Below are positions 1-64,000 of a DNA stretch of 64,000 nt, one piece after another. A program made the translations under genes and the position numbers. The stretch comes from Acidobacteriota bacterium (lineage in GTDB: Bacteria > Acidobacteriota > Terriglobia > Terriglobales > Acidobacteriaceae), in contig QIAU01000178.1 in the NCBI GenBank assembly GCA_003225055.1, positions 1-64,000 on the forward strand, in the 5' to 3' direction. The number at the start of each line of letters is the position of its first letter. The first letter of the stretch is position 1. Below the pieces are notes generated by a model, which saw nothing but the letters and a program-made list of their open reading frames with translations, did not search any database and was not told the origin of the DNA.

Positions 1-1
1 A

Positions 2-1093
2 AATGTCCCCAAGCAGGTTTCAGCTTTTCCCGAGACCCAGGTCTCGGTGCAGCAGTTCAGTGTGGGCAGCCCGCGACCGTTCGCGGGCTACAGCAACAGC
101 GAGTTCGCCTACATCGGGTTCGGCGCGTCGCAGGACATTCCCTATCCGGGCAAACGGCAATTGCGCGCGCGCGTGGCCGAACACGAAGCGGACTCCATGG
201 AAGCGCAGAGCGATTCAGTCCGCCGGATGGTGGTAGGAAATCTCAAGATGGTCTATTTCAAGCTGGCTTACATTCAACAAACTCTCGGCGTTCTGCAGAA
301 AAGCAATGATCTGCTGAATCAGGTACAAGGCGCGGCCGAGGCACGCTACCGCGTGGGCCAAGGCAATCAGCAGGACGTGCTGAAAGCACAGCTGCAACAC
401 ACGAAGATTCTGCAAGAGATCGCCCATCACCACCAGGAAGAAGGACTGCTGGAAGCGCAGATCAAGCAGCTCTTGGGCCGTCCCCAGGATTCTCCTGACA
501 TCGTTGCCGACACTCTCTCGGCGAGATCTCTTGCGTTTAGCGCACCGGAACTCCTACAAAAGGCTAGTGAACAGAATCCAGACGTGCGCTCAAAGCAGGC
601 GTTGATCCGGCAGCAGGAAACCCAGGTGGAGCTGGCCCACAAGAATTTTCGCCCGGACTTCAATGTCCAGTACGCGTACCAGCACACCAACGGAGATACC
701 CGCGATTACTACATGGCGACATTTGGCTTCCGCCTTCCCAACCGCGGACGGCAGAAGGCCGAACTCACCGAGGCGGAGCAGAACCAGGAGCGCGCAAGAC
801 GAGAGGCGGACTCGGAATCGCAGCGTGTACTCTCTGAAGTGCAGCAGCAATATGTGCGCGCCAAGACTTCAGAAGACAGGCTCAAGATCTACAGCGATGG
901 CCTAGTACCGCAATCGGAAGCTACCTTTCGCGCCGCCCTGTCCGCCTATCAATCGAACCGGCAAGACTTCGAGAGTCTGCTTTCGTCTTTCCTCGATGTG
1001 TTGAACCTTGATCTGGAATATCGGAGCGAGATGGTGGAGCACGAATCGGTGCTGGCTGAACTGGAGCGCCTCACCGGAGTAGATATGCCATGA
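2..1093 (+). CDS. TolC-family outer membrane efflux protein, 5' end outside window
   Basis: Outer-membrane channel component of a tripartite efflux pump. The reading frame is open from the left edge; the GTG at position 47 is probably internal because coding-like sequence continues upstream in frame. Visible features are the motif QDIPYPGK near the start, long amphipathic heptad-rich helices (the TolC coiled-coil hairpins) and two related halves, all typical of the OEP family. It overlaps the next gene by 4 bases (ATGA), so it is translationally coupled to the adaptor and then the RND pump. By context it is the CusC-like partner of the CusBA genes that follow. The N-terminus, including any signal peptide and lipobox, is not in the window. 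Confidence 0.9.
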   Translation, partial: NVPKQVSAFPETQVSVQQFSVGSPRPFAGYSNSEFAYIGFGASQDIPYPGKRQLRARVAEHEADSMEAQSDSVRRMVVGNLKMVYFKLAYIQQTLGVLQKSNDLLNQVQGAAEARYRVGQGNQQDVLKAQLQHTKILQEIAHHHQEEGLLEAQIKQLLGRPQDSPDIVADTLSARSLAFSAPELLQKASEQNPDVRSKQALIRQQETQVELAHKNFRPDFNVQYAYQHTNGDTRDYYMATFGFRLPNRGRQKAELTEAEQNQERARREADSESQRVLSEVQQQYVRAKTSEDRLKIYSDGLVPQSEATFRAALSAYQSNRQDFESLLSSFLDVLNLDLEYRSEMVEHESVLAELERLTGVDMP

Positions 1094-1134
1094 ACGAGCG
1101 CGACTCTAGAACGAATGTAAACGAGGGATCACAC

Positions 1135-2760
1135 ATGCCGAGTGCAGAAAGCAACAATAATCGTCGCGCTTTTTGGATTGCGCTAGTAGCCACGGCAGTG
1201 CTCGCCGCTGTGGCTTCCGTTTTGTGGTGGCGTTTGAGCCATGGCGTGGCGGTGAAGCAGGCGAGCACCGCCTCAACAAGCGATTCTATGCAGGGGATGG
1301 CACAAACTCCATCCGCAAACGCCTCAGATTCCGAACCAGCAACGGCAGGCGAGACACAGAGTGGAAATATGCAAGAGATCCCCCTTGCGCCGATTCAGCT
1401 TACGCCGCAGCGCATGCAGAGCATCGGCATTGTTCTGGGGAAAGTTGAATCCAAGTCCGTCAATTCGGAGCTGCGATGCTACGGCAACGTACAAGTGGAT
1501 GAGCGCCGGCAAGCCTACGTGCAGACACGCTTCGCTGGCTGGATTCGTAAAGTCTACGCGGACGCTACCGGGAATTTTATTGGCAAAGGCCAGCCGCTAT
1601 TCACAATCTACAGTCCTGATCTTGTCGCGACGGAGCAGGAATATTTGCTGGCGAAGAAGAACTCGGAGTCTTTGCAACAAAGCACGGTGACCGGAGTGGC
1701 TTCGGGTGCGTCTTCACTTTTCAATGCCGCTAAAGAAAGGCTGCTGCAATGGGAGGTTTCTCCTGGGGAAATTGAGAAGCTGGACGAAGGCGGCAAGCCG
1801 ATTACTGATCTCACGATCTATTCTCCCGTCTCCGGATACATAACCGACAAGAAAGCCCTGCCCAACATGTATGTGCAGCCCGAAACCATGTTGTACACCG
1901 TAGCCGACCTTTCGGATGTTTGGGTACTCGCCCAGGTATTCCAAAGCGATGCGGGAAAGATCAAGCCCGGAGATGTCGCCGACGTCACGGTCGATGCGTA
2001 TCCGGGGCGAGTCTTTAGCCGGCGTGTGGAATACATCCTGCCGCAGCTCGACATCAACACGCGCACGCTGCCCGTGCGGCTAGTGTTTCCGAATCCCGGC
2101 TTGAAGTTGCGGCCAGGAATGTACACAAATGTTCGCGTCAAGCTGCCGATGGGACGCCAACTCGTCGTCCCGGCTTCGGCGGCATTTCATTCGGGAACCA
2201 GGAACCTGATCTTCGTTTATCAAGGCGAAGGCAATATCGAGCCGCGCGAAGTCGAGTTTGGTCCTCAGGTAGGCGACGAGATCGTGGTCAGCAAAGGCCT
2301 CAAGGCCGAAGAACAGATTGTTACGTCAGCAAATTTCCTGATTGACTCCGAAGCGCAATTGCAGGCGGCGGCTGGCGCATTCGTTCCTCCTCCCCCGGGT
2401 GCCGGGCAAGCTGCTTCCATGAATGCCCCGGCGCAACAGCAAGCCAATGTGGAACTGACTACTGATCCAAATCCTCCGCACAAAGGCAGCAACACCGTCC
2501 GCGTAAAGCTGACGGGACAGGGTGGACAGCCAATCACGGGCGCGAATGTGACTGTGACTTTCTATATGGCGGCGATGCCGGCGATGGGAATGGCGGCGAT
2601 GAAGACTGTCATCAATGCCAGCGATAAGGGCGGAGGAATGTACGAAGGCAAGGGTGACCTCGGCTCTGGCGGCACCTGGCAGGTGACGATAAGGGCACAA
2701 CAAAACGGGCAGACGATTGCCAACAAGCAGGTCACCGTCAATGCAACAGGAGGTATGTAA
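1135..2760 (+). CDS. cusB: RND efflux periplasmic adaptor (CusB-type) with C-terminal FixH/YtkA-like domain
   Basis: Membrane-fusion protein linking the inner-membrane pump to the outer-membrane channel. I chose ATG 1135 because GAGGGA lies about 8 bases upstream; ATG 1090, overlapping the previous gene, is in frame and possible. Order: short cytoplasmic N-terminus, one membrane anchor (residues ~10-30), a Met-containing linker, barrel-sandwich and beta-barrel adaptor domains (motif YSPVSGYI), then an extra immunoglobulin-like domain of about 110 residues. That last domain carries the Met-rich run MAAMPAMGMAAMK (about 2567-2605), suitable for binding Cu(I)/Ag(I). Known CusB proteins bind Cu/Ag through N-terminal Met residues; the C-terminal Met-rich module is an addition. 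It is followed by cusA after 2 bases. Confidence 0.92.
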   Translation: MPSAESNNNRRAFWIALVATAVLAAVASVLWWRLSHGVAVKQASTASTSDSMQGMAQTPSANASDSEPATAGETQSGNMQEIPLAPIQLTPQRMQSIGIVLGKVESKSVNSELRCYGNVQVDERRQAYVQTRFAGWIRKVYADATGNFIGKGQPLFTIYSPDLVATEQEYLLAKKNSESLQQSTVTGVASGASSLFNAAKERLLQWEVSPGEIEKLDEGGKPITDLTIYSPVSGYITDKKALPNMYVQPETMLYTVADLSDVWVLAQVFQSDAGKIKPGDVADVTVDAYPGRVFSRRVEYILPQLDINTRTLPVRLVFPNPGLKLRPGMYTNVRVKLPMGRQLVVPASAAFHSGTRNLIFVYQGEGNIEPREVEFGPQVGDEIVVSKGLKAEEQIVTSANFLIDSEAQLQAAAGAFVPPPPGAGQAASMNAPAQQQANVELTTDPNPPHKGSNTVRVKLTGQGGQPITGANVTVTFYMAAMPAMGMAAMKTVINASDKGGGMYEGKGDLGSGGTWQVTIRAQQNGQTIANKQVTVNATGGM

Positions 2761-2762
2761 CC

Positions 2763-5700
2763 GTGATCTCCCGAATCATAGAATGGTGTGCACACAATCG
2801 TTTCCTGATCTTTACTGGGGTGCTTCTGCTGACCCTGGCCGGAATCTGGTCCATGAGCCATATCCCGCTGGACGCACTGCCGGACATTTCCGACGTGCAG
2901 GTAATCATCCACACCAATTGGGAAGGCGAGCCACCCAACATCATCGAAGACCAGGTCACCTACCCGATCGTGACCGCGCTCTTGGCTGCGCCGCTGGTGA
3001 AAGCGGTACGCGCCCAGACCATGTTCAACGATTCCTATGTCTTCGTTGTGTTCGAAGACGGAACGGATATTTATTGGGCCCGTTCCCGGGTTGTGGAGTA
3101 TCTGCAGACGATTGCCGGCCGGCTTCCTGCCAATGTGCATCCTGCCATCGGCCCGGACGCGACCGGTGCGGGTTGGGTCTATGAGTATGTGCTCGTCGAT
3201 CGTAGCCACAAGCATAGTCTTGCCGATCTGCGAAGCATTCAGGATTGGCACTTGCGCTATCAACTCGCAACCGTGCCTGGCGTGGCCGAAGTGGCGAGTA
3301 TCGGCGGGTTCGTGCGCCAATACCAGGTCAACCTTGATCCCAACAAATTGTTGGCGTACGGCATTCCTCTGTCCACCGTGATTGACCGGGTGAAGTCCAG
3401 CACGAACGAAGTTGGTGGAAGAGTGCTCGAACTGAGTGGCACACGATACATGGTTCGTGGACTCGGTTATCTGAAATCACTGGATGACTTGGCGAATGTG
3501 CCCGTCATGGCGAAGAACGGAACACCTGTATTGATCAGGGATCTGGGCACGGTTTCCTTCGGCCCGGACATCCGTGAAGGCGTCGCCGAGTGGAACGGTG
3601 AAGGCGAGATCGTGGGCGGCATTGTGGTCATGCGCTATGGTCTGAATGCCCTTAACGTCATCGATGGGGTCAAGAAGAAGCTGGCCGAGATCAAAGGATC
3701 GCTGCCGCCTGGAGTCGAGGTGGTGTCCGGCTATGACCGCGGCGGTCTGATCAGCGAATCGATCAATACCTTGAAGCACAGCCTGATCGAGGAAGCCATC
3801 ATCGTTTCCCTGGTCATCATTGTGTTCTTGTTCCACTTCCGCTCTGCGCTCATCCCGATTCTCACCCTGCCCATCGCCCTCGCGATCTCTTTCGTTCCCA
3901 TGTACTACCTGAACGTCAGCTCCAACATCATGTCGCTCGGCGGCTTGGCACTGGCCATCGGTGTGTTGGTGGATGCCGCCATCGTCATGGTGGAAAACGG
4001 ATACCGGCATCTTTCCGAACGACCCGCATCGGGAGGAGAAGCAGTGGGGGAGACGAATTACTCGAATGGGCCAGTCCTGCACAAAGAGGCAGATGTGAGT
4101 GCAATTAAACCCACGAAGAAGGCGGCTGAACGGGAGCGGGTGCGCATTCTGATCGGCGCCGCTAAACAGGTCGGTCCCGCTCTGTTCTTTTCTCTCCTTA
4201 TTATTGTGGTTTCCTTCCTGCCGGTGTTCCTACTGGAAGCGCAGGAAGGGCGCATGTTCCGTCCTCTGGCATGGACAAAAACGCTAGCCGTGGGCTTTTC
4301 GTCGTTGCTGGCAATCACGCTAGTTCCAATCTTGATGGTCATTTTCATTCGCGGGAAGCTGCGTCCAGAGTCCCAAAACCCGATTTCAAGAATCACACAG
4401 GCGCTCTATTTGCCAGTTCTCCGCCTCTGCCTGAAATATCGCAAAACCACGTTGCTGCTGAATCTGGCATTCCTGTTGGTGACGTTCCCCTTGATGTTCA
4501 AGCTGGGCAGCCAGTTCATGCCGCCTTTGTTTGAAGGTTCTTCACTGTACATGCCCACCGCACTTCCGGGCATTTCCATCACCCAGGCATCTCAGCTCTT
4601 GCAGGAGCAGGATCGGGTACTTCGATCCTTTCCAGAGGTTGAGACCGTCTTCGGTGCGGTCGGCCGATCTGACAGTGCGACCGATAACGCTCCGCTCGAT
4701 ATGTATGACACGACCGTGATGCTCAAGCCGCGCGAGAGGTGGCGGCCGGGAATGACGTACGAAAAGCTCATTGGGGAAATGGACGCCAAGCTCCAGTTCC
4801 CAGGTCTCACTAATACCTGGACCATGCCGGTACAAAACCGGCTCGACATGGCGCTGACCGGAATCAAGACGCCCGTGGGGATGAAGCTGCAAGGTACGAA
4901 TCTGGAGCAAATCCAGCAGCTCGGGGCACAAGTGCAGCAGATTCTTTCCGGGCTGCCGCCGGTGCGCTCGGTCTTCGCCGAGCGGGTTTCGCAGGGCTTT
5001 TACGTCAATGCTGAGGTGAATCGTCCTGAGGCGGCGAGATATGGGCTGACTATCGCCGACGTGCAACTAGCTGTTGAATCCGGCATTGGGGGGATGAACG
5101 TTGCCGAGAACATTGAAGGACGCCGGCGGTATCCGATCAACGTTCGCTACCAGCGCGACTTCCGCGACAACATTCAGCAGCTGAGCAGAGTTCTGATCGC
5201 TGCACCTTCTGGTGCCCAGGTCCCAATTTCTGAGGTGGCCAAGGTTTCTTTCTCGCGGGGTCCGGCGATGATCCGCGACGAAGATGGCCAGCTGACCGGG
5301 TACATCTACATTGACCTGAACACGACCGATTACGGCGGTTTTGTAAACCAAGCGAGCCAAATGCTTCGGCAGAAGTTGCAATTGCCGGCGGGCTACACCT
5401 ATCAGTGGTCGGGCGAATACGAGTTCCAGCTACGAGCGAAAGAGCGCCTCAAGCTCATTTTGCCGGTGGTGTTCTTCGTGATCTTCATGCTTCTATACAT
5501 GGTCTTTCACTCCGTGACCGAAGCCATGGTTCTGATCTTTCCCACTTTCTATGCCATGACGGGTGGGCTGATTCTGCAGTGGCTGCTTGGATATAACTTC
5601 AGCGTCGCCGTGTGGGTCGGTTATATCGCGCTGTTTGGCATTGCCGTTGAAACAGGCGTGGTGATGGTGGTGTATCTACACGAATCGCTCGATAAGCGTA

Positions 5701-5993
5701 TTGCTTCAGATCGTCCGCTTACCGAAGCCGATATTCACGAAGCGGCCATTGAGGGAGCTGTACAACGGCTTCGGCCAAAGCTGATGACGGTCTGTGCGGT
5801 TCTCGCCAGCCTGATTCCAATCCTTTGGGCGAGTGGTATCGGTTCTGACGTGATGAAACCAATTGCCGCTCCCATGGTTGGCGGAATGATCACTTCCACG
5901 ATTCACGTACTGATTTTGGTTCCGGTCTTCTTCGTGTTGATGAAGGAACGCGCTCTGCGGCGCGGCACACTGCGGCGGGAACCGGCGGAGTAG
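2763..5993 (+). CDS. cusA: Copper/silver-type heavy-metal efflux RND pump CusA
   Basis: Proton-driven inner-membrane pump of the HME-RND family, 1076 residues, which is the full family length. The start is GTG 2763, with AGGAGGT just inside the end of cusB. The proton-relay Asp is at residue 404 in VLVDAAIVMVEN (E. coli CusA D405). The three Met residues that define the CusA substrate path are all present at the right spacing: Met597 (LYMPT), Met647 (APLDM) and Met696 (NRLDM), 50 and 49 residues apart as in E. coli M573/M623/M672. This favours monovalent Cu(I)/Ag(I) over Zn/Co/Cd. A hydrophilic insertion of about 35 residues (~424-458) sits in the cytoplasmic loop after TM4. It is the last gene of the operon. 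Confidence 0.95.
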   Translation: MISRIIEWCAHNRFLIFTGVLLLTLAGIWSMSHIPLDALPDISDVQVIIHTNWEGEPPNIIEDQVTYPIVTALLAAPLVKAVRAQTMFNDSYVFVVFEDGTDIYWARSRVVEYLQTIAGRLPANVHPAIGPDATGAGWVYEYVLVDRSHKHSLADLRSIQDWHLRYQLATVPGVAEVASIGGFVRQYQVNLDPNKLLAYGIPLSTVIDRVKSSTNEVGGRVLELSGTRYMVRGLGYLKSLDDLANVPVMAKNGTPVLIRDLGTVSFGPDIREGVAEWNGEGEIVGGIVVMRYGLNALNVIDGVKKKLAEIKGSLPPGVEVVSGYDRGGLISESINTLKHSLIEEAIIVSLVIIVFLFHFRSALIPILTLPIALAISFVPMYYLNVSSNIMSLGGLALAIGVLVDAAIVMVENGYRHLSERPASGGEAVGETNYSNGPVLHKEADVSAIKPTKKAAERERVRILIGAAKQVGPALFFSLLIIVVSFLPVFLLEAQEGRMFRPLAWTKTLAVGFSSLLAITLVPILMVIFIRGKLRPESQNPISRITQALYLPVLRLCLKYRKTTLLLNLAFLLVTFPLMFKLGSQFMPPLFEGSSLYMPTALPGISITQASQLLQEQDRVLRSFPEVETVFGAVGRSDSATDNAPLDMYDTTVMLKPRERWRPGMTYEKLIGEMDAKLQFPGLTNTWTMPVQNRLDMALTGIKTPVGMKLQGTNLEQIQQLGAQVQQILSGLPPVRSVFAERVSQGFYVNAEVNRPEAARYGLTIADVQLAVESGIGGMNVAENIEGRRRYPINVRYQRDFRDNIQQLSRVLIAAPSGAQVPISEVAKVSFSRGPAMIRDEDGQLTGYIYIDLNTTDYGGFVNQASQMLRQKLQLPAGYTYQWSGEYEFQLRAKERLKLILPVVFFVIFMLLYMVFHSVTEAMVLIFPTFYAMTGGLILQWLLGYNFSVAVWVGYIALFGIAVETGVVMVVYLHESLDKRIASDRPLTEADIHEAAIEGAVQRLRPKLMTVCAVLASLIPILWASGIGSDVMKPIAAPMVGGMITSTIHVLILVPVFFVLMKERALRRGTLRREPAE

Positions 5994-6109
5994 GGGAGGT
6001 AAAGGACAGGATATCGGAGGCTCAATACTGTTGGCGGATTTTGCCCTCATCGAACAATGGGTTGTGCGTTCCCGAAGTTGGCTCCGGGGCGCAGTGCTTG
6101 GAGGTAGAT

Positions 6110-6311
6110 ATGCGCCGCAAGCGTAAATCGGAAAGCTCCGGGCTACTAATACAGTGGGCCGATCATAGTATTCGGCGTTGCCGCTATCGCCCTCATTTCA
6201 GCCATTGCGTATGTGGGGTTTCACACAATGCCGCCGAAAGCAGGCACGAATATCGCCGAAGTGCCTGTAGTACTAATCCGGGAAATGTTTGCGGCCTGCG
6301 AAGATTTTTGA
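6110..6311 (+). pseudogene. Remnant of a small single-pass membrane protein
   Basis: ATG 6110 is preceded by a strong ribosome-binding site (GGAGGTAG) and encodes a basic start (MRRKRKSE). About 15 codons later the sensible frame moves by one and continues as a hydrophobic helix (GPIIVFGVAAIALISAIAYV) and a short polar tail ending at TGA 6309-6311. The total length is not a multiple of three, which fits one frameshift near 6155-6160. The layout (positive N-terminus, one transmembrane helix, periplasmic tail) suggests a membrane-anchored small protein, but I do not recognise the family. It lies between the Cus operon and a PstS-like gene. Confidence 0.35.
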
Positions 6312-6633
6312 GGTGCATGGCTCTAAGCAGCAACGGCTGTGAGTTGAGCTGTGGCAGGGGTGAGTTGGGCAAGCGTGGATCGTCTTGCGGGCGATGGCTT
6401 CTTTATCCATGTGGCTGGAGTTCAGATACTGCACGGGGCGCGTCCGGAAGCTTTCGCTTCAGCCACAGAAATTCGGCCCGCTTGCGTAAACGGGATCTTT
6501 CGGCACCGATTTCCTCATCCAGGTAGGATCGAGGCAAGATGGCAGCGGCTTGGACTACAATACTGCCGAGCTAGCAGTTGTCTGCCAGCCCCTCCCCCTT
6601 TGATTTTTCACCTACCTTATTTGGAGACGGCCA
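6312..6633. other. Intergenic stretch, no supported gene
   Basis: About 320 bases without a convincing gene. On the minus strand a frame of some 55 codons is open (6570 down to the stop at 6403-6405) with a charged, coding-like segment around SRLRKRAEFLWLKRKL, but there is no plausible start signal and I cannot assign it. It may be a fragment of a lost gene. Confidence 0.3.
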
Positions 6634-7179
6634 ATGAAGGCGGCGACGAGTGTTCTGCTCCTCGTGATGGCAGTCGGGATGCCGATGGATGTTGCGTCAA
6701 GCCAGACTGATTCTCTACAGCAGCCTCACGCTTCGACCGCTCACAGAGCCTCTTCCTGGGAGGGATTGGCCATTGTCGTCAACCACAAGAACCCGACCGA
6801 CAATGTCGCATTCTGGCAGTTGCACCAAATCTTCTCGGAGGAGAAGAAGTGGTGGTCGAGCAGGCGGCGCGTCACGCTAGTCGCCATGCCACGCGGAACT
6901 CCGGAAAGGCAAACTGTGCTTCGGGTGATCTACCGGATGAATGACGGTGACCTAGACAAGTACTTTTTTTGGAGTGTGTATCGGGGCGAGTTCCCCTCGT
7001 ATCCGACGACTCTAGCAACCCCAGTAGAAGTGAGGAAATTCGTGTCCAAAATGCCCGGAGCGATTGGTTATCTACGGGCCTCGGACGTGGACAACTCGGT
7101 GAAGGTAGTGCGCGTGAATGGGCTCCTTCCGGGAGACGATGGTTATCCGTTGCGTTTGCGAGCTCGCCCGGCAAAGTAG
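6634..7179 (+). CDS. Secreted PstS-like phosphate-binding-domain protein
   Basis: Protein of 181 residues with a signal peptide (residues ~1-22) and one periplasmic-binding-protein-like domain of the PstS/PBP_like_2 type. The pattern LAIVVNHKNPTDN, then W.LH.IF, then GAIGYLRASDVD is the one seen in short PstS-like proteins of Proteobacteria and Acidobacteria. It is about half the length of a full PstS and no Pst permease genes are nearby, so a role in phosphate transport is uncertain; short homologues also occur as free-standing envelope proteins beside regulators and metal genes. ATG 6634 follows GGAGA. The gene stands alone between the Cus operon and a CDF transporter. Confidence 0.7.
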   Translation: MKAATSVLLLVMAVGMPMDVASSQTDSLQQPHASTAHRASSWEGLAIVVNHKNPTDNVAFWQLHQIFSEEKKWWSSRRRVTLVAMPRGTPERQTVLRVIYRMNDGDLDKYFFWSVYRGEFPSYPTTLATPVEVRKFVSKMPGAIGYLRASDVDNSVKVVRVNGLLPGDDGYPLRLRARPAK

Positions 7180-7289
7180 CTTCGGATAGCTGCGGTGCGC
7201 AAAAAGTCTCTCGGTTGTGAATGTCACATTGGCACGGCGAAGGGTGAGACGATCAATGTGAGTTCCATCTCGGGTGCAAAGAAATAACC

Positions 7290-7913
7290 GTGTCCACTTC
7301 GGCGTTAAGCATTGAAGAACGAGCGGCGCTGGTTCATAGGGGCAAGCGCCTTCAATACTTCACGATTGTTTGGAACAGTCTGGAAGCGCTCGTTGCGGTA
7401 GTTTCGGGACTGATGGCCGGAAGTATTTCGTTGGTCGGCTTCGGGTTTGACAGCCTCATCGAAGTCACGTCGGGTGCGGTCGTCCTTTGGCGCATGCATC
7501 TTGACCACCCCGAGCGGCGAGAACGAGCAGAACGAGTATCGCTTCGGATCGTCGGCGGCTGTTTCGTCTCGCTTGCAGTCTACATCGCGGTGGATGCTAT
7601 AAAGTCGCTGTATGAACACGAACAACCCACTCGTTCAATTCCAGGAATCGTACTGGCCATCGTCTCGCTGATTGTGATGCCACTTCTTTCACGATCCAAA
7701 CGGCGAGTTGGGAAAGAACTCAACAGCGGTGCCATGCAGGCTGATGCCACGCAAACAGAATTTTGTACATATTTATCTGCAATTCTGCTGTTTGGTCTCG
7801 CGACGAATTCGTTGCTGGGCTGGTGGTGGGCGGACTCGGCAGCAGCGTTGATCATGGTTCCGTTCATCGCGAGAGAAGGTATGGACGGTCTTCGCGCCAA
7901 AGCGTGTTGCTAA
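7290..7913 (+). CDS. Cation diffusion facilitator-like transporter, transmembrane domain only
   Basis: Protein of 207 residues with about six predicted membrane helices, resembling the transmembrane domain of the CDF (cation efflux) family that exports Zn(II), Co(II) or similar ions in exchange for protons. Acidic transport-site positions appear in helix 2 (FDSLIE) and helix 5 (WADSAAAL). The cytoplasmic C-terminal ferredoxin-like domain of standard CDF proteins is missing; short 'cation transporter' relatives lack it too, so this is probably the native form and not a truncation. The start is GTG 7290 without a strong Shine-Dalgarno. The position next to the Cus operon fits a metal-resistance role, but the substrate is not determined. 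Confidence 0.8.
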   Translation: MSTSALSIEERAALVHRGKRLQYFTIVWNSLEALVAVVSGLMAGSISLVGFGFDSLIEVTSGAVVLWRMHLDHPERRERAERVSLRIVGGCFVSLAVYIAVDAIKSLYEHEQPTRSIPGIVLAIVSLIVMPLLSRSKRRVGKELNSGAMQADATQTEFCTYLSAILLFGLATNSLLGWWWADSAAALIMVPFIAREGMDGLRAKACC

Positions 7914-8544
7914 GTCATTGGATCAGCGACTACTTCTCGCGCCTAGTCCGGGATCATGACGAAGGAAGACTCTGATGTTTACCTCTTGTCTCGTTCCAAC
8001 CCGCGAGCTGTAAGGCTACGATTATTGCTGATGTGCCCCAGACCACAACCTCGAATCTCGGTCGCCGTTTTTCGATATGCTGGTTATCTTGGATCACCTT
8101 TACGTGATTCCCGCCGTCAACCAGAAGGCAATCGATACGGAACAGGCTCGGAGACAAAAGGGACTGCCGTGAGTTACCGCAGCACCCGTCTTCAATATCA
8201 GCAGCGACGCTGTTCGGCTCTGACGAGGAACCACGGGTGCTGGGGAATCGAATCAGAGCTGGCACGCGTACGGCAAACGCCATCCCTACGCGTGCCAGCA
8301 TCGAGCTGCGTTGCTGCGGACCAAGCCCAGAGGCATCCGGAGGATTGGCAGCTCGACATTGGGCAGCGCTCTGGGTTGCTGCGGTTGACTGCGTGCACTA
8401 GCTTTGCGGTCTATGTCGGCTACTGTTCGTGGCACTCCGCGTACTTATCCCTGGTCAGCGCCTAATCTGAATGGATTTTTGTGCGCTTGCTCAGTTAAAG
8501 AACAACCTTTCCGGCTTATAACATTCGCCCCTGGAGGGGTGCAT
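7914..8544. other. Intergenic stretch, no recognisable gene
   Basis: About 630 bases in which open frames exist on both strands but none has a good start, family resemblance or coherent composition. The short segment around 8070-8170 (plus strand) reads like coding sequence in one frame and stops after about 40 codons. It may be gene debris, in line with the frameshifted regulator just downstream. Confidence 0.4.
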
Positions 8545-10330
8545 TGAAGGGCGTCGGTCGGGAGCTCAGGATTTCGCTTCGGTCCATTCGAACTGGACAC
8601 CAGGACTGGCGAGCTGCTTAACGCGGGACATTCGACCAAGCTCGCACCCCAGCCAGCCAAGCTCTTGCTGCTGCTGGTCTCGCAGGCCGGGCAACTCGTC
8701 AGTCGCGAAGAGATCAAAAGCGAGGTTTGGGGCAATGACACGTTCGTTAATTTTGAGCACAGCCTGAACACATGCATCCGGCAGATCCGGGCTGCTCTGA
8801 ATGACAATAGCGACGCACCGCGCACCGCGCTACATTGAGACGCTGCCCAGGCGTGGCTACCGTTTCATCATGGCAGTCGAAGAGGCAAGCCAGGCTCCGG
8901 TTCAGGCTGAGCCGCATGCAGGGACGGGCGCGCCTCCTGTATCCATTTCGTCCCCAACGGGGCACACGGCGATTCGGCGCAACCTCCGCTTCCGGGTGTG
9001 GTCGTTGGTGCTGTTGGGAGCCCTGGCGATGGGGGTTCACGTTGTGGCTCGGCCTCCGTCGCAGCACAAGCAGAGAAAGGCGGGTGATGATCGCCGTCCT
9101 CCCTCTTCAGGATTTGAGTGCTCCCGCCACAGGCGGTTATCTAAGCTCGGGTTTGACTGAGGAAATAATTACCCGTTTAGCGCAACTAGAACCGGATCAC
9201 TTGGGCGTTATCGCTCGCACTTCGTCAATGCGATACGCCGGGAGCAGCAAGTCGGTGGCACAAATCGGCCGGGAGCTGGGCGTCGATTACCTGCTGGAAG
9301 GCAGCTTGCAGCATAGCGGGCAATCGGGTCCGGGTACACGCTCAGCTCATCCGCGCAGGTGATCAGAGCCATATCTGGGCTGGTTCGTATGACGAAGACC
9401 TCGGTGACATCCTGAACTTGGAACGAGACGTCGCTGGATTAGTGACGCGCGAAGTGGCGCGCCGACTCACTGACGCGCGCTCAATTCATGCGGCTGCAGC
9501 GCACGTTATTAATCCGCAGGCTCGCCAAGCTTACCTGCGGGGGCGTTTCCACTTGCAGAAGTTAACCCGTGAGGCAGACGAGAAAGCGGTCGAGTATTTC
9601 AACGAAGCCATTGCTGCCTGCTCGACGATTCACTGGCTGAGGCCCATGCCACGATGGGTAGGATCAAGCTTATGTACGACTGGGATTGGCGGGGAGGCAG
9701 AACAGGAATTTCGTCGTGCCGTCATGCTGGACCCAAACTCGGCCGATGCGCACAGGGGATACTCGCAGTATTTCGCCGTCACGGGACAGACCGAGGCGGC
9801 GGCGCGCGAGTCGCGCATTGCGAACACGCTGGATCCCTCTGAACGAAACGGCAGCATGGAATTACTATGTTACCCACCGCTATGACGATGCCATTCGCCA
9901 GGTGCGCAGCCTGCTCGAGTTGCAGCCCAACTACGGCTGGGCATATTCGATCATGGCAATGTCCTATTCAGGTCTCGCGCGGCACGAGGAAGCGATCAAC
10001 GCCGCTGAGCGTGGACGACAACTATTGGATACCCCAATGGTGCAGATTGCCCAGGCTGTGGTTTACGCCAATGCCGGTCGTCGTCAGGCTGCCCAGAGGT
10101 TGCTGGCCCAGCTTACCACTGAGTCTGACAAGCAGTACGTCTGTGGTGTACAGCTTGCCACGGTTTACGCTGTTCTTGGCCGCACGGACGAGGCTTTCGA
10201 GTCGCTGGAAAGAGCCTACCTGCAACGATCGGATTGACTGCGATGGCTCGGGGTGGATCCCCGACTCGATTCGCTGAGACGCGACCCTCGTTATCACGAG
10301 CTAATCAAGCGAATGCGCCTCCCGAACTGA
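8545..10330 (+). pseudogene. Frameshifted winged-helix / TolB-like / TPR transcriptional regulator
   Basis: All parts of an acidobacterial-type regulator can be followed in order by changing frame. They are an OmpR/PhoB-type DNA-binding domain (FRFGPFELD ... LVSREEI ... YIETLPRRGYRF), a transmembrane helix (~9000-9050), a TolB-N/adenylate-cyclase-associated segment (IAVLPLQDLS ... YLLEGSL), then TPR repeats ending in DPRYHELIKRM. I count at least six frame changes (about 8550, 8824, 9085, 9325, 9625, 9690, 9845) plus an in-frame TGA at 10235-10237. The change at 8824 is explained by a 7-bp tandem duplication, ACCGCGC at 8817-8823 and 8824-8830; removing one copy restores the expected reading DAPRYIETLP. 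With this many lesions it is a pseudogene and not a single base-call error. Confidence 0.85.
8817..8830. repeat. 7-bp tandem duplication that breaks the regulator
   Basis: ACCGCGC occurs twice in a row inside the winged-helix domain. One copy restores the conserved reading frame into the wing motif YIETLPRRGYRF. This is a typical replication-slippage lesion. Confidence 0.85.
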
Positions 10331-10518
10331 GCGCCGGTTCACAGAATGTCGGGCACGCATAGGGATTCGTAAGTATCACCCGCTCCCAAGTACCACGTGC
10401 CCTTCACTACTGTTCAGATGACCGCTGCCTTCTTCTGGCATCTTCTGCGGCCAGGCGGTCCTTCAAAGGCAAAATCTGTGCGACTGAAGATCCCAAGGGT
10501 CGGCGACGCACCGCATTA

Positions 10519-11151
10519 TTAATTGTATTGTCGACTCTTGAAGGCACCCGCTATCTGGAAGCCCACCACAATTCCAAATACGAGGTAAAGAACCACCTGG
10601 AAAGGCGGGATGCGCTTCTCAATTTGCTGATATGCGATTGAGTGGGCTGCGGTAAGCACGACTCCCGCATACGCCCACCGCTGAAGCGATTTCCAGCGTT
10701 CGACTCCGAGCTTGCGAAGTGAAATATCGTTGGACAGCGCCAAGAGCAGAGAGAACACCAGCGCTGCAACACCACCCGTGTAGTTTCCGAAACCGAATGC
10801 GTCCAGCCGTGGGTGGTGGCAAGTATCGACGAAATACAGCCACACCCTGCCGCGCAGATGAACATTCAGGCCGACCGCAGTGTGTGCCAGTGCTGAGATT
10901 CCTGCCCAAATCCCCAAGTCACGCCGCAGGTCGAAGCTTACCGGATTAGATTTCCGCCGCAGCACATTGAAGGGGCCCAACAGGAGCGCGGCCGCGGTGA
11001 GAAACAGCGCAGGGTAGGCTGTCCCGATGCTTACTCGAGAGAGGAAATCACGCTTCGGAAACAAATGCATGAAGATGACGGTTAGCCCGACACTCCCAAC
11101 ACCGATGAGGATGTGGTGAAGCAGACGACGCCGCGGACGATTCTTAAGCAT
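10519..11151 (-). CDS. Ferric-reductase-like transmembrane protein
   Basis: Integral membrane protein of about 210 residues with six likely helices and well-spaced His residues (LAHTAVGLNVH and VVLTAAHSIAYQ) of the kind that ligate b-type haem in the ferric reductase-like transmembrane domain (YedZ/MsrQ/FRE superfamily). I start it at ATG 11151 (MLKNRPRRR); the frame is open for another 56 codons upstream, but that stretch looks non-coding and the chosen start gives the usual basic N-terminus before helix 1. No flavin or NAD domain is attached and no MsrP partner is nearby, so the electron donor is unknown. It is transcribed away from the downstream metal-related genes. Confidence 0.75.
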   Translation of the reverse strand: MLKNRPRRRLLHHILIGVGSVGLTVIFMHLFPKRDFLSRVSIGTAYPALFLTAAALLLGPFNVLRRKSNPVSFDLRRDLGIWAGISALAHTAVGLNVHLRGRVWLYFVDTCHHPRLDAFGFGNYTGGVAALVFSLLLALSNDISLRKLGVERWKSLQRWAYAGVVLTAAHSIAYQQIEKRIPPFQVVLYLVFGIVVGFQIAGAFKSRQYN

Positions 11152-11480
11152 TCGTAATGGCGTGGCCAATATAACGGGAATTTCCCTTGACTTTCTGGCC
11201 GACCGACAACTTACACTTAAGAGGCTCAGTATGCAATTTTGCCGGCAGGGCCTCTTCAGTGCGTTAGATTCGGATAAGTACTGGTGAGAAAAGGACGAAG
11301 GTTTGTTGAAAAAGTTCATCTCGGAAATGCGGGCTTGACGGCAAGCCTCGGCGAGGAAGTACGATCGCAGGTTAGGTTACTGTCATGGTGCTTTCGATGT
11401 TCGTGTTGAAGAGCCGGTTGGTGCTTGCTGGAGATTCTGGCGACAGAAGTCAGCCGTGTGGCATCATAAGAAGGGTGGTT

Positions 11481-11804
11481 ATGCGCAACGCAGGACCCGC
11501 ATCAATCCTCGCGCTCATACTCATGCTGGCATTTTTCCCCGCAACGATGTCAATGCCGATGAATTCCGGCACCACGCCGGGTGGCTGCCACGGCCATCAT
11601 GGACCTATGCCGCCGCCGACACATAGCTGTTGTGACTCGCATCAAGTACCGGCTGCAGTTCAGATCGCGCGCGCGGCTGTTGGATTAAACTTCGTGGCTG
11701 GTTGGCTCGGCACGGCCGACATCATTAGGCCTCGGACTTGCGCCGTCCGAACAATGGACACCCCCGACTTGTGTCTTCCTCTTTCTACCGTTCTTCGCAT
11801 CTGA
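11481..11804 (+). CDS. Small secreted Cys/His-rich protein
   Basis: Protein of 107 residues starting at ATG 11481. A hydrophobic signal segment (residues ~8-26) is followed by a metal-binding-looking cluster, GCHGHHGPMPPPTHSCCDSH, with three Cys, five His and a Met within 20 residues; the remainder is mildly hydrophobic. I do not recognise a named family. The composition and its place 103 bases before a Met/His-rich envelope protein in a copper-efflux neighbourhood suggest periplasmic or outer-membrane copper binding. This is inference. An in-frame start at 11385 is possible but has no signal-peptide logic. Confidence 0.6.
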   Translation: MRNAGPASILALILMLAFFPATMSMPMNSGTTPGGCHGHHGPMPPPTHSCCDSHQVPAAVQIARAAVGLNFVAGWLGTADIIRPRTCAVRTMDTPDLCLPLSTVLRI

Positions 11805-11907
11805 TCCGTTCCATTCTCCTCAGGATTGATTCGCGGGCTCAGCTCTGTCCGCACCATTCGGCCATCACCTACTTCTAGCTAGCCGCAGTTCGGAGAATCG
11901 AACGCCT

Positions 11908-13356
11908 GTGCGAAAGAATGCTTACGTTTGCAGTCTAATTCTTAGTTCCGTCCTAGCAGCTGTTCTGAGCGCCTTGGCCCAGCAGCAGTCTAGCCTCGCT
12001 GACGAGCAGACCTCGAAGGGCCAGAGCTCACAGCAACTGCAGTCCACATCCCGCCAAGAAATGGTGCCAATACAACACCAGCGCAGTGGGCAAGGCTATA
12101 TGCAAGGCATGGATCACCAGCAAATGCCGGACATGGAACATCACAGTATGAACATGACTGAAAACGCGAAGATGTTCTTAGAGGACATCGAGCATCACGG
12201 TACATCCGGCACCAGCGCCGAGCCGAACTCAACCCCAATCCCAATGCTCATGACCATGAAAGGGAAATGGATGTTGATGTTTCATGGCGAGGCGTTTCTA
12301 AACGTGCTGCAACAGAGTGGCGCGCGCGAGTCTGACAGGGTATTCTCCACAAACTGGTTGATGCCGATGGCGCAGCGGCAGCTTGCCGCGGGCACACTGA
12401 CATTACGAACCATGGTGAGCCTGGAGCCCGGCACAATATCGAAACGTTATTACCCCGAGCTCTTCCAGCAAGGAGAGACCGCGTTCGGCAGGCCGATTGT
12501 GGACGGTCAACACCCGCACGATTTCATCATGGAATTGGCGGCGCTCTATGACTTGAAGCTCGGAAAAGAGACTCTGCTCTCGTTCTACTTCGCGCCAATG
12601 GGCGATCCCGCGATGGGACCAACTGCGTATCCGCATCGCGCATCAGCTTCGGAAGATCCCATCGCGCCGCTTGGACACCACCTACAAGACTCAACACACA
12701 TCGCCGATGATGTGATAACTGCAGGGCTGACATACAAACTGGCGCGACTTGAGGCGTCCGGTTTTCACGGTCGCGAGCCTGACGAATTTCGTTGGGACAT
12801 TGACTCCGGCAAGATTGACTCCTGGTCCACGCGTGTGACGGTGCAGGCTGGCCAGAACTGGAGCACACAATATTCGTTCGCGCACCTGACCAGTCCCGAA
12901 GCACTTCATCCCGAGGAGGACCTCCAGAGGATGACCGCTTCCGTGATGTACAACCGCCCTCTCACGCGCGGAAATTGGTCAAGTACTCTGCTTTGGGGTC
13001 GCAACCGGAGCTTGGAAACGGGCCTGGTGTTGAACGGTTACTTGGCAGAATCCACGCTGCGTTGCGCTGAACGCAATTACGTTTGGAGCCGAATTGAAAA
13101 CGCGGATCGCACGAACGAATTGCTGCTCCGCAACCAGCCTGAACCGCCGAATTTCCGGGAAAACATCATAGGGCGTGTGCAAGCTTATACTGTGGGCTAC
13201 GAGCGCGATCTGGATTTGATCCCGCACCTCGCTACCGGCATTGGTGCGCAGCTCACTACGTACTCCAGTCCCGACACGCTGAAGATGCAATACGGAAGTC
13301 ATCCTGTAGGCGCTGTAGTGTTCCTGCGGGTTCGACCATTTGGGAAGGAGCGATAG
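11908..13356 (+). CDS. Putative envelope protein with Met/His-rich N-terminal copper-binding-like region
   Basis: Protein of 482 residues, GTG start at 11908, with an N-terminal signal peptide ending near residue 24. Residues ~50-100 are rich in Met, His, Asp and Gln (for example MDHQQMPDMEHHSMNM), like the metal-binding segments of CopA/CopB copper-resistance proteins. The remaining ~380 residues carry alternating hydrophobic strands and the motif DGQHPHDFIME, and look like an outer-membrane beta-barrel; I know this only as an uncharacterised family found beside metal-resistance genes. Together with the upstream Cys/His-rich protein it extends the copper theme of the first 13 kb. The function is inferred from composition and position. 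Confidence 0.6.
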   Translation: MRKNAYVCSLILSSVLAAVLSALAQQQSSLADEQTSKGQSSQQLQSTSRQEMVPIQHQRSGQGYMQGMDHQQMPDMEHHSMNMTENAKMFLEDIEHHGTSGTSAEPNSTPIPMLMTMKGKWMLMFHGEAFLNVLQQSGARESDRVFSTNWLMPMAQRQLAAGTLTLRTMVSLEPGTISKRYYPELFQQGETAFGRPIVDGQHPHDFIMELAALYDLKLGKETLLSFYFAPMGDPAMGPTAYPHRASASEDPIAPLGHHLQDSTHIADDVITAGLTYKLARLEASGFHGREPDEFRWDIDSGKIDSWSTRVTVQAGQNWSTQYSFAHLTSPEALHPEEDLQRMTASVMYNRPLTRGNWSSTLLWGRNRSLETGLVLNGYLAESTLRCAERNYVWSRIENADRTNELLLRNQPEPPNFRENIIGRVQAYTVGYERDLDLIPHLATGIGAQLTTYSSPDTLKMQYGSHPVGAVVFLRVRPFGKER

Positions 13357-13424
13357 GTGGGAAATATGCAGGTTTCGGTGCGTTCGTTTGACGTCTTGGG
13401 CGCTACTGCCTCGCCCATCATCCG

Positions 13425-13456
13425 TGCCACCTCCCAAGTATGCCACCTCCCAAGTA
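13425..13456. repeat. Perfect 16-bp tandem repeat
   Basis: TGCCACCTCCCAAGTA occurs twice head-to-tail (13425-13440 and 13441-13456), about 150 bases upstream of TonB receptor 1. The core CTCCCAAGTA is also at 10383-10392. It could be a slippage duplication or a pair of binding sites in the receptor leader. Confidence 0.7.
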
Positions 13457-13606
13457 TTGACGAAACGCTCGAAACTGGAGTAAAAGCTGCGCAGACGGGA
13501 CGCCCATGTGCACGGTTCAGTCGGCAATATCCTCTGCATTTTTGTCATCTTGGGCTTCGACAACTCTCAACCTACCGATGAAGTCGTCCCAAACAGGAGG
13601 CGAGCC

Positions 13607-16600
13607 ATGAATATTTTTCCAAGCGTTCGTGCAAAGCTGGTCCTCAGCTTCTGCCTTCCCTTGTCCGCATGGTTGTTCATGAGCTTACCCTCGGCTGATG
13701 CCCAGGTGACCTCCGGCACCATCGGAGGAACCGTCACTGATTCCTCAGGTGCGCCCTTGCCCGGTGTGAGAATCACCATCATGGACCTTCAGAAAGGTAC
13801 ATCCCAGGAATACACCACAGACGAAGGTGGCGGCTACAACGCGCCTTTCCTCATTCCTGGAACGTACCGCGTGACCGCAGAGAAGCCCGGTTTCAAACGC
13901 GCTCTTTCCGCCGATGTAATTCTCAATGTAGACGAAAAAGCCCGCGTCGATTTGACCCTTCGTGTAGGCGATGTAAAGGAAGTCGTCGCAGTCGTCGCTA
14001 TATCGCCACTCGTGCGCGTAGAAAGTTCTGAGCTTGGCGAAGTCGTTGGCGAACGGGCCGTCCGCGAGTTGCCGCTAAATGGCCGCAACTTTGCGCAGCT
14101 TGTTTATCTCGTTCCCGGTGTAACTCCCGGTCAGGCAGGCGAGAATCTGTCTGGCGCGAGCACGTTCAACCCCCGGGCAGCCTCAAACTTCAACGCCCTC
14201 GGCAGTCAGGCCAACACCAACGCCTGGCTCGTCGATGGTATCGATGACAACGAGTACACCTTTAACACCGTGATGGTGCAGCCCTCCGTCGAGTCCATCG
14301 GCGAATTCAAGGTGCTTACGGGAACCTTTTCCGCGGAGTTCGGCCGCGGTGCGGGCGTGGTATCCGTGTCCACGAAATCAGGTACAAATACGCTTCACGG
14401 CAGCGCATTTGAGTTTCACCGCAACAGTTACTTTGACGCCCGCAGCTATTTCAACGCCACCACCCAGCCGCAGCCGCCGTTTCGTCGCAACCAGTTTGGA
14501 TCATCCTTGGGTGGCCCCGTGATATTCCCGAAGCTCTACAACGGCCACAACCGCACTTTCTTTTTTGCTGACTATTACGGGTTACGCGAGCTGAAGGGCC
14601 TGACCTTTGTGAACTCCGTGCCCACCGCGGGCCAGCGAACCGGAGACTTCAGCGACCTCACAAACGCTAGCGGTGCACTGATACCGATTTACAATCCCTT
14701 CAGCACGGTCGTTAGCGGCACAACGGTCACCCGCAGCCGCTTCATGTGCAATGGAAACCTCCCGGTCGTTCCCAACCCGGACGGGACGCAGACGGGCGGA
14801 ACTCCCTGCAACATTATTCCAGCGCTGCTCATCAACGCCGTTGGCACAAACGTCGCCAGTATCTATCCTCTGCCTAACCTGGCCGGCAGCTTTAACAATT
14901 ATGTAAGTGCCGCAAATCGCGTTGTGGGTGATAACGGCGGAAACATACGCGTCGATCACAAAATCGGCACGAACGATTCCCTCTTCGTGCGCTACAGTTA
15001 CGAGAAGTATTCGCTCAACGCTCCGCAAGGCCAGTCGCAATGCTGCTTGCCGACTCCGGTCTCGGCCGCGCAGCACTTCGATTTAGGCCCCTTTGTCGCC
15101 GGCATTCAGAATACCAACTTGACCGCTCAGGGACTTGCCATCAATGAAGCGCATGTCTTCAGCACAAATCTGGTGAGCGAATTCATTGGCGGCTATTCCC
15201 GCACGATTCCCTTCACGGTCCAATCCGATTTTGGTCACAATTCCGCCGCTTCCCTGGGCATTCAGGGCATCAACGTCTCGCAATTTACGACCGGCCTGCC
15301 CAATCTCAACATTCAGGACTTCACCGGTTTGAGCGGAGGGCCAGCCTTTCTTCCCGCCAACCCGCGCCAGACAAATTATCAGTTGAGCGACACCGTTTCT
15401 TGGACTCTCGGCCGTCACCGCGCCAAATCCGGCTTTCGCTGGGTGCACCAGCAGATGTCGCCATTCACCAACACCAACACGCGCAGTTCGCTTAATTTCA
15501 ACGACAATTTCACCAATAACCCGGCCACGAACATGGGCGGTAACGGCCTGGCAACCTTGCTCCTCGGATTTTCCACCGGAGGCACGCGCGGCTTTCTCTT
15601 GCAGCCATACTATCTGCGCAACAACGAGTACGCCGCATTTTTTCAGGATGACTGGAAGTTCGGCAATCGCCTCACTCTGAATCTCGGCCTCCGCTATGAC
15701 GTTTTCACCGCGGACACCGAAATCCAAAATAGAATTGCCAACTTCGACTTCCAGAATTTGCGCTTGATCTACGCGGGAGTGAGCGGCGCGTCGCGCACCG
15801 CCGGCAAATCCACACAGTTCGGCAACGTCGCGCCGCGCGTAGGTTTTGCCTACGATCTTGCCGGCAATGGCCACACCGTCGTTCGTGGCGGTTACGGTAT
15901 TTCCTATTTTCCCGAGCAGCAGTCGGCGTCTAACTTGCTCGGTCAAAACGTGCCCTTTACCATTTCGCAAAATTTTTCGCCGGCGGTAAATCCTCCCGGC
16001 AGCCAGATGCGCAGCATTCCCAGCATCAACAACCCTTTTCCTCCGATTTCCCCGGTGATGCCGATTACCACGGCGGACCTCAATGCCGCGAATCCCAGCG
16101 TCATCGGCCACGCCTTCAACAACCTGACCCCTTACATGGAGTCGTGGAACCTTGACGTGGAACGCCAGCTTGGCGCCAGCACCGTCGCGGAGGTCGCCTA
16201 CGCCGGAAGCCGCGGCATTCACCTGATGTTCTGCTATAACGCCAACGAGATTCAGCCCGGTACGGGCTCGCAGGCCTCGCGCCGCTTGATTCAGCCTCTC
16301 TCGAAGGTCAACACCATCTTGGAATGTGATCCCCGCAACATGTCTACCTTTCACAGCCTGCAAGGCAAGGTAACCAAGCGCATCTCCCATGGACTCCAGT
16401 TCCTCGCGAGTTATACCTTCGGCAAATCGCTCGACTACGGTGGTTCCGCTGCCAGCGGCGGCGGCGCGGTAGTCAATCCGCAGACGGTCACCAATCTCCG
16501 AGCGGGTTACGGTCCTTCGGGCTTCGACGTCAAGCATCGCTTTGTTGGCAGCTGGATCTACGAGCTTCCGTTCGGTTCCGGCAAGCGGTGGCTGAGTGTG

Positions 16601-17053
16601 TCACCCGTTTCGCGCATAGTCGGCGGATGGCAATTGGCCGGAATCACAACGTTATCCACCGGACGGCCGTTTAGCGTCACTCTCAACCAGGGCGTCAACA
16701 ATGGCGCGCCGAGCTGGCCCAACCGGGTCTGCGGTGGCACTCTGCCCAATCCCGATCCTGCCCTGTGGTTCAACACGCAGTGCTTTGTCGCGCCGCCCCC
16801 CAACACCTACGGGAACGTCTCGCGCGGCGTCCTGTACGGACCGGGCACGCTGGATTGGGATCTTGCGCTCGTGAAGAGCACCATTCTGCGCGAACAGCTG
16901 CGCATGCAGATTCGCCTGGATGCGTTCAACGCCTTTAATACCCCAAACTTTGGTTTCCCGAACACGGCCATCGGATCGCCTACCGCTGGAAAAATCACCA
17001 GCATTATCAACGACAACCGCGACTTGCAATTGGCCCTCCGGCTGGAATTTTGA
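13607..17053 (+). CDS. TonB-dependent receptor, Oar-like, with carboxypeptidase-regulatory-like N-domain
   Basis: Outer-membrane active transporter of 1148 residues. ATG 13607 is preceded by AGGAGG at 13595-13600, so I prefer it over the in-frame upstream start at 13508. Order: signal peptide (cleavage near ADAQ), a carboxypeptidase-regulatory-like beta domain (GTIGGTVTDSSGAPLPG ... GTYRVTAEKPGF), the plug (RELPLNGRNFAQLV), then a 22-strand-type barrel ending in Phe. This is the Oar-like family that is greatly expanded in Acidobacteriota. The substrate is unknown; position next to copper genes does not by itself imply metal uptake, since most family members are thought to import oligosaccharides or peptides. 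No downstream partner is co-transcribed. Confidence 0.93.
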   Translation: MNIFPSVRAKLVLSFCLPLSAWLFMSLPSADAQVTSGTIGGTVTDSSGAPLPGVRITIMDLQKGTSQEYTTDEGGGYNAPFLIPGTYRVTAEKPGFKRALSADVILNVDEKARVDLTLRVGDVKEVVAVVAISPLVRVESSELGEVVGERAVRELPLNGRNFAQLVYLVPGVTPGQAGENLSGASTFNPRAASNFNALGSQANTNAWLVDGIDDNEYTFNTVMVQPSVESIGEFKVLTGTFSAEFGRGAGVVSVSTKSGTNTLHGSAFEFHRNSYFDARSYFNATTQPQPPFRRNQFGSSLGGPVIFPKLYNGHNRTFFFADYYGLRELKGLTFVNSVPTAGQRTGDFSDLTNASGALIPIYNPFSTVVSGTTVTRSRFMCNGNLPVVPNPDGTQTGGTPCNIIPALLINAVGTNVASIYPLPNLAGSFNNYVSAANRVVGDNGGNIRVDHKIGTNDSLFVRYSYEKYSLNAPQGQSQCCLPTPVSAAQHFDLGPFVAGIQNTNLTAQGLAINEAHVFSTNLVSEFIGGYSRTIPFTVQSDFGHNSAASLGIQGINVSQFTTGLPNLNIQDFTGLSGGPAFLPANPRQTNYQLSDTVSWTLGRHRAKSGFRWVHQQMSPFTNTNTRSSLNFNDNFTNNPATNMGGNGLATLLLGFSTGGTRGFLLQPYYLRNNEYAAFFQDDWKFGNRLTLNLGLRYDVFTADTEIQNRIANFDFQNLRLIYAGVSGASRTAGKSTQFGNVAPRVGFAYDLAGNGHTVVRGGYGISYFPEQQSASNLLGQNVPFTISQNFSPAVNPPGSQMRSIPSINNPFPPISPVMPITTADLNAANPSVIGHAFNNLTPYMESWNLDVERQLGASTVAEVAYAGSRGIHLMFCYNANEIQPGTGSQASRRLIQPLSKVNTILECDPRNMSTFHSLQGKVTKRISHGLQFLASYTFGKSLDYGGSAASGGGAVVNPQTVTNLRAGYGPSGFDVKHRFVGSWIYELPFGSGKRWLSVSPVSRIVGGWQLAGITTLSTGRPFSVTLNQGVNNGAPSWPNRVCGGTLPNPDPALWFNTQCFVAPPPNTYGNVSRGVLYGPGTLDWDLALVKSTILREQLRMQIRLDAFNAFNTPNFGFPNTAIGSPTAGKITSIINDNRDLQLALRLEF

Positions 17054-17386
17054 CCCAAGCACCGGAGTTGAAAATTTCGCCACTCTGTGAACTCTGTGCC
17101 TGTTGACCGCAGGCGAGCCTCAGCGTCTTGTCGAGGATCGTCCCTACGCCCACGCGGCAGCGCCGTGGCGCCAAACGAGGGGTCGCTTGGTCTGCGGCGC
17201 CTGTCGCGGCACTTGGTCTCCGGATTGAACTCTGAACGTAGAGAGTGCCAAAAGCCGGAGCAATCGTGTGTTTAGCTCTCGCGCTCGGCATCTCTTGTTT
17301 GTCAGAGACGGCCAACTGGGATAACCGGAGACATTTTCAGTCCGGCAATACCGTACGCGTGACCCAAAGATGCGATAGGTCGACAC
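17054..17386. other. Intergenic stretch, no recognisable gene
   Basis: About 330 bases between TonB receptor 1 and the PIN-domain remnant. No frame carries the missing N-terminal part of the PIN protein in a recognisable form, and no terminator with a T-tract is visible after the receptor. Confidence 0.4.
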
Positions 17387-17752
17387 GTGCATTCGGAAAG
17401 AGCTCGGCTTTGGTTTGAGCAGGCCGGGGAAGAACAATTCTTTTTCTGTCGTTTCACGCAGGTAACCGTTCTGAGACTCCTAACGACCGACCAGGTCATG
17501 GGAAAAGACGCCAGGACCATGTCTGAGGCCTGGAGCTTGTGGGACCGGATTTGGGCAGATACGCGCATTGTGTTCCTTCCCGAGCCCGATGACATTGAGA
17601 GGGAGTTCCGTTCGCGCTCGCGGCTGTCAAGCCGGTCGCCCAAAATCTGGGCGGACGCTTATCTACTGGCCTTCGCCGCAGCCGCTGGCCTAAAGCTCGT
17701 CACGTTTGACCGAGCGCTCAAGTCGCACGGTGTAGATGTCCTTATCCTCTAA
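17387..17752 (+). pseudogene. VapC-type PIN-domain ribonuclease, N-terminus missing
   Basis: The last ~120 residues match a VapC-like toxin: LWFEQA ... FCRFTQVTVLRLLTT ... PKIWADAYLLAFA ... LVTFDRAL. The conserved Asp in WADAYL and the one in TFDRAL are present. The first ~20 residues of the PIN fold, which carry the first catalytic Asp (usually DVNV), are absent: in this frame a TGA lies eight codons before the GTG at 17387. No antitoxin gene precedes it. It is therefore most likely a non-functional toxin remnant. A sequencing error upstream of 17387 could also produce this picture. Confidence 0.6.
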
Positions 17753-18109
17753 GGAGAACGAGTCTGACCGACCGTCGTCACGGTCACAACCTGTGGTCAA
17801 GGCCTTTGCTGAATTTGGGCTCGGTTTCTCGTCAAGGGGAGGACCTGCCCAGGGTCATCACCCAGCATCCCGCATGGAAAAACCTTGGGTACGACTCGCC
17901 TGACGGCCAGTACGGTCGTCCGTCAACCTTCTATCAGCAATTACAAACATTGAATCTAAAGTGCTGAAACCGCTAGTTCAAGTTGTTGCCATTGAGCAGA
18001 AAAGTTCTAAAATCGTTCTATAAAAGGGCCGACCAATTTTTTCAGGTCCCGCCCGGAGACATAGTTGCACCCTCCACCGGCTACATCTTGATCAGTTCAT
18101 TCCCGAAAC
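17753..18109. other. Intergenic stretch with an unassigned open frame
   Basis: A frame open to the TGA at about 17965 reads in a coding-like way (around NLGYDSPDGQYGRPSTFYQQ) but has no start codon with a ribosome-binding site and no family I recognise. The rest shows nothing. Confidence 0.3.
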
Positions 18110-18330
18110 CGGTTCGTTCCGATTTTGAACACCTCTACCGCTTCACGCTCTGTTCCGCATTCTTTGTCGTACGCACCAAAGAGAATGGTTCCCTGGGCAA
18201 GGTTCCGCCGTTCCAAAGCCGCAGTCAAGATGCATACCCTGCTCGACCTGCACGGCAGCATTCCCACGTTTATCCGCATTACAGAAGGCAAAACCCACGA
18301 CGTCAATATCCTCGATTCTCGACTTTAGTG
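18110..18330 (+). mobile_element. Rearranged IS4-type transposase remnant
   Basis: Two short pieces of an IS4-family DDE transposase sit side by side in different frames and in the wrong order. Piece 1 (18116-18185) reads DFEHLYRFTLCSAFFVVRTK, a segment normally found after the catalytic-core strand. Piece 2 (18185-18328) reads VPWARFRRSKAAVKMHTLLD then LHGSIPTFIRITEGKTHDVN, which normally precedes piece 1 by several tens of residues. The order suggests deletion between two tandem copies. No terminal inverted repeats were found and the element is not functional. Confidence 0.65.
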
Positions 18331-18392
18331 CTCTTCAAGCGGGCGGTCAACGATCTATCGAACGTGAGCTGGTCTATGTCGACAATCTTCTA

Positions 18393-19745
18393 CTAGTTTA
18401 TTTCCATTTGTGGTTGAGGCAAGGATTTCAGGAATTCAACAAGGTCACTCTTATCCTGGTCTGACAGGTCCAAGCTGAAGCAGCTGTCGTAGTGGTTCAC
18501 AACATCCAGCAGTGTGCTAAAACGCCCATCGTGGTAGAAGCCGCCCTTGGCATGCGTCCAGAGGCCGTTTAGAGGTGACGTGCGGTAGCGCTTATCCGGG
18601 GCACGGTCGGCCTGGAAGCTGTCCACACAAACCTCGCTCGGAGTGTGCATGTTCCATCCCGGCTCCGTGTAGAGGGGAGGAACATGGCAACTCGAGCACT
18701 TGCCTATTCCATTGAAAACTACCTTACCTCGGCTCGCCGCTTCTTGGACAAAGCTGCCTGGGGGAGGTGTGGGCGCCGGGATTGCAAGCTGATAAAAATG
18801 CAGGGATGCAAGTTTCGGTGTGATGACATCTGGGGAATTTCTCACGTCCCCGAAGCCGGCTTTTGAGGCAATGGGAAACTGTGCAGCATTGTCCAGGCGT
18901 GGGTCGAAAAAGGTTCCTTTCCCATGCATTTCGAGGTTCGCAACAAACGCGTTCCAATAGGTCACCGAACCCCAGCCCGTCCAGGTGTGAAGGTTTACGC
19001 CTGCGAGTCCGAAGGCAGGTGGAATCAATACCGCAGAGGTCTTTGCGTCGGGACGAAACGCCTTTCCGTCCAAGGCCAGTTCGGCGTCGAAGTGGCCGGT
19101 GCCCCAACTTTGTAGTACCTTACGCACGGTGGCCTGATCAACTCCCAGCAGGTTGGCAAGTGGCTGCAGGTTGGGTGCGAGCGCCACGATGTTGCCGACG
19201 TTCAGATCCCGATTTGCCCACCCATCCAGCCGGTGTCCAATGCCTTGAGTTAAGAAGTTGTCGACGGTGGAGTGGCAGAGCGCGCACTGAATTCCCACCG
19301 ATTTCAGGCTGCCATCGGGATTGAAGAATCCCGTGACACCGATTACAGAATTGAGCTTGAGTAGCGCAAGAGTGACGGCGGCGTCATCAAGGTTTACCTT
19401 ACTCTGCCGGAGTTGTTCAATAAGCGATGCGGGAAGCGCATCTACATCGACCTTCAGGCCGAACGCCAGGGCGGCCTTTGGGCTCAGGCCGGGACCGACG
19501 CCTCCAAATTTTGTCCCCTCGATCGCCTGATGGAGTTTGATTGCGTCACCCCAGAAAATCTGATCGTCGAAGGTCGCGAATCGAAAAACTTGCCGACCTT
19601 GATCAAACATATTAACTGCGTTGTCGAGATTTGCTTTGTCCAGTGGTGAGAGCGGGGCGGTGCCCGAAGTCTTGCTTTCGCTCACAAGCAGCACAAGGCA
19701 GCAGACTGCCAATAGAACGACTGCGAAGATCTTGCGATTTTGCAT
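18393..19745 (-). CDS. Secreted diheme cytochrome c, peroxidase-like
   Basis: Protein of 450 residues with an N-terminal signal/anchor (residues 6-21) and two haem c attachment sites, CALCH (Cys154-Cys157-His158) and CSSCH (Cys350-Cys353-His354). The C-terminal part (KCSSCHVPP ... LNGLWTHAKGGFYHDGRF ... LVEFLKSLP) matches the diheme cytochrome c peroxidase/MauG-type fold, but length and spacing differ from classical CcpA, so peroxidase activity is uncertain; it may be a periplasmic electron carrier. ATG 19745 follows GGAGGT at 7 bases. It is divergent from the ECF sigma genes, with a GGTTACAG/CTGTAACC dyad between them. Confidence 0.82.
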   Translation of the reverse strand: MQNRKIFAVVLLAVCCLVLLVSESKTSGTAPLSPLDKANLDNAVNMFDQGRQVFRFATFDDQIFWGDAIKLHQAIEGTKFGGVGPGLSPKAALAFGLKVDVDALPASLIEQLRQSKVNLDDAAVTLALLKLNSVIGVTGFFNPDGSLKSVGIQCALCHSTVDNFLTQGIGHRLDGWANRDLNVGNIVALAPNLQPLANLLGVDQATVRKVLQSWGTGHFDAELALDGKAFRPDAKTSAVLIPPAFGLAGVNLHTWTGWGSVTYWNAFVANLEMHGKGTFFDPRLDNAAQFPIASKAGFGDVRNSPDVITPKLASLHFYQLAIPAPTPPPGSFVQEAASRGKVVFNGIGKCSSCHVPPLYTEPGWNMHTPSEVCVDSFQADRAPDKRYRTSPLNGLWTHAKGGFYHDGRFSTLLDVVNHYDSCFSLDLSDQDKSDLVEFLKSLPQPQMEIN

Positions 19746-19895
19746 ACATTCGACCTCCGAGGTGAGACAGGCAGGAGAGGCTGGAGAACTTGATTGTGTG
19801 TAGCTTTCCTACGCATTAGATTTCTTGTCTGCAGCTTTCTTCTGTTGCCGACACTCTCCTTTCTCGTAATATTCAGAGGAAGGCATACCCGCCGT

Positions 19896-19954
19896 GGTTA
19901 CAGTTCGTTGCAAAAAAATGTGCCCGGGCAGCTGTAACCTTTTTGGAGTCCGTC
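19896..19954 (+). promoter_or_regulatory. Inverted repeat with ECF-like promoter elements
   Basis: GGTTACAG (19896-19903) and CTGTAACC (19932-19939) form an 8-bp dyad with a 28-base spacer. On the plus strand TGTAACC (19933-19939) followed by CGTC (19951-19954) resembles the AAC-type -35 and CGTC-type -10 of ECF promoters, although the spacing is short. It lies about 50 bases before the first ECF sigma gene and could serve autoregulation; the other arm points at the divergent cytochrome gene. Confidence 0.35.
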
Positions 19955-20002
19955 ACTCCTTACTTTCGGGGGGCACAGGAAAGCGTGAACAGGGCAGAGG
20001 GA

Positions 20003-20706
20003 ATGAGTGACGAAGAAGTGGTCACAAAGGTCTTGGAGGGTGCAATAGCTCTCTACGAGGTGCTCGTCGGCCGCTATAATCAGCGCCTTTTCCGCATTTG
20101 CAGGGCGATTTTAGGAAACAACACGGAAGCTCGGGATGTCGTCCAACAGACATACGCGCAAGCTTACGAGCACTTGCGTCAGTTTGAGGGTCGTGGCAAG
20201 TTTTCAAACTGGCTAACGACGATTGCCGTACACGAAGCATCGTTGCGGCGGCGGAGCAATCGGGTTCGTTCTCTTGGCGAACTGCAGGCCAGTGAGCCGC
20301 CAAGGCAGACTCGGTACTGTCTCCCGAGGAGCATTTCTCGCATACAGAAACGCGGCAAATCCTGGAGTCAATGATTGATGCTCTGCCGGCAAAATATCGT
20401 GTGGTGCAAATAATGCGAGATGTGGAGGGGATGACGGTGGCTGAAACTGCTGAATGTCTGGGAATCAGCCAGGAGAATGTAAAGGTGCGACTGCACCGCG
20501 CCCGAGCACGGTTACGGAAGCGCCTTTATGAGCTGTTTGGTTCCAAAGTGTCAGACGTGTTCCGGTTTCACCTGTCTCGCTGCGACCGCGTGGTCTACGG
20601 CGTGTCTGAGCGCACTCGTCCTTACCAGAACACAGGGGTGCCAATCAAAGCCGCTTCCCTGAACCATGAGCAAATGCCCTTCCCCGGGCAACCTGCAATT
20701 CATTGA
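20003..20706 (+). pseudogene. ECF sigma-70 factor, frameshifted
   Basis: Sigma region 2 is intact in the first frame (YNQRLFRICRAIL ... VVQQTYAQAYEHLRQFEGRG ... WLTTIAVHEA). Region 4 continues in another frame (ALPAKYRVVQIMRDVEGMTV ... LGISQENVKVRLHRARARL). The frame changes between about 20300 and 20330, in the linker. If one base is adjusted the product is a normal ECF factor plus a ~40-residue tail. ATG 20003 (MSDEEVV) is my preferred start; a GTG at about 19985 is also possible. It is a clear paralogue of the intact sigma gene 73 bases downstream. A single lesion leaves sequencing error as a real alternative to gene loss. Confidence 0.8.
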
Positions 20707-20778
20707 TTTCTGAAGGAGTGGCAGCCGAGTGGTAACCCTCGGGCAGGCTCCCCACTCAGTATCTTGAGGAGAACGACG

Positions 20779-21468
20779 ATGGCTAGCGCAGCACTCCTTG
20801 AACAGGCCAGGAAAGAGGAATGGAGCGATGAGCAAGTGGTCAGCCCGGTACTGGCTGGCGACACGGTGCTGTACGAGCTCTTAATGCGCCGCTACAACCA
20901 GCGTCTCTATCGCGTAGCGCGAGCTATTTTGTGCGATGATGCAGAAGCGGAAGATGTTATGCAAGATGCGTACGTCCGCGCGTATCAACATCTGGCCGAC
21001 TTCGAGGGTCGAGCAAAGTTTTCCACTTGGCTGACGCGAATTGCGGTTCACGAAGCCCTGGCCCGCTCCCGCCGTCGTTCACGGTTTCAATCGCTCGACA
21101 ATTCAGAGGAATCGAAGGGGGGCATTATGGGATCACTCGCATCGGCTGGCCGCAATCCTGAAGAAGCGGCTTACGATCGAGAACTTGGTGGTGTGCTGGA
21201 AAAAGCGATTCTCGGATTGCCAGAAGACTACCGTTTGATTTTTATGTTGCGCGATGTTGAAGGCATGAGCACGGATGAAACAGCCGAGTGCCTCGCCGTT
21301 ACTCCCGAAAACGTCAAGGTCCGGCTGCACCGGGCGCGTGCAGCGTTGCGGAAGGAACTCTATGCGCGAGCCGGTGCACGTACTGTCGAGTCCTTCCAAC
21401 TTCACGCCGGGCGCTGCAACCGGATAGTCAAGAACGTGTTCAGAATGCTAGGCTTGGTTTTGCTATAA
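20779..21468 (+). CDS. ECF-family RNA polymerase sigma factor
   Basis: Alternative sigma factor of 229 residues. ATG 20779 follows GAGGAGA. Region 2 (YNQRLYRVARAIL ... DVMQDAYVRAYQHLADFEGR ... FSTWLTRIAVHEAL) and region 4 (PEDYRLIFMLRDVEGMSTDE ... PENVKVRLHRARAALRKELY) are both complete, with a linker of about 40 residues. The core resembles the broken paralogue just upstream, so the pair arose by tandem duplication. No anti-sigma factor with a recognisable zinc-binding or membrane domain is adjacent, so how its activity is controlled is unknown. Confidence 0.93.
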   Translation: MASAALLEQARKEEWSDEQVVSPVLAGDTVLYELLMRRYNQRLYRVARAILCDDAEAEDVMQDAYVRAYQHLADFEGRAKFSTWLTRIAVHEALARSRRRSRFQSLDNSEESKGGIMGSLASAGRNPEEAAYDRELGGVLEKAILGLPEDYRLIFMLRDVEGMSTDETAECLAVTPENVKVRLHRARAALRKELYARAGARTVESFQLHAGRCNRIVKNVFRMLGLVLL

Positions 21469-21587
21469 ACCTGCAGTGAGATGAAGGAAATTAAGGAGCT
21501 CGGCGAAATTTCAGACCTGCCTTGCGGGAACGGCGCAAAGGATTGGTGAAACAGTTGCTGCCGGCGGAAGAGATTTTGCGCGGCCTC

Positions 21588-22211
21588 TTAGTCGAGCGCT
21601 ACGTCACCCTGCCGCACCCGGGAGGCATTGTCCCCCGAGAAGGTGGCGGATTTCGGGCGGCAGCCGAGATGAAATATCTCTTGTATTCGTGATATCTGCT
21701 CGCCCGCCTTCCGTCCGGGACACGCCGTCACCGAACCCGTGATTTGCCGCAATCCGTACAGTTCGTCCATCAGTTTTTCGAAATCGCGCAGCCGTTCGGA
21801 TTTCAATAGCCCGCTTTCATCGAAGTATTCTCGAGCCAATGCCTGTAGTGCCGGCGACGGCGAGGACGGAAGTCGCAGGCGGACACCCAGAGTCTCGCCA
21901 TAGTGAAGCGAGAGCGATGCCTGGACGCGACTGAACTTACCCTGCTCGAATGCTTTGCCGTGCCGCCGCCCGAGCCTGAGCAGCAGAGCTTCAATGTGCT
22001 TACAGGTCCCCAGCGTATTGACCGCGAAATCGGGGCAGGAGCAATAGTTCTCGAACAACCCTGGGCCGCGCAGGGCAACCCGGTAGGTCTTGTTGCTGGA
22101 GGAGCGTACCTGGTAATCGCCATAAACATCGGCGTCGGGCCGGGCCAGAATCCGTGCAACCGCCCCTTGGGCACGCTCGCGGCGGGCGGCAATTTCCTGC
22201 TCAATTAACAT
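21588..22211 (-). pseudogene. SWIM zinc-finger N-terminal fragment of a SNF2-type helicase
   Basis: Residues ~50-80 carry a SWIM zinc finger (CSCPDFAVNTLGTCKHIEAL, pattern CxC...CxH), in the arrangement found at the N-terminus of large SNF2-family DEAD/DEAH helicases of about 1000 residues. Family-like sequence runs to about residue 150; the last ~55 residues have lost resemblance and end in a stop, and no helicase motifs follow on this strand. I therefore read it as the surviving N-terminal part of a deleted helicase gene. A stand-alone SWIM protein is the alternative. Confidence 0.6.
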
Positions 22212-22302
22212 TCAGGGCCTCCAATGGGTTGAATGGAGAGAATAACAGGAGACCAGAGGGTACGATTCATCTTTTCGCTGACTTACGCGCCAGCCATTGG
22301 CT

Positions 22303-22680
22303 CTACTGAATGCGTTCCTGTGTCCAACGATCCCGGCCTGCCCAGAATGGGCATTGGGGGCAGGACGTACCCTCCGGATAATCAACCCCTTCTTCATGCG
22401 GGCAGCCAATGATGCTATCGGTCATCACGACCGACTGGACACGGTGCGATTGAATCACAGACAGAACCCTCTCGCCGATGCCCTCGTCAAAGCGCGCGTC
22501 GGCACCCTCAGAGAAGAATCGTTCCAGAACTTCGGGTTCTCCACCTTCGGTGCGGAAGACAGCCACCGCCACCTTCGAAGCAAAATCGGCGGTTGGTCCA
22601 TAGAAAGCTAGGGTCGCGACCGGGTATCCGCGAAATCCCTGCTTCGCCTTCTTCTCAAGATAATAGCCAGACTTGCTCAT
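22303..22680 (-). CDS. Conserved hypothetical protein with C-terminal Cys cluster
   Basis: Intact 125-residue protein, ATG 22680 with GGGAGA 4-5 bases upstream. The N-terminal half (KKAKQGFRGYPVATLAFYGP ... ASKVAVAVF) looks like a small beta-rich domain. The C-terminus has IIGCPHEEGVDYPEG followed by CPQCPFWAGRDRW, a likely zinc site built from three or four Cys and one His. I know this as a conserved protein without assigned function that often accompanies helicase genes; here it directly follows a decayed SF2 helicase on the same strand, so it may be the last intact member of that unit. Confidence 0.65.
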   Translation of the reverse strand: MSKSGYYLEKKAKQGFRGYPVATLAFYGPTADFASKVAVAVFRTEGGEPEVLERFFSEGADARFDEGIGERVLSVIQSHRVQSVVMTDSIIGCPHEEGVDYPEGTSCPQCPFWAGRDRWTQERIQ

Positions 22681-22734
22681 GATCTCTCCCGCCCTGCCCG
22701 CAGTGTCCGGCTGCTAGCCGCAACTTGCGCGGGC

Positions 22735-23225
22735 CCATCGTCGTTCGCGTATCCGAATGCACTATACATCCCTTCAGCCGGCGCTCTTACATTCTTGCCA
22801 ACGTTGGGACCCAGTCGTCTACGTAGTCGTAAACCTGCACTAACCGCTGGTCATCAATGGAGCCGGTGCAGTTGCCGCACGTATGGTCGGAGCGTCCCCT
22901 TCCACGAATTGGGCATCGCTAGGAGTAGCGTATCCAAATGCGCATCCTCAAACCCCTCGCCGATGTAGCTGTCGGTCGCAAGAATTAGGCGCGGCTCGTA
23001 ATCTGGCACCCATGCAAGGGCTTCGGCTGTTGCGCGCGGCTATTTCCCCCTGCCGCCCTTGAGGACGAAGACGTGCTTGACCGTAGTTTCCAGCTTCGCC
23101 GCGAAATACTGAAGGTGCTCGGTTCGGCCGGTCAGAAGAAGTAGAGAACGGCCAGCCTGAACGGCACGGAGAAGGTCTGCGGCAATCATCTCGTTGCTGG
23201 CGGTGTCATCGACGCCGCATAGAGA
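22735..23225 (-). pseudogene. C-terminal remnant of an SF2 (DEAD/DEAH) helicase
   Basis: Reading the minus strand with frame changes gives the second RecA-like domain of a restriction-type SF2 helicase: AGRSLLLLTGRTEHLQYFA, VKHVFVLKGGRGK, then a stop at 23040, then LILATDSYIGEGFEDAHLDT (motif V region), NSWKGTLRPYV.QLHRLH (motif VI region, normally QYVGRLHRLH) and VQVYDYVDD. Stops at about 23040, 22880 and 22790 and the loss of the first RecA domain make it non-functional. Its upstream part is fused to aquaporin debris at about 23230. Confidence 0.65.
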
Positions 23226-23234
23226 GGAACAGTG

Positions 23235-23896
23235 CGCCCCACCAATTCGGGCTAAACTCCAATGATCCGTAACAGCACTCCAGCCAGACTGCCTTCGATG
23301 AGGGGCCCGACAACCGGCACTCAGCATAGCGTCAGTCCGAAACTCCTTTCCCCTCGATGGGCAGCAGGGCATGGGCGAGGCGGGGCCAAAGTCGCGAGCA
23401 GGATTGATGGCATATCCAGTAGTGCCACCAAGCGAAAGTCCAATACCCCACACGAGAGCAGCGACAAGATAGGGTCCTAGGCCCGACGCTGGTCCAGATG
23501 CGGCTACTGCCTTGGGGAAGATGGCTTCCGCAACCAATACCAAGACGAAGGTTCCAATAATCTCGCTGAGAAGGTTCGCAGAGAATCTCCGTATGGCTGG
23601 CGCTGTGCAGAAGCACGCTAATTTCAGACTCTGGTCTGGAGTTCCTTTCCAGTGTGGCAGAAAGTGCAGCCAGACGAGAGTCGCACCTGCGAAGGCGCCC
23701 AGTACCTGAGCATGTAGGGGACTAGCTTTACGAACTCCCCCGACGAAACGGCGAAACCGAGTGTGACGGCAGGGGTGATGTTCGCATCGCTGCTGCCGCT
23801 GCTTGAGCAAGACGTTCGCAACTACCCCATCGCCCAACAAAATACGAGCACCGCAGTGCCCATGAACTCGCCAAAACATTTCGCAACCATGTGCAT
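23235..23896 (-). pseudogene. Aquaporin/glycerol facilitator (MIP family), frameshifted
   Basis: Fragments of a major intrinsic protein can be read in order from ATG 23896 or 23890 (MVAKCFGEF): a first half-helix region with NITPAVTLG (first NPA motif degenerate), then GAFAGATLVWLHFLPHWKGT, a helix reading SEIIGTFVLVLV, and GYAINPARDFGP with the second NPA motif intact. At least three frame changes (about 23830, 23690 and 23370) separate them. The end runs into helicase debris. It would have encoded a water/glycerol channel of the inner membrane. Confidence 0.7.
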
Positions 23897-23989
23897 ACCC
23901 CTCGGTGTTTGTTCATCCAGCCAAGATACGGGCTAGGCCGGCGGCCGAGCTGGTGAAGCCGCGAACGGGGTTTTCCGCCTAACAAGACA

Positions 23990-24125
23990 TGCCCTTACAT
24001 CTTGCACCGCATCGCCGAGGGGCTTCACGGCAATCGCTGTGGCCGGGCTGACGTATCCGAGCACCACCGCAACCACGATAGCCACGAGCAATTACACCCA
24101 AAGACTGGAAATTTTCTTGCGCGAG
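23990..24125 (-). pseudogene. N-terminal remnant of a DctA/GltP-type dicarboxylate symporter
   Basis: About 40 codons read KISSLWV, a stop, then LLVAIVVAVVLGYVSP and TAIAVKPLGDAVQDV, matching the first membrane helix and the P-LGD turn of sodium or proton:dicarboxylate symporters. The rest of this ~430-residue family is absent. It sits directly after the aquaporin remnant in the same decayed block. Confidence 0.45.
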
Positions 24126-24212
24126 CTGGGAGGCGCTACGGCGGGGGGCGGGTTTTGTGGCGCGGAGCATTCCCCTGGTCGATTCTTCCTGTCGGCTCGC
24201 CGCCTGCATCCA

Positions 24213-25457
24213 TTAACGGACAGCTTCAGCGCCTTGAGCCTCCAACGTACGCACCAGCCAGGGAATTATGACCTGCTTGAAAATGACAGGATCAGGCCAC
24301 AGTTTTACCTGGCGTCCGAGGTGGCCACCCTGCGGGTTGATCCAGGCGGTTTTTGGAGTGTCCCCCTTGTCGAGCAGCAAGTAGATGTCGGAGATCGGAA
24401 CTTGTGTGTCCAACACGCCGGCGATCACCAACATCGGCGCCATGGGTTTGCCGAGAAGGCCTTGTTTCACGAGCGACATCTTGGGCAGGAACTCCGCCAT
24501 CTCATCGACGCTGTGTACTCCCTCCAAAACGGACATCAGCGCCGGAACCTGGTCGAACAAGTATTCCCGATTGCCCACCAGCGAATTCATCAAGAAATCC
24601 TTTTGGAAGAAACTGTCAATTGGTGGGGACTGGGCGCTGGCTGCTGTGAGGCGGCCATCCTCGAGAATGGCCAGTTTGGTGGCCCAGTAGGCGCCCCAGC
24701 TAACGCCATGAATGGCGATCCGGTTCTTGTCCACCTCTGGGCGCGTCTCAACATAATCAATGACGCGCGACAACATGCGGTCGGCGGTCTCGCTGACTTT
24801 GATGGGCGCCTGGCCGGTGCCGGGCCCATCCACGGCAAGAAAACCGACGCCGTACGGCAAGATTGCGGAGAAACTTTCCGACAAATCCTCTTTGCGGCTA
24901 TCCAAGCCATTCACCGCAATGACCAGTGGCACTGGGCCTTTAGTGTTTTTCGGAAGGCGCAAGTAACTGGTGATTTGGGAGTTTTCAAACGGGATGTGCA
25001 CCACCTCGAGCGGAGGATCCCAGAATCGGGCATGAGCGAGAAAGGCTTCGATCGCCTTGGCGTAAGAACGCTGTTTGCCCGGCGAGGCTGGCACCGGCCA
25101 ACGGCCGAAAGAATAAAGGCGCCAGGCCCGGATATAGTCGGCATTCGCCTTCTGGGGATCAACCTTCTCGAGCGACTTGGCTTCGGACATGTAGCGGTCA
25201 GCGACCCCCATGAAGGCGGCAGCCCATTCATCTTTATCTTTAGTTTTGATCGACTGGAATGCTTCACGGACTTCGGCCGGGTCCAGGCCGATGAGAGGAT
25301 ACATGCCGTTCTCGGCACGCTTGATAGCCTCGGTCTTGATCTCCTCCAGCGTGCGTTCGGTGCGCTGCTGGCAAAATGAGCGGCTGGACACAACCGTGAT
25401 CAAGAGCAAACAAAGCGCTAGCGAGAAGCGAGACGGAGTCGCCGTTAGATTCGCCAT
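24213..25457 (-). CDS. Secreted alpha/beta hydrolase (esterase-like)
   Basis: Protein of 414 residues with a signal peptide (residues ~10-29, cleavage near SFCQ). The helical N-terminal region (~30-160) precedes an alpha/beta-hydrolase core resembling the FrsA/DUF1100 and dienelactone-hydrolase groups. The catalytic triad can be placed: Ser253 in GVSWGAY (GxSxG), Asp350 in AGVLDTQVP and His379 in PQGGHLG. ATG 25457 follows GGAAGGGGAG and lies 46 bases after TonB receptor 2 on the same strand, so the two are very likely co-transcribed. By context it would release small acids or alcohols from an ester in the periplasm, feeding the divergent dehydrogenase operon. The substrate is not determined. 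Confidence 0.85.
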   Translation of the reverse strand: MANLTATPSRFSLALCLLLITVVSSRSFCQQRTERTLEEIKTEAIKRAENGMYPLIGLDPAEVREAFQSIKTKDKDEWAAAFMGVADRYMSEAKSLEKVDPQKANADYIRAWRLYSFGRWPVPASPGKQRSYAKAIEAFLAHARFWDPPLEVVHIPFENSQITSYLRLPKNTKGPVPLVIAVNGLDSRKEDLSESFSAILPYGVGFLAVDGPGTGQAPIKVSETADRMLSRVIDYVETRPEVDKNRIAIHGVSWGAYWATKLAILEDGRLTAASAQSPPIDSFFQKDFLMNSLVGNREYLFDQVPALMSVLEGVHSVDEMAEFLPKMSLVKQGLLGKPMAPMLVIAGVLDTQVPISDIYLLLDKGDTPKTAWINPQGGHLGRQVKLWPDPVIFKQVIIPWLVRTLEAQGAEAVR

Positions 25458-25503
25458 GAGCTCCCCTTCCAGTCTTGGGAAGACCGTCTCCTTCGTCCGG
25501 CAA

Positions 25504-28500
25504 TTAGAAAAGCAGTTTCAATCCCAACTGGATCGCGCGGCTGCCGCCGGATCCGATGACCGGGTTGGAAGCTGCCACATCGGGGCTGGCGCAGGCGCAG
25601 CCAAAATTTCCCGGCCCGCCGGGATCGTTGTGCGCCCATCCGTTCTGCCCGCCAAAAGGATTGGCGAAGTTCGGATGATTGAGCACGTTGAAGAACTCGG
25701 CGCGAAACTGAGCGCCAAACCGCTCCCCGAACTTCCAGTTCTTGGCCACCGACAAATCCCAGTTGCGGAATCCGGTATCGCGGAAAGTGTTACGGCCCAT
25801 CGTACCCAGGGTGAAGGGGGGAGGGATCATTACGGAGTTGCCCATCGCGTAGCAGCCGAACGCTCCCAAAGCAACATCTGCGGGACCGCTTGGGTTTCCC
25901 CCGTCGACGGTTAACGCCTGGGCGACGCAAGCCGGATTGCTGTTGTTCGGGAAATAAGGAATTCCGATGGGGCCGGACTTGAAGTCAGACGTCCTGCCAA
26001 AGAAATTCCATCGATCCGAGAGCACTTCACCGGTTCCGGTCACATCCGTAGTGGCATCCATCGGACCCCAGGGTTGAGCGCTGGAGAGCGTGACGATGGA
26101 ATTCAACTGCCAGCCCTTGAGCAGTTGTGCGAAACCTTCCTTGCCCGGGATGAGGTAGGTCATGGCCAAGGTGAAGCGGTGGCGAATATCGAAATCGCTG
26201 CTGGCATATTCCGTATGCGGAACCAGGTTGTTCTGAGGAATACCCGATCCTGCACCAAAATCCCAATTGGCGCCGACATCATCCAGGGAATGGGAGTAGG
26301 TATAGCCCACCACGGCGCTTAGTCCATGGAAGTTGCGTGAGGTCAGAGTCGTCTGCAAGCCGTTGTAGTTGGACTTGTAAATGTTCCCCATCTGGTAAGT
26401 GTTTGCGAGATAAGGGAACTTGCCGTTGAATGGCCGTGCGGCTTGCTCTGCGTCGCCACCGCTGGCGCACTGGTCCCAAGCGGGGGCGCTGGCCAGGCAC
26501 TGGGCGATGGTGCCGCCTGGCCCGGCTGTCCACCCGGCGCCCGGAGGAGGTTGATTGATGTCGTGAATTCCCACCAGCTTTGATCCATGGCTGCCCACAT
26601 ATGCGACTTCCAGGGACAGATTACTGGTCAAGGCGTGCTGGACATTCAAAGTCCAACTCCACACGTAGGGAGTCCTGAGCTTTCGGTCCACGCCGAGAAT
26701 GCTGCAGGGCGCCGCGAAGCAATCGAGCGGAGTAGTGGGGAATACGGTTCCCTGCATTCCGCTGATGGTGGGATCCCAGTTGAGACTCGAGCCAGCAAAG
26801 TTGACGGTCCCGACGGCGATCGATCCGCCCGCCGTTCCTCCGGCACCATCGATAATGGCGCCGGTGGGAATGGTGCTAAGACCCATGGAGTTGTTGAGGG
26901 CGAGGAATGACTCCCAGTTTACGGTCTCGTAAGTCAGACCTCCGCCGCCGCGTACCACAGTTTTGCCCGTACCTGTCGTATCCCATGCGAACCCAAAACG
27001 GGGAGCGAAATTGTTGTGATCGCCGTCGTAAGGCACGCTAATCCCCTTGCCAACCTGCAGCAGCCCGTTGGCGGCATCGAAATTGCCCAGCAGATTACGG
27101 TTATCCTTTATTACCGTGTTCAGCTCGTAGCGCATACCCAAATTCAACGTTAGAGTCTTAGTAACGCGCCAATCATCCTGGAGGAAGCTGGCGTAGCCCC
27201 AGTCGTGGATCTGACGCGTGGGATCACCGATCAGTTGGCTCCCCTTATCAGGAACTCCAGCGAAGAAGTCTTCCAGTGAGGTGGCTCCGGTGAAGACGTC
27301 ATTGACTCCGAATCCGAATTTGATTCGGCCGCGCACACCGCCATACGCCCCGCCCGTGAAGCCGTCATGATGGAGCTCTGCGCCGAACTTAAGAGCATGC
27401 TTGCCGCGTATGTACGAAACGTGGTCCACCAATTGGAATCTGGTGTCGGGCCCCTGTATCTTCGGCCAGTTAAAGCCGCCCAACTCCTGGGGGAAGATAT
27501 AAAACGGGGCAATGTTGATTCGGGGCAATCCGCCGTATAGCGGATTGGTAACACCGGTGTTGATTCCATAGGAAGAGGCGGGCTTGTTGTGATCCGCAGT
27601 GAAAGTGGGCTGATAGAGGCGGTTGTAACCGAAACGGACTTCGTTGACCCAGGTGGAATTCGGGATCCAAGTCCAGTTCGTCCCCAGCACTTGCGCCCGA
27701 GTGTGAATCTGGGTCAGCCACTGTGGCTGGAGTTGGCTCGCGTCCGATACGGTTCCGGAGTTGTTGCCGAAGAAATACCGGCCACTAAAAATATGGCTCT
27801 GCGTGATGTGGTAATCAATTTTCCCAACCGCATTATCGGCGCTGACATTGTTAGGAAGTCCGAAGGTTATCAGGGTTGGATCGGCGGGGTTAGTCCCGTT
27901 ATTGGTTGGAAATCCTGTGCCATTGCACGAGACGGGAGGACCTAATGTGCAGCCCCCGATCTGCAGACTAACGTTGCTGATCGGGACATTTCGCGCCTGC
28001 AAGGCAGCGATGGCATCCACCAGACTCCTCGCCGGGTCGGCTCCCAGCGAGACCGTAGCCGGCGTCGACAACTGGGTAATGTTGCCGACCTCGTAGCGCT
28101 GGCCCTCGTAAGCGCCGAAATAGAACAGCTTGTCTTTCATAATAGGCCCGCCGAGGGTCCCACCGAACTGCTCTAAGTTTCTCGGCTGTTTGGGTGTGCC
28201 AGTCACATTGAAATAGTTGCGCGCATCGAAGGGAGTATCCCGGCCAAACGCGTAAGCGGTACCGTGGACCGCATTGGTCCCCGACTTCAAACCGACGTTG
28301 ACGATCGCGCCCGGCTTCCAACCGAACTCCGCCGGAGGATTTTGCTGCAGGTTAAATTCCTGGATGGAGTCGACGGGCAGGATGGTCGCCGAATCTCCCG
28401 CAATTCCGGCCCCATTAATGATGCTCTGGCCGGAGAAGGGCTCGCTGTTAAACAAGCCGTCAATCAGGTAAGCGTTGTCTTCGGCGCGAAGGCCGTTGGC

Positions 28501-29061
28501 GCTGGTCGTGGAGAAGCCGCCGCCCGGATAACGGATGACGCCGGGACGCAGCTGAAGCAGGTTTTCGTAGTTCCGACCGTTCAGGGGCAGATCGTTAATC
28601 TCTTTATTACTGAGCGTGCCCCCCAAGGTCGAGGAGACCGTATTCAACATGGGAATTTCGCTCGAGACTACGACGGTCTCGCTTACATCGCCCGGTTGCA
28701 GGACAAAATCGATTAGCGCTTCTTGCGCCACTTCCAGCGGGATGTTCTGGCGCTCGACGCTCTTAAAGCCCTTGGCCTCGGCCCGCACTTTGTAGGAGCC
28801 GGGTGCCAGATCAGGGGCTAGATAGGCGCCCGCATCATCGGTGGTCAAGGTTCGGGTGACACCTCTCTGCTCATCGGAGACCGTGACCGTGGCACCTTTC
28901 AAGGCGGCACCGGATGGGTCCGTAACCGTCCCCAGAATGCGGCCCGTGTAGCTCTGACAAAAGAGAGGAAGACACGTCAGGAGCAGGAACCAGGCGATGG
29001 GCAAGACCCGCCTAACTCGGCCCCCGCAATGACGCTGGACGCTCGCACTAGAGGGACGCAT
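25504..29061 (-). CDS. TonB-dependent receptor 2, Oar-like
   Basis: Outer-membrane transporter of 1185 residues. ATG 29061 has GGGAGG about 6 bases upstream. Order: basic N-terminus and signal peptide (to about residue 38), carboxypeptidase-regulatory-like domain (GRILGTVTDPSGAALKG ... GSYKVRAEAKGFKS), plug (NDLPLNGRNYENLLQLRPGV), long barrel ending GLKLLF. It is the first gene of a two-gene unit with the alpha/beta hydrolase and is divergent from a GntR-type regulator 122 bases away. A TTGACA/TAGAGT promoter and a TGGT-N11-ACCA dyad lying over its -10 suggest control by that regulator. The imported substrate is presumably what the divergent operon degrades. Confidence 0.94.
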   Translation of the reverse strand: MRPSSASVQRHCGGRVRRVLPIAWFLLLTCLPLFCQSYTGRILGTVTDPSGAALKGATVTVSDEQRGVTRTLTTDDAGAYLAPDLAPGSYKVRAEAKGFKSVERQNIPLEVAQEALIDFVLQPGDVSETVVVSSEIPMLNTVSSTLGGTLSNKEINDLPLNGRNYENLLQLRPGVIRYPGGGFSTTSANGLRAEDNAYLIDGLFNSEPFSGQSIINGAGIAGDSATILPVDSIQEFNLQQNPPAEFGWKPGAIVNVGLKSGTNAVHGTAYAFGRDTPFDARNYFNVTGTPKQPRNLEQFGGTLGGPIMKDKLFYFGAYEGQRYEVGNITQLSTPATVSLGADPARSLVDAIAALQARNVPISNVSLQIGGCTLGPPVSCNGTGFPTNNGTNPADPTLITFGLPNNVSADNAVGKIDYHITQSHIFSGRYFFGNNSGTVSDASQLQPQWLTQIHTRAQVLGTNWTWIPNSTWVNEVRFGYNRLYQPTFTADHNKPASSYGINTGVTNPLYGGLPRINIAPFYIFPQELGGFNWPKIQGPDTRFQLVDHVSYIRGKHALKFGAELHHDGFTGGAYGGVRGRIKFGFGVNDVFTGATSLEDFFAGVPDKGSQLIGDPTRQIHDWGYASFLQDDWRVTKTLTLNLGMRYELNTVIKDNRNLLGNFDAANGLLQVGKGISVPYDGDHNNFAPRFGFAWDTTGTGKTVVRGGGGLTYETVNWESFLALNNSMGLSTIPTGAIIDGAGGTAGGSIAVGTVNFAGSSLNWDPTISGMQGTVFPTTPLDCFAAPCSILGVDRKLRTPYVWSWTLNVQHALTSNLSLEVAYVGSHGSKLVGIHDINQPPPGAGWTAGPGGTIAQCLASAPAWDQCASGGDAEQAARPFNGKFPYLANTYQMGNIYKSNYNGLQTTLTSRNFHGLSAVVGYTYSHSLDDVGANWDFGAGSGIPQNNLVPHTEYASSDFDIRHRFTLAMTYLIPGKEGFAQLLKGWQLNSIVTLSSAQPWGPMDATTDVTGTGEVLSDRWNFFGRTSDFKSGPIGIPYFPNNSNPACVAQALTVDGGNPSGPADVALGAFGCYAMGNSVMIPPPFTLGTMGRNTFRDTGFRNWDLSVAKNWKFGERFGAQFRAEFFNVLNHPNFANPFGGQNGWAHNDPGGPGNFGCACASPDVAASNPVIGSGGSRAIQLGLKLLF

Positions 29062-29078
29062 AGAACCTCCCGAGGTTG

Positions 29079-29097
29079 TGGTCGGACAACTCTACCA
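29079..29097. promoter_or_regulatory. Putative GntR/FadR-type operator, site 1
   Basis: TGGT (29079-29082), 11 bases, ACCA (29094-29097). It lies over the -10 of the TonB receptor 2 promoter. The same architecture recurs at 29142-29160, and the two centres are 63 bases apart, about six helical turns. FadR-group regulators typically bind TGGT...ACCA dyads, but usually with a 3-base spacer. Confidence 0.45.
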
Positions 29098-29116
29098 CCG
29101 AACAGAAGCATGTCAA
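29089..29116 (-). promoter_or_regulatory. Sigma-70-like promoter for TonB receptor 2
   Basis: On the minus strand TTGACA (29116-29111) is followed after 16 bases by TAGAGT (29094-29089), about 28 bases before the receptor start codon. The -35 is perfect and the -10 matches four of six positions. Confidence 0.5.
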
Positions 29117-29141
29117 GTATTTATGCCGGTTTGTGCAAGTA

Positions 29142-29160
29142 TGGTATAAAGGTCAGACCA
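29142..29160. promoter_or_regulatory. Putative GntR/FadR-type operator, site 2
   Basis: TGGT (29142-29145), 11 bases, ACCA (29157-29160), containing the inner palindrome GGTC-A-GACC at 29151-29159, which resembles the compact FadR/LldR-type operator TGGTCAGACCA. It ends 23 bases before the GTG of the regulator gene, suggesting autoregulation. Confidence 0.5.
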
Positions 29161-29183
29161 CAGGCCCGGGGGGAAGGTTCTTT

Positions 29184-29915
29184 GTGTACAAAGCGGTCCA
29201 ATCGTCGCGACTCTACGAGCGAATCATCGAGCAGATCGAGGAGTCGATCCTGAAGGGCTCGCTCAAAACCGGCGACCAGCTTCCGGCCGAGCGCGAATTA
29301 GCGCAGCAATTTGGTGTGAGCCGGACGGCGGTGCGGGAGGCAGTCAAGGCTCTGCGCGAAAAAGGACTGGTGGAAGCCTATTCCGGGCGCGGAACATTCG
29401 TTACCAACGGGACATCCCAGGCGATCCGCCACTCATTGGACTTGATGACGCGAATCAACCAGCAGGATGGATTGGCTCACCTGGTTGAAGTGCGCGAAAT
29501 TCTCGAGCCTGAAATCGCAGCCATGGCCGCGATACGCATGGATCGACAACAACCCCTGGCAAACATGCGCGAAGCAGTCGCGGTGATGGATCGCGCGTTA
29601 AAGGATCTGGACGCTTACATCGAGGCCGACCTCGGTTTCCACCTCGCGCTGGCCGAGGCGGCCCAGAACCCCATCATTTTGTCTCTCATTGATTCGATTG
29701 TGGGTTTGCTGCGGGAACAGCGGGCGCGAATCTTCTACGTGGAAGGCGGCCCGGAGCGCGGACAGTTTCATCACAAGCGCATCCTCCAGGCTTTAGAGCA
29801 GCGGGATCCGGAAAGGTCGCGTGACGCGATGCGCGCTCATCTGCAACAAGTGCGCGAAGACTCGCGAGTTTCGACGAGCACACCGGACGCGACAAGTGCA
29901 AAGTCCATTTCCTAA
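29184..29915 (+). CDS. FadR-subfamily GntR transcriptional regulator
   Basis: Regulator of 243 residues. The N-terminal winged helix (LYERIIEQIEESILKGSL ... LPAERELAQQFGVSRTAVRE ... GRGTFV) is followed by a mostly helical FCD ligand-binding domain with likely metal-ligand residues (EVREILEPE, D...HLALAEAAQNP, HHKRILQALEQRD). I start at GTG 29184 because GGGGGGAAGG precedes it and the family begins just there; longer in-frame starts read through the operator region. It heads the plus-strand run with the oxidoreductase 18 bases downstream and is divergent from TonB receptor 2. FCD regulators usually sense organic acids, in agreement with the genes around it. Confidence 0.9.
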   Translation: MYKAVQSSRLYERIIEQIEESILKGSLKTGDQLPAERELAQQFGVSRTAVREAVKALREKGLVEAYSGRGTFVTNGTSQAIRHSLDLMTRINQQDGLAHLVEVREILEPEIAAMAAIRMDRQQPLANMREAVAVMDRALKDLDAYIEADLGFHLALAEAAQNPIILSLIDSIVGLLREQRARIFYVEGGPERGQFHHKRILQALEQRDPERSRDAMRAHLQQVREDSRVSTSTPDATSAKSIS

Positions 29916-29933
29916 GGGAGAAGATCTTACCGA

Positions 29934-30815
29934 ATGGCGAAGCTTGGCTTTGTCGGTCTCGGAGTGATGGGAAGCCAGATAGTGAACCGCTTGCTCGGCA
30001 AGGGGCACGTCGTGACCGGCCACAATCGCACGCGCTCCAAGGCGGAGTGGCTGATCGAGCGCGGCATGAAGTGGGCAGATAGTCCCCGTGCCGCCGCCGC
30101 TGCGGCCGACGTGACCTTTGCCATGGTGAGCAACTCCGCTGCGCTAGAGGCCATCACCGACGGGCCGGATGGGGTTTTGGCTGGGCTCGGCCAAGGCAAG
30201 ATTTTCGTCGACATGAGTACCGTGAGCCCTGCCGTGAGCCGCAGCCTCGCGGCCAGAGTTCGTGAAAAAAAAGCCGACATGGTCGATGCCCCGGTGTCGG
30301 GAAGCGTAATCACGTTACAGGAAGGAAAGTTGTCTGTGATGGTCGGCGGCTGTCTTGAAACTTTCGAGCGCGTGAAACCGCTGCTCCAGGATATCGGATC
30401 CAAGGTTACTTACGTTGGCGAAAACGGCCTGGCGCTCTCCATGAAAATTGCCATCAATATAAGCCTGGCTACCCAGATGCTGGCCTTCTCTGAAGGCGTG
30501 TTGCTGGCTGAAAAGAGTGGGATCCCGCGAAAAACCGCGGTAGAGGTTCTCACCCATAGCGCGGTTGCCTCGCCGATGATTCAATATCGAGGACCCTTCG
30601 TTCTCGAGCAACCCGAAGAAGCCTGGTTCGACGTCGGCATGATGCAAAAGGATATGGGGCTGGCGCTGGAGATGGGACGACGCCTTGACGTGCCACTCCC
30701 GACCACCGCTCTCTCCAATGAATTTCTCACCGCCGCGCGGGCCATGGGCCTGGCCAAGCAGGATTTTGCAGTGATGTTCGACGTATTGGCCCGTATGTCG
30801 GGAGTAGGGAAATGA
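29934..30815 (+). CDS. NAD(P)-dependent beta-hydroxyacid dehydrogenase (3-hydroxyisobutyrate dehydrogenase family)
   Basis: Cytoplasmic oxidoreductase of 293 residues, the usual family length. The Rossmann motif GFVGLGVMG is at residues 5-13, the substrate-binding motif DAPVSGS at ~118-124, and the catalytic Lys171 is in GLALSMKIA. The family oxidises or reduces 3-hydroxy acids such as 3-hydroxyisobutyrate, tartronate semialdehyde or sulfolactaldehyde; substrate cannot be read from sequence. Its stop overlaps the E1-alpha start by 4 bases (ATGA), so the two are coupled. Its place between a FadR-type regulator and a 2-oxoacid dehydrogenase suggests a step before oxidative decarboxylation. Confidence 0.9.
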   Translation: MAKLGFVGLGVMGSQIVNRLLGKGHVVTGHNRTRSKAEWLIERGMKWADSPRAAAAAADVTFAMVSNSAALEAITDGPDGVLAGLGQGKIFVDMSTVSPAVSRSLAARVREKKADMVDAPVSGSVITLQEGKLSVMVGGCLETFERVKPLLQDIGSKVTYVGENGLALSMKIAINISLATQMLAFSEGVLLAEKSGIPRKTAVEVLTHSAVASPMIQYRGPFVLEQPEEAWFDVGMMQKDMGLALEMGRRLDVPLPTTALSNEFLTAARAMGLAKQDFAVMFDVLARMSGVGK

Positions 30816-31810
30816 CGGCCACCACGTACCGTACGGGTGCTGATGCGAGAATCTCAGTGGAACAATGGATCCGCATGTATCGCCGGATGGTGAGCATTCG
30901 TCGGTTCGAGGAACAGGTGAATGAGCTGTACACGCGGGCCCTTATGCCTGGTCTGGCGCATCTCTATATTGGCGAAGAGGCGGTGGCAGTAGGGATATGC
31001 GAAGCGCTCCGCTCTGACGATTACATCACGAGCACGCACCGCGGCCACGGACATTGTCTGGCCAAAGGGGCTTCGCCCGACCGGATGTTCGCCGAGTTGC
31101 TGGGCAAGGAAGCGGGGTATTGCCGCGGCAAGGGCGGATCGATGCACATTGCCGATCCGGCCACCGGCAATTTGGGAGCGAACGCCATCGTGGCGGGAAG
31201 CATGGGTATTGCCACCGGGGCTGCATTCTCTGCGAAGCGGCTGCGCACCAATCGGGTTGTGGTGTGCTTCTTTGGCGAAGGAGCACTGGGACAGGGCGTG
31301 CTATATGAGGTGATGAACCTGGCTCAATTATGGAAGCTGCCGGTCATCTACGTCTGCGAAAACAATCTGTATAACGAATACACCCACTACTCCGAAACAA
31401 CTGCGGGCGACATTCTCGCTCGCGCTACAGCCTTCGGATTAAGCGCGGAGAGTGTCGACGGGCAGGATGTGCGCCTGGTGCATGAAGCAGCAGCACGCCT
31501 GGTTGAGGCTTCGCGCCAGGGCAAAGGTCCCGCCTTCCTGATGTGCAAAACCTACCGCTATCACGGACATCATGTAGGCGACATTAACCGCGAGTACTAC
31601 CGCTCGAAGCAGGAAGAGCAGGGCTGGAAAACCGAACGCGACCCCATTCAGCGCTTGAGAGATTGGCTGATCAAAGAGAATCTCACGGACGCGGCCAGCT
31701 TGGATCGCATTGACTCAGAGGCGAAAACCGAGATTGAGAAAGCTGTCGAGTTCGCACTGGCGGCGCCCTATCCCAAGCCGGGGGAGGTGGATCAGGACGT
31801 TTATGCCTGA
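30812..31810 (+). CDS. Thiamine-diphosphate-dependent dehydrogenase E1, alpha subunit
   Basis: Alpha subunit (332 residues) of a 2-oxoacid or acetoin dehydrogenase E1, which decarboxylates the substrate and passes the acyl group to lipoyl-E2. The TPP-binding stretch FGEGALGQGVLYEVMNLAQLW has the GDG...N-type layout with GEG. The motifs THRGHGH, RGKGGSMH, NNLYNEYTHYSE and TYRYHGHHVGD are those of the acetoin/pyruvate-type alpha2-beta2 E1. Length and the THYS motif fit the acetoin dehydrogenase group better than branched-chain enzymes, but substrate remains open. It overlaps both neighbours, as expected for a tightly coupled operon. Confidence 0.93.
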   Translation: MTATTYRTGADARISVEQWIRMYRRMVSIRRFEEQVNELYTRALMPGLAHLYIGEEAVAVGICEALRSDDYITSTHRGHGHCLAKGASPDRMFAELLGKEAGYCRGKGGSMHIADPATGNLGANAIVAGSMGIATGAAFSAKRLRTNRVVVCFFGEGALGQGVLYEVMNLAQLWKLPVIYVCENNLYNEYTHYSETTAGDILARATAFGLSAESVDGQDVRLVHEAAARLVEASRQGKGPAFLMCKTYRYHGHHVGDINREYYRSKQEEQGWKTERDPIQRLRDWLIKENLTDAASLDRIDSEAKTEIEKAVEFALAAPYPKPGEVDQDVYA

Positions 31811-32795
31811 AGCGGTCCGTGAGTTGACATTTGCGCAGGCGGTGCGAGAAGCGCTCGCCGAGGAAATGCGCCGCGACGAGCGGGTCTGCATCTTGGGCGA
31901 AGATGTAGCGGAAGCCGGCACTCCGTTCAAAGTCTTGTCCGGCCTGGTAGAGGAATTCGGCAAGGAGCGCGTGCTGGATACGCCGATTTCCGAAGCCGGA
32001 TTTACCGGACTTGCGGTCGGCGCCGCGATGACCGGCATTCGCCCCGTGGTGGACATCATGTTCGGCGACTTCATCACCCTGACCATGGACCAGATGGTGA
32101 ACCAGGCGGCCAAAGTCCACTACATGTCAGGAGGGAAATGGAAGGTCCCCATGGTGATGCGCACGACGCTAGGAGCCACGCGCCGTTCGGCAGCGCAGCA
32201 CTCGCAATCGCTGCACGCGTGGTTCAGCCATGTGCCCGGGCTGAAGGTTATTTTGCCGTCCACACCCTACGACGCGAAGGGGCTGTTGAAGACGGCGATC
32301 CGCGACGAGAATCCTTGTGTCTTCTTTGAAGACAAGATGATGTACAAGCTGAGAGGGCCCGTACCGGAGGAGGAATATACCATCCCGCTGGGTAAGGCAG
32401 ACGTCAAACGCGCGGGCCGAGACATTACCATTGTCGCGACCAGCAGCATGGTGCAGGTGGCGCTGGGAGCAGCGACCCTGCTGGAGGAAAGCGGGATCAG
32501 CGCGGAAGTGATCGATCCGCGCACGACTTGGCCACTGGATGAGAAGACTCTGATTGAATCGGCAAAGAAGACTTCGCGGGCTATCGTGGTGGACGAGGGC
32601 TACGTCCGTTACGGTGTTACGGCCGAGATCGCGGCCGTGATTTCTGCCGGCGCTTTTTACAATCTGGACGCGCCAGTGAAACGAATCGGAGCCATGCACG
32701 TTCCGATTCCGTTCTCGCCGCCGCTGGAAGATCTGACGGTGCCCACGGAGAACGTCGTGTTTGAGGCGGCCCGGGAGCTTTGCGCGCACGCGTGA
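31803..32795 (+). CDS. Thiamine-diphosphate-dependent dehydrogenase E1, beta subunit
   Basis: Beta subunit of 330 residues. ATG 31803 overlaps the end of the alpha gene by 8 bases; the frame is open upstream but that part is alpha-coding. Family motifs: REALAEEMRRDERVCILGED, DTPISEAGFTGLAVGAAMTG, PVVDIMFGDFITLTMDQ and, in the C-terminal transketolase-like domain, EVIDPRTTWPLDEKT. It pairs with the alpha subunit to form the E1 heterotetramer. The next gene follows after 78 bases with its own strong ribosome-binding site. Confidence 0.94.
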   Translation: MPEAVRELTFAQAVREALAEEMRRDERVCILGEDVAEAGTPFKVLSGLVEEFGKERVLDTPISEAGFTGLAVGAAMTGIRPVVDIMFGDFITLTMDQMVNQAAKVHYMSGGKWKVPMVMRTTLGATRRSAAQHSQSLHAWFSHVPGLKVILPSTPYDAKGLLKTAIRDENPCVFFEDKMMYKLRGPVPEEEYTIPLGKADVKRAGRDITIVATSSMVQVALGAATLLEESGISAEVIDPRTTWPLDEKTLIESAKKTSRAIVVDEGYVRYGVTAEIAAVISAGAFYNLDAPVKRIGAMHVPIPFSPPLEDLTVPTENVVFEAARELCAHA

Positions 32796-32873
32796 CCCCC
32801 TAGCTCTTTTGGGGCAACACGCAATCGTCGGTCAAGCGAGCGCTTTATGGCGCCGTAGTACAGGAGGTAGATC

Positions 32874-34220
32874 ATGGCACTGCCAACTTCTGGAACCATG
32901 GCGGTGGATTGGGAACAGCGGGTTGACTTCGACCGTCTGCGTCGCGAGCGTCTGGCGCGGGCCAAGGCGCTGCTGGCGAAGTCGGAGATGGGAGCCCTCC
33001 TTTGCTTTGACATGAACAATGTTCGCTACCTGACGGCCACGCACATCGGCACATGGGCGCAGGACAAGGCGAATCGTTTCACTCTGCTGCCGCAAAACGA
33101 TGAACCCATCCTCTGGGACTTTGGCTCCGCTGCCCGCCATCACCAACTGCATTGCCCCTGGCTGGGCGAGCGCTCACGGCCGGGCATCTCCATGTTGCGT
33201 GGCGCGATGTCGCCGGAAATGGGTCGCGCCGAAGACGTCGCCCGCAAGATTCGGGTTGAGCTCGAAATGCGCGGTCTGCACAAGGAACCGCTGGGCATCG
33301 ACATTATCGAACCCCCGGTGCTGTTTGCTCTCGAGAAGGAAGGGATTAGAGTCGTCGATGGCCAACAGGTCATGTCCGATGCGCGGGTCATCAAGACGGA
33401 GGACGAAATCGCGCTGTTGAACATGTCGGCCATGATGGTGGATGCGGCATACGACGAACTCTACCGCGCGATGAAGCCGGGCCTGCGCGAGAACGAGGCG
33501 GTTGGGCTAGTTAGCAAGGTTTTGTACGATCTGGGCTCAGAGTATGTCGAGGCAGTCAACGCCATCTCCGGCGAGCGCTGCAACCCGCATCCGCACGTCT
33601 TTTCCGATCGCGTGCTGCGCCCGGGCGATCCCGTCTATTACGACATCCTGCATTCCTACATGGGATACCGCACCTGCTACTACCGGTGTTTCACGGTGGG
33701 CTACGCATCCCATGCGATGGTCGATGCATACAAGCGGTGTCGCCAGTATCTCGACGCTGCGATTGAGCTGGTCCGGCCAGGCCGCACAACAGCTGAGATC
33801 GCGGCGGTTTGGCCCCGGGCGCAAGAGTTCGGTTTCCCCAACGAAGAAGCATGTTTTGCGTTGCAATATGGGCATGGGGTAGGTCTCGCCATCTGGGAGA
33901 AGCCGGTGATCAGCCGGCTGGTTTCCTTCGAACATCCGCACCAGATCAAGCCGGGTATGGTGTTCGCCCTCGAGACATTCTGGCCTTCGACCGACGGTTG
34001 GAGCGCGGCGCGTATTGAGGAAGAAATTGTCGTGACTCCGACTGGCCACGAAGTGATCACCCGCTTCCCGGCGGAAGAGCTGCTGGTCGCCGGGGCACAC
34101 TATTTCACGGTGAATGGCCCGCTGCCCACCACCCGCGAGACCGAAACTGCCCCGAGCCAAGGCATCATTGACATGATTGAAGCCAGCTCGAAAACGGAAA
34201 AGGTAGGAGTTTCCGAGTAA
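32874..34220 (+). CDS. M24-fold protein (Xaa-Pro peptidase/creatinase-like) with altered metal site
   Basis: Protein of 448 residues; ATG 32874 follows AGGAGGTAG. An N-terminal creatinase-like domain (to ~170) precedes a pita-bread domain. Canonical M24 enzymes bind two metals through Asp-Asp-His-Glu-Glu. Here the equivalents are Asp257 (YYDILHSYMG), Cys268 exactly 11 residues later where the second Asp belongs (GYRTCYYR), His334 (GHGVGL), Glu367 (ALETF) and Glu382/383 (RIEEE). Loss of that Asp argues against ordinary aminopeptidase P activity; creatinase and DMSP lyase DddP show that this fold can do non-peptidase chemistry. It sits between E1-beta and E2 of a dehydrogenase complex, so it may act on the pathway substrate. 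Its function is unknown. Confidence 0.8.
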   Translation: MALPTSGTMAVDWEQRVDFDRLRRERLARAKALLAKSEMGALLCFDMNNVRYLTATHIGTWAQDKANRFTLLPQNDEPILWDFGSAARHHQLHCPWLGERSRPGISMLRGAMSPEMGRAEDVARKIRVELEMRGLHKEPLGIDIIEPPVLFALEKEGIRVVDGQQVMSDARVIKTEDEIALLNMSAMMVDAAYDELYRAMKPGLRENEAVGLVSKVLYDLGSEYVEAVNAISGERCNPHPHVFSDRVLRPGDPVYYDILHSYMGYRTCYYRCFTVGYASHAMVDAYKRCRQYLDAAIELVRPGRTTAEIAAVWPRAQEFGFPNEEACFALQYGHGVGLAIWEKPVISRLVSFEHPHQIKPGMVFALETFWPSTDGWSAARIEEEIVVTPTGHEVITRFPAEELLVAGAHYFTVNGPLPTTRETETAPSQGIIDMIEASSKTEKVGVSE

Positions 34221-34258
34221 ATCGTTCGGGCTAAAATCGCTCGCGATTGATCCCTTTT

Positions 34259-35440
34259 ATGCCTATCGGCGTTGTTATGCCCGCTCTGGAAATGGCGCAG
34301 GAAACCGGCAAGCTTATCGCCTGGCGGAAGAAAGAAGGCGAGAGTGTCGCCAAGGGCGAAACTCTGCTGGAAGTGGAAACCGACAAGGCGGTAATGGAAA
34401 TTGAAGCCCCGGGGGACGGTATTCTCGCTGGCGTCAAAGTGCGCGAAGGCGCTGAAGTGCCAGTCGGCCAGACCATCGCATGGATTGTGCGGCCCGGTGA
34501 AGCTCCGCCCACGGAAGTGTCGTCCTCGGAAATTAGTGGGCGAACGATGACTTCTGCCGCCCGCGCCGCCGCGCCTGTCCCAACAACTTCGGAGCCGCCC
34601 TCCGGAGCGAATCCAGACATTTCTCCCAAAGCTCGTCGCCTTGCCCGCGAGCACGGCATCGACATCCGTCAACTCCGCGGGTCGGGACCTGACGGTGCAA
34701 TTCTGGCTGAGGACATTCTTGCCGTTGTGGCAGCGCAGGGAACACCGGCTCCTGCCGATGCCGAGAACCTGGGTCCGGTTGGGCGGCTCATGGCCGAGCG
34801 AACGACCCAGGGCTGGACTACGGTTCCGCATTTCTTCGTCGTGCGCCACCTGGACGCCGGTGCGCTGGTTCAGGCGCGCAACAAGCTAGCACCCGCCATC
34901 GAAAAGACGCATGGTATTCGGTCCACCCTAACTGACCTGCTGACTGCGCTGGTTGCCCGGGTACTGCCGAAACACCCGCGAGTGAATGCGAGTTGGAGCG
35001 GCACCAGCATACGTCTGAACAAAGATGTGAACATTGCCATTCTAATGGCGGTGGACGAGGGCGTCGTAGCGGCCGTGATTCACAATGCTGATAGCTGCGA
35101 CCTGGCTGCAATTGCCTGGCAGCGGCACGAACTGGCTGAGCGGGCGAGAGCGGGCCGGTTGCGTCCAGCTGACGTGTCGGGTGCAACTTTTACGATCAGT
35201 AATCTTGGGATGTACAACGTTGACGCCTTCAGCGCGATCATCACCCCACCTCAGGCCGCAATTCTGGCGGTTGGCCAAATCGCCGATCGGGTTGTGCCGG
35301 TGGAGGGCCGGCCCAGCGTCCGGCCTATGATGACCATGACTCTCTCCGCAGATCACCGAGTTGCGGATGGTGCGCGGGCGGCGGCGTTTCTTAACGACCT
35401 GGCTGAGGCTATTTGCGAACCGGAAAAGCAACTGCCGTAA
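34259..35440 (+). CDS. 2-oxoacid dehydrogenase E2 (dihydrolipoamide acyltransferase)
   Basis: Acyltransferase core of the complex, 393 residues from ATG 34259. Order: one lipoyl domain with the lipoylated Lys43 in ETDKAVMEIEAP; an Ala/Pro-rich linker; a peripheral subunit-binding domain (ISPKARRLAREHGID ... GAILAEDIL); a catalytic domain ending with the active-site motif DHRVADG. It begins 38 bases after the M24 gene and has no clear Shine-Dalgarno. With E1-alpha and E1-beta it makes a 2-oxoacid or acetoin dehydrogenase complex; no E3 lipoamide dehydrogenase is present in the window, so E3 must be shared from elsewhere. It is the last plus-strand gene of the run. Confidence 0.92.
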   Translation: MPIGVVMPALEMAQETGKLIAWRKKEGESVAKGETLLEVETDKAVMEIEAPGDGILAGVKVREGAEVPVGQTIAWIVRPGEAPPTEVSSSEISGRTMTSAARAAAPVPTTSEPPSGANPDISPKARRLAREHGIDIRQLRGSGPDGAILAEDILAVVAAQGTPAPADAENLGPVGRLMAERTTQGWTTVPHFFVVRHLDAGALVQARNKLAPAIEKTHGIRSTLTDLLTALVARVLPKHPRVNASWSGTSIRLNKDVNIAILMAVDEGVVAAVIHNADSCDLAAIAWQRHELAERARAGRLRPADVSGATFTISNLGMYNVDAFSAIITPPQAAILAVGQIADRVVPVEGRPSVRPMMTMTLSADHRVADGARAAAFLNDLAEAICEPEKQLP

Positions 35441-35493
35441 CTCCAAGTGGGGATTCGCGGATGGGGTCGTGGCCGATTCACAAGCTCACGGCC

Positions 35494-38262
35494 TCAGCCC
35501 GTATTGTGTAGCCCGGCCGCGATACCGTTGATGGTCGCTGCTAACGCGTAGTTCAGTGCCTCGCTCTCCGTTCCGGCTCGCTTCCGGCGCAGGAGGTCCA
35601 CTTGGATGAGGCTCAGCGGGTCGACATAAGGATTGCGCAGTTTGATCGATCGTGAGAGCACAGGATTACTCTCCAGCAGGTCGGTCTGACCTGTGACGGC
35701 GAGAATGACGCGCCGAGTACGGCAAAACTCGTCGTCCAGCATGCTAAAAACGGACTCACGAACGCCAGGATCAGAGACCAACCCTGCGTATAAGCGCGCA
35801 ATGGTGAAGTCAGCCTTGGCCATGGCGAGCTCGACGTTGCGGATCATATCCGCGAATAAAGGAAAGTCGCGCATCATGTCGTGCAACAGTCGATCATTGT
35901 CGGGCTTGGCTGCGAACTGTTCGAGGGCATGCCCCACTCCGAACCAGGCAGGCACCGCGTGCCGGCTCTGCATCCAGCCAAAGACCCAAGGGATGGCGCG
36001 CAGGTCCTCGAGCTGGCGGCTCTGGCCGCGACGTGGCGGTCGTGACCCAATCTGTGCGTGCTGCAACTCGTTAACCGGCGTTGCCTGATCGAAGTAGATG
36101 AGTACGTCGGGGTTCTCCGCGATGTTACGACGATAGAAACCAAATGCCTCTTCCGACATCGCTTCCATCGCTTCGCTCCAGCGACTCTCGGCGCCGGGTT
36201 GCGGTCCGTCCGGACGAGTCAGAGCTTCCAGGGATGCGGCAATCATCAACTCAAGGTTCCACTCGGCCAGGGCGGGGTCCGAGTACTTCCAATTGAGGAC
36301 TTCCCCCTGCTCGGTAATGCGAATTTCGCCGTTAAAATCTCCTGCTGGCTGTGCCAAAATCGCCGAGTGCGTGGGGCCACCCCCCCGGCCCACAGTGCCG
36401 CCGCGGCCGTGGAACAGACGTAACTTCACATTGTATTTGCGCGCGACGCAGTGCAGTTCGCGATGAGCCTTGTGCAGTTCCCACGTGCTCGTCAGCATTC
36501 CCCCATCTTTGTTGGAATCGGAATAACCCAACATCACCTCCTGAGAGCGGCCCCAGGAGTCCAGCAGGTGCTGATACTCCGGGGCGCACCAGATCTTCTC
36601 CATCACCAGCGCCGCCCGGCGCAGGGCGCCGATGGACTCGAACAGGGGAACCGGCATCAGGCCCGGATCGGCGTCGCCTCCGGCAATTCCGACCCCTGAC
36701 AGCGCAGCTAACCTGATGACAGCGAAGACGTCGTCTTCTGAATCAGCGTTGCTGATGACGAATTGGCGAATTGCTTCGGGGGGATACACCTTCTTCAAAT
36801 GCGCAATCGTGCGGAACGTTTCTAGCAGCTGGTCAGTTTGTGCTGAAAGTTTGGGTGGCAGTTCCGCCGCCGATCCGCCATGGGACAAAGCCGCATTCAT
36901 TTCCTGTAAAGCCTGCGCCTGCACGCGGGCATGCTGACGGCTGTCGAGGGAATGAAGGTGGAACCCGAAGGTGCGGATTTTTCGCAGCAGCGGATCGACG
37001 AGCAGCGACGCCAATCGCCGCCCCCGATTGGCGCACAGGCTGTCTCGCACCAGCATAAGGTCGGATTCCAGTTCGGCTGCAGAACAGTAGGCATGGGGTT
37101 GTGCGGCCGCCTGTCGTGTGTAGCGCAGCCGCGTCTGGACACAGTCGAGGAACAGGCGGTAGATTTCGCAGGGGGAAATTCGATGCGTATGTTCTGAGCC
37201 AAGGCGTTTCTCGTATTCTTGGGCGCGGCTGCGGAGCGCATCGGAGACGGCAGCCTGCCGCACCGACGAGCTCAGGTTCTCGATCACGCGGTCGACTTCG
37301 GCCAGGTAGTGATCAATGATCACATTCCGCGCCATCTGCAATGCTTCGCTGGTCGAGGCATCGGTTACATGAGGATTGCCATCGCGGTCACCGCCGATCC
37401 ATGATCCGAATTTCAGAACGCAAGGCACCTCGACGTCGTCGAGAAAAACTCCGTAAACCTGCGCAACCGATTCGGCGATCTCCTCGTATAACTTCGGGAG
37501 CGTCTCGAACAAGACCATGGGGTAATAGTCCAGACCCATGCGAATCTCGTCCGTTACCGTGGGCATGCTCAGACGTACTTCATCGGACTGCCATAACGCC
37601 GTGATCTCCCCCAGGATTCGGGACTCAATCTCTGCCGCCTCGCTGCCTGCGATGGGAAAGCGGTCGAGATCCTGGAGATACTGAGCAATGCGGCGCCGCT
37701 TCATCAATACTGTGCGGCGGGCGACCTCGGTCGGGTGGGCCGTGAATACGGGTGTGACGGAGACCTGGGAAAGTGCCACTAGCGTCTGTTCAGCGCTGAG
37801 CCCGGCGGACTTCATCCGCCCCAGGGTGCCCCGCAATGAGCCTGGCAAAGGCGGTTGGTTCGGGCGCAATCGCGCCGCGCGCCGTCGTCGCTTTCGATGG
37901 TTGGTCTCGGCGAGATTCGTCAGCTCGAAGTAAATGGCGAAAGCCTTGCTGACCTTGTGCGAATCCTCGACGGCGAGGCTGCTTATGATCTCCCGCGCCT
38001 GCAAAAGCGGCTCATCCTCGAAATTCGCCGGACTCGGATCTTGATGCCGGTGCTGAATGAGAAGCCGGCGCAAATGTTCGACCACATCGAGCAAGGCCTC
38101 GCCGCCTTGTTCAACGAGAACCTTGCCGAGCAGCACGCCCAGCGACCGCACATCACGGCGCAACGGCACTTCTTTCGAGAGGCTGGTGGTCTCAGCCGTC
38201 GACTCAGCGAGGCGGGCCTGTTGGTCCTCTCCACTCCACAGCGGCATCTCCGGCATGGTCAT
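35494..38262 (-). CDS. ppc: Phosphoenolpyruvate carboxylase
   Basis: Anaplerotic cytosolic enzyme, PEP + bicarbonate to oxaloacetate + phosphate; 922 residues, full family length. The catalytic motif VFTAHPTE carries the active-site His, and GYSDSNKDGG and GRGGTVGRGGGP supply the PEP/bicarbonate-binding loops. The C-terminus ends GIAAGLHNTG, the conserved PEPC tail, so the protein is complete. ATG 38262 (MTMPEMP) is the most upstream plausible start. It is convergent with the E2 gene and probably an independent transcription unit. It replenishes the TCA cycle, which would suit growth on acids that enter as acyl-CoA, but no direct link to the neighbouring operon is visible. Confidence 0.96.
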   Translation of the reverse strand: MTMPEMPLWSGEDQQARLAESTAETTSLSKEVPLRRDVRSLGVLLGKVLVEQGGEALLDVVEHLRRLLIQHRHQDPSPANFEDEPLLQAREIISSLAVEDSHKVSKAFAIYFELTNLAETNHRKRRRRAARLRPNQPPLPGSLRGTLGRMKSAGLSAEQTLVALSQVSVTPVFTAHPTEVARRTVLMKRRRIAQYLQDLDRFPIAGSEAAEIESRILGEITALWQSDEVRLSMPTVTDEIRMGLDYYPMVLFETLPKLYEEIAESVAQVYGVFLDDVEVPCVLKFGSWIGGDRDGNPHVTDASTSEALQMARNVIIDHYLAEVDRVIENLSSSVRQAAVSDALRSRAQEYEKRLGSEHTHRISPCEIYRLFLDCVQTRLRYTRQAAAQPHAYCSAAELESDLMLVRDSLCANRGRRLASLLVDPLLRKIRTFGFHLHSLDSRQHARVQAQALQEMNAALSHGGSAAELPPKLSAQTDQLLETFRTIAHLKKVYPPEAIRQFVISNADSEDDVFAVIRLAALSGVGIAGGDADPGLMPVPLFESIGALRRAALVMEKIWCAPEYQHLLDSWGRSQEVMLGYSDSNKDGGMLTSTWELHKAHRELHCVARKYNVKLRLFHGRGGTVGRGGGPTHSAILAQPAGDFNGEIRITEQGEVLNWKYSDPALAEWNLELMIAASLEALTRPDGPQPGAESRWSEAMEAMSEEAFGFYRRNIAENPDVLIYFDQATPVNELQHAQIGSRPPRRGQSRQLEDLRAIPWVFGWMQSRHAVPAWFGVGHALEQFAAKPDNDRLLHDMMRDFPLFADMIRNVELAMAKADFTIARLYAGLVSDPGVRESVFSMLDDEFCRTRRVILAVTGQTDLLESNPVLSRSIKLRNPYVDPLSLIQVDLLRRKRAGTESEALNYALAATINGIAAGLHNTG

Positions 38263-38499
38263 CCATGATAAATGCAGTCTGGGGAGTGGGGCGGGCCGGC
38301 GGCCAGGGAGCAGAGAGCAGGAGCAAACCGTGATTGGGTTAGAGTGCGTAACTGGCTGCGGGATCTATAAAGGAACGTTGGCCCTTGGAATCCCGAGGGT
38401 GCAGTTTGACGTCTATGTTTTTGTTGAATGGGAATCGGGATGTCCGAGAGATACAAGCAGGCTCAAACGCCGTTGCTTCCGAGGCCCGAGCACCGGCCA

Positions 38500-39876
38500 T
38501 CATTCGGACCCTGGCACGTGGCTAGTGGCTGCCGGTGGATCGCTGCCGATATTAAATATTTGAAATTCGCGGATATGTGCCTCTCTCGACGAGGAGAGGA
38601 TGTTCAGGCGAACGCGCGAAGCGGTCACCGGAGGGAAACGATCTATGCGTTTGTGGCCGATTGCATTGCCTTCGACGAGGGAGTTCCAGCCTTGGTTGGT
38701 CCATGCCTCAATGCGAAAATGCTCCACGTGCTGTCCATCATTCAGCCATTCCATCACTAACGTATGGTCAAACCGCACTGGCTTCGCAAACTCGGTCTCA
38801 AGCACCGCATGATGAGAGCCGGCGGGTGCCGACCAGAAGGTAGCAGGATCGCCATCGAGCGCGGCCGAGGTGTTGTCTGCTTTGAGATGTTCTTTCGCTA
38901 CCAGATTCTCCGTGTAGCGTTTGCGGAGAGCTACGCCGAATTCTTCGAGTCGCTTGACGTCGGCATCCGGCAAGAGACCGCGGCGGTCTGGCGCGAGGCC
39001 AAGCATCAACTGGCCGCCTCTCCCCACAGTTTGTTCATACGTAGAAATCAGCTCCCCCACTGACTTGAGAGTTGCCTCTTCATTCGGATGCCAAAACCAG
39101 AGGTTCTTGTGCAATGGCGTGTCAGCCTCCACCGGACGCCAGCGCAGATAACCATGCCGGTCCAGGACGTTCCAGTTCTCATAGGGGATCGTTCCATCCT
39201 CATTTCCTGCCCAGCGGATGTCCCCATATTCAAATAACGCAGCGTCGGCGAATACCAGCGTGTTGGGCTGAAAAATGCGGAGGTTTTCGATGATGCGCGG
39301 AAAGTTGTAGACATGGCCTTCGCTGCCAGCCCCATCCAGCCAGAACTCCACCAGCTCGCCGTAATGCGTGCCCAATTCCTGCAACTGCGCAATGTAATAC
39401 TGGTCGTATTGGCTGGAATTCTTGTAGCGGGGTTCGTGGCGATCCCAGGGAGAAAGATAAAGACCGAATTTCAGCCCCAAGGTTTGCGCCGCGTCTGAAA
39501 CTTGGCGCACCAGATCGCCCTGTCCATTCTCCCAAGGGCTGCTCTTTACGCTGTATTCGGTTTCGTTTGTCGGCCAGAGACAGAAACCGTCGTGGTGCTT
39601 CGCGACCAGAACCACGTACTTCGCACCCGACGCTTTGATCGCGCGCATCCACTGGTTCACATCAAGTTGGCTGGGAGCAAAAACCTTAGGGTCCGCTGTC
39701 CCGTCGCCCCATTCGCGGTCCAGGAATGTATTGGTGCCGAAATGGATAAGCACTCCAAACTCCAGGTCCTGCCACGCCAGTTGTTGTGGCGAAGGCTTAA
39801 TGTCGGTGAAGTTTTGCGCATGAGCAGGGCCAAGCGAGACACAAGCAAGGACAAGCGCAACTATGAGCATTCGCAT
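38500..39876 (-). CDS. Secreted alpha-L-fucosidase (GH29) with C-terminal discoidin-like domain
   Basis: Glycosidase of 458 residues with a signal peptide (cleavage near AHAQ, residue 20). GH29 features: FGVLIHFGTNTF, AKHHDGFCLWP, LYLSPWDRHEP and the nucleophile Asp181 in VEFWLDGAG. The last ~120 residues (TFWSAPAGSHHAVLETEF ... IREFQIFNIG) look like an F5/8-type carbohydrate-binding domain. It removes L-fucose from fucosylated glycans, acting in the periplasm or outside. The gene lies just downstream of an SDR and a zinc dehydrogenase on the same strand (21 bases from the SDR), which may oxidise the released sugar. Confidence 0.92.
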   Translation of the reverse strand: MRMLIVALVLACVSLGPAHAQNFTDIKPSPQQLAWQDLEFGVLIHFGTNTFLDREWGDGTADPKVFAPSQLDVNQWMRAIKASGAKYVVLVAKHHDGFCLWPTNETEYSVKSSPWENGQGDLVRQVSDAAQTLGLKFGLYLSPWDRHEPRYKNSSQYDQYYIAQLQELGTHYGELVEFWLDGAGSEGHVYNFPRIIENLRIFQPNTLVFADAALFEYGDIRWAGNEDGTIPYENWNVLDRHGYLRWRPVEADTPLHKNLWFWHPNEEATLKSVGELISTYEQTVGRGGQLMLGLAPDRRGLLPDADVKRLEEFGVALRKRYTENLVAKEHLKADNTSAALDGDPATFWSAPAGSHHAVLETEFAKPVRFDHTLVMEWLNDGQHVEHFRIEAWTNQGWNSLVEGNAIGHKRIDRFPPVTASRVRLNILSSSREAHIREFQIFNIGSDPPAATSHVPGSE

Positions 39877-39897
39877 GGAATCTATTATTTGTTCTGC

Positions 39898-40722
39898 CTA
39901 TTCCTTCGGCTCTTCGAGGTCGTTGGCGCCAGCCCGGGCAGGTTGCACGAGGGCACGGGTTGCGCCGGTGGAGATTCCACCATCCACCAGCAAGGTCTGC
40001 CCGGTCACATACCGGCTGGACTCGGCGGCCAGGAATACGACCGCCGCATTGAGATCCTGAGGCTGGCCCGGCCGTTTCAGGGGGATGCGATCACAGAGAT
40101 AGTCGACCCACTCTTTGTTCTCGTACAAGGCCCTATTCTGTTCCGTACGAAACCACCCCGGAGCCAGGCAGTTGACTGTAATTCCATACTGGCCCCAATC
40201 GTCGGCCAGGCTCATCGTGAGTTGGCGGATGCCGCCGCGGCTGGCGCCGTAGGGCGCCAGACCTGCGTACCCTGCAACACTGGTGACAGAGCCGATGTTG
40301 ATTATGCGCCCGTAGCGCCGCGCGATCATGCCGCGAGCCACAGCTTGGGAGACGAAAAAAGAGCCCCGCAGGTTAGTGTCAAGGATCAGGTTCCAATCAT
40401 CCCAGGTAACTTCCAGCGCAGGTTTCCGGACATTGCATCCGGCGTTGTTCACGAGGATATCGAGATGGCCAAACGCCGCTTGCGCGGCGGACACCATGCT
40501 CTGGATACTCTGGAGGCTGCGGACGTCGAGTTCGAGTGACACGGCGCGGTGACCCAGCGAGGTCATTTCCGCTTCGAACGCCGTCAGACGAGTTCGGTCT
40601 CGGCTGGTGAGAACCAGGTCAGCCCCCGCCTTGGCCAGGGCACGAGCCAGATATTGCCCAAGACCGCGGCTGGTGCCGGTTACCACCGCGACCTGCCCGC
40701 TCAGATCGAAGAGTCCGCTCAC
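39898..40722 (-). CDS. SDR-family oxidoreductase (gluconate 5-dehydrogenase-like)
   Basis: Cytoplasmic short-chain dehydrogenase, 274 residues. The cofactor motif TGTSRGLG is at residues 15-22, NNAG at ~92-95, Ser145 in INIGSVTS and the catalytic Tyr158 in APYGASRGG. The fourth residue after the Tyr, the almost invariant catalytic Lys (YxxxK), is Arg162 here; the DNA codon is CGC. This may alter activity. Best family resemblance is to gluconate 5-dehydrogenase/sugar-acid SDRs. It overlaps the zinc dehydrogenase by 4 bases and precedes GH29, so a role in sugar or sugar-acid oxidation is inferred. Confidence 0.88.
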   Translation of the reverse strand: MSGLFDLSGQVAVVTGTSRGLGQYLARALAKAGADLVLTSRDRTRLTAFEAEMTSLGHRAVSLELDVRSLQSIQSMVSAAQAAFGHLDILVNNAGCNVRKPALEVTWDDWNLILDTNLRGSFFVSQAVARGMIARRYGRIINIGSVTSVAGYAGLAPYGASRGGIRQLTMSLADDWGQYGITVNCLAPGWFRTEQNRALYENKEWVDYLCDRIPLKRPGQPQDLNAAVVFLAAESSRYVTGQTLLVDGGISTGATRALVQPARAGANDLEEPKE

Positions 40723-41759
40723 GAGACCATCCCAGGCGTAAGCACAACCTTCATCAAATTGGGCTCTCGCGCATACAGTCGCTCAAACCATTTTGGTCCT
40801 TCATCCAGAGGAGCGATAGCCGTGATCAGCGGCTTTACCCGAATCGATCCACTTGCCAGAAGTTCAATCGCGCGCGGGTACTCGCCGGAGGAGGCGCAGG
40901 AGCCCTGCAGCCTGATTTGTCTGGTCACGACCTTTTGCAAAGGAAGCTTCACTTCGGGCGAGATGTTGCCCACCAGGACAACATTGCCACCTTTGCGAAC
41001 ACTGTTGATCGCGAGATGAACCGTTTCATCTTTGCCGACCGCTTCTACCGCAACCTCCACACCCTCTCGCGAGAAACGCAAGATGCGCGAAAGGACGTCG
41101 GGATCGCTTGCGCGCAAGAGTGCAGCCGCCCCCATGTTCTCCGCCAACTGGAGGCGGGACTCATCGATGTCCACCACAATTACGCGGGAACAACCTGCGA
41201 CCCGCAGGGCCTGCAGAGCAAGAAGACCGATCATCCCAGCTCCCACAACCAAAGCCGTGTTATTCGCGTCCAGCGTAGTTAGGGAAATGGCATGTAGCGC
41301 GACAGCCACGGCCTCCAGCATCGCTGCTTCAGCAAAGGACAAGTTGTCAGGCAGACGGTAAACGATGCGGGAGGGGATGACCACAGATTCAGCAAAGGCT
41401 CCAGCCCGGCGGTAATCGGAGCAGGAAACCCCCAGAACCTGACGACGATCGCAAAGATTGACCTGTCCACGAACGCAGAAACCGCAGGTTCCGCAGTAGA
41501 CGGTGGAGTCAAAGGTAACCCGGTCGCCTTTGGCAATTCCCGTCACACCCTTGCCTATCGCGGAAACGATTCCTGCGGCTTCGTGCCCCATGATGATCGG
41601 CGGAATGCGACGTCCGGACGAACCATCGTATCCGTGAACGTCGCTGCCACAGATTCCGCAAGCGGCGACCTGAACCAGAACCTCGTCCGGACCCGGACTG
41701 GGTGTGGGAACCTCGGTGATTTCGAGCTGTCGGTAATTGGAAAGCAACAGAGCTTTCAT
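40719..41759 (-). CDS. Zinc-dependent alcohol/polyol dehydrogenase
   Basis: Medium-chain dehydrogenase of 346 residues. The catalytic zinc region GICGSDVHGYDG and GHEAAGIV are present, as is the structural zinc loop with Cys residues in YCGTCGFCVRGQVNLC. The NAD-binding motif VVGAGMIGLLALQAL is complete. The group includes threonine, sorbitol, L-idonate and galactitol-phosphate dehydrogenases; substrate is not clear. ATG 41759 is the first gene of a minus-strand unit with SDR and GH29. Successive oxidation of a sugar by this enzyme and the SDR is a reasonable inference. Confidence 0.9.
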   Translation of the reverse strand: MKALLLSNYRQLEITEVPTPSPGPDEVLVQVAACGICGSDVHGYDGSSGRRIPPIIMGHEAAGIVSAIGKGVTGIAKGDRVTFDSTVYCGTCGFCVRGQVNLCDRRQVLGVSCSDYRRAGAFAESVVIPSRIVYRLPDNLSFAEAAMLEAVAVALHAISLTTLDANNTALVVGAGMIGLLALQALRVAGCSRVIVVDIDESRLQLAENMGAAALLRASDPDVLSRILRFSREGVEVAVEAVGKDETVHLAINSVRKGGNVVLVGNISPEVKLPLQKVVTRQIRLQGSCASSGEYPRAIELLASGSIRVKPLITAIAPLDEGPKWFERLYAREPNLMKVVLTPGMVS

Positions 41760-42079
41760 GAATACGCCTCTCCGATCAGGAAACTCGATCCGGTACCACG
41801 GCTAATTGCCGACAGATCTCGGTCACCATCTCTTTCCGGTGTACCAACCCAGAAGCGATCACTAGCAATAGAGTCGCCTTGCGCGACAGGGCCGACTCTC
41901 ATTACTATATCCAACTACGTAGGCTAACGGGTCCCGTTTCAATCGGCTACGAATCTGTATACACCAGACCGGGAAGCCTGTTTGAGGCCGGCGGATGTCA
42001 ATCAACTCCGGATTTGATCGCCGGGCCTCAATGTCTCCACCCAGATTTGACCAGGCATTCGAGTTTAGGAGAAAGTTCG
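41760..42079. other. Divergent promoter region, no gene
   Basis: 320 bases between the zinc dehydrogenase (minus) and the GH97 gene (plus). No coding frame stands out and no strong palindrome was found. It must hold both promoters, but I cannot place them with confidence. Confidence 0.5.
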
Positions 42080-44041
42080 ATGGAATTTCTCTGCAAGAAA
42101 GCAGCTCTTGTCCTCATTCCCCTGATTTGCCTAGCTGTGCACGCGGCGGCCCAGGCCGGCTCCAGCCTGTTCTCGCCGAACAAGCAGATCGAGGTGCGGA
42201 TCCGAACCGGCGATCGCCTGCAGTATGACGTCCTGCTAAAGGGAACGCCGCTACTACAGAACTCCACCTTATCGATTGACATCGATCACAACACCCTTGG
42301 TCTCGAACCGAAGGTCAAAGCCGCCAAGCAACGCAGTTATGAAGGGATCGTGGAGCCTCCCGTCCGCCAGAAATTCGCCAAAATTCCGGAAAACTACAAC
42401 GAACTGCGTCTGGAGATGCGGGGGAACTATGCCGTTGTGTTCAGGGCCTATAACGAAGGGGTTGCTTATCGCCTGGAAACCACGCTCTCTCAAAATGAAG
42501 TAAAAGTCTATAACGAGGAGGCCAACTTTAATTTTCCTGGAGATTACGTGACCTATTATCCCCAGGAAGATAGCTTTTTCTCGCATAACGAAAGAAGATA
42601 TTTGCCGATCAAGCTGTCCGAGATCTCTCCATCGTCGATCGCCAGCCTGCCTGCTATTGTTGAAGCTGCTAACGGCGTGAAAGTCGCACTTGCTGAATCG
42701 GACCTCGACGATTATCCGGGCCTCTGGCTACGTGGTACCGGCAGCAATGGGTTGGTGGCAACTTTTCCTCCATATCCCCTCAAAGAAAAGCTGGAAAGCG
42801 ACCGCGATCTCAAAGTAGTCGAGGCTGCCGACTACATTGCTATCACTGGCGGCACGCGCAGCTATCCCTGGCGAGTCCTGGGGATTGCCCAGAAAGACGG
42901 TGATCTGATCACCAGTGAACTGGTTTGGTTGCTGGCCAAGCCCTCCGAGGTCGAAGACACATCCTGGATCCGGCCCGGTAAGGTCGCGTGGGATTGGTGG
43001 AACGACACCAACATCTACGGTGTGGACTTCAAATCCGGAATCAACACCCGGACCTACAAGTACTACATAGATTTCGCCGCGAAGTACGGCATCGAGTACA
43101 TCATTCTGGACGAGGGCTGGTACAAGCTCGGCAACGTGCTGGATGTGGTTCCGGAAATTAATATGGAAGAGCTTACCGCATATGCTCGGCAGAAAAATGT
43201 CGGCATAATCCTGTGGGTGATCTGGAAAACCTTCGATGACCAATTCCTGCCGGCGCTCGATCAATTTGAAAGATGGGGAATCAAGGGAATCAAGGTTGAT
43301 TTCATGCAGCGCAGCGACCAGCCGCTGATTGACTTCTATCACAAGGTCTGCCGCGAGGCGGCCAAGCGCAAAATGCTGGTGGATTTTCATGGCGATCAGA
43401 AGCCGGCAACCATGACGCGGACTTGGCCGAACCTGATCACGACCGAAGGAGTTCGCGGCATGGAGTGGAGCAAGTGGAGCGCCGAGGCTCAGCCGGATCA
43501 CAATCTCACTTTGCCGTTTACCCGAATGTTTCTGGGACCCATGGATTACACGCCCGGCGCCATGCTGAATGCGACCAAGAAGACCTTTGCGCCGATTTTC
43601 GGGCGTCCGATGGCTCTTGGGACACGCTGCCATCAGTTGGCGATGTATGTGGTCTTTGAAAGTCCGCTGCAGATGCTCGCTGATAATCCTTCCAACTACC
43701 TGCGCGAACCGGAGGCGATGGAGTTCCTGGGTCGGGTGCCTTCTGTTTGGGACGACACCAAAGTGCTCGACGCTAAGCTCGGCGAGTATGTCTTGCTGGC
43801 GAGGCGAAAGGACCTGGAGTGGTACGTTGGCGCCATGACAAATTGGAACGGCCGCGACTTGGAAGTAGATTTCTCTTTCCTGCCCGCGGGAACTTTCTGG
43901 CTGGAAGCTTACCAGGACGGCGTGAACGCCGATCGCTATGCGGGTGATTACAAAAAGACCAAAACCCAGATAAGCAATGGCTCTAAATTAAAGATCACAC
44001 TGGCGCCTGGAGGCGGATGGGCGGCAAGAATTCATCCCTAA
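42080..44041 (+). CDS. Secreted GH97-family alpha-glycosidase
   Basis: Protein of 653 residues from ATG 42080, with AGGAGA 8-9 bases upstream; a longer in-frame start at 41879 lacks such a signal. The signal peptide ends near residue 24 (HAAAQA). GH97 layout: N-terminal beta-sandwich (to ~290), TIM barrel (WIRPGKVAWDWWND ... YIILDEGWY), C-terminal sandwich. Asp407 in IKGIKVDFMQ and Glu456 in ITTEGVRG fit the nucleophile and acid/base of retaining members such as BtGH97b, not the inverting SusB type, which lacks that Asp. It would act on alpha-linked glucose or galactose in the periplasm. It converges with the GH3 gene. Confidence 0.9.
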   Translation: MEFLCKKAALVLIPLICLAVHAAAQAGSSLFSPNKQIEVRIRTGDRLQYDVLLKGTPLLQNSTLSIDIDHNTLGLEPKVKAAKQRSYEGIVEPPVRQKFAKIPENYNELRLEMRGNYAVVFRAYNEGVAYRLETTLSQNEVKVYNEEANFNFPGDYVTYYPQEDSFFSHNERRYLPIKLSEISPSSIASLPAIVEAANGVKVALAESDLDDYPGLWLRGTGSNGLVATFPPYPLKEKLESDRDLKVVEAADYIAITGGTRSYPWRVLGIAQKDGDLITSELVWLLAKPSEVEDTSWIRPGKVAWDWWNDTNIYGVDFKSGINTRTYKYYIDFAAKYGIEYIILDEGWYKLGNVLDVVPEINMEELTAYARQKNVGIILWVIWKTFDDQFLPALDQFERWGIKGIKVDFMQRSDQPLIDFYHKVCREAAKRKMLVDFHGDQKPATMTRTWPNLITTEGVRGMEWSKWSAEAQPDHNLTLPFTRMFLGPMDYTPGAMLNATKKTFAPIFGRPMALGTRCHQLAMYVVFESPLQMLADNPSNYLREPEAMEFLGRVPSVWDDTKVLDAKLGEYVLLARRKDLEWYVGAMTNWNGRDLEVDFSFLPAGTFWLEAYQDGVNADRYAGDYKKTKTQISNGSKLKITLAPGGGWAARIHP

Positions 44042-44098
44042 TCCGCCAACTTGCCTCACTTGCAGCCAATACCGGGTCTGCCCTTGGCGGGCTCTTGC

Positions 44099-46414
44099 TT
44101 ACTCTCTCGCAAATATCTGCAGCGGAACAGTCGCGGTGTGTTCGGAATCCGGACCCACCATGATGTCAAATGTTCCGGGTTCGACCCGACCGCGCATATT
44201 GATATCCAGGATCGACAGTGTTTCAGGCGTGATGAGGAATTCCACCGTCGTCTTTTCTCCCGGCCTTAAGCTTACTCGGCGAAAGCCTCTCAGCTGTTTG
44301 ACCGGCTGTGTAACTGAGGCAACCCGCTGATGCATGTACAATTGCGGGATCTCGTCGCCTTCCCGATTGCCGGTATTAGTAACCTCAACCCGAACCGTAG
44401 TTGTGCCACCGGCGTCCATCAAGGCAGGTTCTACGCGCAGATTATCAAAGCCGAAGGTCGTGTAGCTGAGCCCGTAACCGAAGGGAAATAGCGGCTGGCT
44501 GTTAGTGAAGGCATAGCTCCGGTCGCGTGACGGTTTGTGGTCGTAGTACGCGGGAATCTGCCCAACCGAACGGGGAAACGTAACGGGCAGCTTGCCGCCC
44601 GGATTGATGTCCCCGAATAACACGCGCGCAGCGGCAATGCCTCCCTGTTCACCTAGATACCAGCCCTCAATAATTGCCCGAGCATGCTGGGCCGCGTAGT
44701 TGATCGAGAGCGGCCGGCCATTGATCAGAAACACGACTGTGGGAATTCCGGTATCAATGACCGCCTGGACGAGTTTATCCTGGGCGCCAAGCAAGTCCAG
44801 GGAGTCGCGGTCGCCAAGATGTCGCTCTGACCAGGCTTCGCGGTTCGTACTCTCGTTCTCGCCGACCACCAGGATCGCGACATCGGCTTGGCGCGCGAGA
44901 ACGGCGGCCTCCTGGATGCTCTGCGCCTGGGTTGGGGGATCGATCAGCGCGACATTGTCCACGTACCAGCCTGCCCAGCCCGGCTTGGCACTGGTGAGCT
45001 TGCATCCTTCCGCATAAAGCAATTTAATTCCGGCGCCAACACGCTGCCGGATGCCTTCGAGAATGCTGACCTGATTACCCGGGCCCGGGTCCCGGCTGTA
45101 GCCTCCCAGGTGAACATCGGCAGCGTTCGGGCCAATGACAGCAACGGATTTAATCTTCTTCCCATCGAGGGGCAGCAGGTTACCTTCGTTCTTCAATAGT
45201 ACGATGGCTTCTTCCGCCGCCTTCAATGCGAGCTCCTTATGCTCGCGGCTATTCGTAACTTGTGCGGCGTAATCGGGGTCCGCATAAGGATTCTCAAACA
45301 ATCCCAGTCGGAACTTGGCCGCCAAAACTCGCTCGACCGCATCGTCGATTTGTTTTTCGGGAATGATGCCGCGCCGCGCTTGTTCGATTAACGTCTGATA
45401 CACCGAGCCGTCCGAGAGATCGAAGTCCACACCGGCCGCAAGGGCTTTTCTAGCCGCCTCGGCATAATCCGCAGCGACATGGTGAGTGTTAACCAGCATC
45501 TGCAGACCTCCGCCATCGGAGGTCACGTAACCTTGGAACCGCCACTCCTGGCGCAGAACGCGATCGAGCAACCAGTGATTTATATGGGATGGGATGCCGT
45601 CGATTTCATTGTAGGAAGCCATGACACTGGCGACGTGAGCTTCCTCGACCGCGGCCTGGAAAGGCATGAAAAAGGACTCGCGCAAGATTCGTTCCGAGTA
45701 GTTGGCGGGCGCCGTGTTGCGTCCACCCTCAGGCTGGCCGTGTGCGGCAAAATGTTTGGCTGTGGCCAGCACGTGATGACGGTCGATCACAAACGATGTT
45801 CCCTGCAATCCCCGGATGGCGGCAACGCCCATGCGGGAGACCAGGAACGGATCCTCGCCATAGGTCTCCTCTGTGCGGCCCCAGCGCGGATCACGCGCCA
45901 AGTCCAGAACCGGGGTGAAGGCCTGCCGGACTCCGGCGGCCGCCATTTCGTCGGCCGCGGCGGAGAAGACACGCTCGACGAGCTCCGGATCCCAAGTGCT
46001 GGCCAAGCCCAGCACCTGCGGAAAGCTTGTGCTCCCATTCGACATGAATCCGTGCAGCGCTTCACCTTGGAAAAGAGCTGGAATGCCCAGCCGGGTCCTC
46101 TCCACTAGAAATTTCTGCGCCTCGTTGCGCAAAACTGCAGTATCGCGCGGACCCACTTGCGAACCCGGTTCCGAGAGTTTCTGAATCTTCTCCACGATCT
46201 GCTGCGCCTCGGCATTGTCTGTCGACATCGCGGAGCGGCGCCAGCTCGACAGTTGGTCGACCTTCTCCTCCAGAGTCATGCGTTTCAGCAAATCTTGCAT
46301 CCGTTGCGATACAGGCAGGCTCGGATTGCGGTAGGCCGTCTGCGCTGGGACCGATGTTATCGCGGTGAGAACGAACGCGATGAGAGGACTCCGCAAACAA
46401 TGCACGGTGATCAC
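44099..46414 (-). CDS. bglX: Secreted beta-glucosidase (GH3, BglX-like)
   Basis: Glycosidase of 771 residues with a signal peptide (residues ~5-25). Two-domain GH3: barrel with KHFAAHGQPEGGRNTAP, the nucleophile Asp300 in GYVTSDGGG, the alpha/beta sandwich (VAVIGPNAADVHLGGYS) and a C-terminal fibronectin-III-like domain (GYGLSYTTF ... VTNTGNREGDE). Length and domain order match E. coli BglX. It hydrolyses terminal beta-glucosides or xylosides in the periplasm. The gene is divergent from the broken GH29 gene and belongs to the carbohydrate-use block from 38.5 to 47.5 kb. Confidence 0.95.
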   Translation of the reverse strand: MITVHCLRSPLIAFVLTAITSVPAQTAYRNPSLPVSQRMQDLLKRMTLEEKVDQLSSWRRSAMSTDNAEAQQIVEKIQKLSEPGSQVGPRDTAVLRNEAQKFLVERTRLGIPALFQGEALHGFMSNGSTSFPQVLGLASTWDPELVERVFSAAADEMAAAGVRQAFTPVLDLARDPRWGRTEETYGEDPFLVSRMGVAAIRGLQGTSFVIDRHHVLATAKHFAAHGQPEGGRNTAPANYSERILRESFFMPFQAAVEEAHVASVMASYNEIDGIPSHINHWLLDRVLRQEWRFQGYVTSDGGGLQMLVNTHHVAADYAEAARKALAAGVDFDLSDGSVYQTLIEQARRGIIPEKQIDDAVERVLAAKFRLGLFENPYADPDYAAQVTNSREHKELALKAAEEAIVLLKNEGNLLPLDGKKIKSVAVIGPNAADVHLGGYSRDPGPGNQVSILEGIRQRVGAGIKLLYAEGCKLTSAKPGWAGWYVDNVALIDPPTQAQSIQEAAVLARQADVAILVVGENESTNREAWSERHLGDRDSLDLLGAQDKLVQAVIDTGIPTVVFLINGRPLSINYAAQHARAIIEGWYLGEQGGIAAARVLFGDINPGGKLPVTFPRSVGQIPAYYDHKPSRDRSYAFTNSQPLFPFGYGLSYTTFGFDNLRVEPALMDAGGTTTVRVEVTNTGNREGDEIPQLYMHQRVASVTQPVKQLRGFRRVSLRPGEKTTVEFLITPETLSILDINMRGRVEPGTFDIMVGPDSEHTATVPLQIFARE

Positions 46415-46758
46415 GGTCGCTGAGTTGGCGAATTTAAACGGTTACTTATAACATCAAGCCACGATTCCTGCCACCGGTAGCGTACAGGGACGCAGACATT
46501 CACTCACACGCAAGAAAATGGTACGGCTATTTCCGGCGTCACGAGGCTGCAGAAAAATCCGGGCACCCATTCGAATCCGGTGGTTCGGACAATCTGTGGC
46601 AAGATCTCCAGGGAGAGTGCGCGCTGTCCGCGCACGGCTCGACGCCAAGAATGTGCGTTCCTGAGCTCCTGAGCCGCCGCAGCTACCTGATCTGTGGGGT
46701 TTTTGGATACCCTATGAACCTCCCAGAAGGGACTACTTTGCTTGTGAACGGACGAGAG
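46415..46758. other. Divergent intergenic region, no gene
   Basis: About 340 bases. An AT-rich patch at 46430-46455 (AATTTAAACGGTTACTTATA) may hold the GH3 promoter. No coding signal was seen. Confidence 0.4.
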
Positions 46759-47475
46759 ATGAACAAAGCTAGTAAATTGCTCGCGACGGCTCAACTGGCA
46801 ATTGTCATTGTGAGCCTCACAACCTCACCTGCATCCGCAGAAGCAGGTTACCAGCCTACACCCGGGAATCTGCAGGCCCGCCAGGAATTTCAAGACGCAA
46901 AACTTGGCATGTTCATTCACTGGGGTGTCTACAGTGTTCTTGGTGCTGGCGAATGGATCTTTCACGATAGAAAGCTCACCGTGCCGGAATACGACCGTTT
47001 ACCCAAGTTCTTCGACCCCGAGAAGTTTGACGCGAAGGCCTGGGTGGCTTTGGCGAAAGCGGCGGGTATGAAATGCATCACCATCACCCCGCGCCACCAT
47101 GATGGTTTCGCCATGTTCGACTCGAAGGTCTCGGATTGGAATATCGTTGAGCGCACACCCTACGGGAAAGATCCCCTAAGAATGCTGGCCGATGAGTGTC
47201 ATCGCCAGGGGATAAAGCTGTTCTTCTATTACTCTCAATTGGATTGCACAACCCGGACTACTACCGCGCGGCAAGACAGCATCAGATCGAGGCCCCTGGG
47301 ATAATGGCCGCCCGCATCACGGTGATTGGGATGCCTATCTGGACAGCTACATGGACGGGCAGCTGCGAGAGTTGCTTACGAATTATGGTCCGATCGGCGG
47401 CATCCGACGCGCTGGCGTCCGGGGCCGGCTGACACACCTCTGCACAAGAATTACTGGTTTTTGGCACCCGAATGC
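46759..47475 (+). pseudogene. Second alpha-L-fucosidase (GH29), frameshifted and internally deleted
   Basis: From ATG 46759 a signal peptide and the GH29 N-terminal half read normally (KLGMFIHWGVYSVLGAGEW ... TPRHHDGFAMFD ... FFYYSQLD). At about 47245 one G is missing (expected LDWHNPDYY); a second shift follows and the sequence continues as HHGDWDAYLDSYMDGQLREL and LLTNYGPIGGI. At about 47400-47410 it jumps to TRWRPGPADTPLHKNYWF, a segment that in the intact GH29 gene at 38500-39876 lies far beyond the catalytic Asp. The catalytic region is thus deleted and the rest of the C-terminus is lost. Confidence 0.8.
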
Positions 47476-47552
47476 TAAGGCAACTCTCAGGTGCGCTCAT
47501 CGTCGAGCATAGTAGGGTGGGCTACACGTCGACAGCCATGTGTTCCGAGGCG

Positions 47553-47717
47553 CTACTGGAGGGAACTGGCGACGTTCGAGAACGCAGTGTTGGCGTGCTG
47601 GCCTATAAGCCGGATGGTGCCAATCACAATAATAAGAATCGTTGCCAGCATCACGGCATATTCCGCGATATCCTGACCCTCGTCCTCCCGCCAAACCCGG
47701 TGCAGAAAAGCAATCAT
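47553..47717 (-). CDS. Flp-family type IVb pilin
   Basis: Small gene of 54 residues. ATG 47717 follows GAGGTGG at 3-4 bases. The sequence has the Flp pilin signature: short charged leader (VWREDEGQD), then IAEYAVMLATILIIVIGTI with the Glu-Tyr pair of Flp pilins at the start of the hydrophobic helix, and a short tail (ANTAFSNVASSLQ). Flp pilins are built into Tad pili for surface attachment. No tad/cpa assembly genes, prepilin peptidase or second pilin are in the window, so it depends on a distant Tad locus or is a solitary copy. It is flanked by the broken GH29 and the CRTAC1 gene. Confidence 0.85.
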   Translation of the reverse strand: MIAFLHRVWREDEGQDIAEYAVMLATILIIVIGTIRLIGQHANTAFSNVASSLQ

Positions 47718-48093
47718 GTTCCACCTCATGTGGATGCGATTTCAAAGATTTATAGGCGGTTCCTCTATCCTCAGGCGGTCCTCAGCGGGGTGGGTGACAA
47801 ACAGCCAGGTACAGGGAAACGTCGACGAGTGGCTTGCACTCACCTTGGGACGTACTCTAAGTAAAAGAAGGCGCCGATCCCCATGGCTCCCGAACTCCCC
47901 AGCCTTCCTCCGAAGCAAGGGGAGCAGGCGAATCGTACTCTGCTTCCGCGCACAAGTCATACGGGGTTTCCTGTAGCACGCCTATGGAAATGCCGTATGG
48001 CAGGTTCCCGATTGGGCTATAGGAGCGGGTCTTTTACGATCGATTGGCCCAATTAGCGCCACCCCAGAACCTTCCTTCAGGCTGTTAATGCTA
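47718..48093. other. Intergenic region upstream of the Flp pilin
   Basis: About 375 bases with the pilin promoter presumably inside; I could not place one with confidence. No other gene was seen. Confidence 0.4.
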
Positions 48094-49737
48094 TCACTGG
48101 ACCGAATCGACTTTCCCCGCGCTACCTAGCCCAAAATGCGCCCGCATATCGCTTTGCGAGATGTAGCTTCCCCCGCTGCGAACCTCGTCGACCATGATCC
48201 GCTTGCCGACCTTCACCGTGATGCGTGCCCCGATTCCATCACGATTGGAGCGCGTTCCCAGCGTTTTGAATGCGATCCAGTGACTGGGCGAGCCTAGGTC
48301 ATTCACAAGAAGGCTGGGCCTTGCGCTCATGTTACTAATCACTACCGACAGCCGGCCATCGTTCCACAAGTCGCCCACGGCCAGCCCGCGAGAGGACGCC
48401 GCTGTCGAAATCCCCGGCCCAGAAGTCATGGATATATCAGTAAACGTGCCATTGCCGTTGTTGTGATAAAGGATACGCGGCTCTTGGAAACTGCTTCCCA
48501 GGTGATATTTGTCGACTTCTGGGTACACGTGCCCGTTGGCCAGGATCAAATCCGGCCAGCCATCGTTGTCGAAGTCAAAGAACATCGTGCCCCAGCCCAG
48601 GTATTGCGTATGCAGGCCCAGCCCGGCGGCAAATGTGGCATCGGTGAAGGTGCCGTCGCCGTTATTGCGATACAGGGTGGACGTATCATCTGAAAAATTA
48701 GTTTTGAAAAGATCCAGGCGCCCGTCGCCGTCAAAATCGCCTACCGTGATCCCCATCCCTGCCTGTTCGCGGCCATCTTCGTTGAAGGCGGCGCCGCCCG
48801 TAACGGCAACATCGGTGAAAGTTCCATCATGATTGTTGCGATAGAGAATGCTCGGTGTGCTGTCGCAAGCTACATAGATGTCCGGCCAGCCATCATCGTC
48901 GAAATCGAGCGTGACTACTCCGAGAGAGTAGTGACCATCGGTCTGATCTATGTGCGCCTTGGCCGTGACGTCCTCAAACTTTCCGTCCCCCCGATTGTGA
49001 TAAAGAATGTTCTTCGCTCCCGGCAGGCCGCGCGGCCCGCACATCACAGGGGTGCCTTTCCAAACGCAGGCCGCCCGCTCTCCCGGCGCAGGCGTGGTCG
49101 AGACGTCAAAATCCACGTAATTGGCAACGAACAGGTCCAGGAAGCCGTCGCGATCGTAGTCCACGAAGGCGCAGCCCGATCCCCATGCCTTTCCTGATCC
49201 TGCCGCTCCTGCTGGCTCGCTCACCTCGGTGAATACGCCCTTTTCATTGTGGTACAGGCGATTCTTGCCGTAATAAGTGACGTACAGATCCTCCCAGCCG
49301 TCATTGTCGTAGTCGCCCGCGCACACTCCTTGTCCCCAGCCCGAAGCCGCCACACCGGCCTTCATGGTCACGTCACTGAAGGTGCCGTCATGATTGTTGC
49401 GATACAGATGATTCGTCGGAGACTTTCCCGCGGGAAAACCTTCCAAAGTGGTGCCGTTCACCATGAAAATGTCGGGCCAGCCATCATTGTCATAATCGAA
49501 AATCGCGACACCGGTACCAGTTGTCTCGATGATGTACTTCTTCGTGTCCAGCCCGCCGAAAACATTGGTCATCGTGAGGCCGGCCTTCTCGGCGATATCG
49601 GTGAAGTGAGCAAGAGAGGGAGGATCTTTGGCAGGTGCCGGTTTTGCTGCTTGCGCGGTCGTCAGCACACTCATCAACACAACGGCCGACCCAACCGCCC
49701 CGGCGAACTGTGTGCGAAGACAACGACTTGAAACCAT
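48094..49737 (-). CDS. CRTAC1-family protein with FG-GAP repeats and ASPIC/UnbV domain
   Basis: Secreted protein of about 547 residues from ATG 49737 (MVSSRC..., signal peptide to about AQAA); a TTG at 49779 is an alternative. At least six FG-GAP/VCBS-type units carry a DxDxDG calcium loop (for example DYDNDGWPDIFMVNG and DFDGDGRLDLF), forming a beta-propeller. The C-terminal ASPIC/UnbV domain (GARITVKVGKRIMVDEVRSG ... MRAHFGLGSAGKVDSVQ) ends abruptly, about 25-30 residues earlier than usual, where family members continue with a VRWPSG-type strand. The role is unknown; in Acidobacteriota these proteins are commonly paired with TPR proteins, and the divergent neighbour is one. Confidence 0.85.
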   Translation of the reverse strand: MVSSRCLRTQFAGAVGSAVVLMSVLTTAQAAKPAPAKDPPSLAHFTDIAEKAGLTMTNVFGGLDTKKYIIETTGTGVAIFDYDNDGWPDIFMVNGTTLEGFPAGKSPTNHLYRNNHDGTFSDVTMKAGVAASGWGQGVCAGDYDNDGWEDLYVTYYGKNRLYHNEKGVFTEVSEPAGAAGSGKAWGSGCAFVDYDRDGFLDLFVANYVDFDVSTTPAPGERAACVWKGTPVMCGPRGLPGAKNILYHNRGDGKFEDVTAKAHIDQTDGHYSLGVVTLDFDDDGWPDIYVACDSTPSILYRNNHDGTFTDVAVTGGAAFNEDGREQAGMGITVGDFDGDGRLDLFKTNFSDDTSTLYRNNGDGTFTDATFAAGLGLHTQYLGWGTMFFDFDNDGWPDLILANGHVYPEVDKYHLGSSFQEPRILYHNNGNGTFTDISMTSGPGISTAASSRGLAVGDLWNDGRLSVVISNMSARPSLLVNDLGSPSHWIAFKTLGTRSNRDGIGARITVKVGKRIMVDEVRSGGSYISQSDMRAHFGLGSAGKVDSVQ

Positions 49738-49840
49738 GGCCCTGGCAGCATCGTAGTGGCGCTCGCCGGCTTGGGTCAAGGCGGCTGTTTGTTGCTATGC
49801 TTGAACATTAGATGTGATTTCGAGTTTGCGGTTCCACGCC

Positions 49841-51595
49841 ATGATCTGCAAAGCCCTGCACGTCGGAATTTTTCTGGTGTGTCTCACCGGGCTGGCTGAC
49901 GCTGCTCCTCAGAAAGAGGGTGCGGCGCAGGCCGAATCGATCTATCAAAAAGGCCTCGCTGCGCTGAAGCGTGGGGACCTTAATTCCGCGCGCATAAGTT
50001 TCGAACATGTGCTCAAACTCGCGCCACGAAGCCCCGAGGCACACAATTCGCTCGGGTTTGTGCTGTTTACGCAAGGAGACCTGGATTCTGCGATTTCTCA
50101 TTTCCGCACTGCGCTAAAGTTGAAGGCAGATTTTCCGCAAGCCGAAACCAGCCTGGCCAGCGCTTTGGCTCAGAAGGGCGATCTCCAGCAAGCGGTCCCT
50201 GCAGCCCGCGAAGCGGTTCGCCTTGCCCCGAAGGACGCGGAGACCCATCGCACGCTGGGACGTGTGCTGAGCTTCGCCGGAGACCTCGAGGGCGCCACTG
50301 CCGAGTTGCAGCAGGCCACCGAACTCGACCCCCAGCGGGCAGACTTGCACGACGAAGTGGGTTCGGTCCTGGCGCAAAAATCGCGCTTCGCCGAGGCCGC
50401 TGCGGAATTTTCCGAAGCCCTGCGCTTGCAGCCAAGTGACCCGCACGCGAACCTTCATCTCGGCGTCGTATGCTGGCAACAAAAACTTTTAGACGAAGCT
50501 CGGAATCTGCTCAGCAAAGCCGTGCAACTCGATCCGAAAAGCGCTCAGCCTCATTATTATTTGGCCCGCGTACTGGAAGACCGAGGCGAGCCGGATGAAG
50601 CGATCCGCGAACTCCAGGTCGCTGTAAGACTTCAGCCCGATCTTGCCGAAGCCCATAATCAGTTGGGATTGTTGCTTCAGCGTGCTGGCGATGCTGATGG
50701 CGCCATCACTGCTTTTCAGCAGGTGGTGCGGCTTCAGCCCGAGAATCCTGACGCCCACAACAACCTGGGTCTCGCGCTCATCCAGTCGGGCCAAGCGTCC
50801 AATTCTATTGCTCAATTTGAAGCGGCCCTGCGCCTGCGTCCGAATGATGCCTCCTACCGCGGCAACTTGGGGATCGCCTATCTGCAAAAGTCGGATTTCG
50901 ACGGCGCCATCGCACAGTTTCGCTCCGCCCTCGAAACTGCTCCCGACGACGCCACGCTTCACTACAATCTTGGCCTGGCGCTCAAGCTCAAGGACCAACT
51001 GGCCGATGCGACCGCTGAATTTCAGAAAGCGGCGCATCTCGACCCCAATCAGGCTGACATCCACTACACCTGGGGTATCACCTACTGGCAGCAGGGCGAT
51101 TTCCCGCACGCTGCCGACGAACTTCGCACCGCGCTCAAGATCAAACCCGACTACGCGGAAGCGCATTACACCTTGGGTACGGTGTTGAAGCAGCAGGGAA
51201 ATTTGCCGGACGCCGCTGCCGAGTTGCGCGAGGCAATTCGCCTGCAGCCCGATTTTGCCGGCGCGCATACCACCTTAGCGGCTGTCCTGCGCCAGATCGG
51301 TGATACCGCCGGAGCTGCAGCTGAGGCTCGAGCCGGCGAATCCATTGCCAAGGAAAAAACGAATCTGCAGGCCGCGACTTTTGCCACCAATTCCGGCAAA
51401 CGTTTACTGGCCGTCGGCGACCTGGACGGAGCGATCTCGCAATTTCGAAACGCCATCCGCATGGTTCCTACCTATGCTCCTGCGCATTACCAGCTGGGAA
51501 TCGCGATGTCGCGAAAGGGGGAGAAGAAGGAAGCCGAGCAGGAGTTCAAAAAAGCGAACGATCTGGACCCTCGCCTCACCCCGCCAGCGGAATAG
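49841..51595 (+). CDS. Secreted tetratricopeptide-repeat protein
   Basis: Protein of 584 residues from ATG 49841 with a signal peptide (to about ADAA, residue 21). Nearly all the rest is TPR units of 34 residues (roughly 14-15), easily seen as repeats of A...L.P....AH..LG, for example in AHNSLGFVLFTQGDLDSAI and AHYTLGTVLKQQGNLPDAA. TPR superhelices bind peptides or partner proteins; no enzymatic domain is present. It is divergent from the CRTAC1 gene by about 100 bases, a common pairing. Its specific role is not known. Confidence 0.88.
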   Translation: MICKALHVGIFLVCLTGLADAAPQKEGAAQAESIYQKGLAALKRGDLNSARISFEHVLKLAPRSPEAHNSLGFVLFTQGDLDSAISHFRTALKLKADFPQAETSLASALAQKGDLQQAVPAAREAVRLAPKDAETHRTLGRVLSFAGDLEGATAELQQATELDPQRADLHDEVGSVLAQKSRFAEAAAEFSEALRLQPSDPHANLHLGVVCWQQKLLDEARNLLSKAVQLDPKSAQPHYYLARVLEDRGEPDEAIRELQVAVRLQPDLAEAHNQLGLLLQRAGDADGAITAFQQVVRLQPENPDAHNNLGLALIQSGQASNSIAQFEAALRLRPNDASYRGNLGIAYLQKSDFDGAIAQFRSALETAPDDATLHYNLGLALKLKDQLADATAEFQKAAHLDPNQADIHYTWGITYWQQGDFPHAADELRTALKIKPDYAEAHYTLGTVLKQQGNLPDAAAELREAIRLQPDFAGAHTTLAAVLRQIGDTAGAAAEARAGESIAKEKTNLQAATFATNSGKRLLAVGDLDGAISQFRNAIRMVPTYAPAHYQLGIAMSRKGEKKEAEQEFKKANDLDPRLTPPAE

Positions 51596-51733
51596 CATTC
51601 ATCGTCTGATGGAGACGTTACATTCTTTGTGCCTATCCAAGGCTAAAGACCACCGGATGGACGCATGATTTTTCATAGAACTAAATCGAAATCTACGCGA
51701 TTTCATATCCTCGAAAGTTGTGCAAAACTTCTC

Positions 51734-51796
51734 TTGACAAGTGAAAGTAAGGAGATTAGCGTGGCGGTCGCATTGGAACGTGAGTTGCGCCACGCT
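51734..51796 (+). promoter_or_regulatory. Possible promoter and hairpin in the leader of TonB receptor 3
   Basis: TTGACA (51734-51739) with a weak -10 (TAGCGT, 51757-51762) 17 bases on. Overlapping it, AGCGTGGCG (51758-51766) and CGCCACGCT (51788-51796) make a perfect 9-bp inverted repeat. The remaining leader to the start codon (about 220 bases) shows no known riboswitch. A short TTG-initiated frame (51835-52023) ends by overlapping the receptor ATG (ATGA); it is probably not a gene. Confidence 0.35.
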
Positions 51797-52019
51797 TTCG
51801 TGTCAGCTTTGGGAGCTGTCGAGAGTCCACCCTCTTGAGACACTCTTCCAATTCGACGCATCGTGCGAGCTGTCTATCTCTGTCCGGGGGCGGTTTCATT
51901 TTTTCAGCAGTTGCCCATAAAGCGCAGACTCCCACTTCGAACACCAACAGCAGTAGCTTCCACGGAAAACAGGCAGCCCCGGCGATGTCGTGCCTGAACG
52001 ACCTGCGGAGGAATTTGCT

Positions 52020-55000
52020 ATGACTAGGCGATTGATCTTGGCAGCAGTCACTCTGGCATTCCTGGTTCTCACCCTGGCTTCGACCTCGGCTTTTGCCCAG
52101 GCGGTCTACGGCAGCATTCTCGGTACGGTTACCGATCCCCAAGGTGCGGCCGTGCCCAATGCGAAGGTGACGGTTACCAACCAGCGAAAGGGCACGTCCG
52201 ATCAAACGACTACAAACCCGGATGGTAACTATTCCGTTACACACTTGATCCCAGACGTTTACACGGTGCGTGTAGAAGCGCCAGGCTTCAAAACCGTAGA
52301 GTACAAAGACATCATCGTTTCTGTGGACACGGGATCGCGCGTGGATGCGCAATTTCAGGTAGGTGGTACTCAGGAGACCGTCGAAGTCACTGCCGAAGCG
52401 CCGCAGTTGAAAACCGACCGAGCTGACGTGGCAACTACGTTTGATTCCAGGATGGTGGAAGGACTGCCACTGCTCAACCGCAATTTCCAGAGCCTTGAGT
52501 TGGCGGCGCCCGGCACCCAGAAACTCGTTGGCTGGAGCCACGCCGCAACCGAGAATCCGCAGGGGAGTCAGCAAATCTTTGTAAACGGGCAGCACTTCAG
52601 CGGCACGGCATATGAACTCGATGGTACCGATAACCAAGACCCCATCTTGGGGATCATTGTCGTGAATCCCAACATCGACGCCGTCACCGAGACGAAGTTC
52701 AATCTTCAGAATTATGATGCAGAATTCGGCAAAGCAGTGGCCGGCATCATGACGGTGCAAACAAAATCCGGCAGTAACGATTTCCATGGCGACGGATTCT
52801 ATTTCCGCCGCACAGACGCTACCCAGGCGCGCAACCCCTTTCAGCAGTTCAAGCCGGATCCGGTCACCGGCCGATTCATTCCATCTTCCCGGTGGCAGCA
52901 GTTCGGTGGCACCTTCGGCGGACCCATTCTGAAGGACAAACTCTTCTTCTTTGGTGACTATCAAGGTACCCGGCAATCGGTCGGCATTACCAATACCCTC
53001 ACGATTCCAACGCCGCAGGTGCTGCAGACGTGCATCGCTCCAGGTGACGGCAGCGGATTCTGCAAACTCGATCAGTATGTGCCCTTCTTCGGCAACGGCA
53101 CGCCGGGTGATCCTTCCACGTTCCTTTATGACCGCACCACTGGTGCAACCGATGGTAGCGGGCGCGCGCGTTTCCTCGGGCCTAACGGGCAGCCCAACTG
53201 GATTCCCTTGGCGCGCATATCGCCAGTTGCTCAAAACATCCTTAAGTTTTACCAACAACTAACCCCGAGCAATTCCCAGGTCACTAACAACTTCGTTGCC
53301 TCGGGTTCCGGACCCTTCTCGCAGAACAGCTTCGACACCCGCGTCGATTACACCGCCAGTTCAACCGTGAACGTCTTTGGTCGGTTCAGCTTGGCTAGGT
53401 TTAGCCTATCGGGTAAGGGGTCGCTAGGGGCGCTCGGTGGAGTCGGCCTAGGCCAGTTGGGTCTTGCCGGCAGTTCCGTTACTCACAACTACAGCTTGGC
53501 AACGGGGTTCACCAAGACGTTTAGTAGTTCACTGCTGACTGACTTTCGTTTCGGCTGGTTCAAGTACAACCCAACCACGCACAAGCCAGACGAGGGGAAG
53601 ACTCCAGCCAAAGATGTGGGTATTCCTAACGATAACTTTGGCGACCTGTTTACGTCGGGTTGGCCGAGTTTCCAGGGAGACGGACCTAACGGGCAACCTG
53701 GAGTGCTGAGTGCCTTCGGCGACGGACTCAACGTTGGCCGCTGCAATTGCCCACTCATTGAAAGTGAGCAACAGCTTCAGTTCGTCAACAACTGGACGAA
53801 GATGAGGGGCAATCACCAGATCAAGTTTGGCGCTGACATTCGTCGGGCCTACAACCTGCGCGTTCCCAGTGATGCCGACCGTGTTGGAGTCATGCACTTT
53901 GATTCGGGTACCACCTCAAACAAAGGTGTGGGAGGCAACGGCATCGGCGGCTTCCTGCTGGGCGACGTTCACAACATGAACCGATTCATTAGCCGCAGCC
54001 TGACTGCCGCAGAGCGACAGAATCGTTTCTTCTTCTACGGCCAAGACACCTGGCGCATGACTTCCAAGCTGAGTCTCAATTTCGGTTTGCGATGGGAGCT
54101 GTACATGCCCGAATCCGTGAACGGAAAGGGCAACGGCGGTTTTGCCAACCCGCAGGAAGGAATTATCCGCATTGCCGGTTACGGTCCTTATGGACTGAAC
54201 GGCAATATTGGCAATGACTGGAAGGCGTTCGCGCCGCGGCTTGGCGTTGCCTATCAGATCACACCCAAGACCGTTATCCGGATGGGGTACGGTCGCAGCT
54301 ATGACATCGGTGTCTTTGGTTCGAATTTCGGCCACGCTGTGACTCAGAACCTGCCAGTATTGGTGAACCAGAGCGTCACCGCTAGCAACAACTTGGTTAA
54401 CAATGGGTTACCTGCCGGAGTTGATGACGCCTATTTCCCGGCTTTCACGCTCTCGCAAGGGCCGCCGGTATTTACCTTCCCTGCGATTCCCTCGAACGGA
54501 GTTCTGCCCTTGGGCGGACCGGGCAACGATGTCCAAGCAAGAATGCGTCCGAAATTTCAACGCCTTCCGACGCTGGACGCGTGGAATCTGACCGTACAGA
54601 GACAGCTTACGAACACCATCAGTCTGGAAGTCGGGTATGTAGCTAACAAGGGGACGCATGGGTTCGCCGGAAACGGGCCGGCCTACAACGCAAACCAGGT
54701 GCCCTTCGGGCCTGGAGCTGCGATTGTTAGCGGCACAATACCCGACCCGCTTAATCCTGGCAAGACGATACCCGCTCCACCAGGAACATCGTGTTCGGCC
54801 CCGAACGTAAGTTGCTCGGCCTCGTTCGTTGCCACCACCCCACGCGATCAGCGCCGGCCGTACTACAACCATTTTGTCTATCCGGATTGCGACACCAGGA
54901 CAGGGCTATGTGGTCAAAGCAACGTCCCGCAACAGTTTCAGCTAGTCTGCTGCAATAACGACCAGATCATGGGCAACTACTTTGGCAATGACGCCAGCAG

Positions 55001-55835
55001 TAACTACAACTCGCTGCAAGTTAAAGTCGACAAGCGGTTTTCCCAAGGTCTGCAATTCAGCGCCTTTTACACTTTCTCCCATGCCAACAACTTTACCAAC
55101 GATAACAATTTCTTGTACTCGGTTGCGCCGCGGCAGAGTTACGGTCCAGATGACATGAACCGTAACCACGTCTTTCTAGTGGATACGGTCTACCAATTGC
55201 CTTTCGGAAGAGGGAAGACGTTCGCAGGAAATGCTAGTCGAGCGTTGGACCTTATCGTAGGCGGCTGGCAAATCAGCAATGGCCTGAACTGGAGTGGCGG
55301 TCTCCCTTGGACCGCTAACGCCGGCGAGTGCGGCGAAATCAACGATACAGGTCCGTGCCTGCCGAACTACCGTGGCGGATTCCACGTGGGAGCTGGGAGT
55401 TTGCAGCATCCGGCCAGTGGACAGCCCTTTATTCAGTACTTCACTCCGGTTACCGGTCTGGCGTACGACCTGTCCACAGCTACTGTGGGCGTCACCGACA
55501 GCTGCGGTCTGCCGCGGCCTACATCAGGGCAGTTCTCTTTACCCGCTTGCGGGACTGATGGCAATGTGGGTCGGAACAGCTTCCGAGGCCCTCATCACTT
55601 CAGTGATGATATGGGTATCTCCAAGAACTTCCGGGCCACCGAACGGTTCACCGTTCAGTTCCGGATGGACGCTTACAACGTGTTCAATCATCCCGTCCTG
55701 GGCTTCAGTTCGCAGGATTACGGCGCGACCGGCGGAACCTGCGTGGACTGCGGCGGCAACAACGGCCAGATTCGAAACATCGAGGATGGCACGACCATGC
55801 GCCAACTGCAGTTCGGGCTTAAACTCATTTTCTAG
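52020..55835 (+). CDS. TonB-dependent receptor 3, Oar-like
   Basis: Outer-membrane transporter of 1271 residues, the largest of the three. ATG 52020 follows GGAGGAA. Order: signal peptide (to SAFAQA, about residue 26), carboxypeptidase-regulatory-like domain (GSILGTVTDPQGAAVPN ... YTVRVEAPGFKTVE), plug (VEGLPLLNRNFQSLELAAPG), barrel ending FGLKLIF. Four Cys close to the C-terminal end (ACGTDGN, CVDCGG) and several more in extracellular-loop positions (CSAPNVSCSA, CDTRTGLCG, VCCNN) could form disulfides. It is followed by a clear intrinsic terminator and then GH130 and TPR genes with their own signals. The substrate is not known; the neighbouring GH130 suggests a glycan, as inference. Confidence 0.94.
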   Translation: MTRRLILAAVTLAFLVLTLASTSAFAQAVYGSILGTVTDPQGAAVPNAKVTVTNQRKGTSDQTTTNPDGNYSVTHLIPDVYTVRVEAPGFKTVEYKDIIVSVDTGSRVDAQFQVGGTQETVEVTAEAPQLKTDRADVATTFDSRMVEGLPLLNRNFQSLELAAPGTQKLVGWSHAATENPQGSQQIFVNGQHFSGTAYELDGTDNQDPILGIIVVNPNIDAVTETKFNLQNYDAEFGKAVAGIMTVQTKSGSNDFHGDGFYFRRTDATQARNPFQQFKPDPVTGRFIPSSRWQQFGGTFGGPILKDKLFFFGDYQGTRQSVGITNTLTIPTPQVLQTCIAPGDGSGFCKLDQYVPFFGNGTPGDPSTFLYDRTTGATDGSGRARFLGPNGQPNWIPLARISPVAQNILKFYQQLTPSNSQVTNNFVASGSGPFSQNSFDTRVDYTASSTVNVFGRFSLARFSLSGKGSLGALGGVGLGQLGLAGSSVTHNYSLATGFTKTFSSSLLTDFRFGWFKYNPTTHKPDEGKTPAKDVGIPNDNFGDLFTSGWPSFQGDGPNGQPGVLSAFGDGLNVGRCNCPLIESEQQLQFVNNWTKMRGNHQIKFGADIRRAYNLRVPSDADRVGVMHFDSGTTSNKGVGGNGIGGFLLGDVHNMNRFISRSLTAAERQNRFFFYGQDTWRMTSKLSLNFGLRWELYMPESVNGKGNGGFANPQEGIIRIAGYGPYGLNGNIGNDWKAFAPRLGVAYQITPKTVIRMGYGRSYDIGVFGSNFGHAVTQNLPVLVNQSVTASNNLVNNGLPAGVDDAYFPAFTLSQGPPVFTFPAIPSNGVLPLGGPGNDVQARMRPKFQRLPTLDAWNLTVQRQLTNTISLEVGYVANKGTHGFAGNGPAYNANQVPFGPGAAIVSGTIPDPLNPGKTIPAPPGTSCSAPNVSCSASFVATTPRDQRRPYYNHFVYPDCDTRTGLCGQSNVPQQFQLVCCNNDQIMGNYFGNDASSNYNSLQVKVDKRFSQGLQFSAFYTFSHANNFTNDNNFLYSVAPRQSYGPDDMNRNHVFLVDTVYQLPFGRGKTFAGNASRALDLIVGGWQISNGLNWSGGLPWTANAGECGEINDTGPCLPNYRGGFHVGAGSLQHPASGQPFIQYFTPVTGLAYDLSTATVGVTDSCGLPRPTSGQFSLPACGTDGNVGRNSFRGPHHFSDDMGISKNFRATERFTVQFRMDAYNVFNHPVLGFSSQDYGATGGTCVDCGGNNGQIRNIEDGTTMRQLQFGLKLIF

Positions 55836-55854
55836 TCTCGATTGATGTTATCTC

Positions 55855-55888
55855 AGGAGGGGGTCTCGACTCCCTCCTTGTTTTTGTG
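55855..55888 (+). terminator. Rho-independent terminator after TonB receptor 3
   Basis: Stem AGGAGGG (55855-55861) / CCCTCCT (55872-55878), loop of 10 bases, followed by TGTTTTTGTG. It starts 20 bases after the stop codon. Confidence 0.8.
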
Positions 55889-55936
55889 TGCCGATTGCTC
55901 TGAATTTGCTTGGACCGCCAGTTCCACTCAATCCCC

Positions 55937-56920
55937 ATGCTGCAGATGATCACAAGGGTACAAATTCTCTGGAGGGTTTCTCTGTGTGCCGTTCTGTTGT
56001 TTGCTACTGCAGAGACTCTCCCGTTCGGTGCTTGGCGCCGCGTTTCGAACGGCCCGGTCATCTCACCTCGCGGCATCTCCTGGGAATCCGCGGGAACCTT
56101 CAACCCGGCTGTGGTCCGACACGATGGCCAGTCCGTCATGCTGTATCGCGCGCAAGACCAGGCTGGCACGTCGCGTCTTGGTTACGCCGAAAGCAAAGAC
56201 GGGATCCACTTTGCTCGACGTCCCGAGCCCGTGCTTTCCCCCGAAACCGATTACGAGAAAGACGGCGGAGTCGAGGATCCACGCTTGGTCAAGTTCGGCG
56301 CCACCTATTATTTGACCTACACCGGCTACAACAAAAAAGACGCGCAGCTCTGCCTCGCCACTTCGACGGATCTGATGCACTGGCATCGCAAAGGCGTGAT
56401 CCTGCCGGCTTACAAAGGCCACTGGAACGTCGGCTGGACCAAATCAGGGGCAATCGTCCCCGAGAAGATCGATGGCAAGTATTGGATGTATTTCCTAGGC
56501 ACGAGTGCGGATAAGACTGACCAGACCGGTCTCGCTTACTCTTCCGATCTGATCCACTGGACTGAGGCCACTGACACCCCGGTGGTGCCCCGCCGCCCGG
56601 GACAGTTCGATTCCCGCGTGGTCGAACCCGGTCCGCCGCCGATCGTCACTTCCGATGGGATCATCCTCATCTACAACGCTGCTGACGACCAGCTCGTTTA
56701 TCGCACTGGCATCGCTGGGTTCGACCGCCGAGATCCCCGCAAGCTCATCTGGCGCAGTGATCATCCCATCTTTGCTCCCGAAGAAGACTGGGAAAAAGTC
56801 GGCCAGGTGCCCAATGTGGTTTTCGTCGAAGGGATGGTGCGTCAAGCCAATCACTATCTCTTATATTACGGAGGAGCCGACAAGTACGTCGGAGTTGCAG
56901 AAGCCCCCGTAACCCACTGA
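55937..56920 (+). CDS. GH130-like glycosidase or phosphorylase
   Basis: Protein of 327 residues from ATG 55937 (ATG 55946 is also possible), with an N-terminal hydrophobic signal segment (residues ~11-26). It shows the five-bladed propeller pattern of GH130: FNPAVVRHDGQ, GGVEDPRLVKFG with the catalytic-type Asp114, YLTYTGYN, GHWNVGWTKSGAIVPEK and YYGGADKYVGVAEA. Family members phosphorolyse beta-1,4-mannosides or hydrolyse beta-1,2-mannosides. A signal peptide argues for a periplasmic hydrolase and not a cytosolic phosphorylase. Exact substrate is unknown. A GH43-type annotation is the main alternative. Confidence 0.8.
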   Translation: MLQMITRVQILWRVSLCAVLLFATAETLPFGAWRRVSNGPVISPRGISWESAGTFNPAVVRHDGQSVMLYRAQDQAGTSRLGYAESKDGIHFARRPEPVLSPETDYEKDGGVEDPRLVKFGATYYLTYTGYNKKDAQLCLATSTDLMHWHRKGVILPAYKGHWNVGWTKSGAIVPEKIDGKYWMYFLGTSADKTDQTGLAYSSDLIHWTEATDTPVVPRRPGQFDSRVVEPGPPPIVTSDGIILIYNAADDQLVYRTGIAGFDRRDPRKLIWRSDHPIFAPEEDWEKVGQVPNVVFVEGMVRQANHYLLYYGGADKYVGVAEAPVTH

Positions 56921-56970
56921 TCTTTGTTTTGTGCTCTAATTCTGAAGACGTCTGACTCCCCGGTTCATCC

Positions 56971-58020
56971 ATGTCCCTTCTGAGAGTGATATTCATTTTC
57001 GTGCTGGTCACGGGCGGTTTTTCTTATTCGGCCGGTCAAGCCGCCACGCCATCTGCCCCCGATAAATCTTCGGCAGCCGCCGTACAGTCCTCCAACTTCG
57101 AGAAATCCCGCCGTCTCATGGACCAGGGCAAATACGACGAAGCCATTGCTCAGCTTCAGGGATTATCGGCAAAGGATCCTGCTAGGAAGGGCTTGGCTCG
57201 TGAACTCGGTACCGCTTACTACAAGAAGGGCGACTACATGAAAGCGGTGGACTTGCTGAAGAAGGCGACCGGAGAGGATCCCGGCGACAACGAAGCCACG
57301 CAACTGCTCGGCCTTTCTTACTATCTCAGCGGCCATCCGGCTGAAGCCATCCCGCTGCTCGACAAGGTTCAGACCTGGTTTTCGCGCGCCAACGTCGACG
57401 CCTCCTACGTCCTGGGCATTTGCTACATCCAGACCAAAAACTACCCGCAGGCGCGCGAAGCCTTTGCCCGCATGTTCGATGTGCCGGTCGACTCGGCCGC
57501 CAGCTACCTCTTCACCGCGCGCATGCTGTTTCGCCAGGAATTTGATCCCATTGCCGAAGAACACGCGCAGAAGGCAGTCGCGCTCGATCCCAAGCTTCCG
57601 CTGGCGCACTACTTGCTGGGCGAGCTGTACTTATACAAGTCCCGCATTCCGGAAGCCATCGCAGAATTCGAGAAGGAACTGGCCATCAATCCCGGACATG
57701 CGGCCACTTATTACAAGCTTGCCGACGCCTACACCCACGTGCAAAAATTCGACGATGCCGAACGCCTTCTGCAGCGTTCCATCTGGCTGGATGCCACATC
57801 CACCGGGCCGTACATCCTGATGGGGAAAGTGCTGGAGAAAAAAGGAGAGACGGAGCTGGCGGTGCGTGCTCTCGAGCACGCCCTGGCGATGGATCCCAAT
57901 AATCCAATCCCACACCATTTGCTGGGCGAAGCGTATCGTGAGCTCGGCAAGAGTGAAGATGCCGCGCGCGAATTAAAAATCGCCGAGCAACTAACCGAAT
58001 CCCAGAACGCCAAACGCTAG
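56971..58020 (+). CDS. Secreted tetratricopeptide-repeat protein
   Basis: Protein of 349 residues. The signal peptide (residues ~4-24, ending near SAGQAA) is followed by about eight TPR units (for example ARELGTAYYKKGDYMKAVDL, AHYLLGELYLYKSRIPEAI, PHHLLGEAYRELGKSEDAA). ATG 56971. It starts 50 bases after the GH130 gene and may be co-transcribed with it. TPR proteins act as scaffolds; no catalytic domain is present and no function can be assigned. It is related in style, but not obviously in sequence, to the longer TPR protein at 49.8-51.6 kb. Confidence 0.87.
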   Translation: MSLLRVIFIFVLVTGGFSYSAGQAATPSAPDKSSAAAVQSSNFEKSRRLMDQGKYDEAIAQLQGLSAKDPARKGLARELGTAYYKKGDYMKAVDLLKKATGEDPGDNEATQLLGLSYYLSGHPAEAIPLLDKVQTWFSRANVDASYVLGICYIQTKNYPQAREAFARMFDVPVDSAASYLFTARMLFRQEFDPIAEEHAQKAVALDPKLPLAHYLLGELYLYKSRIPEAIAEFEKELAINPGHAATYYKLADAYTHVQKFDDAERLLQRSIWLDATSTGPYILMGKVLEKKGETELAVRALEHALAMDPNNPIPHHLLGEAYRELGKSEDAARELKIAEQLTESQNAKR

Positions 58021-58419
58021 CTGAGTTAATAGGCCGCTGGGTTCGGCTCCTTTGCCACCACCTCATGGAGTGCTCTTGTACGGATTCCTGTACAAGCGCG
58101 TCCAGCGAAGGGAGTGTCGCCTCGCGCCATATTACTGGGTCGGGATGACCCAAGTACTCTCGATCCTGTAGTGATATCCGATTGAAAGTAAGATTGTTAT
58201 TCATGTGGTGATTAGGCAGGAGACTTGCCAATCAGTCGTTACCGTGCGCCACAGGAATGCAGTTGGAATTGCATGATGTCAACTCCTGAAGGAGAGCGTT
58301 CTGAGCTGATTAATGCGACCACCTCGGTGCGCTGACTCTCTTCGTCTGCACTCGGCAATCTTGACTTTCAGTTTGCATGGCCAATTTCCAGGTTTAGTCG
58401 GAACAGCAGGAGGAGGAAC
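58021..58419. other. Intergenic region, no gene
   Basis: About 400 bases. CTTGTAC (58075-58081) and GTACAAG (58090-58096) form a 7-bp hairpin 54 bases after the TPR stop, without a T-tract. Nothing else was recognised apart from the ribosome-binding site of the next gene. Confidence 0.45.
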
Positions 58420-59793
58420 ATGTTGAACCCTCGATTTTTGCGATTCACTATGTTGGCCCTGGCTATGGGCCTGGCTTTGGTTGCATTCGGCTGCAGTAAC
58501 GCAGCCAACAAGACAACCACGATGACGGCTGCCAACGTGCAGTTCAAGATCGGTGATGCACCCGCCGACTCAGTGTTGTCGCTGGTCTTGACCATCACCC
58601 ACGTTGACCTGATGCAGCAGGGCGGAGGAACAATCACGGTTCTGGATTCGCCGACAAAGATCGAGTTGACGCATCTCGCAGGCACGGTGGAGTCGTTCGT
58701 GGCGGCAAACGTGCCGCCTGGCACCTACCAATCTGCCGCGGTCTCCATTTCAACCGTGGACGTGACTTATATTCCGGCAAGCAGCACTACGCCGGTTGAA
58801 AAGACATTTACTTTGAACACGACCATCAACGTCATGTTCAACCCTGCCGTCACCATCAGCAAGGCACCGAGTGTTCTGAGCTTCGATTTCAACGCTGCCC
58901 AGTCACTCACGTTTGATTCTGCCGGAAACGTGACCGGTATCAATCCGGTGATTACGGTCTCCGTTCAGGTGATTTCTTCTGGCGAACAGGAAAACGACGA
59001 AGAGCACGGCGAGATCGAGGACATGGTTGGCACAATCAGCGGCGCTATGGCCGCGTCTTTTGCCCTGACGCCGGAGCCTGGTAGTTCGGCGCAGACTTTC
59101 ACTGTAGACGCGAATACGAAATTCGAGGATGGCATCCCCCAGTTTGCTGATCTGAACCCCGGCATGCTGGTGGAGGTAGACGCCGTCACGCAGAGCGACG
59201 GTTCCCTGCTTGCTACCAAGGTCGAGTTGATGGAAGCCAGCGAGGGAATGGAAGCCGACGGCATTGTTACCGCCACTTCTGGCACTTCTGTGACGCTGCT
59301 GGTGCTACACGAAGGTGGCAACATGTCCACGGACATGGTTGGCACGCCTCTGACCGTGGACGTCTCCAATGCCGTATTCAAAAGTCCGCTAGGCAACTCG
59401 GACTTCTCCATGCTGCTTCGAGGTTTGCCGTTCACACCGAAGTTCGACAAGGTCACGGTGGCGGTGGGACAGCGCGTACAGGTGAACGCCCCGGTAACGA
59501 GCCAGATGAAAAACAGCTTCTCAGCAACCCAGGTGAGGCTGCAGCGGCAAGCGCTGTCGGGAACGGTTGGTGCAGCGCCAATGGGTTCCAATGCCAGCTT
59601 CTTGCTGCTACTGGATGCCGACTCGGCATTCGTAAAACTGACTGGTGTGTCTAGCGTGAATGTGTATCAGGGGCCGGGGACGCAAGAGATGACCCCCGTG
59701 GCTCCGAGCACGAAGATCCGCGTGCGTGGTTTGTTGTTCTTCGACGGGACTAACTATCAGTTCGTCGCCGCGCGCGTCGCAAAGCCGGACTGA
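58420..59793 (+). CDS. DUF4382/DUF5666-type lipoprotein
   Basis: Protein of 457 residues; ATG 58420 is preceded by AGGAGGAGGAAC. A lipobox-like AFGCS at about residues 22-26 marks a lipoprotein signal peptide (anchored Cys25). The first domain (QFKIGDAPADSVLSLVLTIT ... VPPGTYQSAAVSIS ... LSFDFNAAQSL) resembles DUF4382. The following part has DUF5666-type repeats (EDMVGTISGAM ... MLVEVDAVTQSDGSLLATKV; ... QRVQVNAPVTSQ ... VRLQRQALSGTVG). These families are common in Acidobacteriota and have no established function. Outer-membrane or periplasmic location is expected. It is monocistronic, with a hairpin 22 bases downstream. Confidence 0.82.
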   Translation: MLNPRFLRFTMLALAMGLALVAFGCSNAANKTTTMTAANVQFKIGDAPADSVLSLVLTITHVDLMQQGGGTITVLDSPTKIELTHLAGTVESFVAANVPPGTYQSAAVSISTVDVTYIPASSTTPVEKTFTLNTTINVMFNPAVTISKAPSVLSFDFNAAQSLTFDSAGNVTGINPVITVSVQVISSGEQENDEEHGEIEDMVGTISGAMAASFALTPEPGSSAQTFTVDANTKFEDGIPQFADLNPGMLVEVDAVTQSDGSLLATKVELMEASEGMEADGIVTATSGTSVTLLVLHEGGNMSTDMVGTPLTVDVSNAVFKSPLGNSDFSMLLRGLPFTPKFDKVTVAVGQRVQVNAPVTSQMKNSFSATQVRLQRQALSGTVGAAPMGSNASFLLLLDADSAFVKLTGVSSVNVYQGPGTQEMTPVAPSTKIRVRGLLFFDGTNYQFVAARVAKPD

Positions 59794-59814
59794 CGCTTTG
59801 GTCACTGAGGGAAT

Positions 59815-59847
59815 CCCCATGTCTCGCCGAAAGCGCGAGACATGGGG
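59815..59847. terminator. Strong hairpin after the lipoprotein gene
   Basis: Perfect 12-bp stem CCCCATGTCTCG (59815-59826) / CGAGACATGGGG (59836-59847) with a 9-base loop. There is no U-tract on either strand, so it may terminate weakly, protect the mRNA end, or be a mobile palindrome. The following ~290 bases to 60139 hold nothing recognisable. Confidence 0.5.
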
Positions 59848-60139
59848 CACCTTGCACCTAGATTGTCATCGAGGGGCAACCGACCGACAAAGCAGATCCG
59901 AGGATCTGCCTTCGAGAAGGGCATGGCTGCACAGCCTGCGGAAAAAACAACCAGATTTGCATCAGGGTAACGCCTTCAGCTGTGACGCCAGCGCCCAAAA
60001 TTTAATTAGGAACAGGCATCAACCGCCCAGCAAGCTCGGCGGCTGATGGTCGGCAAACCCGGAATCGCCAAGACAACACTACCAATCTCGTCAAGCCCGC
60101 TAAACCCTCCCCATCTACCCCAAACCTGACAGGACTTCC

Positions 60140-62752
60140 TTAGTAAGGAGTGAAATCCTGCCGGTAGCTCAGGTTGACGATGTCCTGGAACATGGGCGTG
60201 CCGGGGGGAAGGTTCGCCGGGTTCAAGAACAGGGTGTCAAACTGGTAGTTACGAGCGGGCGGGCTGTAGACGAGCGTGCAGCACTTGAACGTACCGGTGG
60301 CATATTGGGAGTAATAGAGGCTTACCAAGGAGCCGCGATAACCAAGCGTCTGGCCGCCCCAGTTTTCGGTGTAGCGCAGGAAGTTGTGCATTCCACCATC
60401 GGTTCCGAAGTCCTGGCCGGTCCCGCCGATATGCTGGAAGTTCACCCCCTTGCCGGCAGCGATTGCCATGCGGTAATAGGTATTGGCCGCGGGCCGGGAA
60501 CCGAGCGCGCTGGGATATTTCATGCTTTCGAAATCACTCCAGTTGGTAGAAAGGAAAGTGACCGCATCGGCAATGATTGCGGCGGCGGCATGGGGAACGT
60601 CGCTGGTAGTGTCCGGATTTGACCAGAAGGGATCGGTGGCGGAGCTATTGTAGTTGCCCTGCACGTAGACGGGGTTCTCGGAAACTACGGTGAATCCGCC
60701 ACCACCGCCCTGTAGGGGCGGGAGGGTGGGAAGATTGCCGAGCCCGGCGTCCACCAACTTCAGCACGTGGCGAGCGCCCGAGACTTTGTTGGCGTAGGCA
60801 TTGCCGTTGCCGCTCAGGCAATCGACTCTCAAGAAGGGGGCAGCGAGACCTGCACCGAGGTTCTTAAAGCCGCCACCCACACTGGCCGCTCCCCAATTGT
60901 CGAGCAGGTTGTTCTCGTCGACATCTTCGGGCGAATAGCCATTGGAGTAAACGGGATCAAGCGCGCCATCAGGCGAGCCATTCGCGGAGCCAGAGTTGGT
61001 AACGTCCTCAAGTCCGGACGCGCCATTGAGGGCAACCGGCGTTACATTCGGGTCGGCCACCATTCCGCGGCGATCGGAAAAGTACAGGATGTAGCCGTTC
61101 TGATTGGTGAAATTCACATTGGGACCGCTGGCGCCAATCGCGCCCAGCAGCCACTGCCGCAGGTTGGCCACATCGATCTCAACTGCGTTCACGACGCCGT
61201 TGGCATAGCAAGTCGTGCCCGCCAGGGTGGTCGAATCGCGCGGGAAACCTTCGCGCGCGTCGTAGAAGTTGATCGGATACCAACTGTACTGCGAATTGGG
61301 GCCGGTCAGGTTCGGGGCGGGAGTGTCCGTGGGAGTGATTGCTCCATCGCTGTTGCGATCGGCGCGTTTTTGGAAAATCAGGATGGCGTTCGGGTGTCCA
61401 GTAACATCGGCACCAGGAGCGTTTCGCGGAAGGAGGCTTCGAGCAAATCCCAGGCCTAGCCACTCGTTCGTGACACCCACCCAGTTACCGGTGTTTCCGT
61501 TTAGATATTCGACGCGCAGATAACTGTCAAAGAAATTCCAGTTGCCGGTAGTCGGAAACCAGTTTGGATCATAGCCGCCCTGGGCTTGCGCGAAGTAGCT
61601 GGTGGATCCCGCCGGCGTTCCCGGGACGTTGTTGACGGAAAGCCCGCCCAGCCAAACGTCTTGTCCGTCCGGATTCGGGCTTGCGCTTCCGTCGGTATGG
61701 AGGGAGGCCAAAGTATCGGCCAGTATTACCCTGATCTCGGCTTTGTTGTACTCGCGCGAAGCACCCAGGGGCGAAGTTGCGGATTCACCGGCGGGTGGTT
61801 TGCGGATAATCTGAATCTGCGTCGCGCTGGCATTCATGCTGGCGCCGCCCACGAAAGGAAGCGTCAGCGGAGTTACGCCGGTTGCATTGTTGGCGATAAA
61901 TCCGTTGTAAGTGTTGGTGGAGATATTGAACCATCCCGGGTTCTGTGCGCCGGCGGACGGAATACCGCCGCTCCAGCTGGCTTGTGGGACCGCGAAGCTC
62001 AAACAATTGGTGGCGGGCTGAGCCGTGTTGCAGCCGCCACTTGCATTGGCAGCGTACACCGTGCCGCCGTAACCGCTGGAAGTGGGCCAGTCATTGGCCA
62101 GACGGTCACGAATGATCTGACCGGCCGCCGTGACTTTCGAGTAAAAGACCAAAGTCGAGCCGCTGGCCACGTAAAGGTTGCCGTTGGTGTGCACGCGTCC
62201 GCGAAAATCGAATCTCGGGCCGGCGAAATAACTCAGGTCGCTATCGGAAAAGACGCCGAACTGGAACACCGGGATCAGCGCCACCTCGACGTTGCGGAGC
62301 ATGTTGACGTTAGCGCCACCGGGACGGGTAGCGTTCACTTGCAGGGTGTAAAGAACCTTTTCCGCAGTCAAGCCGGCATTCGGCCCGGCGCTGATCGTAC
62401 CCCAAGTTGCCAAGGGGTTGCCGGCCGCATCGACCACTGTCGGCTTGATGCTCTCCACGTAATTCATGTTTGGAACCATGGCTGGAGTAGGCGGGTTGTT
62501 AGCCAGGTTGGCAATCGCCGTTGGACTGGGAGCAAGGCTTACCTGATAGAGTTGGGCGAGGTCGGCGGTGAGCTTTTCCATACCGGCTTCAGCGCCGTAG
62601 TACGCCACGTTGCTCTCTTTATTATTGCCGCCCATCCGCGTCTCGCTGCCCACCAGCATGATCACACCCACAGCGATGCCCGACATCAGGGTCAGCAGGA
62701 GCAGAGCGGCGATCAGCGTGAATCCTCGCGAGCGACTTGTGGCGTTACGCAT
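60140..62752 (-). CDS. PilX-like minor pilin with very large C-terminal region
   Basis: Protein of 870 residues. ATG 62752 follows GGGAGA. The N-terminus is a type III (prepilin) signal: basic leader SRSRG, cleavage before FTLIAALLLLTLMSG; the usual Glu at +5 is replaced by Ala, as in GspK/PilX-like tip components. A PilX-type stretch follows (SETRMGGNNKESNVAYYGAE). The remaining ~750 residues form a Gly/Asn/Ser-rich extracellular region unlike the short (~200-residue) classical PilX. It starts 27 bases after pilW, the last visible gene of a pilV-pilW-pilX minor-pilin operon. It probably primes or caps type IV pili; the large domain may serve adhesion (inference). Confidence 0.82.
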   Translation of the reverse strand: MRNATSRSRGFTLIAALLLLTLMSGIAVGVIMLVGSETRMGGNNKESNVAYYGAEAGMEKLTADLAQLYQVSLAPSPTAIANLANNPPTPAMVPNMNYVESIKPTVVDAAGNPLATWGTISAGPNAGLTAEKVLYTLQVNATRPGGANVNMLRNVEVALIPVFQFGVFSDSDLSYFAGPRFDFRGRVHTNGNLYVASGSTLVFYSKVTAAGQIIRDRLANDWPTSSGYGGTVYAANASGGCNTAQPATNCLSFAVPQASWSGGIPSAGAQNPGWFNISTNTYNGFIANNATGVTPLTLPFVGGASMNASATQIQIIRKPPAGESATSPLGASREYNKAEIRVILADTLASLHTDGSASPNPDGQDVWLGGLSVNNVPGTPAGSTSYFAQAQGGYDPNWFPTTGNWNFFDSYLRVEYLNGNTGNWVGVTNEWLGLGFARSLLPRNAPGADVTGHPNAILIFQKRADRNSDGAITPTDTPAPNLTGPNSQYSWYPINFYDAREGFPRDSTTLAGTTCYANGVVNAVEIDVANLRQWLLGAIGASGPNVNFTNQNGYILYFSDRRGMVADPNVTPVALNGASGLEDVTNSGSANGSPDGALDPVYSNGYSPEDVDENNLLDNWGAASVGGGFKNLGAGLAAPFLRVDCLSGNGNAYANKVSGARHVLKLVDAGLGNLPTLPPLQGGGGGFTVVSENPVYVQGNYNSSATDPFWSNPDTTSDVPHAAAAIIADAVTFLSTNWSDFESMKYPSALGSRPAANTYYRMAIAAGKGVNFQHIGGTGQDFGTDGGMHNFLRYTENWGGQTLGYRGSLVSLYYSQYATGTFKCCTLVYSPPARNYQFDTLFLNPANLPPGTPMFQDIVNLSYRQDFTPY

Positions 62753-62779
62753 AGACTTGTCTCCCGAACTCTTAAGCCA

Positions 62780-63901
62780 TTACTTGTAGCGGTCGCGGAA
62801 ATTCAGATTCCGCGTACTGACTGAGCTCACCAGAGCCATGTTTTGGGCCTTGTTTCCAGACAACATGCTCTGTCCCATCAACGTTATGTTTACCTTGTGA
62901 ATCTGGCTGGGCGTGAAACCGGCTCCGATAGGGTCTTTGACATTGGCGCAGGTGGGCCCAGTCGTGACCGAATCGCACAGGTCATAGGTGAACTGCAAGT
63001 CGATGATGTTGTCCGCCACCGGCACGGGTTGCTGCCCATTGACTTGGCGCATCAACCGCGGCGGCTGACGATTGGCGGGGACTTCTACGAAATAAGTCAC
63101 CGCCATGATCCGCCACGCAGTGGTCGGGCTGCAGCAGGTGATGGACGCGATATTGCCCTGCGTGGCGCCAGACTGGTTGATATTCAAAGGATCCAGGTTG
63201 CTGAAGGTAATCGCGCTTCCACCCGGCGTAATGCCGGTCACCTCTCCGATGGCCCAGCCGTCGCCGCCTGCACTGTTACTCAGCATAATCAGGTCACCCA
63301 CCTTGATTCCGTTCGCCGGATCATCCGCGGGCGGCGGAAGAGGCGTAGGGACGGGCACAGGCAAAGCGAGATTGATGGTGGTGCCGGTGTTGTCCGGAAA
63401 GGTGACTTGGTATTGATTCAGCGGGAAGCTGTAATCGACGTAGATGACCGTAATGGCGTCGGCCGCGCGGTTGGTGGCGGGAATCACTCCCGGCCCGCCT
63501 TTTTCCATGCCATTACCCGGTCCCGGAATCAGGCCGTACATGTAATTGTTGACCTGCGTTGGCGGAGTTCCGATTGTGCCGGTAGGATAACCATTGTTAT
63601 TCAACCAACAAGTTCCGCCCTGATCGCAGGTGAAGCGGGAAACACTCGCACCGCCACCGTTCGGCAAAGCTAAGCCGCCAGGACGCAAGCCGGCACCGGC
63701 CATGCTCACGTCTTTGACAATCAGGTTGACGCCGGCACGGACGTTCTGCTGCATCTCGGCCCGCCTCACGACCAGGGATGTGGCCTCCATTCCGCTGCGA
63801 AAGATTTCAGTGACCGCTGCCAGAACCATCAAACCCAAAGCCATAGCCACGATGAGTTCGACCAAGGTGAAACCGCGTTCATTGGTAGTCACTGGTTGCA
63901 T
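62780..63901 (-). CDS. PilW-like prepilin-type minor pilin
   Basis: Protein of 373 residues. The prepilin peptidase site is NERG|FTLVELIVAMALGLMVLAA, with Glu at +5 for pilus assembly, after a 10-residue leader. The downstream region (RRAEMQQNVRAGVNLIVKDV, MAGAGLRPGG) is typical of PilW. A pair of Cys in TCDQGGTC could form a disulfide loop. ATG 63901 follows GAGAGGCAG, 9 bases after the end of the preceding pilV-like gene, so the genes are co-transcribed. It is a minor pilin of the type IV pilus, acting at the inner membrane and pilus tip. Confidence 0.87.
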   Translation of the reverse strand: MQPVTTNERGFTLVELIVAMALGLMVLAAVTEIFRSGMEATSLVVRRAEMQQNVRAGVNLIVKDVSMAGAGLRPGGLALPNGGGASVSRFTCDQGGTCWLNNNGYPTGTIGTPPTQVNNYMYGLIPGPGNGMEKGGPGVIPATNRAADAITVIYVDYSFPLNQYQVTFPDNTGTTINLALPVPVPTPLPPPADDPANGIKVGDLIMLSNSAGGDGWAIGEVTGITPGGSAITFSNLDPLNINQSGATQGNIASITCCSPTTAWRIMAVTYFVEVPANRQPPRLMRQVNGQQPVPVADNIIDLQFTYDLCDSVTTGPTCANVKDPIGAGFTPSQIHKVNITLMGQSMLSGNKAQNMALVSSVSTRNLNFRDRYK

Positions 63902-63910
63902 TGCTGCCTC

Positions 63911-64000
63911 TCAGCGGTAAGGCGAAATCAGGCCCTGGACGGTGTAGCTGCGCTGTCCGCCCGGAGGGGTCGCGTACGACACTGTCACAATGACTTGCCG
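63911..64000 (-). CDS. C-terminal end of a PilV-like gene, cut by window edge
   Basis: The last 29 codons of a minus-strand gene (ending SYTVQGLISPYR, stop at 63911-63913) lie directly before pilW. The usual order pilV-pilW-pilX and the beta-strand pattern suggest a PilV-type minor pilin, but the visible part is too short to prove it. Confidence 0.5.
   Translation of the reverse strand, partial: RQVIVTVSYATPPGGQRSYTVQGLISPYR

Follow-up and report, generated by a model that had tools for sequence, protein, structure and literature searches.

The M24B fold is shared by Xaa-Pro peptidases and by enzymes that are not peptidases. The ectoine hydrolase DoeA and creatinase are non-peptidase hydrolases of small molecules, and the DMSP lyase DddP is likewise not a peptidase. 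M24 metallopeptidases carry the metal ligand set D, D, H, E, E. In E. coli aminopeptidase P the two aspartates are Asp260 and Asp271 (numbers from entry titles), and we take Asp271 to be a bridging ligand. Xaa-Pro dipeptidase and aminopeptidase P also carry histidines four residues before and seven residues after the ligand histidine; by spacing these are His350 and His361 of the E. coli enzyme, which are presumably catalytic. For DddP, the RdDddP study gives Tyr366 and Asp377 as invariant in the lyases (PMC4108388).

Here we describe a protein with a predicted M24B fold and a cysteine at the column of the bridging aspartate. It is encoded in a stretch of 64,000 nucleotides from an Acidobacteriota bacterium, the whole of which was analysed and is called the window below. 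The fold and the superfamily were known already; the Cys-type subfamily appears to be a new one.

Family assignment and predicted fold

The ORF at 32874-34220 (+) encodes 448 amino acids with a single Pfam domain (PF00557, Peptidase_M24), whose score of 119.6 bits (E 2.1e-34) against a cut-off of 23 places the protein in the M24 fold family. Twelve NCBIfam models matched, and none of the 12 reached its cut-off. When the protein was aligned to its relatives, the five M24 ligand columns fell on D257, C268, H334, E367, and E382. The preliminary description had read Asp257, Cys268, His334, Glu367, Glu382, and Glu383 in this ORF, and all of them are present; it had also counted Glu382/383 as a kept ligand, which holds for E382, on the ligand column, but not for E383, which is not at a ligand position. 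The spacing from 257 to 268 is the same as that from Asp260 to Asp271 in aminopeptidase P, and Cys268 falls on the Asp271 column. The gene and its neighbours are as follows.

25504..29061, minus strand: large divergent protein that we take from its appearance to be TonB-dependent-transporter-like (ORF; opposite-strand homologues upstream in other loci)
29076..29915, plus strand: GntR/FCD transcriptional regulator, start codon uncertain (Pfam/NCBIfam)
29934..30815, plus strand: beta-hydroxyacid dehydrogenase (beta-HAD) of the 3-hydroxyisobutyrate / tartronate-semialdehyde reductase family (Pfam/NCBIfam)
30812..31810, plus strand: E1-alpha of a 2-oxoacid dehydrogenase complex (Pfam/NCBIfam, E1 comparison)
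31803..32795, plus strand: E1-beta of the same complex (Pfam/NCBIfam, E1 comparison)
32874..34220, plus strand: predicted M24B-fold protein, Cys variant, with D257, C268, H334, E367, E382, H239, L330, and W341 (Pfam, alignment, AlphaFold, fold matches)
33642..33644, plus strand: codon of Asp257, the first ligand (position computed from 32874)
33675..33677, plus strand: codon TGC of Cys268, in the motif GYRTCYYR, at the bridging-Asp column (ORF reading and orthologue comparison)
34247..35440, plus strand: E2 with lipoyl, E3-binding, and acyltransferase domains (Pfam/NCBIfam)

For E1-beta, the ATG at 31803 was chosen as the start; a longer ORF begins at the TTG at 31710, and searches were run from 31710 or 31800. 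Farther along on the minus strand are a gene at 35494-38262, which we take to be phosphoenolpyruvate carboxylase-like, and near it one at 38500-39876, presumably a secreted alpha-L-fucosidase by its look.

A first AlphaFold model made from close orthologues only was poor (pLDDT 61.8). With an input that combined the window protein and 16 orthologues with seven viral M24 rows, the mean pLDDT was 76.9, and Asp257 and Cys268 were predicted to lie on adjacent strands (253-262 and 265-275). The top Foldseek matches of this model were DddP lyases (E 7.6e-27). VIA-align gave Z values of 37.7 for Xaa-Pro dipeptidase, 36.4 for DddP, 36.3 for DoeA, and 35.1 for creatinase, all within three units; among the 50 matches listed the values ranged from 29.4 to 37.7, and these matches were M24-type as far as titles tell. 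The likeness to creatinase comes from the fold comparison alone (Z 34.7-35.1). The predicted fold is M24B, and the fold alone does not pick a function.

Conservation of Cys268

The orthologue scan covered one genome per bacterial or archaeal species, used search patterns that exclude the Cys motif, and gave 158 relatives. The best 80 of these, which are 81-94% identical to the window protein and all from Acidobacteriota by record titles, were kept. All 80 have Cys at position 268 and none has Asp, and D257, H334, E367, and E382 are kept in 80/80 as well. The codon of Cys268 is TGC in 64 and TGT in 16 of these best 80 relatives. A private mutation or a base-call error at this position, the explanation that would have undone the preliminary description, is thereby ruled out. 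The gene of L007 differs from that of the window at 29, 12, and 229 sites at codon positions 1, 2, and 3, respectively; since 229 of the 270 differences are at third positions, the gene appears to be under strong constraint. L045 and L018 showed about 260 differences at every position, which was taken as an insertion/deletion shift, and they were not used.

Alignment A1 consists of the window protein and 52 of the 80 loci (L058 was excluded for a stop in the range, the other 27 by subsetting), while the counts of Cys268, of its codons, and of site residues cover all 80 loci. A second cysteine, Cys236 in a GERC motif, is invariant in the 53 rows of A1; this column is Cys in the bacterial Cys rows and Thr in two haloarchaeal rows. 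Cys236 is a possible partner for Cys268.

Distribution and phylogeny of the Cys type

Relatives with 52-65% identity were found on plasmids of Rhodococcus, Streptomyces, Paenarthrobacter, and Rhodobacteraceae, and all 11 that were fetched (L109-L114, L116, L129-L132) carry GYRTCYYR. Two haloarchaeal relatives (L115 and L123, 35-37% identity) carry GYRSCYYR. Terriglobia contain additional Cys types, three at 53% identity (L187, L188, L193) and one at 36% with GYKSCYYR (L191). The cysteine was thus present at the 268 column in 13/13 relatives read from Actinomycetota, Rhodobacteraceae, and haloarchaea; together with the 80/80 count among the best 80 of the 158 relatives, this bears out the earlier proposal that it is a subfamily feature. 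Among the rows read, all relatives with Asp at this column were at most about 35% identical. The haloarchaeal and L191 proteins resemble the window protein in the GYR-S or GYK-S before CYYR and in the ligand set, but they are only 35-37% identical and have one extra residue between Asp and Cys, and clade support is weak for those that are tree rows (L191 is outside the tree). Where annotated, they are called only 'M24 family metallopeptidase'.

The tree was made from 50 chosen rows after removal of the columns of window residues 262-273, and it leaves out L132 and L185-L193. The 27 bacterial Cys rows formed one clade (100/100), which the two haloarchaeal Cys rows joined weakly (82/43), and a minimum of two Asp-to-Cys changes was required. 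One independent change was in L097-L101, which belong to another M24 group of Acidobacteriota and also have Gly in place of Glu382, while their sister L096 keeps both Asp and Glu. Cys at the 268 column can therefore also accompany a degraded site.

A match at E 1e-20 was found in 20 of 297 sampled Acidobacteriota genomes, and 11 of the matches, including that of the window's genome, were at least 79% identical. The family alignment A2, searched at E 1e-40 in 200 sampled genomes of the class, found 46 with a match, a number that includes Asp types. The distribution of the gene is thus patchy. Viral contigs gave no close relative: there was no match with the window protein, seven matches at about 23-28% identity with one query, and two prolidase relatives with another. 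An M24 family separate from these, of Asp type and with a GYFID motif and about 31-35% identity (L105-L107, L124, L144-L146, L185, L186, L189, L190), occurs in several Acidobacteriota genomes that also have the Cys type, and in Haloarcula as well.

Gene module in Acidobacteriota

The genes of the window are in the order divergent transporter-like gene, GntR/FCD regulator, beta-HAD, E1-alpha, E1-beta, M24, E2. This order was compared with eligible loci, that is, loci of the best 80 of the 158 relatives with enough flank. E1-beta was at most 2.2 kb upstream of the M24 gene in 71/74 eligible loci, E2 was directly downstream in 66/70, and beta-HAD was upstream in 61/63 (all except L074 and L083). 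A homologue of the transporter-like gene was on the opposite strand upstream in 39/56 eligible loci, and thus the gene at 25504-29061 is probably part of the pathway. A semialdehyde dehydrogenase was just upstream in 23/56; 15 loci had both this gene and the transporter-like gene and nine had neither. Several loci have a DctA-type transporter downstream.

Some loci depart from this arrangement. L026 and L079 have GntR, beta-HAD, and M24, and L143 has ALDH, beta-HAD, M24, and LigM, with no E1 or E2 in the stretches examined; L067 is without E2, and in L081 the M24 gene is alone. Since L026, L079, and L143 carry beta-HAD and M24 without E1/E2 alongside, beta-HAD is the most constant partner of M24. 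The preliminary description had argued from the placement between E1-beta and E2 that the protein serves metabolism; the conserved module agrees with a metabolic setting, but the placement itself is not universal, as these three loci show. In L187 and L188, the M24 gene is located after E2 and its Cys-type product is only 53% identical to the window protein, while E1-beta (83-84%), E1-alpha (74%), beta-HAD (70-71%), E2 (60-61%), and ALDH (67-68%) are more alike. By sequence, we read this M24 gene as a putative replacement by a related Cys-type gene. If so, the activity of M24 is presumably needed, since the gene was replaced by a Cys-type relative while the operon genes stayed.

The E1 subunits of the cluster resemble pyruvate E1 more than branched-chain E1; E1-alpha scored 210.8 bits with human pyruvate E1, 118.8 with human branched-chain E1, and 136 with the Thermus 2-oxo acid E1. 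Elsewhere in the genome of the window there are three more matches to the E1 family and one more to the E2 family, and the C292 set is 30% (E1-alpha), 44% (E1-beta), and 31% (E2) identical to the cluster. Therefore, the complex of the cluster looks accessory, an extra one, and a housekeeping pyruvate dehydrogenase was ruled out on the same grounds. A valine-type pathway was rejected since E1-alpha is closer to pyruvate E1 than to branched-chain E1. Degradation of pantothenate/pantoate (amidase, oxidations, 2-oxoisovalerate dehydrogenase) was attractive but was also set aside because E1-alpha is closer to human pyruvate E1, and the literature searched held nothing to the point on it.

Neighbourhoods in other lineages and hints to the substrate

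All five Rhodobacteraceae plasmids that were opened have M24, E1-alpha, E1-beta, a lipoyl/E2-type protein, succinate-semialdehyde dehydrogenase, and E2 in a row, and the plasmid records with E1-beta of more than 60% identity number 18 and coincide with the 18 Rhodobacteraceae records in which M24 is 52-54% identical. More distant E1 sequences (27-43% identity) are near M24 in some carriers of other phyla. In Haloferax mediterranei, E1-beta and E1-alpha adjoin M24 (0.2 kb), and about 6.5 kb from it is a succinate-semialdehyde dehydrogenase 52% identical to the Terriglobia one. Fused E1 genes (33-38% identity) are about 2 kb from M24 in Streptomyces sp. YIM 121038 and about 13 kb from it on a Paenarthrobacter plasmid, each with a beta-HAD-family gene, and Streptomyces sp. 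NBC_01340 has a partial E1 about 8.5 kb away. No E1 was found around M24 in the stretches opened of Rhodococcus, Paenarthrobacter SD-1, the R1 plasmid unnamed1, and three haloarchaeal records; one of the E1-less Paenarthrobacter stretches contains lpdA. Outside Acidobacteriota, M24 is thus paired with a 2-oxoacid dehydrogenase in some, but not all, carriers. An NAD(P)-dependent oxidoreductase of Haloferax was considered as beta-HAD, but Pfam gives an epimerase-type protein, and therefore beta-HAD is not claimed for haloarchaea.

In Paenarthrobacter, other neighbours are two-component phenol hydroxylase-like genes, RidA, and amidase; Streptomyces has an HpaB-type hydroxylase, and Rhodobacteraceae have sugar-type ABC transporters and SDRs. 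On the plasmid of Paenarthrobacter sp. R1 (L111, 8986-10368), a Cys-type M24 gene is a few genes from sulR, which we take to encode the flavin reductase of sulfonamide degradation, together with RidA and enoyl-CoA hydratase genes. Despite the M24 copies on Paenarthrobacter plasmids, degradation of the sulfonamide heterocycle was rejected because other carriers are without sad genes in the stretches read. The part available to us of the paper on sulfonamide degradation names no peptidase (PMC10873849). Two DddP-like Asp-type M24 genes have annotated genes beside them as well, trimethylamine methyltransferase family and sarcosine oxidase in L126 and a ring-hydroxylating dioxygenase in L128, which suggests other M24 enzymes of unassigned role.

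A LigM/DesA-type O-demethylase, above the LigM cut-off and below the DesA cut-off, is directly downstream in L143 and in L073, the latter being the only such locus among the 80 (best 80 of the 158 relatives). In L187 and L188, an O-demethylase, identified by similarity alone, is about 6 kb away. These neighbours are the only hint to the substrate class, and a thin one. A LigB-type dioxygenase gave no match in 10/11 carrier genomes searched, the window's included, which speaks against general aromatic ring cleavage, and a LigM orthologue is absent from the window's genome (best match 29%). Therefore, the link to O-demethylases is limited to some genomes.

Active site and alternative readings

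In the 80 orthologues (best 80 of the 158 relatives) and in the 29 Cys rows of the tree, which come from Acidobacteriota, Actinomycetota, Rhodobacteraceae, and haloarchaea, the second Asp of the metallopeptidase set is replaced by Cys, and in all 29 rows the other four ligands and Glu342 are invariant. Near Cys268 in the alignment, R266 and Y270 are specific to the clade. His239 is present in 29/29 Cys rows; since 6/7 prolidase-type rows carry a His one alignment column further on, it makes no contrast with prolidases. On balance, we regard these proteins as a probable non-peptidase M24B subfamily, with the signature GYR[ST]CYYR and a fixed Cys for the bridging Asp, that would act as a metal hydrolase with a thiolate ligand in a module of small-molecule catabolism. 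As every other ligand is kept, a metal site of this kind is favoured, without proof, over a nucleophilic Cys.

It is unlikely, in our estimate, that Cys268 is the catalytic nucleophile of a metal-free or single-metal hydrolase of the creatinase/DoeA type, which would form a thioester- or thioimidate-like intermediate with His334 and Glu as helpers. Creatinase and DoeA, both non-peptidases, share the fold (Z 34.7-36.3), and RidA, flavin reductase, or amidase genes are near several actinobacterial M24 copies. The NCBIfam models of DoeA also match the window protein, but weakly, and their scores (59.2 bits for NF038259 and 55.4 for TIGR02993) are far under the cut-offs of 575 and 613; moreover, four ligands kept in 29/29 rows are what would be expected if a metal were still bound.

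That the protein is a DddP-like lyase, acting by elimination on a beta-substituted acid, is quite improbable. The window protein shares with DddP the fold, the length, the N-terminal domain, and four of the five ligand columns, and DddP is its top Foldseek match, its best sequence match among solved structures (E 3.9e-23), and its top NCBIfam model. However, the score with that model, the equivalog NF043017, is 113.8 bits against a cut-off of 600, and Tyr366 and Asp377 of DddP align with Glu325 (beside a gap, and thus unsure) and Ile340. In addition, four DddP-like rows have Asp at the 268 column and Trp at the column of His239.

We consider it very improbable that the protein is a genuine Xaa-Pro peptidase in which Cys is tolerated as a ligand and which is co-transcribed with its neighbours without a pathway reason. 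The M24 domain is far over its cut-off and the highest Z (37.7) is to Xaa-Pro dipeptidase, but the histidines flanking the ligand His are replaced and the gene occurs together with a catabolic module. Position 330 is His in 7/7 prolidase-type rows, Leu or Asn in 29/29 Cys rows, and Leu in 80/80 orthologues; position 341 is His in the same 7/7 rows and Trp in 80/80 orthologues (in both cases the best 80 of the 158 relatives). By spacing, we take these two columns to be those of His350 and His361 of aminopeptidase P. Elsewhere in the subfamily, four of the five actinobacterial rows have Trp at position 341 and the fifth has His, as do five Rhodobacteraceae rows and the types at 53% identity (L187, L188, L193); two haloarchaeal rows have Tyr. 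The Rhodobacteraceae members, which keep His at 341, are without His at 330. The view that this is not the peptidase site has therefore gained from the Leu330 and Trp341 that accompany the Asp-to-Cys change. Because of the changed 330 and 341 columns and the unmatched Tyr366 and Asp377, the site agrees neither with that of a standard Xaa-Pro peptidase nor with that of DddP.

Least probable is that the protein is a pseudoenzyme and partners the E1/E2 complex in a structural or regulatory role: M24 is between E1-beta and E2 in most loci, but its ligands are invariant in 80/80 orthologues (best 80 of the 158 relatives), L026, L079, and L143 keep M24 and beta-HAD without E1/E2 alongside, and the 53%-identical Cys-type substitute in L187 and L188 is easier to explain by a need for the activity than by a specific protein contact.

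Discussion

The inherited Cys variant recurs in bacteria and archaea beside genes of small-molecule breakdown, and it is therefore probably a metabolic enzyme and not a peptidase. The module consists of M24 and beta-hydroxyacid dehydrogenase, often with a semialdehyde dehydrogenase and usually with a dedicated 2-oxoacid dehydrogenase complex. Since the recurring neighbours are dehydrogenases of hydroxy-, oxo-, and semialdehyde-acids, M24 may release a short acid or aldehyde from a larger compound. In the thiolate-ligand reading that we favour, one or two thiophilic metal ions would be held by Asp257, Cys268, His334, Glu367, and Glu382, with Cys268 as a terminal or bridging thiolate. An imported compound would be attacked at a C-N or C-C bond, with activation by either a metal-bound water or His239, in a PHPH segment. 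This would yield a short oxo-acid or semialdehyde for the neighbouring dehydrogenases to convert to an acyl-CoA.

A more specific version of this scheme is put forward tentatively. The M24 centre might be dinuclear, thiolate-ligated, and possibly bridged by Cys. The compounds degraded would come from plants and might be methoxylated aromatics, and the centre would hydrolyse a C-C or C-N bond in one of their side-chain or ring-cleavage intermediates. Its product would feed the semialdehyde and beta-hydroxyacid dehydrogenase pair and the private 2-oxoacid dehydrogenase complex, and the pathway would have spread between bacteria and haloarchaea.

In the titles and abstract openings of the open-licence literature searched, we found no description of the Cys-type subfamily or of a thiolate variant of the M24 metal centre. 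Annotation pipelines label Cys-type proteins as Xaa-Pro peptidases or M24 metallopeptidases; contrary to these labels, their sequence, ligand set, and neighbourhood point to a catabolic enzyme. If Cys268 is a ligand, the subfamily would provide a thiolate variant of the M24 metal centre, and if the dinuclear, Cys-bridged reading is true, this would be new chemistry for the fold. In soil Acidobacteriota, actinobacteria, haloarchaea, and marine roseobacters, the subfamily is the marker of a pathway that often has its own 2-oxoacid dehydrogenase complex. Because cultured species such as Edaphobacter lichenicola, Phaeobacter inhibens, and Haloferax mediterranei carry the gene, the pathway can be put to the test.
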